Source of the DNA: a virus
DNA: 39,935 nucleotides
IMG/VR virus record: IMGVR_UViG_3300030103_001777
Location: 436-40,370 of that record
Direction: 5' to 3' (one strand)
Position 1 is the first letter of the stretch, and each line of letters opens with the position of its first letter. Below the pieces are notes generated by a model, which was not told the origin of the DNA, searched no databases, and saw only the letters and a list, made by a program, of their open reading frames with translations. The translations under genes were made by a program, and so were the position numbers. This document shows, piece by piece, positions 1 to 39,935 of the stretch.

Positions 1-105
1 GCTCCAGCTACAGGCAGACTTAGAATGTATGCCACTGTTATTGATTTAGCAGGTCATGGCTTAGATGATAAGCCTGACGAGGTTGATAGAGACCAGTTAG
101 CATAA
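1..105 (+). CDS. 3' end of a virion gene, probably major capsid protein (partial)
   Basis: The open frame enters from the left edge and ends in TAA, giving 34 C-terminal residues that finish in EVDRDQLA. Acidic, short endings of this kind occur in phage coat proteins. The gene sits directly before a hairpin terminator and a tail-tube/adaptor gene, which is the usual place of the major capsid gene in T7-like and HMO-2011-like genomes. The function is inferred from position and the tail motif only, because too little is present to show a fold. It could instead be another head protein such as a decoration or scaffold product. Confidence 0.5.
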   Translation, partial: APATGRLRMYATVIDLAGHGLDDKPDEVDRDQLA

Positions 106-111
106 CTATTT

Positions 112-139
112 AGAGGAGCAGGGCAACTTGCTCCTCTTT
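112..139 (+). terminator. Hairpin terminator after the capsid-type gene
   Basis: A 9-bp perfect stem (AGAGGAGCA with TGCTCCTCT) is extended inward by one G-U and one G-C pair and closes on a GCAA (GNRA) tetraloop. It is followed by TTT. The site lies seven bases after the stop of the capsid-type gene. The T run is short, so termination may be partial, which would let capsid mRNA outnumber tail mRNA. It could also act as an mRNA-stabilising hairpin. Confidence 0.7.
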
Positions 140-156
140 ACACTTAGGAATTATAA

Positions 157-1098
157 ATGTCAGCAACCTACTTATCATTAACAAATAATGTATTAGCACG
201 ATTAAATGAAGTTGCGTTAACTTCTGCAACATTCTCTTCTGCTAGAGGAATACAGTCTCAAGCAAAAAACGCAGTCAATGAGGCTGTGAGATATATTAAT
301 CAAAGAGAATTTAACTATCCCTTTAATCATTCAACAGAAACAAAAACTTTAACTGCAGGTGTGGTTAGATACAGTATACCCACTTCTGCTAAGACAGTGG
401 ATTATCATACGTTTAGAATTGTAAAAGATAGTGACTTAGGTAATTCAGGATATAGACTAGCACAGTTAGACTATAATGAATACATTAATGCTGTTAGTGA
501 CCAAGAAGATGAAATAAATACAACTACAACTAGTACAACTCACACAGATAGTGTAGAAACAATAACAGTTACTAGTACATCAGGTTTTGATTCTAGTGGT
601 ACTTTACATATAGGTAATGAAGAAATAACATATACTGCAATAGGTTCAAGCACTACATTTACAGGATGTACAAGAGGTGCAGGTGGCACTACTGCTTCAT
701 CTCATGCAAGTGGTGTGACTGTAGCACAATTTGACCAAGGAGGTGTTCCTGAACACGTAGTTAGAACACCTGATAATAATTATTTACTTTATCCTTTTCC
801 AAACAGGTCATATTCAATTAAATTTGACCATTTTACTTTTCCATCTGATATGTCTGCATCAACAGACACAACAAGTATACCTGAAAGATTTGATGCAGTA
901 ATAATAGATGGAGCAACTGCTTTTGTTTATCAATACAGAGGTGAAACACAACAATATCAATTAAATTTTCAAAGGTTTGAACAAGGTATAAAAAATATGC
1001 AAACTTTATTAGTAAACAAATTTCAATATGTTCGTTCTACTTATATACCTAGAGCAGGAACGTACGGAGCAAACACGCTTAACGCAAGGCTAAACTAA
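157..1098 (+). CDS. Head-tail adaptor / tail tube protein A-like
   Basis: This 313-residue protein follows the capsid gene and has the organisation of podoviral gp11-type tail tubular proteins: a helical N-terminal part (about 1-60, with the segment NEAVRYINQREFNYPFN), then beta-rich sequence and a helical C-terminus. These proteins form the ring that joins the portal to the nozzle. Residues about 115-190 look like an extra beta module rich in Thr and Ser, with the segment IGNEEITYTAIG followed by FTGCTRG. This module makes the protein much longer than the roughly 200 residues of T7 gp11. The start ATG has AGGA seven bases upstream. The next gene begins one base after the stop. The family assignment rests on context and general pattern, so it is moderately sure. 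Confidence 0.65.
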   Translation: MSATYLSLTNNVLARLNEVALTSATFSSARGIQSQAKNAVNEAVRYINQREFNYPFNHSTETKTLTAGVVRYSIPTSAKTVDYHTFRIVKDSDLGNSGYRLAQLDYNEYINAVSDQEDEINTTTTSTTHTDSVETITVTSTSGFDSSGTLHIGNEEITYTAIGSSTTFTGCTRGAGGTTASSHASGVTVAQFDQGGVPEHVVRTPDNNYLLYPFPNRSYSIKFDHFTFPSDMSASTDTTSIPERFDAVIIDGATAFVYQYRGETQQYQLNFQRFEQGIKNMQTLLVNKFQYVRSTYIPRAGTYGANTLNARLN

Positions 1099-1099
1099 A

Positions 1100-2662
1100 A
1101 TGGCTGATTTATCGCAAGTAACTCCTGTTGCATTTAACTGCGAAGGTGGCTTAGTTCTTAACAGGTCTACCTTTATGATGCAACCGGGTGAAGCATTAGA
1201 ACTAGAAAACTTTGAGCCTGATATTGAAGGTGGTTATAGAAGAATAAATGGATTTAGTAAATATGTAACTGCAGTAGTTCCTCATACCTCAGACACATCA
1301 GAAAAAATATTAATGGTCGCTACCTTTGCAGATAAAGTTGTAGCAGCAAGAGGAACAAACATATTTACTGCAGATGCAGGAGGTTCATCTTGGACTACTG
1401 TAGATAGTGGTAGAACGAGTGCAGGTAAATATACTTTTGAAAGATATAACTTTGATGGTAATGACAAGTTAATTGTAGCAGATGGAACAAATGCACCAAC
1501 AGTATTTGATACAATTAGTGGCTCTTTTTCTGCAACAGATGTAACTTCAGCAGGTAGTGGGGAAGTAAGCACTGCAGTAACAGGTGCAAAGTTTGTAAAA
1601 GCATTTAAAGAACATATGTTCTATGCAGGTATGTCTAGCTCTAAACAAGAGATAGTGTTTAGTGTACCTTTTGATGAAGACAACTTTGCTACAGAAAGTG
1701 GTGCAGGAAGTATTAAAGTTGATGATACTATAACAGGTTTAAAAGTTTTCCGAGAAAATTTATTTATCTTTTGTGAAAACAGAATATTTAAACTGTCAGG
1801 AACATCAACTAGTAATTTTGCTATAACTGCAGTAACAAGAGATATAGGATGTATTAATGGTAATACAATTCAAGAATTTGCAGGGGATTTAATATTTCTA
1901 GGTCCTGATGGATTAAGAACAGTTGCAGGTACTGCAAGAATTGGTGACGTTGAATTAGGAACTATAAGTGCTAATGTTCAAAGTTTATTTGATGAAAATT
2001 TAGATGATGCAGGAGAGTTTGATTCTGTAGTCATACCTGATAAAACTCAGTATAGAATATTCTTTTCAAAAACAGGAGAGGCACAGGGAACTACTGAAGG
2101 AGTTATTTGTGTTCTAAAAGGACAAAAGGGTTTTGAGTTTTCTAAATTAAAAGGAATCAAACCATCTGCTACAGATACTTTTATAAGTTCAGGAAATGTA
2201 ATAGTTTTACATGGTGATTTTGCAAATGGATTTATATATAGACAAGAATCAGGAGATGATTTTGATGGCTCAATAATTAGTGGCAAATACAGAAGTCCTG
2301 ATTTAACATTTGGCGATGCAGGCATACGTAAACATATGCAACGTGTTATTGTAAACTTTGAGCCTGAATCATCAATAGATTCAGATTTATTTTTAAGATA
2401 TGATTATGAATCTAGAGATGCAGTTCAACCTGCAGCTTATCCTTTAGATTCAGAAGATGTTGCAGCTATATATGGAACATCTACATATGGAACAAGTTCT
2501 AGTTTAAAAGGAACATATGGTGGAACATCAAGACCTCTCTTCAGACAATCTGTTGAGGGTTCAGGTTTTGCAGTTGCATTGAGAGTTAATGATGGTGGTT
2601 CTACTGCACCATATTCATTAAAAGGATTTCAGTTAGAATATCAAACAGGAGCTAGAAGATAA
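1100..2662 (+). CDS. Tail hub/nozzle-type structural protein (probable beta-propeller)
   Basis: A 520-residue, largely beta-stranded protein with many short Gly/Asp-rich turns and an N-terminus typical of phage proteins that begin by listing a reference state (ALELENFEPDIEGGYRRI, residues about 29-46). Proteins of this size and position in podoviruses form the nozzle (T7 gp12) or the P22 gp10 hub, which contain propeller domains. I see no enzymatic motif. It is translationally linked to both neighbours: it starts one base after the upstream stop, and the fibre gene starts directly after its own stop. The role is inferred from order and composition. A separate baseplate-like or stabilisation protein is the main alternative. 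Confidence 0.6.
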   Translation: MADLSQVTPVAFNCEGGLVLNRSTFMMQPGEALELENFEPDIEGGYRRINGFSKYVTAVVPHTSDTSEKILMVATFADKVVAARGTNIFTADAGGSSWTTVDSGRTSAGKYTFERYNFDGNDKLIVADGTNAPTVFDTISGSFSATDVTSAGSGEVSTAVTGAKFVKAFKEHMFYAGMSSSKQEIVFSVPFDEDNFATESGAGSIKVDDTITGLKVFRENLFIFCENRIFKLSGTSTSNFAITAVTRDIGCINGNTIQEFAGDLIFLGPDGLRTVAGTARIGDVELGTISANVQSLFDENLDDAGEFDSVVIPDKTQYRIFFSKTGEAQGTTEGVICVLKGQKGFEFSKLKGIKPSATDTFISSGNVIVLHGDFANGFIYRQESGDDFDGSIISGKYRSPDLTFGDAGIRKHMQRVIVNFEPESSIDSDLFLRYDYESRDAVQPAAYPLDSEDVAAIYGTSTYGTSSSLKGTYGGTSRPLFRQSVEGSGFAVALRVNDGGSTAPYSLKGFQLEYQTGARR

Positions 2663-5600
2663 ATGGGAACAACGTATACTAGACAATCCTCTTATAGTGA
2701 CGGAGATGTAATAACCGCAGCTCATACTAATGATGAGTTTAATCAATTACTTGCAGCGTTTCAGGCTGCCACAGGACATACACACGATGGCACAGCCAAC
2801 GAAGGTGGTCCTATTACAAAGTTGCTTGGCACTTCAATTACAGTAGGTGATGCCACTACAGGAACAGATATAACAGTTACATTTGATGGTGAAACTTCTG
2901 ATGGTGTTTTAATATGGAGAGAAGACGAAGATTATTTTGAATTTAGTGATGACATACTTATTGCTTCTACAGAGAAGTTACAATTTAGAGATACAGGCAT
3001 ACACATCAGTTCAACTACCGATGGACAATTAGATGTAGTAACAGATGGTGCATTTGTTGTTGACACTGCAGGTGATATTACTTTAGATGCAGATGGTGGA
3101 GATATTGTACTTAAAGATGGTGGAACGCAGTTTGCTTCTCTTACAAATACTAGTGGTGATTTAATAATTAAATCAGGCAGTACAACTGCTATGACTTTTA
3201 GTGGTGCTAATGTTACTTTTGCAGGAACAGTTACAATAGGCTCTGCAGGTATATCAGAAGCAGAGCTTGAGATACTTGATGGTGCTACAGTAACAACTGA
3301 TGAGTTGAACATACTTGATGGAGTAACCTCAACTGCATCAGAGTTAAATTTAGTTGATGGTTCATCTGCAGGTACAATCGTAAATAGTAAAGCAGTTATA
3401 TATGGTTCTAGTGGAGAAGTAAATGCAACGACATTACAAATAGCAGGAACTTCTATTACATCTACTGCAGCAGAAATTAACATTTTAGATGGGGTAACAT
3501 CTACTGCAGCAGAGTTGAATATATTAGACGGAGTCACTTCTACTGCAGCAGAATTAAATATATTAGACGGAGTAACCTCCACTGCTACTGAATTAAATAT
3601 AGTAGATGGTGATACTTCTGCAACATCAACTACACTTGCAGATGCAGATAGAGTTGTTGTTAATGACAATGGAACAATGGTTCAGGTTGCATTAACTGAC
3701 TTTGAAACTTATTTTGAATCTGCACTAGATACATTATCAAATGTAACAACAGTAGGTGCATTAAATAGTGGTTCTATTACTTCAGGTTTTGGAACTATTG
3801 ATACAGGTTCATCTACCATAACGACTACAGGTTTAATTACAGGTGGCTCATTAGATATTGATGATGTTGTTATAAATGGAACTACAATAGGTCACACAGA
3901 TGACACAGATTTAATTACACTTGCAAATGGAATTGCTACAGTGGCAGGTGAACTATCTGTAACTACTCTTGATATTGGTGGTACAAATGTAACGTCAACT
4001 GCTTCAGAACTAAACATATTAGATGGTGTTACTGCTACTGCCTCAGAACTAAACATACTAGATGGTGTTACTGCTACTGCATCCGAGTTAAATATCTTGG
4101 ATGGTGTAACATCAACTGCTTCAGAATTAAATATTCTTGATGGAGTAACTTCTACTGCAAGTGAAATTAATTTATTAGATGGCTCTTCTAAATCTACATC
4201 CTCTATAACTATAGCTGATGCAGATGCTTTTATTATTATTGATGACACTACTACAAAACAAATACCTGCTTCAGATATAGCCAATTATGTGGGTACATCT
4301 ATAACAGCAACAGGTGCTTTAGATGGTGGTTCTATTACATCAGGCTTTGGTAACATTGATAATGGAACATCTAACATTACATCAGGTGGTCTTCTTAAAA
4401 TTGATACAGATGCAGATGCAGACGATTTAACAGGAGACAGTTCTTCAGGTAGATTAACAATAGGTGCAGGTGAAGACTTAAACTTATATCATGGTGGAAC
4501 TAACTCTTACATTGTAAACGACACAGGTGATTTAATAATTGATACTGCAGGGGATGTTGTTCTAGACGCAGATGGTGCAGATGTATTATTAAAAGATGGT
4601 GGAACACAGTATGCTGCTCTAACTAATTCTTCAGGTAACTTAATTATCAAGTCAGGTTCTACAACTGCATTAACATTCTCAGGAGCTAATGCAACACTTG
4701 CAGGTGACTTGACCATATCAGGTGATGACTTGACTATGGGTACAAACACTGCAGGTCATTTACTTATAGCAGATGGTACGAACTATAATCCTACGGCAGT
4801 CGGTGATTTAGCAGAAATATCTACAGTTGCAAGTGGTGATACATTGTTAGCAGTTGATGCTTCTGGTGGTGGATTAAAGAAAATAACAAGAAGTACCCTT
4901 GTTGCAGGTCTTGCAGTATCAGGTGCTATATCAAATGTGGCAGATGATAGCACACCACAACTAGGTGGTAACTTAGACATGAATGGCAACGATATTGTTA
5001 CCACTTCAAATGCTAATATTGAACTTGCTGCAAATGGAACAGGAAAGGTAGTTGTAAAAGGTAATAATAATCAGGGAGCTATACAATTAAACTGTGAAGC
5101 AAACTCACACGGACAGATTATAATAGCTGCCCCACATTCAGAGAGTGCATCTAATACCTTAACACTACCAAGCACAGGTGGTGACGCTAGATTAGTTTCA
5201 ACATCGTCAACTGCCACACTAACAAATAAAACATTTGGTGATAACACTAGCTTTGGTGATAATAATATTACTAATGTTGGAGATATTGCACTTGACTCTA
5301 TAAGTGCAGATGGAACAGATATTAATGTAGCAGTGTCTGATAACTCTGCAACTGCTTTTACAATCAAACAAGGCTCAGATAATTATTTAGTTGTAGATAC
5401 AGGTAATGGTGGTGAATCAGTAGCTATTGGTACAGGTGTATCAGGAACTGCTATAACACTAGGACACAGTACATCTGAAGTAACTGTAGCAGATAACTTA
5501 ACTGTTACAGGTGACCTTACAGTATCAGGTACAACCACTACAGTAAACTCAACAACAGTAAATTTAAATGACCACAATATTGTATTAGATAGTGGTAATA

Positions 5601-7984
5601 GTACAAGTGCAGTAATAAATGGTGCAGGTATAACTATTGAAGGTGGTAGTGGAGATGACGCTAAACTTAATTACAATACAACAGGTCCTAAGTTTGAATT
5701 ATTATTAGGTTCTAGCCACGAAGATTTACAAGTAGACCAACTTATTGCAGCTTCCTTAGATATATCAGGTAACGTAGATATAGATGGCACTTTAGAAACA
5801 GATGCATTATCTATAAATGGAACATCAGTTACTGCTAGTGCTGCAGATATTAACTTAATAGATGGCATTACAAACGGAACTGTAATAGCAAGTAAAGCTA
5901 TCATAACTGATTCTAACAAAGACATATCAGGTGGTAGAAATATTACAATTTCAGGTGAACTTGACGCAGCTACCTTAGACATTAGTGGTAATGCAGACAT
6001 AGATGGTACACTTGAAGCAGATGCAATCACAGTAGGTGGCACTGCATTAAACACTGTTATAGCAGGTGTTACTGTTACTGATGCTACCAATGCTGCTCAC
6101 GTATTAGTTACAGATAACGAAAGCCAAAACGAAGATAATCTAATTACTTTTGTAGAAGGTGCAACTTCTAGCACAGGTAATGTTGGATTAGAGATGGATG
6201 GTAACTTAACTTACAATCCAAGCACAGGAAGATTAACTGCTACACAATTAGCAGGTACATTACAAACTGCTGCACAGACAAACATTACATCATTAGGAAC
6301 ACTAACATCATTAACAGTAGATGATATTACTATTAATGGTAGCACTATATCTGATAGTGGGTCTTTTACACTAGACGTTGGTGGAGTTATAAATTTTGAT
6401 TCTAGTGATGGTCAGTTTAGATTTGATGATGACGGAACAGAGGTATTTAGAATTGCTAATTCATCTGGTGATGTAATCCTTAGACCTGTTGTTGATGCTA
6501 AAGATATAATTTTTCAACAGAGAGATGGCACTGAAGTAGCAAGAGTTGAAGACAATGGCACATTCAATGTTGTTACAGACAAACTTGCTATAAACGGAAC
6601 AGCGATTACATCCACTGCTGCAGAGTTAAATATTCTTGACGGAGTAACCTCTACCACTGCAGAGTTGAATATTTTAGATGGGGTGACCTCCACTGCTACA
6701 GAGTTAAACATACTTGATGGAGTAACTGCTACAACAGCAGAACTAAATATTCTTGATGGTGCTACAGTAGTAGTAGGAGAGATAAATGCACTAGATTTAG
6801 GCTCAACTGCTGTTGGTACTGCCATAGCTTCTAAAGCAGTCATACTTGACTCTAATAAAGATTACACAGGAATAAGAAACTTTACCATTACAGGTGAACT
6901 TGATGCTGCCACTTTAGATGTAAGTGGTGATGTAGATATAGACGGAACTCTTGAAGCAGATGCCATAACTCTTAATGGTACATCATTAGCTACTTCGGCA
7001 ACAACAGATACTACTAACGCTTCTAACATTGGTTCAGGCACATTGGGTGCAGCTAGAATGGCTTCTGCTCAAACTGCTATAGAGTCTGTTCTTAATACTA
7101 GCTTAGTTGCAGGTAGAGATGCAGACAATCAAATAAAGTTTAGCACAGACAATCAAATTATATTTAGAGTTGGTGCAGGAGATGGTGTAACATTTAAAGC
7201 TAGTGGCGAGATAGAAGCAACAAGTTTAGATATTAGTGGTGACGCTGATATTGATGGAACATTAGAAGCAGACGCTATAACTGTAAATGGAACAGCATTA
7301 GATGAGTTTATCTCTGATACTACAGGTGCTATGTTCTCTAGTAATACAGAGACAGGTGTTACTGTTACTTATCAAGACTCTGATAATACTATAGATGTTG
7401 CAATAGATGCAGCACAAACAACTATTACATCTCTTCTTGCTACCGACATAAAGATTGGTGAAGATGACCAAACTAAGATAGACTTTGAAACTGCAGATGA
7501 GATACACTTCTACGCTGCAAACGCAGAGCAAGTATTTGTATCTGACGGAGTATTTGGACCTCAGACAGATAGTGATGTTGACTTAGGTACAAACAGTGCT
7601 AGATTTAAAGATGCGTATGTTGACAGTGTAACTGTTACAGGTGACGTAGCAGTTGGAGATGATGCTTCCGTAGCAGGTAGAGCAACAGGTAACCAAGAGA
7701 CAGATAATGATGGTAACTTTGATTTAGCAACTGCTAACTTCTTTAAGTGTACTCCATCAGGTAACTTTACTTTAACTTTATCCAATCCTGCAGAAGGTCA
7801 GTCAGGAACAATTATGCTAATTAACACTGGGGGTCATACAGTATCTGCTCACGCTAGTGTTGCTATAAATGCAGATATTTTAACAGCAATATCTTCAGCA
7901 GGAACATATATGCTTACTTATTATTGTTCTGCTGCAAGTGGTAATGATACAATACTAGTAGGTGCAACAGGAGCTTTAACATAA
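2663..7984 (+). CDS. Giant tail fibre protein with repeated LDG modules
   Basis: At 1773 residues this is the longest gene here. It begins with no gap after the hub gene. The N-terminal 60 residues (with DGDVITAAHTNDEFNQL) resemble virion-anchoring ends of marine phage fibres. The rest is repetitive beta-structure. There are four clusters of a 14-residue unit close to TSTAAELNILDGV, four copies of a module ending in D(I/V)DGTLEADA, and two copies of a longer block with DLIIKSGSTTA. Such repeats form trimeric, elongated fibres. The protein is almost free of Cys and very rich in Thr, Ser, Asp and Gly. No intramolecular chaperone (S74 peptidase) domain is apparent at the C-terminus, which ends in an ordinary beta-rich stretch. 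Receptor binding is expected but not shown. Confidence 0.85.
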   Translation: MGTTYTRQSSYSDGDVITAAHTNDEFNQLLAAFQAATGHTHDGTANEGGPITKLLGTSITVGDATTGTDITVTFDGETSDGVLIWREDEDYFEFSDDILIASTEKLQFRDTGIHISSTTDGQLDVVTDGAFVVDTAGDITLDADGGDIVLKDGGTQFASLTNTSGDLIIKSGSTTAMTFSGANVTFAGTVTIGSAGISEAELEILDGATVTTDELNILDGVTSTASELNLVDGSSAGTIVNSKAVIYGSSGEVNATTLQIAGTSITSTAAEINILDGVTSTAAELNILDGVTSTAAELNILDGVTSTATELNIVDGDTSATSTTLADADRVVVNDNGTMVQVALTDFETYFESALDTLSNVTTVGALNSGSITSGFGTIDTGSSTITTTGLITGGSLDIDDVVINGTTIGHTDDTDLITLANGIATVAGELSVTTLDIGGTNVTSTASELNILDGVTATASELNILDGVTATASELNILDGVTSTASELNILDGVTSTASEINLLDGSSKSTSSITIADADAFIIIDDTTTKQIPASDIANYVGTSITATGALDGGSITSGFGNIDNGTSNITSGGLLKIDTDADADDLTGDSSSGRLTIGAGEDLNLYHGGTNSYIVNDTGDLIIDTAGDVVLDADGADVLLKDGGTQYAALTNSSGNLIIKSGSTTALTFSGANATLAGDLTISGDDLTMGTNTAGHLLIADGTNYNPTAVGDLAEISTVASGDTLLAVDASGGGLKKITRSTLVAGLAVSGAISNVADDSTPQLGGNLDMNGNDIVTTSNANIELAANGTGKVVVKGNNNQGAIQLNCEANSHGQIIIAAPHSESASNTLTLPSTGGDARLVSTSSTATLTNKTFGDNTSFGDNNITNVGDIALDSISADGTDINVAVSDNSATAFTIKQGSDNYLVVDTGNGGESVAIGTGVSGTAITLGHSTSEVTVADNLTVTGDLTVSGTTTTVNSTTVNLNDHNIVLDSGNSTSAVINGAGITIEGGSGDDAKLNYNTTGPKFELLLGSSHEDLQVDQLIAASLDISGNVDIDGTLETDALSINGTSVTASAADINLIDGITNGTVIASKAIITDSNKDISGGRNITISGELDAATLDISGNADIDGTLEADAITVGGTALNTVIAGVTVTDATNAAHVLVTDNESQNEDNLITFVEGATSSTGNVGLEMDGNLTYNPSTGRLTATQLAGTLQTAAQTNITSLGTLTSLTVDDITINGSTISDSGSFTLDVGGVINFDSSDGQFRFDDDGTEVFRIANSSGDVILRPVVDAKDIIFQQRDGTEVARVEDNGTFNVVTDKLAINGTAITSTAAELNILDGVTSTTAELNILDGVTSTATELNILDGVTATTAELNILDGATVVVGEINALDLGSTAVGTAIASKAVILDSNKDYTGIRNFTITGELDAATLDVSGDVDIDGTLEADAITLNGTSLATSATTDTTNASNIGSGTLGAARMASAQTAIESVLNTSLVAGRDADNQIKFSTDNQIIFRVGAGDGVTFKASGEIEATSLDISGDADIDGTLEADAITVNGTALDEFISDTTGAMFSSNTETGVTVTYQDSDNTIDVAIDAAQTTITSLLATDIKIGEDDQTKIDFETADEIHFYAANAEQVFVSDGVFGPQTDSDVDLGTNSARFKDAYVDSVTVTGDVAVGDDASVAGRATGNQETDNDGNFDLATANFFKCTPSGNFTLTLSNPAEGQSGTIMLINTGGHTVSAHASVAINADILTAISSAGTYMLTYYCSAASGNDTILVGATGALT
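3257..3361 (+). repeat. Fibre repeat cluster 1 (three 42-bp units)
   Basis: Three in-frame copies of the 14-codon unit encode versions of ELNILDGVTSTAS. The DNA copies differ at many synonymous sites, so the unit is conserved as protein rather than by recent duplication. Confidence 0.75.
3450..3609 (+). repeat. Fibre repeat cluster 2 (four 42-bp units)
   Basis: Four consecutive copies encode TSTAAELNILDGV-type units. Units two to four share long nearly identical DNA runs (for example ATATTAGACGGAGT). This points to newer duplication or gene conversion here than in cluster 1. Confidence 0.8.
3989..4181 (+). repeat. Fibre repeat cluster 3 (five 42-bp units)
   Basis: Five copies encode T(S/A)TASELNILDGV units, ending in a divergent EINLLDGSS copy. 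The Ser variant at the tenth position separates this cluster from cluster 2, whose units mostly read AAE. Confidence 0.8.
6605..6762 (+). repeat. Fibre repeat cluster 4 (four 42-bp units)
   Basis: Four copies encode TST(A/T)(A/T)ELNILDGV units about 2.4 kb from cluster 3. The intervening fibre sequence carries different modules, so the LDG units recur as discrete segments along the fibre. Confidence 0.8.
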
Positions 7985-7985
7985 G

Positions 7986-10900
7986 ATGAGTTTATTACCT
8001 GCATCAAGTATAGGTGACGAAAGCACAGGTTTTTATAATGGTGTGGCAACACAATCATTAAGAATGAATTTTGGTGATTCCTCTTATTTATATTATACAC
8101 CTAGCACTGGTGATAGATTTACTGGCACTTATTCTACTTGGTATAAGGGAAGTTTATTGAGTGATAGCTCGTATGGTGCGTATTATTTTAATGCTTATGG
8201 TGGTGGTTCTGAGGTTAATTTTACCTTTGCTCACATAGCAAATGACTTTCAACTTGCGTTTGATGCTTATGGAAGAAATTATTTTCATTCAAATGCTCTT
8301 TACCGGGATGAAACTAATTGGTACAATATAGTTTGGGTTTGGGATACACCAAATGGAACTACAGCTAAAAGACAAAGAGGTTTTGTTAATGGTGAAGAAG
8401 TAACTTCTATGTCTATTGATTCAAGGTCTAGCCATCGTCAAATGTTGGCTTTTGGTGGCAACCATCAACACACTCTTTTTGCAAATTACTATAATGGTAA
8501 TTACGATAGTTACGCTTCAGGTCATCACTCTTATAATGTTTATGTTAATGGTCATGCACTAGACCCAACAGCTTTTGGTGAATTAAAAAACGGAGTTTGG
8601 ATTCCAAAAAATTATGCCACCAAACCATCTTTAATAGCACAAGACACTGGCACTGCCATCGGTGACATGACAGAAGTAGATGGATTAGCAGGTGCTTTTG
8701 ACGGAAATAGATTTGAATCTTACAGTAATGCTGCAGTAGCATATAATGTAGGTACAACTGCAGGAGCATATATAGGTAAAAATTGGGGAAGCTCAAAAAA
8801 AGTAACAGGGTTTATTCTGTATTCTCCAACTCAATATGGATTTGTTGGTAGTAACGGAAGTTCATTTACAGTCAGATTATATGGGAGCAATTCAAATCCT
8901 TCAAATTCTACAGATGGAACTTTGTTATACACCTCCTCTTCCGTTAACGATAATCTTATAAGCACAAATGGTGAAAGAGGTTCTTTAAGATACTTTGCTG
9001 ATACAACGATGATATCTGAAGAAACTGTAAGTAATTTTACAACAGATACATCTTACAGTTATCATTGGGTTGTTTTAACTCCTAACACAACTGAATCTAT
9101 CCATGTAGGTGAGATAGAATTTTATGAGGATGGTAATAATTATTTTGGAACAGGTGGTTTTAGATTAGATTTTAATGCTTCTGATTTAAATACAACTGGA
9201 GGTTCAAGAACAGACCCTTATGGTTCAGACACAGACCAACCTAACAATTCAATAGCAGACGCTTCAGGTTCTGGTAATCATTTAAGTTACAGTGGTGTTG
9301 TTGCAACAGATTTTTCAAAAGATAGTCCAGAAAATAATTTTTGTGTGTTAAACGCTTTAGGAAAACAAAGTTCAGGAGCAGTATCTGAAGGTAATTTAAA
9401 AGCAGTAATCACGAGTGGTGGTAATAGTGGAAGAATACCGGGAACTTTTGCAGTTAATAGTGGTAAATGGTATTGGGAAGTAAGACAAAGTAGTTCAAAT
9501 AGATTTGGAATGGGTGTGTTTGATACCGACAGATATGTTATGACAAACGAGGATTTAGGCTCAGATGCTTATGAGTGGGGATTTATTACAAGCGATAACT
9601 CAGGAAGTGGTGCAAGAAGAAATAGTAATACCATAGTAAATGGTTATGGTGGAGAGACTGCAGATGGTCATGTTGTTATGGTTGCTTTAGATGTAGATAA
9701 TGAAGCTATCTATTTTGGTAAACAAGGCAGTTGGTTTAACAACGGAACAAGCGATAATTCTGCCACTGTAAAAGGACAGATAGAAGCAGGAACAACAACA
9801 AATGCAGCGTATACAGGTGTTAGTGGTAGACTTACACCTTCTTTTGTAAGACAGACATCTAATAACACATTACACGTTAATTTTGGTCAAGATGATACAT
9901 TTGCAGGAAACGAAACAACAGCAGGAAATACAGATGGTAATGGTAATGGCTCTTTTCAATATGAACCCCCTAGTGGTTTTTTAGCACTATGCTCAGATAA
10001 CCTACCTAACTTAACTATTAGTCCTGCACAGTCATCTCAAGCAGATGACCATTTTAATACATTTTTATACACAGGAACAAATGCAACAAATAGAAATGTT
10101 GCATTAAATACATTTACACCAGATTGGGTATGGTTAAAAGCAAGAAGTGCAGCAGACAATCATGTTGTTATTGACAGTTCAAGAGAAAGTAGTGGAACTT
10201 ATCCTAATTTACATCCAAACAACACAGATGCAGAAGCAAGTGATTCTCATCCTAAAATAATTACAAATGGAATACAAGTTTCTGGTGGTTTGTATGATAA
10301 TAACAATGTTAATTTTGTCGTGTGGAATTGGAAAGCAAATGGTGGCACGACAAGCAGTAACAGTGATGGCGATATAACATCTACAGTACAAGCGAATACA
10401 ACAGCAGGTTTCAGTATTGTTTTATATACTGGTAACGGAACTAATAACAGTGATGTAACTATAGGTCATGGTTTAGGGGTTAAGCCTGCTATGGTTATCC
10501 TCAAAGCTAGAGATAACACAAGTTCAGACAACTGGATTGTTTGGCATCAAAATTTAAGTCCTGACGCAACTTACACAACAGATTTGCTTTTCTTAGATTC
10601 AGGTAATGGAGAGAATTATTATTCTGACCAGTTTAAATCAGTACAAGATACAACTTTTACAATTAGAACAGTTGATGCTACTAATGGAAGAGTAAACCAA
10701 AATACTATTAAATATTTAGCCTATTGTTTTGCAGAGATTGAAGGCTACTCTAAGTTTGGCAAATATATTGGCAATAATTCAACAGATGGTCCTTTTGTCT
10801 ACACAGGATTTCGACCTGCCTTTCTCATGCTAAAAAGAAGTAATGATTCAGGCTCTTTTCAATTACTTGATAACAAAAGAAACACATTTAACTCAACAGA

Positions 10901-11090
10901 TATATATTTATTTACACCGGGAAATGGCTCAGAGGTTGATGGTTCAGGATTAAGCACCCCTATTAATATAGATTTCTTATCCAATGGCTTCAAAGTACGG
11001 ACACAAGAAGCTGTTTATAATAGTAGTGGTGGTACATTTGTATACATGGCTTTTGCAACACAGCCATTTAAATTTAGTAATGCAAGATAG
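7986..11090 (+). CDS. Multi-domain lectin-like fibre/adhesin (LamG-, discoidin-, SPRY-like, DUF7483-like)
   Basis: This 1034-residue protein appears to be a string of carbohydrate-binding-type domains. Residues about 20-200 resemble a concanavalin A/LamG sandwich. Residues about 213-380 resemble an F5/8C (discoidin) domain, with AFDGNRFESYS near the start and IHVGEIEFYEDG at the end. Residues about 460-650 look like a SPRY domain (SGKWYWEVRQ, then GMGVFD and later VALDVDNEAIYFG). From about 690 there are three related segments with FLYTGT or VLYTGNG followed by W(V/L)KAR or VILKAR, as in the DUF7483 repeats of marine phage fibres. It lies between the long fibre and a chaperone-like gene, so it is probably a receptor-binding or decorating fibre. 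The domain calls are by eye; the SPRY and DUF7483 parts are the clearest. Confidence 0.75.
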   Translation: MSLLPASSIGDESTGFYNGVATQSLRMNFGDSSYLYYTPSTGDRFTGTYSTWYKGSLLSDSSYGAYYFNAYGGGSEVNFTFAHIANDFQLAFDAYGRNYFHSNALYRDETNWYNIVWVWDTPNGTTAKRQRGFVNGEEVTSMSIDSRSSHRQMLAFGGNHQHTLFANYYNGNYDSYASGHHSYNVYVNGHALDPTAFGELKNGVWIPKNYATKPSLIAQDTGTAIGDMTEVDGLAGAFDGNRFESYSNAAVAYNVGTTAGAYIGKNWGSSKKVTGFILYSPTQYGFVGSNGSSFTVRLYGSNSNPSNSTDGTLLYTSSSVNDNLISTNGERGSLRYFADTTMISEETVSNFTTDTSYSYHWVVLTPNTTESIHVGEIEFYEDGNNYFGTGGFRLDFNASDLNTTGGSRTDPYGSDTDQPNNSIADASGSGNHLSYSGVVATDFSKDSPENNFCVLNALGKQSSGAVSEGNLKAVITSGGNSGRIPGTFAVNSGKWYWEVRQSSSNRFGMGVFDTDRYVMTNEDLGSDAYEWGFITSDNSGSGARRNSNTIVNGYGGETADGHVVMVALDVDNEAIYFGKQGSWFNNGTSDNSATVKGQIEAGTTTNAAYTGVSGRLTPSFVRQTSNNTLHVNFGQDDTFAGNETTAGNTDGNGNGSFQYEPPSGFLALCSDNLPNLTISPAQSSQADDHFNTFLYTGTNATNRNVALNTFTPDWVWLKARSAADNHVVIDSSRESSGTYPNLHPNNTDAEASDSHPKIITNGIQVSGGLYDNNNVNFVVWNWKANGGTTSSNSDGDITSTVQANTTAGFSIVLYTGNGTNNSDVTIGHGLGVKPAMVILKARDNTSSDNWIVWHQNLSPDATYTTDLLFLDSGNGENYYSDQFKSVQDTTFTIRTVDATNGRVNQNTIKYLAYCFAEIEGYSKFGKYIGNNSTDGPFVYTGFRPAFLMLKRSNDSGSFQLLDNKRNTFNSTDIYLFTPGNGSEVDGSGLSTPINIDFLSNGFKVRTQEAVYNSSGGTFVYMAFATQPFKFSNAR

Positions 11091-11101
11091 GGAGATAGAC
11101 T

Positions 11102-11674
11102 ATGCCGTGGAAGCATAATGGTAAAGAAATAAGAGTTGGGAAAGCATGGGTTTCAGATAGTGGTGTAAAACATCCTGCTATTTGGATGAGATGGTCAGAC
11201 TCTGAAAAAAGAGACAATGGTTTAACATGGGAAGACCCACCTGCATCTGAAGCACCCTTTGATAATAGATTCTATAGTGGTAGACAAGCAAATGGAACAT
11301 TAATTGAACGTAGTCTTACAGATGTAAATGAAGTTGATACAGATGGTAAAGCTGTTTTAGACCCAAATGGTAAACAAGTCGTAACACTCGGTTTAAAATC
11401 TATTTGGATAACACAAACTAAAAGAACTGCTAACGAACTATTATCTAAAACAGATTGGATGATTACACGTAAAGCAGAAAAGGGAACTGCTATACCTGAT
11501 GCAACAACAAAATATAGAGATAGTGTAAGAACTGCGTGTAACACAATAGAAACTAAAATTAATAATTGTACGAAGTTATCAGAGTTAATAGCATTGTTTG
11601 ATGCACCTGTTGATAGTGATGGTAAACCTACAGATGGGAATGCACCGATAAACGACTTCCCAACAGAGAATTAA
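11102..11674 (+). CDS. Tail-fibre-associated protein with assembly-chaperone-like C-terminus
   Basis: A 190-residue protein preceded by a good GGGAG site. The N-terminal 60 residues are Trp-rich (PAIWMRWSD, LTWEDPP). The segment from about 106 to 150 (TANELLSKTDWMI, then KYRDSVRTACNTIE) matches the usual pattern of tail fibre assembly chaperones: ANxLLxxTDW, a Pro-containing spacer, and a helix with YRxxLR. Its place immediately after the two fibre genes supports a role in folding or trimerising them. No catalytic signature is present. The N-terminal half is not something I recognise. Confidence 0.6.
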   Translation: MPWKHNGKEIRVGKAWVSDSGVKHPAIWMRWSDSEKRDNGLTWEDPPASEAPFDNRFYSGRQANGTLIERSLTDVNEVDTDGKAVLDPNGKQVVTLGLKSIWITQTKRTANELLSKTDWMITRKAEKGTAIPDATTKYRDSVRTACNTIETKINNCTKLSELIALFDAPVDSDGKPTDGNAPINDFPTEN

Positions 11675-11675
11675 C

Positions 11676-11703
11676 TTGACATTTTGTATAAAAAGGATAT
11701 AAT
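11676..11703 (+). promoter_or_regulatory. Perfect sigma70 promoter inside the virion block
   Basis: TTGACA (11676-11681) and TATAAT (11698-11703) are both full consensus hexamers separated by 16 bases. The predicted start of transcription is near 11710. The site occupies the gap after the chaperone-like gene and would drive the holin-like gene and the internal virion genes. A transcript from here would bypass the upstream ATG of the next gene and favour its second ATG. Confidence 0.8.
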
Positions 11704-11706
11704 TAG

Positions 11707-11940
11707 ATGGAGATAGACGCAATGTTATTTTGGAACATAGTCCTAACAATGGTGGTAGTACCATTCGGTTGGGCATTCAACAAGATGTTCCAAGAGGTAA
11801 AGCGTATACAAATACTCCTAAATAAAACAAGAGAAGAATATGCACGTAAGGATGATGTAAAAGATGATATGCACGACCTTATGGATGCAATCAAAAGACT
11901 AGAAGATAAACTAGATAAGATATTAATTGGAGCTAAATAG
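11707..11940 (+). CDS. Small membrane protein with coiled coil, holin-like
   Basis: A 77-residue protein has one hydrophobic segment (about 8-24), a charged helical tail (25-72) and a short end in ILIGAK. This one-TM-plus-coiled-coil design is seen in XhlA-like and other class III-type phage holins and in small tail-associated membrane proteins. Two starts are plausible. ATG at 11707 has AAGGA nine bases upstream, and ATG at 11722 (72 residues) has GGAGA eight bases upstream and is the only one available on a transcript from the adjacent promoter. No endolysin gene adjoins it, so the holin role is tentative. Its stop TAG overlaps the GTG start of the next gene. Confidence 0.6.
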   Translation: MEIDAMLFWNIVLTMVVVPFGWAFNKMFQEVKRIQILLNKTREEYARKDDVKDDMHDLMDAIKRLEDKLDKILIGAK

Positions 11941-13880
11941 TGGCAATATTTACAGGTTTTAAACCTACAGGATTACAGAAAATAGCAAATAGACTTGGTT
12001 ATGAAGGCTCATTAGATAATTTTGAAAATTATTTAGACCAAAATCCTGAAAAGAAAAGACAGATGATTGTCTACGAAGAGTCTGCAAAACAAATGGCTCG
12101 TGGTGGTGTTGTTAAAATGCAAGAGGGTGGTGTACCAACACAGTCTACTCCTTCATTTACTCCTGCAGGACAAGCCTATGTAACCACATTAGGTGAACAG
12201 GAAGGACAAGTACCTGCATATTCAGAAGACCCCTCTATTCAAGATGTTTCAGCCACATTAGCACAGACAGGTGCAATACCTGTGGGTGCAGTTACACAAC
12301 CACAATTAACGCCTGTAATGCAGGAACAAATGATTAGTGATGTAGGACAAGTAGACACTGCACCTGTTGCACCTACTGCACAGGCTACTACAACACAAGC
12401 AGATGCTCCTATCACTGCTACTGCCACACAAATGGAGGTAGCACAGGTAACTCCTGAGGTACAAGATGCTATACAGGCGAATCAAGCAGCACAGACAGAC
12501 TTAACAGACCCAAGAGCTAAGGTGGTAGCTGCTCAACAAACAGCCTCTAGTGTCTCAAATGTGACTGCTGCACAAGGTAATTCAATTCAGTTAGATAACC
12601 CTGTACAAAGAGAAATACAGTCAGGTGAACTCATAGACCCTGTGGCAAATGCTGAAAAGGCAAAGGCATTTACAGAACAAGTAGAGGCAGCAACATCCAC
12701 ACCAACTGACCAAGCAACTGTCGCAGGACAACTTGCTAGTTTAACTGCAAACTTCGATGCAACAAATCCACCTGCATGGGCAGCAGGAGCAATCAGAGGT
12801 GTTAATGCAGTTATGCAACAAAGAGGTCTAGGTGCTTCTAGTATTGCAGGACAGGCACTTATTCAAGCAGCGATGGAATCAGCACTACCTATTGCACAGG
12901 CAGATGCAAGAACTGTTGCTACGTTTGAGGCACAAAATTTATCTAACAGACAACAAAGAGCCATGTTAGCTGCTCAACAAAGAGCACAGTTTATTGGACA
13001 AGAGTTTGACCAATCCTTTCAGGCAAGAGTACAAAATTCTGCACGTATAGCTGATATAGCAAATAGAAACTTTACTGCAGAACAGACTATTGCCTTAGAG
13101 AATAGTCGAGCAGCAAATACTGTAAATTTAAATAATTTATCAAATAGACAGGCATTAACTATGGCAGAGGCTTCTGCACTTGCACAACTAGATACTGCAA
13201 ACTTAAATGCAAGACAACAGGCTTCTGTACAAAATGCAAATAACTTCTTACAAATGGATATGGCTAATTTAACTAACGAGCAACAAACTGCACTATTTAA
13301 TGCACAAGCAATAAATCAATCTCTTCTGACAGACCAAGCGGCAACAAATGCTGCAAGACAGTTTAATGCTACGTCACAAAATCAAGTAGACCAATTTATG
13401 TCTAACTTAGCAAATCAGATATCACAGTTTAATGCAACACAGGCAAATGCACAGGCACAGTTTAATACAGGTGAAGCTAATACTTTATCTAGATTTAATG
13501 CTGAAGTGTCTAATCAGAGAGACCAATTTAATGCAACAAATCAACTTGCTATTGCACAAAACAATGCAGTATGGAGAAGAGAAATTGCTACTGCTGATAC
13601 TTCTGCAATCAATCGTGCCAACGAATTAAATGCAAAAGCAGTATTAGATGTTTCTAACGAACAATATGACAATTTATGGCAGTTCTATGCTGACACTATG
13701 GAGTGGGCATGGAAGAGTGCTGAGAGTGACCAATCACGACTAGTTGAATTAGCTGTTGCTAATATTAACTCAGAAGCATCTAAAAAATTAGCTGATTCAC
13801 AAAGAACATCAGCATCAACAAAGTCTATAGGTAACTTAATTGGTCAATTAGGAAGTGCCTATATTGGTACATTTAAATAA
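11940..13880 (+). CDS. Internal virion protein, Ala/Gln/Asn-rich, helical
   Basis: This 646-residue protein starts at a GTG that overlaps the preceding TAG. After a 50-residue head with an RGGVVKMQEGG motif (54-64), it is dominated by Ala, Gln, Asn and Thr. From about residue 280 it becomes a long repetitive helix with many copies of NA(N/T)xLxxRQQ- and QFNA-type heptads. Such proteins in podoviruses are often carried inside the capsid and form part of the ejectosome (compare T7 gp14/gp15), but there is no detectable sequence match that I can claim. Neighbouring genes on both sides look like virion components. The function is inferred from composition and position. Confidence 0.6.
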   Translation: MAIFTGFKPTGLQKIANRLGYEGSLDNFENYLDQNPEKKRQMIVYEESAKQMARGGVVKMQEGGVPTQSTPSFTPAGQAYVTTLGEQEGQVPAYSEDPSIQDVSATLAQTGAIPVGAVTQPQLTPVMQEQMISDVGQVDTAPVAPTAQATTTQADAPITATATQMEVAQVTPEVQDAIQANQAAQTDLTDPRAKVVAAQQTASSVSNVTAAQGNSIQLDNPVQREIQSGELIDPVANAEKAKAFTEQVEAATSTPTDQATVAGQLASLTANFDATNPPAWAAGAIRGVNAVMQQRGLGASSIAGQALIQAAMESALPIAQADARTVATFEAQNLSNRQQRAMLAAQQRAQFIGQEFDQSFQARVQNSARIADIANRNFTAEQTIALENSRAANTVNLNNLSNRQALTMAEASALAQLDTANLNARQQASVQNANNFLQMDMANLTNEQQTALFNAQAINQSLLTDQAATNAARQFNATSQNQVDQFMSNLANQISQFNATQANAQAQFNTGEANTLSRFNAEVSNQRDQFNATNQLAIAQNNAVWRREIATADTSAINRANELNAKAVLDVSNEQYDNLWQFYADTMEWAWKSAESDQSRLVELAVANINSEASKKLADSQRTSASTKSIGNLIGQLGSAYIGTFK

Positions 13881-13893
13881 TTAAGAGGTAATA

Positions 13894-14226
13894 ATGTTTA
13901 ATCCTGCAGGTAATTTATTTGAAAGAATAAACTCTCTTATAAAATTAGATGAAGAGAGAGGCAATAAAAAAGAAACAAGTGACACTAAAGGTTTATTAAA
14001 AAGAGTTAGTGCTATGGACAACACTAGTAATATAAGTAAAAATAAAGATTTACAATTTGTAAAAGATGTTATTGTTGAGATGAGAAAACAACAAAAAGAA
14101 CAGCTAGGAGTTACAGACGTAATAGATGATAACAAAAGAATTTTAGTTACTCCTGCAGGTAAAGCAACAACAAAAGAAATGAAAAAAGAATTGTTTAAAA
14201 AAATGGGAGTAGTACAAGATGCTTGA
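13894..14226 (+). CDS. Small charged protein of the virion block, unknown
   Basis: A 110-residue, Lys-rich protein preceded by AAGAGG. It has alternating charged helices (residues 8-60 and 55-75) and a Lys-rich C-terminus (EMKKELFKKMGV). I do not recognise the family. Its last eight bases overlap the start of the next gene, which indicates translational coupling. A minor virion or assembly role is the simplest guess from context. Confidence 0.65.
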   Translation: MFNPAGNLFERINSLIKLDEERGNKKETSDTKGLLKRVSAMDNTSNISKNKDLQFVKDVIVEMRKQQKEQLGVTDVIDDNKRILVTPAGKATTKEMKKELFKKMGVVQDA

Positions 14227-14719
14227 TAATTCACAGCCTAGATTAGAAGCTCCTGTAGCAGGTATGGCTTTAACACATGAAGTAGGTGCTAGACCTTGGC
14301 AAACACCTCCTCAACAGCCGACTATACAAGAGGCAGTTCAACACTATATAAATAAAATGGAAGATGATTCTGTAGCTGAACAAATGATAAATATATTAGA
14401 ATCAGGAGTGCCTGTAACAACTTTAGCTAATACAATACAATTAGCAGGAGTTATGGAAGGTAGACACACTATAGATGTAGGTATGTTAGCTACACCTGTA
14501 ATCATGGAAATGATAATTAACATGGCAGAGGGAGCAGGTATAGAATACAGCACAGGTATGGAAAGAGACAAAGATGCTGAAACAGAAGATTCTAGAATTA
14601 TAGCAGGTATTGAAAAAGCAAGAGAAGAATTAGAAACAATGGCAGAAGCAGATGAAATGCCTGAAGAAACTACAAATGAAGTAGATGAGACAACAGGCAT
14701 AATGTCTAGGAGAGCATAG
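14219..14719 (+). CDS. Acidic virion-block protein with hydrophobic helix, unknown
   Basis: This 166-residue protein has a Pro-rich N-terminus (RPWQTPPQQP, residues 25-34), a central helical part (about 38-105) with the segment MEGRHTIDVGMLATPVIMEMI, and a strongly acidic tail rich in Glu. A central MEGxxTIDVGML(xx)PV-like stretch recurs in unannotated proteins next to ejection proteins of marine phages, as far as I recall. It overlaps the previous gene by 8 bases, and its TAG overlaps the GTG of the next gene. No enzymatic motif is visible. Confidence 0.65.
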   Translation: MLDNSQPRLEAPVAGMALTHEVGARPWQTPPQQPTIQEAVQHYINKMEDDSVAEQMINILESGVPVTTLANTIQLAGVMEGRHTIDVGMLATPVIMEMIINMAEGAGIEYSTGMERDKDAETEDSRIIAGIEKAREELETMAEADEMPEETTNEVDETTGIMSRRA

Positions 14720-16005
14720 TGGGATTTGACTTTTTAGATTTTTTAGGTGGTGTTGCTGAAGGTGCGTCTAAAACTTTAGAGCAACAAATACAAGCTCAAA
14801 AAGAAGCTATAAAAGAGTCTTCTTCTGCTGCTATAAGACAGAGATTAGCTAATAGACAAAAGCACACAGAAAAAATAAATGCTGTTAAGGAAGAAGTTCT
14901 ACCTCTTTTAAACTTATACAATATAGAGGATGTAGCATACTTAATGAAACTTCCAAAATCAGAACGAGACAACATAATTAAAAAACTAGAGCCTATAAGG
15001 GGAAAAGAAGCAAAAGGCAAAATGTTTGACGGAATAAAGCAGTTTCAAAATAAAATACCTAATATTACACCTAGTAAATTAATAAATTCTTTAGTACCTG
15101 CTTATCAAGAGTCTAAACTAGATGTGAGTGGTTTAATACCTAAGACTTTTGCAGATGTTCTTTTTGATACTGACCCTAGTGAAAAATTAACTAAGGCTAT
15201 ACAAAGAGGAGCACCTGCAGATAAAACATTAGAAACTACTGATAGGATTGTTGGATTAAGTGATGTGCCTACTTACTATAGTTTATCAAAACAAGGCAGA
15301 CTTCTTATAGATACAAAAGCACCTAAAGATACATATCAATTTACTCAAAGGGGTATTATAAAATCTTTACATACACTTTTAGGAGGAACAGGAGAATATG
15401 ATGATACTTCACAGCAATACATTCCAGAAAGTGCTGAAGACACTTTTATAAATGTTGCTACTCAAGTTGGTAGTATATATACACCCATGTACGCACAAAA
15501 AGTCAGAGAATTACAATTAGAAGACCCTTCTCTAGGATTGGTAGCTGCACAAGCAAAAGCACAGCAATTCATATTAGCTGATATAAATAAAAAATTTAGA
15601 CAAAAAGGTGTCAAGGCAGACTCTTTAACAGCTATGCAAAACTTTATAAAGAATAATCAAGGCATAAGCACACTAAGTCAATCTCAAATAAAAACAGATA
15701 AAATACTTCAAAACTTTAAAGTAGACATAACAAGTTGGATAAATAATAATAAAGGAAACTCTCAAGGCGAAAAAAACTATTCTGCTGTTTTTCCAGAATA
15801 CTTCATGACAGATGTATTGCAACAATACAAGGGCAATGCTTTAGATGAGTTAGATAAATTAACAAAATTTAAACTGCGTTTATATAAGATGGCTAAAATA
15901 ATGAATAAAGATGCTACTATACAACAAATTAGACAGTTTCAAGATATGATTTTAAATAGAATGAAAGAGCTTGGCATGATTTCAGGAACTATGTTACCAA
16001 ATTAG
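14719..16005 (+). CDS. Probable internal virion protein, unknown
   Basis: A 428-residue protein starting at GTG inside the previous stop codon. The first 20 residues are hydrophobic and Gly-rich (FDFLDFLGGVAEGASK). They are followed by a charged coiled coil to about residue 75 and then a mostly helical body. I see no catalytic motif. It lies directly before the 1352-residue protein and shares the gene-to-gene overlap pattern of the block, which suggests an ejection or core protein. I do not recognise the family. Confidence 0.6.
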   Translation: MGFDFLDFLGGVAEGASKTLEQQIQAQKEAIKESSSAAIRQRLANRQKHTEKINAVKEEVLPLLNLYNIEDVAYLMKLPKSERDNIIKKLEPIRGKEAKGKMFDGIKQFQNKIPNITPSKLINSLVPAYQESKLDVSGLIPKTFADVLFDTDPSEKLTKAIQRGAPADKTLETTDRIVGLSDVPTYYSLSKQGRLLIDTKAPKDTYQFTQRGIIKSLHTLLGGTGEYDDTSQQYIPESAEDTFINVATQVGSIYTPMYAQKVRELQLEDPSLGLVAAQAKAQQFILADINKKFRQKGVKADSLTAMQNFIKNNQGISTLSQSQIKTDKILQNFKVDITSWINNNKGNSQGEKNYSAVFPEYFMTDVLQQYKGNALDELDKLTKFKLRLYKMAKIMNKDATIQQIRQFQDMILNRMKELGMISGTMLPN

Positions 16006-16013
16006 GAAATTAA

Positions 16014-19000
16014 ATGTTAGAAAATGAAAATATTAAACTTGATGAAAAAACAAAAAACGAAACTCTACAAAGTTTGAGGAATATTTTTTCTGAAGAAGAA
16101 GATAATATTAATGAAACTCCTACCTTAAAAGAGCAGACAGATTCTCTATTAGAAAAAAATAATGAAGTAGAGGTTAATCTGCCTGAATCTAAGCTCTTTA
16201 TTCCAGTAAAACCATTACCTAGAAAAAAGATTGAAGACCCATATAAGACACCTGAGGGTTTAGAAAAGCTATCTTATAACCTCCTTGATAGAAAAGATGT
16301 GAATAAAAAAAATTTAATGAGCAATGCAGATTGGGAGGCAGATGCAATTTATTTTTTAAAAATGAGGGGTGGCTATACAGACAAAGAATTAGACACAAAA
16401 GAAAAAATATGGAATGCATATGCAGAGCATTTTAGATACTATGATGTGGCTAATGAAATAACTCTTGGGTATGATTATGACTATTTATTAGAAGAAAAAG
16501 ACCCTGAAGCTAGAAAATTTAGAACAAATGTATATGGCAGACTACTAGACTCTTGGGAGAAATTTGCAGGAGAAGATATGTCTTTCAGAAAAACACAGGA
16601 CTACTTTGGTGGTGTTGCAACTTCTCCATCTACTATAATATCTGTAGGTGCTGCAACTTTTGCTAGAAGACCTGATTTAACAGTAGCTTCTAGTCTTGCA
16701 GGTAAGGCAGTAAAAAACAAAATAACAACTTACCTAAAACAATTTCTTAAAAAAGGTGCATTAGCAGCTACATATGAAGCTCCCTTTGCTGTAGCTCAGA
16801 GTGTAGGAAAAGAAGATATAAGACAAAAAATAATTAAAGAAGATTTTAGACCTAGTGTGGTTGCGATAGAAACAGGGTTACAAATAGGTGGAGGTTTTCT
16901 TCTTGGTGGAGGTGGCTCTGTAATTGAAACTAGAGCACTATCTAAGGCAAATAAATTAAATGAAAGATATACAAATGCAAAGTTAAAATTGTCACAAAAT
17001 GCTAAAATAAAAACAGACGAGTATTTAAAAAAATTTGGAATTAATAATCCAAAATACAAAAGAATATCTAAGCAATTAGAGGCTTTAAATCCTGAACAAA
17101 CTTCTTTAGGAAGAGAGTATAGAAAAAATCTCAAGCCGGGACAAGATGGATTTATAGGAAGTTTACCTGTAGATTTTCACAAGAGTCTTGCTGTCGCTGC
17201 ATTAAAAATGACAGACTTATTAAAGCTAGGACCTAAGGAAAGAATAACAACAGGTTTACACAGAGCCTTAACAGAGGGTGTTCTTCAAGAGGATGGCACA
17301 TACAAACTATTAGAAGTGGATTCTATACAAAAAATATTACAAGACCACAATTTAAGTTTAGATGAATTTGGATTAATATTTTTAAGTGATGTGTCTGATG
17401 CTGCTAAAACACTTCAGTCATACAGTCAGCTAGGAAAAATATATAAAGCTAAAGACGCAGAAAGAGGTATTGATGCACTTAACACTCAGTTAAATGGTTT
17501 AATTAATGGTGGATATGCTTCTTTTCCACAAGATGTTGCTTTAGAAGTAGCACAAAATACTAAAAAAAGTGCTAAATATGTTAAAAACTTTTTTATGAAT
17601 TTGGATAGAGCTAAATTAGGCTTTATGACCTCACAGCCTTCTACAACGATAAGAAATAATATTAACAGTGTTTTTAGAGTAGGAGTTGATTTAGTCAATC
17701 GTTCTATAAATGAAGTGCTTCATGGAAGAAACCCATTTAAGGCTGATACAGGAGCTTTTGTAAAGTATATGTTTAGACCTGCAGAGGCTAGAGTTTTTAG
17801 AGAAATATACAAAGATGCCTTTCCTGAGTCAGGTGCTATGTTATTTAGAGAAATGGCAGATGTTACTAATACTGTTTCAGGGGACACTAATGCTAAAGGT
17901 ATAAGTGGAGTTTTATCTCGTTTTGGCACAAAGTTAAATATACTAAACACTGTATCAGATAACTATATAAAGCAAGGAGCATTGATAACTTTTTTAAGAA
18001 GAAACATAAGTGAGTTACCAAAAGATAAAAAATTAAAAATAATAGATATTGATAAAGAAACTTTACTTGCTCAAAAATTAGTTGATACAAAACAATATCC
18101 AAACACAGAGGCAGCAGAAGCATTCATAGAATCTCTTAGTCCCAATGGATTTAAGGATGCATTAAAGGCAAATAAAATACCTGAGTTTCATGATTTCTTT
18201 ACCATATTATCTACAGGAAGATTAAAAGAAATACCTAAAGATGTTATAGATAGGTCTGTTCAAGAAACTTATGAGTTTGTTTATCAGGCTAATTTTAAGG
18301 GAGATGGATATTTACAAAAATTCAGTAGACTTACCAATAAGGCACACAAAGAAGTTCCTTTTGTAATATCTAGTTTTTTACCTTTCCCTCGTTATACAGC
18401 TAATCATTTAAAAACTGTGCATGAATATATGCCTCTTCTTAATTTACTTAACTTTGGCAATATGGGCAGTAAAAAATTAGATAAAGAAGGTTATGGATTT
18501 ATAGCAAAACCTCTTAAAACTACTGTAGACGCAGCAACATATTTAAAAACTTTAGGTAAAAAAGGAGACATGAAGCCTTTTATGAAGGATATAGCAAAAG
18601 GCACAACAGGAACTTTATTGTTACTAGGGTGCTTAGAATGGAGATACAGGCAAGGCAACACAAATCATTGGTGGGAGATAAAAGCAGGTGCTGATAAAGT
18701 TATAGATGGTAGACCTATTTATGGTGCTTTAGCTCCTTATATGTTAGCTAGTGATTTAATATATAGATATCATACAAATACATTACCGGGAGACACAGGT
18801 TTAAGTTATTCTCAGTATTCTAAAGATGCTGCTCAGGCACTTATAGGGGTTACTCTAAGAAGAGGTATGGGATTAATGTTCTTAGATGACTTCATACAAC
18901 TATTCACAGAAAACGATGAACGTATGAATAGAAATATGGTATATGAATTTTTTGGTAATGTTGGTCAGCAGTTTATGATACCTGCACAGCCTGTAAAATA

Positions 19001-20072
19001 TATGTTGTCTATAGAAGATGAGAGTCAAAGAATAATACCCAATCAAGACGGAAAGGTTAATTTCCTAGATTTATTTTTATCAAGAGCATTGCGTGGAACA
19101 CCTGATATAAAAGGAGTAGATGTGTCTGGTGCTGTGGAAGAAAAAGTTCTACCTTCTGTAAATTTTAGTTTAGAAAAAACAGATGCCGATGGTAACAAGA
19201 GCTTTTCTCCAAACTTTGAATATGAAGCAGGTAGTGGAAAAATAAGGTGGGAAAGACTATGGACTAATAGTAAAAATGATATAAGTGCTTCTTTTGAGAT
19301 TCAAGAACCTGCAATAGATATATTTAAAGGACCATTAGAAGTAGATTCTCCTATTAGTAGATTAATTGGTACAAGTAAACGTAAAGCTAAAAACTTATTT
19401 GAAAAAGAAATAGCTATACTAAACATACCTAGATATGAAATTTATAGAACAGATTATCAAAATCCTGAAATAGAAACAGAGGCTAAGAGACTATTAGGTT
19501 CTCCTGATAGTGAATACAATTTAGAAACTAGGATTGGAAAGTTTTTAATAAGCTCTGACTATACAAAGTTTTTAAAAAGAGAAGAAGAAACAGTTACCAA
19601 GTCTCCTTTATCTATAATAAATCTTGGTGTTACAGCACCTGTTCAGGTTTCTCCTGCACAAAGAACAAGAGCAATCATAACAAAAGCAAAACAATATATT
19701 GCTGAAGCTAAGTCTTTAGCAGAATCAAGACTAGAGAAATTTGTGCCAAAGGGAATGCCTTACAACCTTACTACATTAAAAAAATGGCAGAAGTTAACTG
19801 ATTTCAAAACTGTGTTAGCAAACGAGTTATACAGTCAACAACGTAATACAATACAAAAAGATGGTAGTAAAGCTGTTACTGTTTATGATATAGACAAAAA
19901 TATAATAACTCCTACAAATGTATGGAATGACAGAGAGTATTTTATTGTAAAAGGACCTTTGACAGAAGAATCTTGGAATAAAAGAAATGGTGTTTTAGAA
20001 GAGTATATAGAACAAGTAGAAAACTTTTCTAAGCAATTTAAATCAAAGCCAGTTGGAGGAAAGAGAAAGTAA
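16014..20072 (+). CDS. Very large internal virion / DNA-ejection-type protein
   Basis: This 1352-residue protein is preceded by an AGGA site. Its length and place at the end of the virion block match the largest ejectosome proteins of podoviruses (T7 gp16 is about 1320 residues). The N-terminal 100 residues are acidic and probably disordered. Residues about 290-303 form a Gly-rich hydrophobic patch, and another hydrophobic stretch lies near 860-875 (TGTLLLLGCLEW), followed by Trp- and Tyr-rich sequence. I find no lytic transglycosylase motif like the one in T7 gp16, so similarity is in size and position only. Its TAA overlaps the ATG of the next gene. Confidence 0.6.
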   Translation: MLENENIKLDEKTKNETLQSLRNIFSEEEDNINETPTLKEQTDSLLEKNNEVEVNLPESKLFIPVKPLPRKKIEDPYKTPEGLEKLSYNLLDRKDVNKKNLMSNADWEADAIYFLKMRGGYTDKELDTKEKIWNAYAEHFRYYDVANEITLGYDYDYLLEEKDPEARKFRTNVYGRLLDSWEKFAGEDMSFRKTQDYFGGVATSPSTIISVGAATFARRPDLTVASSLAGKAVKNKITTYLKQFLKKGALAATYEAPFAVAQSVGKEDIRQKIIKEDFRPSVVAIETGLQIGGGFLLGGGGSVIETRALSKANKLNERYTNAKLKLSQNAKIKTDEYLKKFGINNPKYKRISKQLEALNPEQTSLGREYRKNLKPGQDGFIGSLPVDFHKSLAVAALKMTDLLKLGPKERITTGLHRALTEGVLQEDGTYKLLEVDSIQKILQDHNLSLDEFGLIFLSDVSDAAKTLQSYSQLGKIYKAKDAERGIDALNTQLNGLINGGYASFPQDVALEVAQNTKKSAKYVKNFFMNLDRAKLGFMTSQPSTTIRNNINSVFRVGVDLVNRSINEVLHGRNPFKADTGAFVKYMFRPAEARVFREIYKDAFPESGAMLFREMADVTNTVSGDTNAKGISGVLSRFGTKLNILNTVSDNYIKQGALITFLRRNISELPKDKKLKIIDIDKETLLAQKLVDTKQYPNTEAAEAFIESLSPNGFKDALKANKIPEFHDFFTILSTGRLKEIPKDVIDRSVQETYEFVYQANFKGDGYLQKFSRLTNKAHKEVPFVISSFLPFPRYTANHLKTVHEYMPLLNLLNFGNMGSKKLDKEGYGFIAKPLKTTVDAATYLKTLGKKGDMKPFMKDIAKGTTGTLLLLGCLEWRYRQGNTNHWWEIKAGADKVIDGRPIYGALAPYMLASDLIYRYHTNTLPGDTGLSYSQYSKDAAQALIGVTLRRGMGLMFLDDFIQLFTENDERMNRNMVYEFFGNVGQQFMIPAQPVKYMLSIEDESQRIIPNQDGKVNFLDLFLSRALRGTPDIKGVDVSGAVEEKVLPSVNFSLEKTDADGNKSFSPNFEYEAGSGKIRWERLWTNSKNDISASFEIQEPAIDIFKGPLEVDSPISRLIGTSKRKAKNLFEKEIAILNIPRYEIYRTDYQNPEIETEAKRLLGSPDSEYNLETRIGKFLISSDYTKFLKREEETVTKSPLSIINLGVTAPVQVSPAQRTRAIITKAKQYIAEAKSLAESRLEKFVPKGMPYNLTTLKKWQKLTDFKTVLANELYSQQRNTIQKDGSKAVTVYDIDKNIITPTNVWNDREYFIVKGPLTEESWNKRNGVLEEYIEQVENFSKQFKSKPVGGKRK

Positions 20073-21169
20073 TGGAACAAGAAATAGATTCAAATTCTTA
20101 TATTGATGTAGATATAGAAGAGGCAGATGAGGCACATTCTAATGTAGGAGTCTATGCTAATTTAGAAGATAAGACTAGTCCTTTTAGTAATATAACTAGT
20201 TCTTTTGATGAGCCTAACTTGTCTACTCAGTTATATAATGCAGTTCCCTCTGTGTTTAGAGATGACACATTTGGATTATTTAATCGTGCAATAACTCAGC
20301 CTATTATTGATACAGCAGATGCAGCAATTAGAACAGTAGATGCAGGTATGAAAGGCTTTGCCACAGGTGTAAATGAATTAAAAAATCTGTACACAGGCGA
20401 AGATGATGACAGATTAAAAAGAGATATATATGGATTCTTCACAGCAGGTTCTCCTGCAGCGATGACTAGACCTGTTAACGTGGCAGGTAGAGTAAAACAA
20501 CTTATTGATAAAGGAGAAACTGTTGAGGCAGGTAAATTAATGCACTCTCAAGTAGGTACACCTATGGTTGCAATGACAAAGAAAGCACCAAAGTCAATGG
20601 CTATGGTTAAACCTAAAGAAACAGAAATGATTTCAGTGTTTCCAAAACCTGAAAGAATGTTTCCAAAAGGTAAAGCACCTAAAGGTGGTGATTATTTAAA
20701 TCCTTCAACAGGTGAAGTGTTAACAGATAGAAATGTATCTTCTGCTAATATAAAAATTAATCCTGATGGAAAACCATCCTTTAAAGTATCTAACGATAAT
20801 GTGGGAAGTGTGGGAACTACAGGAAAAGGTAACTCTCAAATTAAAACGAATTTATTTAAAAAGAAAGCAGGATGGAAATGGACTGATACTCCAACAGGCA
20901 TGGATAAAATAGAAACATTAGTATCAGTAACGCATAAGGGTAAACATTTTTATACTATAGAAACAGATTTTACAAAAGGAGTAAATTTAAAAAAATATCC
21001 CAACTCTCCTACAGAGCCTAAATTAAGACCTACAGTAATAGGACAAATAGAATTAGGTCAACCTATTGGTAGTATATCAGTTAGAGGTAAACCCCATAAA
21101 GTTTATAATATTATAAAAGCATTTAATCGTGGTGGTTTAGTCAAACAAAAAGGCTTAATGGCACGTTAG
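20072..21169 (+). CDS. Last virion-block protein, unknown, with C-terminal RGGLVK motif
   Basis: This 365-residue protein starts within the preceding stop (TAATG). It has an acidic, Asn/Ser-rich first 70 residues, a helical middle with NRAITQPIIDTADAAIR (near residue 73), and a basic second half with many Lys, Gly and Pro. It ends in FNRGGLVKQKGLMAR, which resembles the RGGVVKMQEGG segment near the N-terminus of the 646-residue protein. I do not recognise a family. Being last in the block and in that company, it is probably another minor virion protein. Its stop overlaps the stop of the opposing - strand gene by four bases. Confidence 0.6.
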   Translation: MEQEIDSNSYIDVDIEEADEAHSNVGVYANLEDKTSPFSNITSSFDEPNLSTQLYNAVPSVFRDDTFGLFNRAITQPIIDTADAAIRTVDAGMKGFATGVNELKNLYTGEDDDRLKRDIYGFFTAGSPAAMTRPVNVAGRVKQLIDKGETVEAGKLMHSQVGTPMVAMTKKAPKSMAMVKPKETEMISVFPKPERMFPKGKAPKGGDYLNPSTGEVLTDRNVSSANIKINPDGKPSFKVSNDNVGSVGTTGKGNSQIKTNLFKKKAGWKWTDTPTGMDKIETLVSVTHKGKHFYTIETDFTKGVNLKKYPNSPTEPKLRPTVIGQIELGQPIGSISVRGKPHKVYNIIKAFNRGGLVKQKGLMAR

Positions 21170-21459
21170 ACAAACAAGTGTCTCATAATTCCCATAGCTA
21201 ATGCTGCACAGGCTACCCCATTTACCATAAGTAAGGCTCTGTCATGCCACAGAAATGCCATACCTGCCAATAATCCTGTACCTATACAAGACGATATAAG
21301 GTCATACAGAGGCAAAACCCCTGCTGCCCTACATATTATACCTGACATAATTAATAATGAACCTGCCCACTTTAAATACCACGAGGCATCAAAGACAGGT
21401 GTTACTTTGTTAACGAGTGTCTCCTGACCCTTGTAACTTTCCTCTTTCTTTTCTGTCAT
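21166..21459 (-). CDS. Small membrane protein with three predicted TM segments
   Basis: A 97-residue protein with a charged N-terminus (MTEKKEESYKGQE) and hydrophobic segments at about 28-47, 50-70 and 74-93. It is the last gene of the - strand block and overlaps the 3' end of mazG by 50 bases. No strong ribosome binding site precedes its ATG, so it may rely on coupling to mazG. A holin or superinfection-related membrane protein is possible on topology alone. I do not recognise a family. Confidence 0.6.
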   Translation of the reverse strand: MTEKKEESYKGQETLVNKVTPVFDASWYLKWAGSLLIMSGIICRAAGVLPLYDLISSCIGTGLLAGMAFLWHDRALLMVNGVACAALAMGIMRHLFV

Positions 21460-21772
21460 ATAACTTATCTAAATTACCTTCCATTATCTTTCCAAGACTA
21501 ACGTTCATCTCAGAGGCTAACATAGCACAATACCACAATACATCGCCTATCTCAGAGGCTACATCTGACTGTGTTCCATCACGAATAAGTTTCTTTACTT
21601 TTCCTGACACCTCTCCTGCTTCACTACCAAGTCCCAAAGCAAGATATGGCAATGCATCCTTCTTAGGATAGATGGCAGTTGCCTTTGCCTTCTCTTGATA
21701 CTCATCTGCAGTAAGCATACTTTTATTCTTTGACTGCATGAACTTCCTTGCTTCCTCTTCTAGATTCACCAC
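21410..21772 (-). CDS. mazG: MazG-like nucleotide pyrophosphohydrolase
   Basis: At 120 residues this is a single-domain all-alpha NTP pyrophosphohydrolase. The metal-binding pattern is visible: EAGE at 51-54, then EIGD at 74-77 leading into DVLWYCAMLASEM. These acidic residues coordinate Mg2+ for cleavage of (d)NTPs to the monophosphate plus pyrophosphate. In phages, MazG may clean up dNTP pools or alter host alarmone signalling. The gene is in the nucleotide-metabolism end of the - strand block, not far from ribonucleotide reductase. It overlaps its upstream neighbour by 50 bases and the membrane protein gene by another 50. Confidence 0.88.
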   Translation of the reverse strand: MVNLEEEARKFMQSKNKSMLTADEYQEKAKATAIYPKKDALPYLALGLGSEAGEVSGKVKKLIRDGTQSDVASEIGDVLWYCAMLASEMNVSLGKIMEGNLDKLYDRKERGKLQGSGDTR

Positions 21773-21998
21773 GTTTTACTTTCTCTAACTGTTTAAAGAA
21801 GGCAAAGTCATAACCTCTTTGCCACTCTCTATGTTGCATAGTATTAGAGTTATAAGGACTAACTGTTGCTATAACTTTATGCCCTTTAACATTTCTAATA
21901 TACTGATTACCTTTGAAGGCATTCACCCCACGTTCAAACTGAATACGCAGAGGTGCGTCATATTTACTTAGATTTAGGCTTCGTTTCTTTTTTTTCAT
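21723..21998 (-). CDS. Small basic protein of marine-phage type, unknown
   Basis: The frame gives about 91 residues from the ATG at 21998 (MKKKKRSLNLSKYD) and could extend to 22049 with 17 poor-quality extra residues that overlap the upstream gene. I chose the shorter form because the extension falls inside that gene and lacks a ribosome binding site, although AGGA is only two bases from the chosen ATG. The core has GVNAFKGNQY and a Trp/Arg/Tyr-rich helix, REWQRGYDFAFF, which recurs in small proteins of related marine phages. It is basic and may bind nucleic acid, but there is no known function. Confidence 0.55.
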   Translation of the reverse strand: MKKKKRSLNLSKYDAPLRIQFERGVNAFKGNQYIRNVKGHKVIATVSPYNSNTMQHREWQRGYDFAFFKQLEKVKRGESRRGSKEVHAVKE

Positions 21999-22209
21999 CT
22001 TCCTGTTTTCTTTCAAAATACTTAACAACCATTGCAATTTTATCATCATACATAGCGACTTTATCCATCTCTTTATCTATAGACTCTATGATATCAGAAT
22101 GCTCTCCAATACCCACAGAAGTTCTAAGATAAACTTCTATGTTTGCTATGTGCTTATTGATGTTGCCTACATAGTATGACTTTATTGCTGCTAATAACAT
22201 TTCTCTCAT
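21964..22209 (-). CDS. Small helical protein, unknown
   Basis: An 81-residue protein, mostly helix, with a highly charged Lys-rich C-terminus (ERKQEDEKKETKPKSK). The 3' end overlaps the start of the next gene by about 35 bases. An AGGAGAATAAT sequence ahead of the ATG provides a good ribosome binding site. The N-terminus (MREMLLAAIKSYYVGNINKH) resembles small phage proteins found near RNR and DUF3310 genes, but I have no function for it. Confidence 0.6.
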   Translation of the reverse strand: MREMLLAAIKSYYVGNINKHIANIEVYLRTSVGIGEHSDIIESIDKEMDKVAMYDDKIAMVVKYFERKQEDEKKETKPKSK

Positions 22210-22210
22210 A

Positions 22211-22618
22211 TTATTCTCCTTTAAATGTTTTAATTACGTCTGATGAAAACAATTTCTGTATATTTAATAAATACATCCTAGATGCATTGTTGTCTCCACC
22301 TGATACAGACCTTTTATAGTCTAATTTGTCAATAAGTTTTTTTAAATTATTAACATTAAATACAAGGGTGCAAAAAACATCGTCACCCACACAAAGATTG
22401 TGAAACCAATAGTCTGCCTCAGTAGCATTAATACCACTAGGTTTGCCATAAGATTCATACTCAATAGCAATATTACCTGTTCTCTGCCACATATCTCTTT
22501 CACTTTTGACTTCTATCTTTTTGTCCTGTAGCATATCTGCCACATACTTTTCTCTGACTTGACCATATTGCAGGTCAATGTCAAATTTCTTTCTGTCTTC
22601 TACTGATGGTTCTAGCAT
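22211..22618 (-). CDS. Probable PD-(D/E)XK endonuclease
   Basis: This 135-residue protein has the compact layout of a small restriction-fold nuclease: a helix with GQVREKYVADML (19-30), a strand carrying KIEVKSE (34-40) and then IAIEYES (50-56). Glu36 and Lys38 fit the (D/E)XK pair, and Glu23 sits where an extra metal ligand is common. The following YWFH (70-73) is typical of small phage nucleases of this type. It lies immediately upstream of a phage nucleotide-metabolism group and follows ribonucleotide reductase with a 9-base gap. Likely substrates are host DNA or branched phage DNA, but this is inferred from the fold pattern. Confidence 0.6.
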   Translation of the reverse strand: MLEPSVEDRKKFDIDLQYGQVREKYVADMLQDKKIEVKSERDMWQRTGNIAIEYESYGKPSGINATEADYWFHNLCVGDDVFCTLVFNVNNLKKLIDKLDYKRSVSGGDNNASRMYLLNIQKLFSSDVIKTFKGE

Positions 22619-22627
22619 ACTTACTCC

Positions 22628-24556
22628 TTAACTAGCTTCTATATCTACTATTTCACAAACACCTGCAGTACAAGCAAGTTCCTTGCTACCACTTGTTGTG
22701 TCTTCCTTTTCAAAGTCTTGCAACTTACTCCAATCTATAGCAGGTGGCATAGTGTCTTTCAAGGTTTTATATTCAGTCTCGTCTATGTCCTGATAAGGTG
22801 CTTGTTTGTATGTATGCTCACTAAAAGGCAGAAAGGAAATACCTGATACTTCGTCAAAATTATCATACACCCAAGCACCTACTTGCATCCACTCATGCTC
22901 TTTCACAGATACTGTTATTGATGGTTTATGTTCGCACCAATAACGTTGGTATAATAACCAAAAATCTAACTGTTCAATCGCAGTCATGTCTGTTCGTGTT
23001 ACTGCACCTGAAGGTGCTTTCATAGGAAAGCTAAACACAGTTGTGCTATCAGGTTTCATAACATCAGGCTCATTAGGTATCTTAGACTCTTTCATAAACT
23101 GTGTCAAGGGGTCTTTGTTATCTCCTCTAACAGTTCTAACATAATATGGATTATGCCTTGCATGAATGCCACTTGCACTATCCACTAACTGTGATACAGT
23201 TCCTGATGGTTTGATACAAGTGATTGCAGTTGACTGTGGGATACCTAAATCTTTAGCAATCTTTTTGTTTGTTTCTATGGCAACATTTTTTAAGTCCATA
23301 AGAACACCTTCTAAATTTGCCTCTGTATTTGTAAGCATAGGACAATCTAATATGCCTGTAAGAGAAACACCTAGTAGTCTTTCTTCTTCTGTATTATCTT
23401 TCCATACCTTACGTAAATATTTAAACTGAGTAAGTGTAGACTGAAATGTACCAAGTATAGTAGCCAATCTAACTTTCTCTTTTAGTGTATTCATATCGTC
23501 TGTTTCACGTGCGACAACTTCAGTTAAATTACAAAACTGATATGGTCTAAGAATAATCTCACTACAAGGATTGCATCCAAAGTAATAGTCAGACTTTCTT
23601 CTGCCATTCTCTTCTACTTTCTTAACTGCTGCCTTACGATTAAATATACCTCTTTCACCTGACTTTGATTCATATAAAGATGTCCACTCTCTCATGAATG
23701 TACCCATGTCAGGCTTACCTTTGTATGCAACAGAGTTATTAGCTAAGGCTCTTTGTCCTTCATTCTCCCACCATTGTCCTGATTTAGCATGACGCATTTG
23801 GTCATCACCTAAATTAGACAAGGATATAAGAGCAGAACGTCTGACACCACCTACGACTACAACTTCACCAATCTTACACATTAAGTCATGGCATTCAATG
23901 GGATAAAGTTTTCTACCTTTTGCACCTTTGAATTTGTCAATACAAAAATCAAATAATTCTTCTAGTGGAGCAGGACCTGATGCTCTACCACCAAATGTTT
24001 TTAGTCTAGCACCTGCAGGTCTTACTTGTGAAGTATCCCACTTAGGTATTTGACCTACATATAACATAGCAATAAGTTCTCTCAATGCTCTTGCCCAACC
24101 CTGCCTACTATCATCAACTTTTATTATAGTTGTACTATCTTCAAAGTGTTCATTGACTATGGGTAAATTATCTACATTCTCTCTTTCAACAGAGAAGCCT
24201 ACACCTGTACCACACATAAGTATATACATACATTCATCAAATGAACGTGGACTATCTACAGGTATATAACTACAGTTATATCCTGCAACATGACATCTGT
24301 CTAATGCTACACCTGAAGTCATCAATGCTCTCATGCTAGGCATAGTACCTAAGGACATAATGCCATCCGTTAGCTTTTCTTTCAATGCCTTAGTTAGAGT
24401 ATAGTTATAGTTTTTAGATAAATGACTAGTCATATAATCAAAATATCTATCAACAGTTTCACTCCATGTTTCTCTTCTTTGCTCATCTTCCTTCCATCTT
24501 GCATAGCGAGACAGAGCAATAAAATTTTGATAGTCTGTGGGTAGGTAGTTTTTCAT
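22628..24556 (-). CDS. nrdJ: Class II (B12-dependent) ribonucleoside-triphosphate reductase
   Basis: This 642-residue protein reduces ribonucleotides to deoxyribonucleotides in the cytosol using adenosylcobalamin. The active site is intact. C115 (in MCGTGVGF) and C342 (in QFCNL) form the reducing pair. C331 in NPCSE is the thiyl radical residue, flanked by N329 and E333. The C-terminus has a CxxxxC shuttle (C629/C634). The 11-residue spacing of C331 to C342 equals that of C408 and C419 in Lactobacillus leichmannii RTPR, which points to the monomeric triphosphate-reductase type, here about 100 residues shorter. It uses one polypeptide and no oxygen-dependent radical centre, so the phage relies on the host for cobalamin. 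The start has a plain context four bases after a tiny upstream gene. Confidence 0.95.
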   Translation of the reverse strand: MKNYLPTDYQNFIALSRYARWKEDEQRRETWSETVDRYFDYMTSHLSKNYNYTLTKALKEKLTDGIMSLGTMPSMRALMTSGVALDRCHVAGYNCSYIPVDSPRSFDECMYILMCGTGVGFSVERENVDNLPIVNEHFEDSTTIIKVDDSRQGWARALRELIAMLYVGQIPKWDTSQVRPAGARLKTFGGRASGPAPLEELFDFCIDKFKGAKGRKLYPIECHDLMCKIGEVVVVGGVRRSALISLSNLGDDQMRHAKSGQWWENEGQRALANNSVAYKGKPDMGTFMREWTSLYESKSGERGIFNRKAAVKKVEENGRRKSDYYFGCNPCSEIILRPYQFCNLTEVVARETDDMNTLKEKVRLATILGTFQSTLTQFKYLRKVWKDNTEEERLLGVSLTGILDCPMLTNTEANLEGVLMDLKNVAIETNKKIAKDLGIPQSTAITCIKPSGTVSQLVDSASGIHARHNPYYVRTVRGDNKDPLTQFMKESKIPNEPDVMKPDSTTVFSFPMKAPSGAVTRTDMTAIEQLDFWLLYQRYWCEHKPSITVSVKEHEWMQVGAWVYDNFDEVSGISFLPFSEHTYKQAPYQDIDETEYKTLKDTMPPAIDWSKLQDFEKEDTTSGSKELACTAGVCEIVDIEAS

Positions 24557-24706
24557 TTAAGTCTCCGTTAATACTTTTATTTGTTGTACTGTGACTCCAT
24601 CAATATCATAGAACAACTCTTTTACATATTCTTCAAAATCTTCAGTAACATCTCCGTCTGATGGAATAGGATAATCTTCTTCATCCACCGATAGAGTTAT
24701 CATCAT
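24557..24706 (-). CDS. 49-residue acidic protein upstream of nrdJ
   Basis: A short frame of 49 residues begins MMITLSVDEEDYPIPSDGDV and ends QQIKVLTET. Its stop is adjacent to the nrdJ start, and its 5' end overlaps the preceding gene by 26 bases. The sequence has a clean strand-helix-strand pattern and no unusual codons. I recall similar SVDEExYPIPxDGDV proteins next to phage RNR genes, so it is most likely real. The function is unknown, and a small RNR-associated factor is speculation from position. The second ATG at 24703 is an equally possible start. Confidence 0.7.
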   Translation of the reverse strand: MMITLSVDEEDYPIPSDGDVTEDFEEYVKELFYDIDGVTVQQIKVLTET

Positions 24707-24989
24707 CTTTACTTTTATCATCTTCTAGTTCATCTATTAGTTCGTTGAGATACCATTGTGCCTTCTTTAAATCTTCAACACCATTTTTGTACCTGTATCT
24801 CCATAGGTACTTCATTATATTACCTTGTAAGTAATATTCATATCCCCCATCTGTCATAGCCTTGATTGCATCAATCGTTTCTATACCTGATTTATTATAA
24901 TGTGGTGGATTATTAACCATATCTATTTTTTTCATTTGCTCTCTCACTTGTCTATATCGTTGCCTTATTGCTTCTCTATACATTCCCAT
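24681..24989 (-). CDS. DUF3310 family protein
   Basis: The 102-residue protein carries the DUF3310 signature: VNNPPHYNKSGIETIDAIKAM (about 25-45), followed by YYLQGNIMKYLWRYRYKNG and DLKKAQWYLNELI. This small all-helical domain is common in phages, often as a single gene or fused to nucleotide kinases, and is of unknown biochemical function. Its position among nucleotide-metabolism genes agrees with that. The ATG at 24989 lies 11 bases after the upstream stop; in-frame ATGs at 24935 and 24920 could also serve, because no strong ribosome binding site precedes any of them. The C-terminus is acidic. Confidence 0.85.
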   Translation of the reverse strand: MGMYREAIRQRYRQVREQMKKIDMVNNPPHYNKSGIETIDAIKAMTDGGYEYYLQGNIMKYLWRYRYKNGVEDLKKAQWYLNELIDELEDDKSKDDDNSIGG

Positions 24990-25000
24990 AATTAAATATC

Positions 25001-25336
25001 TTAATGTTTAGTATCTGAGTCAAATGAAAGTACCACAACATTATCATGTCTGTCAACTATCTTAGCCTTATTCTGCTTTTCATATTCTTTATCTTCTTCC
25101 TGTAAAAAGGCTATTGCTTTTTTTCTAATATTATCATCTCTTTCCATGAGAGGAATACTAGCACACATAACTCTACAAAATTCTAATACACCATAATAGT
25201 CCTCGTCATTGAGAGGATTATCTGAAGATGTTATAACAGATACATCCACCTCTCCTGTCCACTCTGAATCATTTTTTAGTGTAGGTTTTACTTGTATAAT
25301 AAAATCCTCATTATTTAATTTATCTTTTATCGCCAT
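25001..25336 (-). CDS. Hypothetical protein of the replication block
   Basis: A 111-residue protein with alternating strands in the first half (DFIIQVKPTLK, EVDVSVITS), a central Cys-containing helix (VLEFCRVMCASIPL, 51-64) and a charged helix to about residue 90. I do not recognise it. It overlaps the 3' end of the endonuclease I gene by ten bases, so translation is probably coupled. No membrane segment or metal motif is present. Confidence 0.65.
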   Translation of the reverse strand: MAIKDKLNNEDFIIQVKPTLKNDSEWTGEVDVSVITSSDNPLNDEDYYGVLEFCRVMCASIPLMERDDNIRKKAIAFLQEEDKEYEKQNKAKIVDRHDNVVVLSFDSDTKH

Positions 25337-25779
25337 GTTGTCTCACATTCAATTACAGGAGCATGATTATTCTTGCCCTTTTCTTTTAACCACTCATCAG
25401 GTATAGTCTTATCACTATACTTAAATTCATTTTCTTCACACCATTGTGCATAGGTTGTTTTAGAACCTGTGTATAATTTATTATTACTATTCCCAAAGAC
25501 AAATCTAATATCAAGAGAGGGATGTTGTCTTTTTATAGCTAATGCTCTTGTTCTTTCTTTTGGCTGAAAGAAACCTTTAGCTTCAATGATTATACCATTA
25601 CTTAATATGAAGTCAGGCTTATAGGTACGATGAGTAAGATAAGACCATTTTATTCTAATAGTCTCATATTCAAACTTAGCCTTTTTACTTTTTAAGTCTT
25701 CAGCTATGCCATGCTCTAACGTACCCCTAAAGCCATCTTCTAAATGTGCTATTGTTGGCACTAGAGTATTCTTCTCCAT
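25327..25779 (-). CDS. T7 endonuclease I-like Holliday junction resolvase
   Basis: This 150-residue protein has the catalytic constellation of phage T7 gp3: Glu22 in a helix (GTLEHGIAEDL), then YKPDFIL with Asp56, and IIIEAKGFF with Glu66 and Lys68. T7 uses E20, D55, E65 and K67, so order and spacing match closely. The enzyme resolves branched DNA that forms during replication and recombination, and it also helps break down host DNA. The gene is part of the tightly packed replication operon, overlapping its neighbours on both sides. The start ATG is inside the end of the preceding coiled-coil gene. Confidence 0.88.
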   Translation of the reverse strand: MEKNTLVPTIAHLEDGFRGTLEHGIAEDLKSKKAKFEYETIRIKWSYLTHRTYKPDFILSNGIIIEAKGFFQPKERTRALAIKRQHPSLDIRFVFGNSNNKLYTGSKTTYAQWCEENEFKYSDKTIPDEWLKEKGKNNHAPVIECETTWR

Positions 25780-25997
25780 CCTGAGAAAGGATTAAATTGA
25801 TACTCTGAACTGCTATAGTTGTAGCCAAGTGCCTTCATTTCTTCTCTGACTGCCTCGTCTGCCAACTTCTTTGCTTCCATTGCCTCACGTAAACCTTTTG
25901 TTTTCATTTCACGTAAAGTTTTTTTAGCTTCAGCTAGTTCTTTTTCCATGTTGTCAATGTCTTTCTGCAACTCTTCTATCTTCTTTGCATTTGCCAT
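25761..25997 (-). CDS. Small coiled-coil protein
   Basis: I place the start at the ATG at 25997, which overlaps the upstream TAA as TAATG and has GGAG nine bases before it. A longer frame reaches 26054 but only by running into the nuclease gene. The resulting 78-residue protein is an almost continuous charged helix (about 3-55, Glu/Lys-rich with Leu and Met at heptad positions) followed by a Tyr/Ser-rich end with FNPFSGWRRIL. It could be an accessory subunit or a scaffold for the adjacent nuclease genes, but there is no family match that I recognise. Confidence 0.6.
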   Translation of the reverse strand: MANAKKIEELQKDIDNMEKELAEAKKTLREMKTKGLREAMEAKKLADEAVREEMKALGYNYSSSEYQFNPFSGWRRIL

Positions 25998-26746
25998 TAT
26001 TTTACACTCCATATTTTTTCTGCTTCTTTTTTCATATCTTCTGACCATTCCCACTTATCAAAGTTAGGATGTATTAAAGAAGCTAACTCATGTCTATCTT
26101 CACTTATAGACAAAAACTTTTGAATGCTAAAAGCAACCTTCTTTAACTGTTTCTTGTATTTAGTTATACTACTAAGTGTAAATACCCTGTGTTGTTTAGG
26201 ACTTACAAAAAACAAGTCTACTTTCTTATCAGGATATGCCATAGAATATAAAGCCATCTGTCTTTTCTGTGCTTCTGTAGGTTTAGATGGCATTCTATTT
26301 GTTGTTTTTAAGTCAACTATCTTATCTTTAAATAAGAAATCTACATATCCCATAATAGGTATTGGCAAATCCTCAACTTGAACCTCTACCTTTTCCTGAT
26401 AACTTTCAAGATTATCGTACTTGAAGTTCTCGTCAAGGATAGTGCCAAAACTACGAAGAGCATCCTTCTCTTTCAAGGTTCTTCCATCATTCAAGTCAAC
26501 ACCTGATTCGCAACACAATGCAATAAACTTGCTATCAAGTGCCTGAAAGTCAAAGAAACCCTTCTCGTACTTCTCAGCGAGAATATGCTCTTCTGTAATA
26601 CCTCTTATAGCACCTGCTCCACTAGGAGATTTTACTTTAAAGAGGTATCTCATAGTCCACAAAGGCATATCAGAGATATAAGTATTAATACTGCTAGGAG
26701 ACAGATACTTAATATTGTGGACTTTGAATGGGTTATTACTTCTCAC
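25997..26746 (-). CDS. RecB/Cas4-type PD-(D/E)XK exonuclease
   Basis: A 249-residue protein with the RecB-nuclease pattern: IRGITEEHIL (47-56) near the first conserved helix, MGYVDFLF with Asp136, IVDLKTTN with Asp145 and Lys147, and a downstream QMALYSMAY helix with the usual Gln/Tyr pattern (163-170). These residues bind the metal ions that cleave DNA. Phage proteins of this type act as replication-linked exonucleases in recombination and DNA breakdown. The start is GTG, within TAGTG, overlapping the stop of the ssDNA-binding-type gene. It is the first gene after that protein, which is common in HMO-2011-like replication blocks as I recall them. Confidence 0.82.
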   Translation of the reverse strand: MRSNNPFKVHNIKYLSPSSINTYISDMPLWTMRYLFKVKSPSGAGAIRGITEEHILAEKYEKGFFDFQALDSKFIALCCESGVDLNDGRTLKEKDALRSFGTILDENFKYDNLESYQEKVEVQVEDLPIPIMGYVDFLFKDKIVDLKTTNRMPSKPTEAQKRQMALYSMAYPDKKVDLFFVSPKQHRVFTLSSITKYKKQLKKVAFSIQKFLSISEDRHELASLIHPNFDKWEWSEDMKKEAEKIWSVK

Positions 26747-27633
26747 TATTTAGAGGCTTCCATTTCTACATCAATGAAATCATCTACAGTATCCATATCT
26801 TCTTTACTCACATCTTTCTTAGCTTTCATGTCCCACTCATTGTAGATATATGAATTGTAATTATCAATCCAAGCCATGAAATCAATAAAAGTATCTTGGT
26901 CTTCCTTAGACACCTCTACGTGATTTTGTAAGTCTAGAGTATATGTAGGTAAGTAAAAAGAATTACCATTAGGTAACTTTCTTTCTTCAGTATTAAGAGT
27001 AATAGTATGCTGAACAGGTAATCTTTTGACCTGAGAGAACTTCTTAAATGGCTCTGCCATTGTTTTGAATGCATCTCTATTATCTATTTCCCAAATGAAA
27101 GGTGAAGTTTCCTTCTCTACTTTATTGCCTTGCTCGTCAACTGCCTTCACAAGGTCAACCATACCAAAGATAACCCTAACTCTCTTAATCTGTTTAATAA
27201 CATCTTGAGTGTCAGCAGGTAAAGCCTTAAAGTCTTTGATAAATCCTGATGGCTTACCACAGTTAAACTTTCCCTGATTATCTTTTAAGTCAGTATTTAA
27301 ATTGTCTGACATTATGGTCTTATGATATGTTCCTAAAGGCTCTCCTGCCTTTGCTGACATATTCTTAACAAATCTCTTATACATAAATCTCTGTACAAAA
27401 GGTCTGATATTTGCAGATGTAGCATAGAGTGTAGAACTCTCAGGTATCTCCAACTTATATGCTCCACCCTTAACTAATACCTTATCAGAACCTATAATAG
27501 GACTATGTTGAATCCTAAATCTTGGTAAAGTATTAGATTTTTTATCAGAAGAACTAGATTCTCCTGCCATGCCCATAGCTTTCGCCATGAGAGCATAGTT
27601 ATTTGTATCTATTGTTGTTACTTCATTGTTCAT
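26746..27633 (-). CDS. Probable single-stranded DNA-binding protein
   Basis: This 295-residue protein has no enzymatic motif, but its location (between polymerase and a RecB-type nuclease), its mixed alpha/beta body with several aromatic residues, and a strongly acidic tail (DTVDDFIDVEMEASK) are what is seen in phage SSBs, whose acidic C-terminus recruits partner proteins. Low-complexity Ser (GESSSSDKK) near residue 25 precedes the folded part. The assignment is inferred from these features only. The gene has its own consensus promoter within the end of the polymerase gene, fitting a protein that is needed in large amounts. The AAGGAG is 12 bases from ATG, a rather long spacing. Confidence 0.6.
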   Translation of the reverse strand: MNNEVTTIDTNNYALMAKAMGMAGESSSSDKKSNTLPRFRIQHSPIIGSDKVLVKGGAYKLEIPESSTLYATSANIRPFVQRFMYKRFVKNMSAKAGEPLGTYHKTIMSDNLNTDLKDNQGKFNCGKPSGFIKDFKALPADTQDVIKQIKRVRVIFGMVDLVKAVDEQGNKVEKETSPFIWEIDNRDAFKTMAEPFKKFSQVKRLPVQHTITLNTEERKLPNGNSFYLPTYTLDLQNHVEVSKEDQDTFIDFMAWIDNYNSYIYNEWDMKAKKDVSKEDMDTVDDFIDVEMEASK

Positions 27634-27670
27634 GTTTATAGTTTACTCCTTAATTTACAAAAGTCTTATT

Positions 27671-27699
27671 GTTATATCATATAATATCTTTTGTGTCAA
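27671..27699 (-). promoter_or_regulatory. Sigma70 promoter in the end of the polymerase gene
   Basis: On the - strand TTGACA (27694-27699) is followed by 17 bases and TATAAC (27671-27676), five of six bases in the -10 consensus. The -35 lies within the last codons of the polymerase gene, and the -10 ends next to its stop. Transcription would start near 27664 and serve the ssDNA-binding-type gene and those after it. Confidence 0.75.
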
Positions 27700-29698
27700 G
27701 CCAATTATCACCTATTTTTGCTTCTAAAAGCAAGGGGACATTAAAATTTATGTTGAATTGTCCATTAACTAATTGAGTTATTTGTTGATTTACTGTTTTT
27801 ATTAGAAATACCACCTTATTTATTTCTTCAGGGTGTACATCAATAACAATAGAATCATGGACAGTATTTACAACACAAGAGTTCAATTTTTTTAATTTAT
27901 TTTCTATATCTATAAGAACTAAAGGTACTATATCTGCAGTTGCAAAGGATTGTACAGGATAGTTTTTTATTTGTGTAAAGTTTGAAACCTTGCCAAAGGC
28001 ATTTCTCTCTACATTTGGGAATGAAAATTGTCTGCCTGATGGTGTGGTAATCATTCCTGTGCTTATAGCCTCTTTAGCCAATCTGGAATGCCATAGTGCG
28101 ATTTCCTTGTACTTCTCTGTGAACATCTTATAATACTGTGCTTCAGCATTCGTTCTCCCAAATCCTGTTGCTCCATAGAGGGGTGCAAAGGTATGAGCCT
28201 TCGCCTCTTGCCTAGTCGTTTTCTGACCTGCATCACTAATAACACGAGCAGTATAACTATGCACATCAAATCCATCTTCAATCTCCTTCATTGCTATTTT
28301 ATCTTGAGACAGGTAGGCTGCAGTTCTAAATTCTAACTGAGCAAAGTCTGCCTCTAGTATCTTGCCACCTTCCCATCTTGATACAAATACTTTCTTTACA
28401 GGAAATGTACCACCTCTAGGCATATTTTGCATATTAGGGTCTGCACCACTAAATCTACCTGTTGCAGTTCTATGTTGTAATAGTCTAACATGAAGTTTAC
28501 CATCAGGTTTAACATAAGTATTAATACCTTCAACAAATGAAGACAAGTATGTTTCTAATGCTGATAGTCTCTGCAAGTCTTCTAGAAACTGTACTGCATC
28601 TGTTAAATTATTCTTCTTAGCTATGCTTTGTAGTATAACTAAATTACTTTTATTAACAGTAAAGCCATTGGCACTTACCCATTTTGCATTGGGTGGTGTA
28701 AATTTTAATCCTGCTATTCTGCCTGTAGGTCTAAAGAAGTATCCTATGCCTTCACACTCACCACACTTACTTGGTTTAGCAAAAGGTGTACCATCTTTCT
28801 TTGTTTTTCTAATCTTGCCTGAGCCTCTACATGAATTACATTGAACTGCATTTGTCTTATACATAACATCAGAATTATCTTTTACTACTTGTTTATATTC
28901 CTTGACTTCCATATAAGGTGTAAATGCATTTGCCCACATAGGTTTGTCCTTAGGCTTCCTGCTATAAATAACCCAAGACATTTGCTCAGGACTACTAAGA
29001 TTGATAGGTGTATCACCCATTAGTTGTATAACTTGTTTTCTTAATCTGTCTTCTGTCTCAATCTTTTCTTTCTCAAACTCTTGTTTTACTTCTTGTAACT
29101 TATCTTTGTCTACAGAAAAACCATTCTTATATATCTTGGCTAGACATACTGATACTTTATTTGTTAATACAACTGTGTTCATTAATCCTGCATATTCTAC
29201 TGTATTTAGTTTCTTATATAACTTATCTGACAACTCTTGTGTTGCCTTCAAGTCTGCTGATAAATATTCCTTTAATTCATCTCTTGGTATGCCATCCACT
29301 CCAATACCTTGAGCAAAGTAATGTTTTAGTGTATCTTTCTTTTGCGTATCTAACTCATACCTTTCTGCACAAGCCTCAAGTGATAAAGGTTCTTTAATAC
29401 CTCTTTGTATTATGTACTCAGCTAACATAGTATCAAATACTGCACCATCATATTTGAAGCCACACTCCCAAAGCCACATTAAATCGTAGGCTATGTTATG
29501 TCCTATAAGAATAGTTGCTCTATCCAATACCTCTTGTAGATATATGCCATCAGGTACATCCATGTTAAACAAATGCTCCTGACCATTGTCTTCTAGACAA
29601 CCTACTAATACTAATTTATTTGTAGGCTCAAATGGGTCAAGGTGCAACTTGCCATCTCTCTTTGTCGTTGTATTTTCTACATCAAGTGTTAGTTTCAT
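27677..29698 (-). CDS. Family A DNA polymerase with 3'-5' exonuclease and DnaJ-like zinc insertion
   Basis: At 673 residues this is the phage replicative polymerase. Proofreading exonuclease motifs are present: D6 and E8 (LTLDVENT), H67-D72 region (GHNIAYDL), and FDTMLAEY. The polymerase has motif A with D451 (ADFAQLEFR), motif B R496-K500-F504-Y508 (RQEAKAHTFAPLYG) and motif C H614-D615 (VHDSIVID). Between the exonuclease and the fingers it carries two CxxCxGxG-like knuckles (C287/C290 and C312/C315) resembling the zinc domain of DnaJ. This feature is known from the HMO-2011 phage polymerase. The residue equivalent to E. coli Phe762 is Phe (F504). The start ATG overlaps the helicase stop as ATGA. 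Confidence 0.95.
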   Translation of the reverse strand: MKLTLDVENTTTKRDGKLHLDPFEPTNKLVLVGCLEDNGQEHLFNMDVPDGIYLQEVLDRATILIGHNIAYDLMWLWECGFKYDGAVFDTMLAEYIIQRGIKEPLSLEACAERYELDTQKKDTLKHYFAQGIGVDGIPRDELKEYLSADLKATQELSDKLYKKLNTVEYAGLMNTVVLTNKVSVCLAKIYKNGFSVDKDKLQEVKQEFEKEKIETEDRLRKQVIQLMGDTPINLSSPEQMSWVIYSRKPKDKPMWANAFTPYMEVKEYKQVVKDNSDVMYKTNAVQCNSCRGSGKIRKTKKDGTPFAKPSKCGECEGIGYFFRPTGRIAGLKFTPPNAKWVSANGFTVNKSNLVILQSIAKKNNLTDAVQFLEDLQRLSALETYLSSFVEGINTYVKPDGKLHVRLLQHRTATGRFSGADPNMQNMPRGGTFPVKKVFVSRWEGGKILEADFAQLEFRTAAYLSQDKIAMKEIEDGFDVHSYTARVISDAGQKTTRQEAKAHTFAPLYGATGFGRTNAEAQYYKMFTEKYKEIALWHSRLAKEAISTGMITTPSGRQFSFPNVERNAFGKVSNFTQIKNYPVQSFATADIVPLVLIDIENKLKKLNSCVVNTVHDSIVIDVHPEEINKVVFLIKTVNQQITQLVNGQFNINFNVPLLLEAKIGDNWLDTKDII

Positions 29699-30921
29699 AA
29701 ATACCTCGCAGTTAAATAATCTAACTCACAATGCTGAACACCATGCCATCCTGACAGTTTATTCTTAACAACATTTAAATGTCTAGCAGGACTTTCTTCT
29801 TCTCCACCATCAGGATTCTTAACAGTATCTTTGGCTATCAAAACCATCAAGTCAGCCTCTGCTGCCTTACCTGTTCTACTGCCTTCCATCATAGCCTGAT
29901 TAAGATAGACCTTACCTTCAGCCTCAGCAGATAGCTGAGACATATAAAAGATTGCACACTCGTGTTGCTTGGCTATCTGTCTTGCATGAATTGCATTTGC
30001 CTTGAGTGCCTCATCAGGTCTAGCAAAGCCACCTGACTTAGCAAACTTATCTCCCATGTCTAGTATAACTATATCAGGATTGTATGACTTACATACACTT
30101 TCCACCCAAGCCATATCTCTGCCTGATGCATCCTTTATAAAGATGTTCTTTCTAACTGCATCATATAAGTCTCTTGCCTTCTCAGGATTTTCTTTTATCT
30201 CATGCATTGTCATACCTGTAGCTGATGTTAGGTATCTTGCACCAACTCTATGTGCTGATTCCTCGTTACATAGGATAATACACTTAGCACCTTGATGTGC
30301 AAAGCCACCTGTGCTTGCAACAAGTGATGCATGAAAGGATGTCTTACCTGTGTTTGGTCTAGCACCTACTTCAATTAAATGTCCTGCACTTACTCCTTCA
30401 ACTTTTCGTGTCAATGCAGGTATGTTAAATGTCCATTTTGCCTCTAGGCTATTCTTTGATATTAGTGTTTCCAAACTCATGTCATCCCATTCTATATTTA
30501 AATTAGGTGTAAAATCATCTGCATATAATTCCAAAATATTTCGTATGGGTTCAAGAGAGGATTTAGTACCATTAACATAGTCAAAGCCAATATTAGCAAT
30601 ATCCTCGCCAACAACTTGTTGAAATAGTTTAGATAATACTTCTTGTGCGACATCTTCTCCAAGAGGTTGCTCCTTTTTTATTTGTGTAAACAAACTTAAG
30701 TAGGCTTGTTTCTGTGCAGTAGTCATTGATGGATTGCCTGATATAAATAAGGCTTCAATCTCATCAGGTGTTACTGTTCTCTCGTATGTAGACATTGCAT
30801 TGTCAATAGCTTGTTTAATCTTTCTTACATCTTTACTAAACAATCTATCAGGACATTTTGCACCTCTATGTTCATCATAGAACTTTTTGTCCATCAAACT
30901 TCTAATTAGTGATAATTCCAT
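29695..30921 (-). CDS. DnaB/RecA-fold replicative helicase
   Basis: A 408-residue protein with a helical N-terminal part, a P-loop GARPNTGKT (186-194) and Walker B DIVILDMGD (283-291). The following motif pattern (a Gln in the MSQLSAE segment, an Arg-rich SRTG segment) is as in DnaB-like helicases. It is the helicase half of what in T7 is one primase-helicase protein; here the primase is a separate upstream gene overlapping it by 20 bases. It would unwind DNA ahead of the polymerase as a hexameric ring. A good GGAG lies ahead of the ATG. The assignment is firm, although the exact subfamily (DnaB versus gp4-type) is not. Confidence 0.92.
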   Translation of the reverse strand: MELSLIRSLMDKKFYDEHRGAKCPDRLFSKDVRKIKQAIDNAMSTYERTVTPDEIEALFISGNPSMTTAQKQAYLSLFTQIKKEQPLGEDVAQEVLSKLFQQVVGEDIANIGFDYVNGTKSSLEPIRNILELYADDFTPNLNIEWDDMSLETLISKNSLEAKWTFNIPALTRKVEGVSAGHLIEVGARPNTGKTSFHASLVASTGGFAHQGAKCIILCNEESAHRVGARYLTSATGMTMHEIKENPEKARDLYDAVRKNIFIKDASGRDMAWVESVCKSYNPDIVILDMGDKFAKSGGFARPDEALKANAIHARQIAKQHECAIFYMSQLSAEAEGKVYLNQAMMEGSRTGKAAEADLMVLIAKDTVKNPDGGEEESPARHLNVVKNKLSGWHGVQHCELDYLTARYL

Positions 30922-31693
30922 GTTGGTTCTCCTTTGGGGTTAGGTTGTGTAAATTATTAAAATCTTCCTCGTTTCTATATTTTAAATCATCCTTTATCTT
31001 TAATACTCTTACATCTTTAACATGACCTCTTAACTCTTTTGCAAAGGCTAGTGTCTTGGGCATTGCATCAGGGTCTAAGGCAATTATTGCAGTTGAGAAT
31101 TGCGATAGGTACTTCTTGTGTTCTTCACTTAATGACGTTCCCAACACAGCTACCCCTACAAAAACATCATTACCTACTACAGAGGCACTTATGCAATCCT
31201 CTACTACAACTGCCACACTACCACAACCAAAAGAAAAAGGCAAGTTATTTTTTCCATATCTTTTCCACTTAGGTAATCTAAATGTAGTTGAACGACCAAT
31301 GGCATCAACAATAACACCATTGTATTTGATAGGAAAAACTATTCTCTTTTCTTTTATATCGTAGTAGAGAGGTATTCTCTCAAAATCAATGCCATACTCA
31401 AGAGCAAAACTTTTAATCTCAGGTCTGTCATTGTGATAAACGACATACTCAGGCATTGTAAATTCTTCTTCTAGTTGTTTAACTAATTGTAAAGAAGATT
31501 TGATATCATCAACAGATAAGTGTATTCTCTTTGAACCTGATAAATTGCATGATGCCTTGTAACAGTTCCATAAGAGAGTTCCCATATTGTTAGTTATACT
31601 AAAAGTTTTGTAACCATTGCAGGATGGACAGTTCATTCTTCTGTTCTCTCCTACACTTAAGTGTATATCATTTATATATGTATATATACTCAT
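30902..31693 (-). CDS. Toprim DNA primase with zinc-binding domain
   Basis: The 263-residue protein begins with a zinc-ribbon (C22-x2-C25 and C44-x4-C49), which recognises the priming site, followed by a Toprim core with VVVEDCISA (Glu165) and IIALDPDAMP (Asp207, Asp209) for metal-dependent RNA primer synthesis. The arrangement is that of the T7 gp4 primase half as a free-standing protein. The helicase gene follows with a 20-base overlap. The region just before its start codon has only a weak ribosome binding site. Confidence 0.92.
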   Translation of the reverse strand: MSIYTYINDIHLSVGENRRMNCPSCNGYKTFSITNNMGTLLWNCYKASCNLSGSKRIHLSVDDIKSSLQLVKQLEEEFTMPEYVVYHNDRPEIKSFALEYGIDFERIPLYYDIKEKRIVFPIKYNGVIVDAIGRSTTFRLPKWKRYGKNNLPFSFGCGSVAVVVEDCISASVVGNDVFVGVAVLGTSLSEEHKKYLSQFSTAIIALDPDAMPKTLAFAKELRGHVKDVRVLKIKDDLKYRNEEDFNNLHNLTPKENQHGIITN

Positions 31694-31718
31694 ATGTGTA
31701 TCACTTTCTATGTATCAT

Positions 31719-32621
31719 TTAATTGTTAGTATCATAATTTTTTCTAGTTGTCAAGGCTCTTTTTGCACTTTCATAAGTATTTTTCATGTAAGGCTTAACT
31801 GATTGTGGATTTGCATGACCTGTAACTGACATAATCTGTCCCATTGACACACCTGCCTCAACCATTTCCGTAGTACCTGTTCTTCTTAAGTCAGCTATTC
31901 TAAGCTCATTAGGTAAGCCACAGAGCTTGATAACCCTTCTTGCTACTATGGATAGCCTATGAAGTGAATATGGCTTGTATGAGCCTCTAAGGGTGCTTGG
32001 ATAGGGTGCGATATATTCTTGGAAGTCGTAGTCGTGTTTCTGTTCCCTCAGCATTTCAAGTAAATCTTCGCTGATTGGCAAGGTAACACTTGCACCTCTC
32101 TTAGATTGCTCAAGATTAAGTATGCCCTTATCATAATCTATGTTTTCAAACTTAAGTAACCTCATATCTCCTACTCTCTGACACCATTCATATGCCATTT
32201 GTATAATTAAACCTAAACTTCTATACTTAAATTCACTATAACAGTAGTCTAACATCTGTGTTATCTGTTCTCTTGTCCATACAACCTTTCTAGGCTTGGT
32301 AACTTTACATTTAAATGTAGAGAAGGGATTGTATTCTGCATATCCCATCTCCATTGCAAAGGAATAAACTTTTCTAGATGTAGCAACCATGTGGTTTGCC
32401 ATATAGATGCCACGATTTAGCCACACTTCATATGACTGTCTTGCCATAGCACCTGACAGTTTATTAACTTTAGTTGTACAAATAAAATGTCTACCTACTT
32501 TTGTCTTCAAAACTGACTCAAGACAATTCGTATAATCTACTTTAGTTTTTACTGCTAACATACTGTAATCACTAGATTTATAGTATTCGTTAACTAACTC
32601 TTGCATTGTCATTTTGTTCAT
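31719..32621 (-). CDS. int: Tyrosine recombinase/integrase
   Basis: At 300 residues it has the phage integrase layout: an N-terminal SAM-like core-binding domain (about 5-105) and a catalytic domain with R149 (QRVGDMRLLKF), K174 (EQSKRG), box II DLRRTG with R246, H269 (GHANP) and the nucleophile Y278 (YMKNT). The usual first His of box II is replaced by Ala (A243), a variation seen in some integrases. It would insert the phage genome into a host site or excise it. It lies upstream of the primase gene, on the same strand as replication genes. No attachment site or tRNA fragment was recognised beside it, and no repressor gene is in the window. Confidence 0.9.
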   Translation of the reverse strand: MNKMTMQELVNEYYKSSDYSMLAVKTKVDYTNCLESVLKTKVGRHFICTTKVNKLSGAMARQSYEVWLNRGIYMANHMVATSRKVYSFAMEMGYAEYNPFSTFKCKVTKPRKVVWTREQITQMLDYCYSEFKYRSLGLIIQMAYEWCQRVGDMRLLKFENIDYDKGILNLEQSKRGASVTLPISEDLLEMLREQKHDYDFQEYIAPYPSTLRGSYKPYSLHRLSIVARRVIKLCGLPNELRIADLRRTGTTEMVEAGVSMGQIMSVTGHANPQSVKPYMKNTYESAKRALTTRKNYDTNN

Positions 32622-32937
32622 TTTTTAACTCTCTTTCAATTTTGTTTTGTTCTACAAATCTGTTTAAAAATCTAGTAACAAAATCATCTATACCATTACT
32701 ATAATAATGAACTTTATATTTCATTCTTCTTCTAGACCACCTACCTGTAGTCCAATAGTAAACATATTCTCTGCCCTCTTCATTTTCTATATAAACCAAA
32801 GATGCAGGTATATTTACACGATATTCAATATTTTTTTCTTTAAGATAATTTTTAACAAATTCTAAACTTTCATTTGTATCTTTTCTAAATACTGCATCTC
32901 CTTTTGAATTTGTTCTAACATATTGCCATTCACTCAT
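32590..32937 (-). CDS. Hypothetical protein upstream of the integrase
   Basis: A 115-residue protein with a strand-helix-strand start (EWQYVRTNSKGDAVFRK, residues 3-19), an aromatic and Arg-rich central stretch (YVYYWTTGRWSRRRMKYKV, near 58-76) and a helical end rich in Arg, Asn and Glu. No family is apparent. It overlaps the integrase gene by 32 bases, so the two are probably translated from one message. A basic, aromatic protein next to an integrase could be an excisionase or nucleic-acid-binding factor, but its 115 residues and its pattern give no direct support. Confidence 0.6.
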   Translation of the reverse strand: MSEWQYVRTNSKGDAVFRKDTNESLEFVKNYLKEKNIEYRVNIPASLVYIENEEGREYVYYWTTGRWSRRRMKYKVHYYSNGIDDFVTRFLNRFVEQNKIERELKNEQNDNARVS

Positions 32938-32959
32938 GCTTAATCCTTTCTAATAACTA

Positions 32960-33043
32960 TTACAATCCTATTCCCATAAATCCTAGTATGAATGCCATGC
33001 AACACATACCTAATATAAACCAAATTAATTCATCGTTGTTCAT
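32960..33043 (-). CDS. 27-residue membrane peptide
   Basis: A short frame encodes MNNDELIWFILGMCCMAFIL plus GFMGIGL, a five-residue polar head followed by one hydrophobic segment. It has GGAG eight bases ahead of ATG, and the ATG overlaps the TGA of the upstream tiny gene as ATGA. Together with that gene it fills the gap that would otherwise be non-coding. It is likely real but of unknown role. Confidence 0.6.
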   Translation of the reverse strand: MNNDELIWFILGMCCMAFILGFMGIGL

Positions 33044-33147
33044 GATAATAACTCCATGCCTACTTGTATTACTGCATAAGAATAAAGAACTATGATAACA
33101 CCCACTAATACCTTATTCATAAAATCGTTTGAACCATCATTGTGCAT
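33040..33147 (-). CDS. 35-residue membrane peptide
   Basis: The frame encodes a polar start (MHNDGSNDFMNK) and a single hydrophobic helix (VLVGVIIVLYSYAVIQVG). AAGGAG lies seven bases before the ATG, one of the best ribosome binding sites in the region. It is coupled to the next peptide by ATGA, and its start overlaps the end of the gene upstream by 11 bases. The pair resembles two-gene membrane peptide cassettes, but no function can be stated. Confidence 0.65.
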   Translation of the reverse strand: MHNDGSNDFMNKVLVGVIIVLYSYAVIQVGMELLS

Positions 33148-33382
33148 TTTTATTCTCCTTTTTTATAAATCTATAATCTCTGTATCTGTTAGCATAATTA
33201 TGTTCACACTTAGGTAACTCTAACTTAAATACTTCAGATAAAAAATATTCCAATCCATCAAGTTCTATAAGTTTGTGATACTCTAATGGAATGCTATCTC
33301 TTATATCATTATTTAAGTCTTTAAGATTATTAATATTTTTAAGTAATCTTTCTTTTTGTACTTCAGTTATTTTTATATTCAT
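33137..33382 (-). CDS. Hypothetical small helical protein
   Basis: An 81-residue charged helical protein with Lys/Asn-rich N-terminus and a C-terminal CEHNYANRYRDYRF (near 59-72). Its ATG abuts the stop of the upstream gene (overlap of one base at 33382). No domain is recognised. It is part of the methyltransferase-led operon. Confidence 0.6.
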   Translation of the reverse strand: MNIKITEVQKERLLKNINNLKDLNNDIRDSIPLEYHKLIELDGLEYFLSEVFKLELPKCEHNYANRYRDYRFIKKENKNAQ

Positions 33383-33975
33383 TACTCATCTCCTTTCTTT
33401 GTATCTATATAAATTCTTATGTGTGATGACTCATTTAGGTTCTGTCCATAGGCAGTTCTTCCTTGTCCTTTGAGTTCATCCTTGATGTGTTGACCTTTTA
33501 CTCTCAATGTATATGACCCTCTATTAAGATACTTCTTACAAGTGTCTACAAACTCTTGACCTTCTGTGTCATTAGGTATCTCAGAGAATATATATCTCCA
33601 TCCTTGAGTGTAACAATCTCTAGCATATGCTTTTCTCCACCTGTGTTCTTCCTTAGACCACTTATCTATCAGTTCCTCTTTTTCTTCAATAATATCGTTA
33701 AGAGTTTCTACTTGGCTACGAAGTCCGTTGATAATGCTATCTTTAGCTTTAATAACATCAACAATCCTACCCTCTTGGGTATCGTTTCTAATGTCCTCGT
33801 CATTTTGTTTTACAAATGCTCTGACTAAATGTTGAAAGTCCATCTCAGAAATAGATATGTATTCATCCTTAGATTGTGAGTAATAGTACTTCTCATCTAA
33901 GTCATACATATCACTTGCTACTCGACCTGTGTCATTGATAGCACTAATTATTTTTAATATTTTTTTAACTTGCAT
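33382..33975 (-). CDS. Coiled-coil hypothetical protein downstream of the methyltransferase
   Basis: I place the start at the ATG at 33975 (MQVKKILKIISAINDTG), which has TAGGAG eight bases before it. The frame remains open to 34062, but that extension lies inside the methyltransferase gene. The 197-residue protein has a helical head, a coiled coil around the segment QVETLNDIIEEKEELIDKW and a C-terminal part with EGQEFVDTCKKYLNRG. No family is recognised. It shares 11 bases with the end of the methyltransferase gene, so the two are probably made together. Whether it has anything to do with DNA modification is unknown. Confidence 0.65.
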   Translation of the reverse strand: MQVKKILKIISAINDTGRVASDMYDLDEKYYYSQSKDEYISISEMDFQHLVRAFVKQNDEDIRNDTQEGRIVDVIKAKDSIINGLRSQVETLNDIIEEKEELIDKWSKEEHRWRKAYARDCYTQGWRYIFSEIPNDTEGQEFVDTCKKYLNRGSYTLRVKGQHIKDELKGQGRTAYGQNLNESSHIRIYIDTKKGDE

Positions 33976-35095
33976 TGTTATTTCTCCTATTAAGTTCTTG
34001 GTTAAATGCTTGTTGAAATCCACTATAACCATCAAAGCATGATACAATGGATTCAAATTCATGTAAAGGTAAGTCTTTAATTATATGACTAATCGTAGGA
34101 ATATTAAATCCATTGCCTAACATTTTGTATCGTTGTGTCTTTGATACATGATTAGTATAATTATCAGGTAAACCTTGTAATCTCTCACACTCTAATGGTG
34201 TTAGCTTTCTCCATGTCATACCTTTTACAAGTACATTATCCTTTTGTACTGTCGTTAAACAATTTGTTTTATCATCTTGTCTGACCTCGATTTGTGTTGT
34301 AAATGGTAAGTCTAGTTGATTATCTTTTCTTGTACCATTTTCATCTAATCTTCTATTGACAATGCGACCACCTTTAGTTGAATAAGTAGCAACCTTAGGT
34401 TCTCTATTGCCACCTTGCATCGTTAGTAGTGTAGGTGATTTTCCCTCTTGATGATATACTCTCTTGGCTTGTTCATGTTTGTAGTGTGCATACTCTTCAG
34501 CATGACCTACTTCAATACAACCTACCATAGTTCGTTGTTTTCTTTGTATGCTATTCCACCAAACTGCACCATTGTATGTGGCAGTAAGGCAATGTGATTT
34601 ACCATTAGCATTAGTCATCTCTTTACAAGCTATGCCATCCTCTTCTAGGATGTCCTGTAAGACTATTTGTTTATCTTCTATATCAGAATCTATAGGGAAG
34701 TTTGTCCAATATAATCTCTTTCTATTTTGTGCAGTAAATTGACTAGAGTTTAACATCAATGGTTGTACACCTAGATAACTAGATATTACATCTTGATATT
34801 CTTTTTTCATTACGACATTTTCTAGTAGAAAGTATTTAGGTTTAAGTTTATCTCTTAGTCTGACAAACTCAAAGAATAGTTTACTTCTCTCATCAGCAAA
34901 GTTTAGTTGTTTTCCTGCAAAACTAAATCCTTGACATGGTGAGCCACCTACTAGCATATCAGTTGATTGTTGCCAATTATGTGGTTGGATATCTTGTACA
35001 TCTCCTAACTGTATTGTGTTAGGAAAGTTTGCTTGTGTTACCTTGATTGGATATTTATCAATCTCACTAGCATAGTATTTTACATTGTGTTGCAT
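33965..35095 (-). CDS. Circularly permuted DNA cytosine-5 methyltransferase
   Basis: This 376-residue protein transfers a methyl group from S-adenosylmethionine to C5 of cytosine in DNA. Catalytic motif IV (GGSPCQGFSF, C54), motif VI (LLENVVMKK, E92), motif VIII (QNRKRLYW, 123-130), a target recognition region (about 150-290), motif IX (LTPLECERLQGLP, 298-310) and motif X (GNGFNIPT, 327-334) are all present. The AdoMet-binding motif I, normally at residues 1-15 of such enzymes, is instead the C-terminal VSCFDGYSGFQQAF (351-364). The protein starts with YYASEIDKYP, the strand that normally follows motif I. The ATG has AGGAG eight bases ahead and its own consensus promoter, so this is not a mis-called start. 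It may protect phage DNA from host restriction. Confidence 0.9.
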   Translation of the reverse strand: MQHNVKYYASEIDKYPIKVTQANFPNTIQLGDVQDIQPHNWQQSTDMLVGGSPCQGFSFAGKQLNFADERSKLFFEFVRLRDKLKPKYFLLENVVMKKEYQDVISSYLGVQPLMLNSSQFTAQNRKRLYWTNFPIDSDIEDKQIVLQDILEEDGIACKEMTNANGKSHCLTATYNGAVWWNSIQRKQRTMVGCIEVGHAEEYAHYKHEQAKRVYHQEGKSPTLLTMQGGNREPKVATYSTKGGRIVNRRLDENGTRKDNQLDLPFTTQIEVRQDDKTNCLTTVQKDNVLVKGMTWRKLTPLECERLQGLPDNYTNHVSKTQRYKMLGNGFNIPTISHIIKDLPLHEFESIVSCFDGYSGFQQAFNQELNRRNNNAS

Positions 35096-35107
35096 TGTAG
35101 TTTCTCC

Positions 35108-35118
35108 TAGTTATATAA
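35108..35118 (-). repeat. Early leader element TTATATAACTA, copy 1
   Basis: An exact 11-base copy 12 bases before the methyltransferase start codon. It lies just downstream of the -10 hexamer, so it would form the first part of the transcript. See the related copies near 35.7, 36.5, 36.8, 38.1 and 39.7 kb. Confidence 0.75.
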
Positions 35119-35120
35119 AT

Positions 35121-35148
35121 ATAATACATTGTTTTATTTTGTTGTCAA
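35121..35148 (-). promoter_or_regulatory. Promoter of the methyltransferase operon
   Basis: On the - strand TTGACA (35143-35148) is followed by 16 bases and TATTAT (35121-35126). The -35 begins one base after the stop codon of the upstream small gene. The 11-base leader element TTATATAACTA (35108-35118) and an AGGAG site follow before the ATG at 35095. This is the clearest copy of the early-gene promoter arrangement. Confidence 0.8.
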
Positions 35149-35149
35149 C

Positions 35150-35317
35150 TTAAAAGTTTGGTTCGTAAAATTCTCCTCTGTCCATAAGTTGTTTATAGTG
35201 AATAGCTTGTTGTCTATACCATTCAGCATTTTTATTATCTTCATTCCATTCAGCATCATATTGTAACTTTCTGAACTTCTTATATTGCTCTTGACAATTA
35301 ACAAGTCTATCATCCAT
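35150..35317 (-). CDS. 55-residue hypothetical protein
   Basis: This frame encodes MDDRLVNCQEQYKKFRKL, a helix with alternating charge, and ends MDRGEFYEPNF. It is joined to the gene before it by TAATG and has GGAG eight bases ahead of the ATG. Two WN- or WY-containing repeats (AEWNEDNKNAEWYRQQ, 22-37) give it a helical character. The short length and unusual content make function prediction impossible, but the coupling and spacing support a real gene. Confidence 0.65.
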   Translation of the reverse strand: MDDRLVNCQEQYKKFRKLQYDAEWNEDNKNAEWYRQQAIHYKQLMDRGEFYEPNF

Positions 35318-35541
35318 TACTTAAACTCCATATGTGCAGTTGTTTTCATACATCCTACATGAATTATTTCAAATTTGTCAAACTCTTTTTGAATTATTTC
35401 AAGTGTCTTTTTGTCAAGATACCTACTATTATTTTGATAATATCGTATACACTTTTGTTCAGTTAGGAAAAATCTTTTCTCTACTACAAATTGCATCTCT
35501 CTAGTATCTGACATAAATAATACATATAATATCCAAGTCAT
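35317..35541 (-). CDS. 74-residue hypothetical protein
   Basis: The N-terminus is hydrophobic (MTWILYVLFMSD) and is followed by a strand-rich core with FVVEKRFFL and a Cys-containing IIHVGCMKT. GAGG lies five bases before the ATG, and the ATG overlaps the preceding stop as TAATG. An internal ATG at codon 10 would remove the hydrophobic leader. No family is recognised. Confidence 0.55.
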   Translation of the reverse strand: MTWILYVLFMSDTREMQFVVEKRFFLTEQKCIRYYQNNSRYLDKKTLEIIQKEFDKFEIIHVGCMKTTAHMEFK

Positions 35542-35717
35542 TAAAACCTCTTTAATTCTTCAGCTAAAAACAAACTACTACAAACTGCATAGTATATGTT
35601 TCCATCATGCTCAAATATATTATGTATTGCACCTACACAAGTAACATCAATGTCTTTTGATTTCCCTATTACTTCTGTTCCTATTTTCCATTCATATTTA
35701 TTATAATCATATGTCAT
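35541..35717 (-). CDS. 58-residue hypothetical protein
   Basis: The product begins MTYDYNKYEWKIGTEVIGKS and ends SSLFLAEELKRF, a compact strand-rich sequence resembling a small barrel. AGGAG is nine bases upstream. The leader carries an exact TTATATAACTA element just before the ribosome binding site. Its stop is coupled to the next gene by TAATG. No function can be assigned. Confidence 0.65.
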   Translation of the reverse strand: MTYDYNKYEWKIGTEVIGKSKDIDVTCVGAIHNIFEHDGNIYYAVCSSLFLAEELKRF

Positions 35718-35736
35718 TGTTTTATTCTCCTAGTTT

Positions 35737-35747
35737 TAGTTATATAA
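35737..35747 (-). repeat. Early leader element TTATATAACTA, copy 2
   Basis: An exact copy 19 bases before the start of the 58-residue protein gene. Unlike copies 1 and 3, no TTGACA -35 precedes it; the upstream gene ends at 35748, only one base away. Confidence 0.65.
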
Positions 35748-35945
35748 TTAAGCTACCTTTTCTTTATGCTTTTTAATATCTTTCTCAAATGATTTAATAC
35801 TTTCAGCTATTTCCATACTCATATCTAAACCATCAAGAACACCTTGATATCTTTCTTCACTTATCTTTCCAAAAATATTACAATGTCTGATATATAATGT
35901 TTTTAGAAACTCCATTTTGCCTAAATGATTTTGTCTTGTAGTCAT
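35748..35945 (-). CDS. 65-residue hypothetical protein
   Basis: A helical protein (MEFLKTLYIRHCNIFGK followed by GVLDGLDMSMEIAESIKSFEKDIKK) ending in a Lys-rich tail. It starts two bases before the stop of the deoxyribonucleotidase gene region (gap of one base) and so follows that gene in the same message. No known domain is seen. Confidence 0.6.
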   Translation of the reverse strand: MTTRQNHLGKMEFLKTLYIRHCNIFGKISEERYQGVLDGLDMSMEIAESIKSFEKDIKKHKEKVA

Positions 35946-35946
35946 T

Positions 35947-36441
35947 TTACATATACCTTTCTATTTGTTTATACAAGTAATCTAAACTGTTTTCATTGGC
36001 TTGGTATCTTATACCTATACCACCTTTAGCTATCCATTTTTCTATATTCTTTGGTTTATCATCTATTAGAATGTTAGCTTTACCTTTATATGTTGCATAC
36101 TTTTCTTTCCTACCTGTAAAGATTGCATCAGTAGGTGTATACTTGTGTTTAGCTAACCAATATCTTTTCCAAAAAGCTGAGTTATCATTGTCGTATCTTA
36201 ATGGTGATGATAAGATATTCCAATCTCCATCTGTTATTTTATTTATATAACTAATTAGATTGTCACTTGTTTTAAACTTTGGTATGTGTCCAAAAAAATC
36301 AGTTCCTTTTAAGTCTGATACTGATTGCTCCATGTTTACTTCTTTCCAATGTTTTACATTGTATCTTTTTTCTATTGCTTTAAAGAAGTCAGCTATCACT
36401 CCATCCATATCTAAGTAGATTTTTGTTTTTAGTTTTTTCAT
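35947..36441 (-). CDS. HAD-family 5'(3')-deoxyribonucleotidase-like protein
   Basis: The 164-residue protein has haloacid dehalogenase phosphatase motifs: YLDMDGVIADF with nucleophile D11 and acid D13, ILSSPLR (76-82) for motif II, K114 in RKEKYA and ILIDDKPKNI with D127/D128 for motif IV. Small HAD proteins of this length with DMDGVxADF are deoxyribonucleotidases of the NT5C type, which remove phosphate from deoxynucleoside monophosphates. In a phage it would help recycle or rebalance the nucleotide pool, consistent with mazG and nrdJ. Substrate specificity is inferred. It is preceded by its own consensus-type promoter and AAAGGA site. Confidence 0.85.
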   Translation of the reverse strand: MKKLKTKIYLDMDGVIADFFKAIEKRYNVKHWKEVNMEQSVSDLKGTDFFGHIPKFKTSDNLISYINKITDGDWNILSSPLRYDNDNSAFWKRYWLAKHKYTPTDAIFTGRKEKYATYKGKANILIDDKPKNIEKWIAKGGIGIRYQANENSLDYLYKQIERYM

Positions 36442-36459
36442 TTTATTTCCTTTCTTATT

Positions 36460-36470
36460 TAGTTATATAA
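36460..36470 (-). repeat. Early leader element TTATATAACTA, copy 3
   Basis: An exact copy 18 bases before the deoxyribonucleotidase start, immediately after the -10 hexamer TATTAC of its promoter. Confidence 0.75.
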
Positions 36471-36499
36471 GTAATAGCACATGATTTAATTGTTGTCAA
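36471..36499 (-). promoter_or_regulatory. Promoter of the deoxyribonucleotidase gene
   Basis: On the - strand TTGACA (36494-36499) is followed by 17 bases and TATTAC (36471-36476). The first bases after the -35 (ACAA) match the methyltransferase promoter. It overlaps the last codons of the 92-residue gene upstream. Confidence 0.7.
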
Positions 36500-36764
36500 G
36501 AGGTTTAACTTTATTATATAATCTATTTAATTGACTAGCTAATCTACTATATTTAATATACCATTCTCTATTATGAGGACATAAACCTTTATCTACTTTG
36601 TAAAAAGGTATTTTTCCTACATCTATAGTGCGTAAAGAAAAATCATCATTGCCTGTTTCTATATCTTCAAGACTACCATTTAATGAAGATGTTATTAAAT
36701 CTAATTCAGCTATGGTAATATTTAATTTTATATTTATATCTTTAATTTCTATTTCTTGTTTCAT
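36486..36764 (-). CDS. 92-residue hypothetical protein
   Basis: A mixed protein starting with strands (EIEIKDINIKLNITIAELDLI) and ending in a helical, basic segment with RLASQLNRLYNKVK. The segment GNDDFSLRTIDVGKIPFYKV is acidic then basic. It has AGGAG upstream and a copy of TTATATAACTA, which here follows directly on a terminator hairpin. The family is not recognised. Confidence 0.6.
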   Translation of the reverse strand: MKQEIEIKDINIKLNITIAELDLITSSLNGSLEDIETGNDDFSLRTIDVGKIPFYKVDKGLCPHNREWYIKYSRLASQLNRLYNKVKPLDNN

Positions 36765-36776
36765 TTTATATACTCC

Positions 36777-36787
36777 TAGTTATATAA
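36777..36787 (-). repeat. Early leader element TTATATAACTA, copy 4
   Basis: An exact copy 12 bases before the start of the 92-residue gene. It begins three bases after the terminator stem, leaving no room for a normal -35 region, so the element itself may be needed to start or process RNA here. Confidence 0.7.
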
Positions 36788-36789
36788 CG

Positions 36790-36817
36790 AAAAGTGTTGC
36801 AAAAATGCAACACCTTT
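36790..36817 (-). terminator. Rho-independent terminator after the DUF932 gene
   Basis: The - strand RNA can form a 12-bp stem (GTGTTGCA with TGCAACAC, extended by a G-U and three A-U pairs) on a TTTT loop, ending in a T-rich side. It starts nine bases after the stop of the DUF932 gene. The symmetrical A/T flanks mean it could also stop + strand transcripts. Confidence 0.8.
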
Positions 36818-36826
36818 CTATTGTTG

Positions 36827-37672
36827 TTAGGCTACTTCTAATTCCTTAAACTCTTTAGAACTAATCCATTTTGATACTTCCTGTTCTCTATTCCACATAG
36901 ATATACTTTCAGTATCATTGCCCATTTCTTTTAGCTTAAATCCATTTCTTTCATCAGCATAACTTGAGTAATTAGTAAATGCTGAATATAAAGAGAATAA
37001 ATTATTACCTCTATTGCTCACTTCATTTAAATATAAGCTATTCATTTTATCAGCTTTTCTATCTGACCTAACTATTTTAGCAATAATATCTTTTACTTCA
37101 ACACCATCTAAAGTAATTTTTGCCCAAGCATTTAGTCTTTTAGATTGTTCATAGAAGTTATGTTTAGCATTTTGTACTTCATCAGCAAATACATCTATAT
37201 TAAATCTTGAAGTATTTTTTCTTCTAACTTTGTCATATTCTCCACTAATCTGACCATTAGTACAAAAGAAATCTATTGCTCCAAAATATACTTGATTGCT
37301 CATACTACCATCAACACCATGTAAAGCTATAATTCTTTCAGCTATTGTTGTTTCATGTACATCAGTTTGTATTTTAGTTGTAACATTAGGTAAGGTAATA
37401 TCAGCAATTATAACTGCATTATCTTTAGCCGTTGATACTCTTACTTTTGCATCAGCTAATTCTAATGGTGTTCTATTTGCTTTTATAACTCCCTCTACTG
37501 CATCAATAAAATTATTATGTGATGTAGTCTTAAAACTATTTCCTACTATTCCAATAGGTTTATCAGTTAAGGTGTTGATAACATATTTTTTACTTGCTAA
37601 TCTTGTTTTCTCATAGTCAATATCAAATAATAAGTTATCATCTAATTGTATTAATTTTTGTGTATCTAACAT
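36827..37672 (-). CDS. DUF932 family protein
   Basis: The frame is open from 37687, but the ATG at 37672 is preceded by GGAG nine bases upstream, while the first ATG has no ribosome binding site; I use 37672 (281 residues). The protein has the DUF932 layout: an N-terminal strand-rich part (KYVINTLTDKPIGIVGNSFKTT), a middle with HGVDGSMSNQVYFGAIDFFCTNGQ (near 123-146) and a helical C-terminal half with LNEVSNRGNNLFSLYSAF. DUF932 proteins are widespread in phages and plasmids, of unknown biochemistry. It is the largest early gene here and is followed by a terminator, so it forms its own unit. An inverted repeat overlaps its promoter region. Confidence 0.82.
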   Translation of the reverse strand: MLDTQKLIQLDDNLLFDIDYEKTRLASKKYVINTLTDKPIGIVGNSFKTTSHNNFIDAVEGVIKANRTPLELADAKVRVSTAKDNAVIIADITLPNVTTKIQTDVHETTIAERIIALHGVDGSMSNQVYFGAIDFFCTNGQISGEYDKVRRKNTSRFNIDVFADEVQNAKHNFYEQSKRLNAWAKITLDGVEVKDIIAKIVRSDRKADKMNSLYLNEVSNRGNNLFSLYSAFTNYSSYADERNGFKLKEMGNDTESISMWNREQEVSKWISSKEFKELEVA

Positions 37673-37707
37673 TTTATTTTTCTCCATTGTTGTTGTTTAA
37701 TTGTATA

Positions 37708-37739
37708 ACTAACACACTAAAATAAATTAATGTGTTAGT
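37708..37739. promoter_or_regulatory. Inverted repeat upstream of the DUF932 gene (operator candidate)
   Basis: ACTAACACA (37708-37716) and TGTGTTAGT (37731-37739) are perfect reverse complements with a 14-base AT-rich spacer. A TTGACT -35-like hexamer (37737-37742, - strand) overlaps the right arm. A binding site for a dimeric repressor, or a hairpin after the upstream 64-residue gene, would both fit; there is no T run to support termination. Confidence 0.55.
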
Positions 37740-37751
37740 CAATAAGTTTTT

Positions 37752-37946
37752 TTAATATGGTAAAGATAATTGTTTATCTTGTTCTTTATCCCAAAATCTA
37801 GCATCTTTTGGTAACTTGGTAAATCTTCCTAACTCATCTCTAAAATTATCTTGAATTAAGAAAATCCAATGATTGCAAATCTTACCTTTTTTTGTTTTAA
37901 AAGATAAACTTTTTACATCTATATTTTTTAATATTAATTGTTGCAT
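37752..37946 (-). CDS. 64-residue hypothetical protein
   Basis: The product begins MQQLILKNIDVKSLSFKTKK and has an aromatic middle (CNHWIFLIQDNFRDELGRF). AAAGGA lies ahead of the ATG. It has a Cys-x-His at residues about 24-26 and no recognisable domain. It is the gene immediately upstream of the DUF932 inverted repeat. Confidence 0.6.
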   Translation of the reverse strand: MQQLILKNIDVKSLSFKTKKGKICNHWIFLIQDNFRDELGRFTKLPKDARFWDKEQDKQLSLPY

Positions 37947-37970
37947 TGTATTTTTCCTTTCTTTTAATTG

Positions 37971-38114
37971 TTATTTAGTTAATATTATTATTTCATCCAT
38001 ATCTTTATCAGTTTTAAATTTACCTAAACAAAAATCGAATGCTTGTTGATAGGTATTAAAACCTATATTGAATAATTTAATTTTATTAAAATCGTATACA
38101 TAGTATTTAGTCAT
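37971..38114 (-). CDS. 47-residue hypothetical protein
   Basis: The product begins MTKYYVYDFNKIKLFNIGFN and ends DEIIILTK. AAGGA lies eight bases before the ATG, and the gene follows a consensus promoter and a leader element with one mismatch. The sequence has a regular strand-helix-strand pattern. It is unknown but well supported as a gene. Confidence 0.65.
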   Translation of the reverse strand: MTKYYVYDFNKIKLFNIGFNTYQQAFDFCLGKFKTDKDMDEIIILTK

Positions 38115-38132
38115 TTTGTTTTTCCTTTCATT

Positions 38133-38143
38133 TAGTTATACAA
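38133..38143 (-). repeat. Early leader element variant TTGTATAACTA, copy 5
   Basis: This copy has one mismatch (G for A at the third base) and is 18 bases before the start of the 47-residue gene, directly after its -10. Confidence 0.6.
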
Positions 38144-38145
38144 TT

Positions 38146-38173
38146 ATAATACATATATAAAATTAATTGTCAA
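38146..38173 (-). promoter_or_regulatory. Promoter of the 47-residue gene and downstream units
   Basis: On the - strand TTGACA (38168-38173) is followed by 16 bases and TATTAT (38146-38151). The TGA inside the -35 is the stop codon of the upstream 60-residue gene, so the two signals are fused. Confidence 0.75.
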
Positions 38174-38352
38174 TAAACTTTTTTTATATACCTATTGTTT
38201 TTTTCCATCCTTTTATATTCATATCTATATTTTTCAAAACCACCTAAAAAATATTTCATGTTGTATACTTTGTGATATTCTCTAGATTTTCTTACTTGTT
38301 GTCTTTTCATTTTCCAAAATCTTAATCTTTTTTTATCTCTTGAAATAGTCAT
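38170..38352 (-). CDS. 60-residue strongly basic protein
   Basis: The product is rich in Lys, Arg and Tyr (MTISRDKKRLRFWKMKRQQV, then YEYKRMEKNNRYIKKVY) with almost no acidic character. This suggests nucleic-acid or ribosome contact, but no family is known to me. GGGAG precedes the ATG by nine bases. Its 5' end overlaps the zinc-ribbon gene by 20 bases. Confidence 0.6.
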   Translation of the reverse strand: MTISRDKKRLRFWKMKRQQVRKSREYHKVYNMKYFLGGFEKYRYEYKRMEKNNRYIKKVY

Positions 38353-38491
38353 TTTTATTTACTCCCTTTAATTTTTCCATACTACATTTAAAACAATGTA
38401 ACCTGTTACTAAAAATATACATCTTATATATTATATATTTTTTATTACAGATTACACAATTTATTTTATCTTTATTATTTGCTATTAACAT
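38333..38491 (-). CDS. 52-residue zinc-ribbon-like protein
   Basis: The frame encodes two CxxC pairs: CVIC (12-15) and CFKC (33-36), with a basic spacer of 17 residues. This is the spacing of a small zinc ribbon. The ATG overlaps the end of the upstream gene by 17 bases and has only a weak AAAAG ahead. Its own end overlaps the next start by 20 bases. A small nucleic-acid or transcription-factor-binding protein is likely from the fold pattern. Confidence 0.6.
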   Translation of the reverse strand: MLIANNKDKINCVICNKKYIIYKMYIFSNRLHCFKCSMEKLKGVNKNDYFKR

Positions 38492-38651
38492 CTTTTATTA
38501 TTTGTTTAATTAAAACATAATCTTGATATTGATTTAAACTCATTCCAATAGTGTTAACAGTACACCATTTATCTATAAAGTTAGCTAATAAATTAACATC
38601 ACTTTTTAATTCTTTTATTTCAGCTTTTTGTTTTGCATTTAATTTTTTCAT
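38475..38651 (-). CDS. 58-residue hypothetical protein
   Basis: The product begins MKKLNAKQKAEIKELKSDVN with a charged coiled-coil-like helix and ends QIIKDVNSK; a WCTVNTIGMS turn lies in the middle. AAGGA precedes the ATG. It is co-transcribed with the zinc-ribbon gene, which it overlaps. No family is recognised. Confidence 0.6.
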   Translation of the reverse strand: MKKLNAKQKAEIKELKSDVNLLANFIDKWCTVNTIGMSLNQYQDYVLIKQIIKDVNSK

Positions 38652-38666
38652 TGTTTTATTTCCTTT

Positions 38667-38855
38667 CTATTTATGTAAAATTAAATCATGAAAATTAAAC
38701 ATGATATAAAATAATAATCCCATAAAAAATAATGTTATAAGATAAAAACCTTTTTCACCATTAAATAAACCATAGGCAAAAGTTATGAATATTAGTGATA
38801 TAATTAAACCTATTATTATTATATATAATAGAGTTAGTAATAAATGTTTAAGCAT
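38667..38855 (-). CDS. 62-residue membrane protein
   Basis: Two hydrophobic segments (about 4-30 and 36-54) are separated by a short NGEKG turn. The C-terminus is HDLILHK. AAAGGA lies ahead of the ATG. It is one of three very small membrane proteins in the early region; the topology fits insertion in the host inner membrane, but the role is unknown. Confidence 0.65.
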   Translation of the reverse strand: MLKHLLLTLLYIIIIGLIISLIFITFAYGLFNGEKGFYLITLFFMGLLFYIMFNFHDLILHK

Positions 38856-38886
38856 TGTTTTATTTCCTTTCTATGATAGTAGTTAA

Positions 38887-39480
38887 TTAAATATTATGTA
38901 TTCTTTTCCATGCTAACCATGTTATAGCTTGTAATTCATAAGCTTTTAAAACACTACCATTAACTTTTATTTTCTTACTTGCTTTTAAATATGCTTTTTG
39001 TATTTTTGCATATTCTAATTTTGTTATATTGGTTTTAGGTGTTGTTAATCCTTGCCTATCATTATAAAATATATTTCTAGCGTGACCATCTATTTCTGTT
39101 TCATCCCCATTAATATTTTTATAAAATGATACAATCTTTTTACCATTTAAAATGGTTATTGTTTCTTCATAGCTTGGCATTGTTTCAAGTATCAGCCAAG
39201 CTTTTTCTTTCATCTTGTTATATGTAGATACTTTGAAACTTTCAATGGCATTGCCATTTATAAAAGCGTTTATCATGGTATCAGCATTTTCTATATTTCT
39301 ATCCCATTTATTATTTGGTGATAATCCTGCAATTACACCAATAACAATATGTATTGGAATATCATATTTTAAGGCAATTTTTTTGCTTTCAAGATATGCT
39401 TTTTTATACCATGTTACACCATGCTTAATTTCTTCAGGTGTGGCAAGATTATAAATATTAATTATATTTTTTATTTGCAT
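38887..39480 (-). CDS. DUF7178-like phage protein, possible HhH-GPD glycosylase fold
   Basis: This 197-residue protein has a helix ending in IGVIAGLSPNNKWDRNIENA (47-66) and a later ILNGKKIVSFYKNI (110-123) followed by EIDGHARNIF (129-138). The first is recognisable as the SPNNKWxRN pattern of a widespread phage family that I know as DUF7178. The order (a helix with an N/Q-rich turn, then a G-x-K hairpin, then D-G/T-H) parallels endonuclease III-type HhH-GPD proteins, where the Lys and Asp are catalytic. Lys115 and Asp131 are 16 residues apart, against 18 in endonuclease III. That link is inference. AAGGA precedes the ATG. Confidence 0.65.
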   Translation of the reverse strand: MQIKNIINIYNLATPEEIKHGVTWYKKAYLESKKIALKYDIPIHIVIGVIAGLSPNNKWDRNIENADTMINAFINGNAIESFKVSTYNKMKEKAWLILETMPSYEETITILNGKKIVSFYKNINGDETEIDGHARNIFYNDRQGLTTPKTNITKLEYAKIQKAYLKASKKIKVNGSVLKAYELQAITWLAWKRIHNI

Positions 39481-39484
39481 TGTT

Positions 39485-39655
39485 TTAAATCCTTTCCATT
39501 GTTACATTATCTTTACCAAAATTATTAATTGCCACGTTATAAAATTCATTAGCTAATTTATAGGTAGTATAATAATTTTTAGTTAAAGTATTATTAGCAT
39601 TAATTAAAATTAAATATTTGTATTTAATAAAATCTGTTTTAATTATTTCATACAT
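39485..39655 (-). CDS. 56-residue hypothetical protein
   Basis: The product begins MYEIIKTDFIKYKYLILINA and ends KDNVTMERI. AAAGGA lies ahead of the ATG and an exact TTATATAACTA leader element is 21 bases upstream of the start. It ends four bases before the DUF7178-like start. No domain is visible; the aromatic and Asn-rich composition is typical of the tiny early genes here. Confidence 0.65.
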   Translation of the reverse strand: MYEIIKTDFIKYKYLILINANNTLTKNYYTTYKLANEFYNVAINNFGKDNVTMERI

Positions 39656-39676
39656 TGTTTTATTTTTCCTTTCATT

Positions 39677-39687
39677 TAGTTATATAA
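39677..39687 (-). repeat. Early leader element TTATATAACTA, copy 6
   Basis: An exact copy 21 bases before the start of the 56-residue gene. Instead of a TTGACA promoter, the sequence upstream of it holds a 10-base inverted repeat. Confidence 0.7.
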
Positions 39688-39700
39688 TTAATCTTTATTA

Positions 39701-39732
39701 TGTAACAGTACAAAATTAATTATACTGTTACA
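39701..39732. promoter_or_regulatory. Inverted repeat upstream of the first early genes (operator or hairpin)
   Basis: TGTAACAGTA (39701-39710) and TACTGTTACA (39723-39732) are perfect reverse complements separated by 12 AT-rich bases. Layout matches the repeat before the DUF932 gene, though the sequence differs. It lies between the stop of the right-edge gene and the leader element, so it could be an operator for the operon or a hairpin after the upstream gene. Confidence 0.55.
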
Positions 39733-39746
39733 AGATAAAAATTAAT

Positions 39747-39935
39747 TTAATCTATTTCAGTTAATAAATCTGTTATATTACCAATATTATAATTAGTAAC
39801 AATAATTTCAAATCCCATACTTTTAATATCTTTTAAATTTTCTAAACTTAAAGTTTTATTTTTGGTAAGTTTTACAAATTTTTTAGATATAAAACAGTTA
39901 GGATAAAAATAAATATTACCATAATTGCTTTTATA
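39747..39935 (-). CDS. Hypothetical protein (partial at the right edge)
   Basis: The frame is open to the end of the window, giving the last 62 residues. The segment has a Lys-rich strand (FVKLTKNKTLSLENLKDIK) and ends NITDLLTEID. Start and length are unknown. No domain can be recognised from this part. Confidence 0.5.
   Translation of the reverse strand, partial: YKSNYGNIYFYPNCFISKKFVKLTKNKTLSLENLKDIKSMGFEIIVTNYNIGNITDLLTEID

Follow-up and report, generated by a model that had tools for sequence, protein, structure and literature searches.

A marine phage C5-cytosine DNA methyltransferase with motif I relocated to the C-terminus

In the beta-class N6/N4 amino-methyltransferases, motif I is located C-terminal to the catalytic motif, but these enzymes differ from C5 enzymes in their chemistry, in their catalytic motif (DPPY/SPPY) and in the position of the break. 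For the C5-cytosine methyltransferases, a survey from 2018 covered 20,677 REBASE enzymes and found 27 with motif X before motif I, all of them broken in the variable region (PMC5944983). For nearly every topology an active permutant has been engineered, while only one topology was seen in nature, and the most active artificial type, broken between motifs II and III, seems to be absent from nature (PMC5944983). The authors proposed that a break in the AdoMet-binding half may lower the affinity for the cofactor, and that integrity of the domains is favoured. Two of the engineered enzymes, cp35M.MpeI and cp33M.SssI, show activity in vivo, with cp35M.MpeI being poorly soluble (PMC5944983); these laboratory constructs probably have their break before motif II, as in the enzyme described here. 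In the plant DRM enzymes the break lies between motifs V and VI, so that motifs VI-X precede motifs I-V (PMC2965745).

We analysed a stretch of 39,935 nt of viral DNA (IMG/VR record IMGVR_UViG_3300030103_001777, positions 436 to 40,370), referred to as the window. Its phage is HMO-2011-like, with a DNA polymerase and an RNR that are 63.8% and 74.6% identical to those of HMO-2011. The window encodes a C5-methyltransferase whose chain starts between motifs I and II and carries motif I close to the C-terminus. We favour the reading, with a probability of roughly 0.85, that in this HMO-2011-like marine phage enzyme the first beta-alpha unit has left the N-terminus and now follows motif X, that the usual fold is rebuilt in cis, and that the gene arose from an ordinary gene at the same locus.

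Gene organization and motif order

The features of the locus are as follows:

35121..35148, minus strand: sigma-70-like promoter match TTGACA-16-TATTAT, an 11/12 consensus match only
35104..35108, minus strand: Shine-Dalgarno sequence AGGAG preceding the ATG at 35093-35095, read from the sequence
33965..35095, minus strand: permuted C5-cytosine DNA methyltransferase gene, 376 aa, motif order II-IV-VI-VIII-TRD-IX-X-I
35057..35080, minus strand: motif II strand KYYASEID, the new N-terminus, residues 6-13; acidic E11 invariant
34922..34948, minus strand: motif IV GGSPCQGFS, residues 50-58; catalytic C54, the same in every permuted homologue
34814..34831, minus strand: motif VI FLLENV, residues 89-94
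34715..34729, minus strand: motif VIII QNRKR, residues 123-127
34220..34693, minus strand: variable/target recognition region (TRD), residues about 135-292; swapped between lineages, model confidence low in parts
34175..34210, minus strand: motif IX RKLTPLECERLQ, residues 296-307
34079..34132, minus strand: motif X RYKMLGNGF and the next helix, residues 322-339
34001..34048, minus strand: motif I IVSCFDGYSGFQQAFN in its new place, residues 350-365, comprising strand beta1 and the first part of helix alphaA
33968..34000, minus strand: terminal tail QELNRRNNNAS, residues 366-376

The ORF of 376 aa is uninterrupted and begins at the motif II strand, and the FxGxxG of motif I (FDGYSGF, residues 354-360) is found near its end. 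The protein matched PF00145 with 155.2 bits (cut-off 22; E 3.6e-45) over residues 7-342, corresponding to profile positions 25-322 of 324. Since the match begins only at profile position 25, motif I is absent from the N-terminus. C54 (IV), E92 (VI), R125/R127 (VIII), R296/E302 (IX) and G327/N328 (X) are invariant among the permuted homologues.

This order differs from that of the known natural permutants. Type H enzymes such as M.BssHII and M.Alw26I (PMC5944983) also have motif X before motif I, but they begin within the variable region, between motif VIII and the TRD, with IX-X before I-VIII; in the window enzyme the N-terminus precedes motif II and motifs II-VIII come first. Compared to plant DRM, a eukaryotic enzyme with UBA domains, motifs IV and VI of the window enzyme precede the TRD, and only the X-I junction is common to both. 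An ordinary DNMT3-like/Dcm-type enzyme with the same domain is gp10 of the cultured Roseobacter phage CRP-603 (PF00145, TIGR00675), which is 46% identical to the window enzyme. It is encoded upstream of the integrase, a locus as in HMO-2011-like phages, but has its motif I at the N-terminus. No paper describing a break between motifs I and II was found in the open-access literature searched, which agrees with the remark in the initial annotation that it knew of no description of this break point in a free-standing phage enzyme.

A ribosome binding site and an own promoter had also been assigned to the gene. The AGGAG was confirmed, while sigma-70-like sites such as the 11/12 match are barely commoner than expected from shuffled sequence. 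At the other end of the gene (33965-33990, minus strand), the last methyltransferase codons hold the Shine-Dalgarno sequence and the start codon of the next gene, an overlap that suggests translational coupling. Relatives with NNNKENV tails have the same overlap with the start signals of the next gene. Elsewhere in the window, a 1352-aa ORF (16014-20072, plus strand) had no match in Pfam or PHROGs, and a 1773-aa ORF (2663-7984, plus strand) had none in Pfam.

Relatives and origin of the rearrangement

A metagenome search for the same order, as advised in the initial annotation, retrieved about 30 viral contigs, with 19 distinct full-length proteins of the permuted kind. These relatives come from many metagenomes and show 51-100% identity. 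Two DNA patterns for motif I identified 31 stretches, all of which are 3′ ends of permuted-type genes; some of these contigs end inside the gene, and the N-terminus was checked only where the contig spans it. Among bacterial genome contigs, none of 22 relatives has a C-terminal motif I, and no isolate with the I/II break was among the matches listed for a phage collection. The matches listed for a viral structure library were ordinary C5-methyltransferases and, as judged from the list as a whole, gave no hint of the permuted order.

The permuted proteins form two clades that are about 54% identical to each other: clade ABC (window, L002, L006-L010, L028) and clade D (L011-L013, L048, L052, L053). 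Within motif I, residues F354, D355, G356, S358, Q361 and A363 are invariant between the clades, as are C54, E92, R125, R127, E302, G327, N328, E11 and D32 elsewhere in the protein. The dN/dS values for motif I were 0-0.46, and synonymous changes occur in the FDGYSG codons. Our data demonstrate that the permuted order is under purifying selection, and the ORF, the frame and the position of the break, after motif I and ahead of the motif II strand, are as first described. Variable regions are exchanged throughout the methyltransferase family. One relative (L006:3001-4158) is a mosaic with respect to the window gene, being 77% identical in motifs II-VIII and 100% identical in motifs IX-X and motif I, a pattern indicating exchange inside the gene.

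In related phages, ordinary enzymes occupy the same locus upstream of the integrase and primase genes. The closest ordinary relatives on viral contigs are found at this locus, are 60-70% identical and have motif I at the N-terminus. In the permuted proteins L028 and L007, motif I is followed by the tails EWVEMYNNNKENV and DNPIWDERWTK, which are the C-terminal tails of the ordinary enzymes L033/L041 and L042; the correspondence between L028 and L033 also holds at the DNA level. These tail sequences were not found in any other genes of the loci concerned. Thus, the beta1-alphaA segment stands between motif X and the ancestral C-terminal tail, which argues for relocation of this segment rather than for clean end-joining. 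The order fits a circular permutant in the strict sense, with the old termini joined, new ones created elsewhere and no remnant, but in L028 and L007 the old C-terminal tail comes after motif I. From these sequences, the event was probably a relocation of beta1-alphaA by duplication plus deletions and not a clean circular permutation. It had further been stated that joining of the ends restores the normal order nearly without a gap. The order is indeed restored, but the distance from the motif I Phe to YYASE is 29 residues in the window enzyme versus 20 in the ordinary enzyme L021 and 23 in L011 of clade D, owing to the C-terminal tail that comes after motif I. The tail of the window enzyme is unrelated to both tail types of its relatives.

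The most likely course of events is that the 5′ segment of an ordinary gene at the same locus, or the whole gene, was duplicated and that subsequent deletions left the old C-terminal tail behind. The retained tail offers insight into how permutations come about. Other phages have pairs of tandem C5-methyltransferase genes (L018, L021, L026), and such pairs are presumably where permutation by duplication began. In a relative of clade D, the 3′ end that bears motif I is directly repeated; in L013/L231 and L237 (contig 3300029787_000464), this end of the permuted gene recurs directly downstream, along with part of the ORF that follows. Together, the tandem genes and this direct repeat reveal that raw material for duplication exists. 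Among 207 loci, no gene carried motif I at both ends, as an intermediate would. In L022 (2700-3060), motif I (ILSLFDGISCGQIALNRAGI) is separated from motif II (YSSYYACEID) by an in-frame stop codon placed exactly between the two, representing a split gene, a pseudogene or recoding.

It is an evenly balanced question whether the two permuted clades go back to two separate events or to one. In a tree built on motifs II-VIII and IX-X, clades ABC and D were each supported with 100/100, and the best tree placed clade D apart from the window clade. In motifs IX-X, clade D shares 55-57% identity with ordinary enzymes but only 42% with the window enzyme, which also speaks for two events. On the other hand, clade D sits on a long branch, and a single origin of both clades was not rejected (p-AU 0.168).

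Predicted structure and the signal for motif I

AlphaFold (AF2) models of the window protein and of L011 were made from shallow alignments. For the window protein, the model has a strand at residues 349-353 and a helix at 359-375, with a pLDDT of about 75-93 for this block and a pTM of 0.70. The model of L011 has a strand at 366-370 and a helix at 376-383 (pLDDT 86-95, pTM 0.73). Confidence was poor for the variable region/TRD. In both models the C-terminal strand-helix is the expected beta1-alphaA unit. The best Foldseek matches were M.HhaI and DNMT3B; Foldseek is order-dependent and gives no score for the rotated fold.

In plant DRM (DRM2, 4onj), motif X is connected to motif I by a short linker, and the IX-X-I stretch of the window protein aligns in one piece to DRM2 and the plant DRM catalytic domains (4onj, 7l4c). 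A phmmer search of the PDB with the L011 junction alone gave no matches. The continuous X-I junction in plant DRM, together with the confidently modelled strand-helix, suggests that motif I folds back in cis. About nine linker residues would bring motif I from the motif X helix into the central sheet, and the new chain ends would fall into the alphaA-beta2 loop. In this way the usual fold and the AdoMet pocket would be rebuilt, with the motif I segment predicted to dock at the pocket.

A short flexible segment at the end of a chain could also swap between subunits, so that the C-terminal motif I would complete the AdoMet site of a second subunit. We consider such a swapped dimer unlikely, since the solved catalytic domains of plant DRM have an unbroken chain across the X-I junction and the monomer models give the motif I segment high local confidence.

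To judge the C-terminal motif I against chance, we used an HMM that was trained solely on the N-terminal segments of ordinary relatives (65 distinct). The tails of the permuted proteins scored 15.3-31.3 bits and that of the window 15.9 bits. In 20,000 shuffles per tail, the best scores were 9.0 bits (window tail) and 13.1 bits (L011 tail), and tails of unpermuted relatives reached at most 3.8 bits. When all six frames of the window were scanned, the sole motif I was at residues 355-364 (E 0.0099; next best E 3.2); no motif I was found at the N-terminus or upstream in any frame of the window, nor within the 400 bp that precede the permuted genes. When the tail was put ahead of the rest, a rotation proposed in the initial annotation, the PF00145 match widened to profile positions 3-322. 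The score of the rotated sequence was 157.1 versus 155.2 bits for the window protein and 122.9 versus 114.3 bits for L011.

These results also bear on the idea of a degenerate enzyme that lost its N-terminal motif I and whose tail likeness is decaying or coincidental. The motif I of the window is among the weakest and most diverged of the permuted set, as would be expected from decay. However, motif I is kept in all 19 distinct proteins and in both clades, it is under purifying selection, the catalytic residues are all invariant, and shuffled tails never score as high, making degeneration very improbable. There is practically no chance that an assembly error fused two tandem methyltransferase genes of the kind known from other phages, since the identical structure recurs in independent contigs at 51-100% identity, the ORFs are complete with both ends and the record of the window has a single PF00145 gene. 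The same contigs exclude a frameshift or a wrong start as cause of the order, as the initial annotation had maintained on the basis of the clean reading frame, and refute the mis-assembled tandem gene that it had raised as a caveat.

Putative function and a second permuted family

In line with the preferred reading of a relocated beta1-alphaA unit working in cis, the conserved motifs suggest that the free-standing C5-methyltransferase is probably active. No restriction-modification or defence partner was recognised among nine flanking ORFs, which points to an orphan methyltransferase directed against host restriction. By analogy, the enzyme may methylate a target sequence in phage DNA and so allow the phage to evade restriction by the host.

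In phages, C5-methyltransferases probably occur naturally in at least two topologies unseen by the 2018 REBASE survey: the I/II break, which possibly evolved twice, and a III/IV break as in phage nd4. Both breaks lie inside the AdoMet-binding half, and the proposed rule of intact domains would therefore not hold in phages. The phage permutants are natural counter-examples to these proposals (PMC5944983) and have close ordinary relatives at the same locus, so that the hypothesis of a cost in cofactor affinity becomes directly testable.

Proteins of the nd4 type (L239:1981-3657, phage nd4, OR777945.1; L241, L242-L279) start at motif IV (MIKILIGGSPC) and have motifs I-III after motif X (VVLSMYDGIGTG...YYAYEID...). 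In L240 (MT835543.1) the nd4-like III/IV order is present, with the frame broken near motif X in an unverified record. The nd4 type was observed in about 35 viral loci, some of them from gut samples, and the copy in nd4 itself is annotated as hypothetical.
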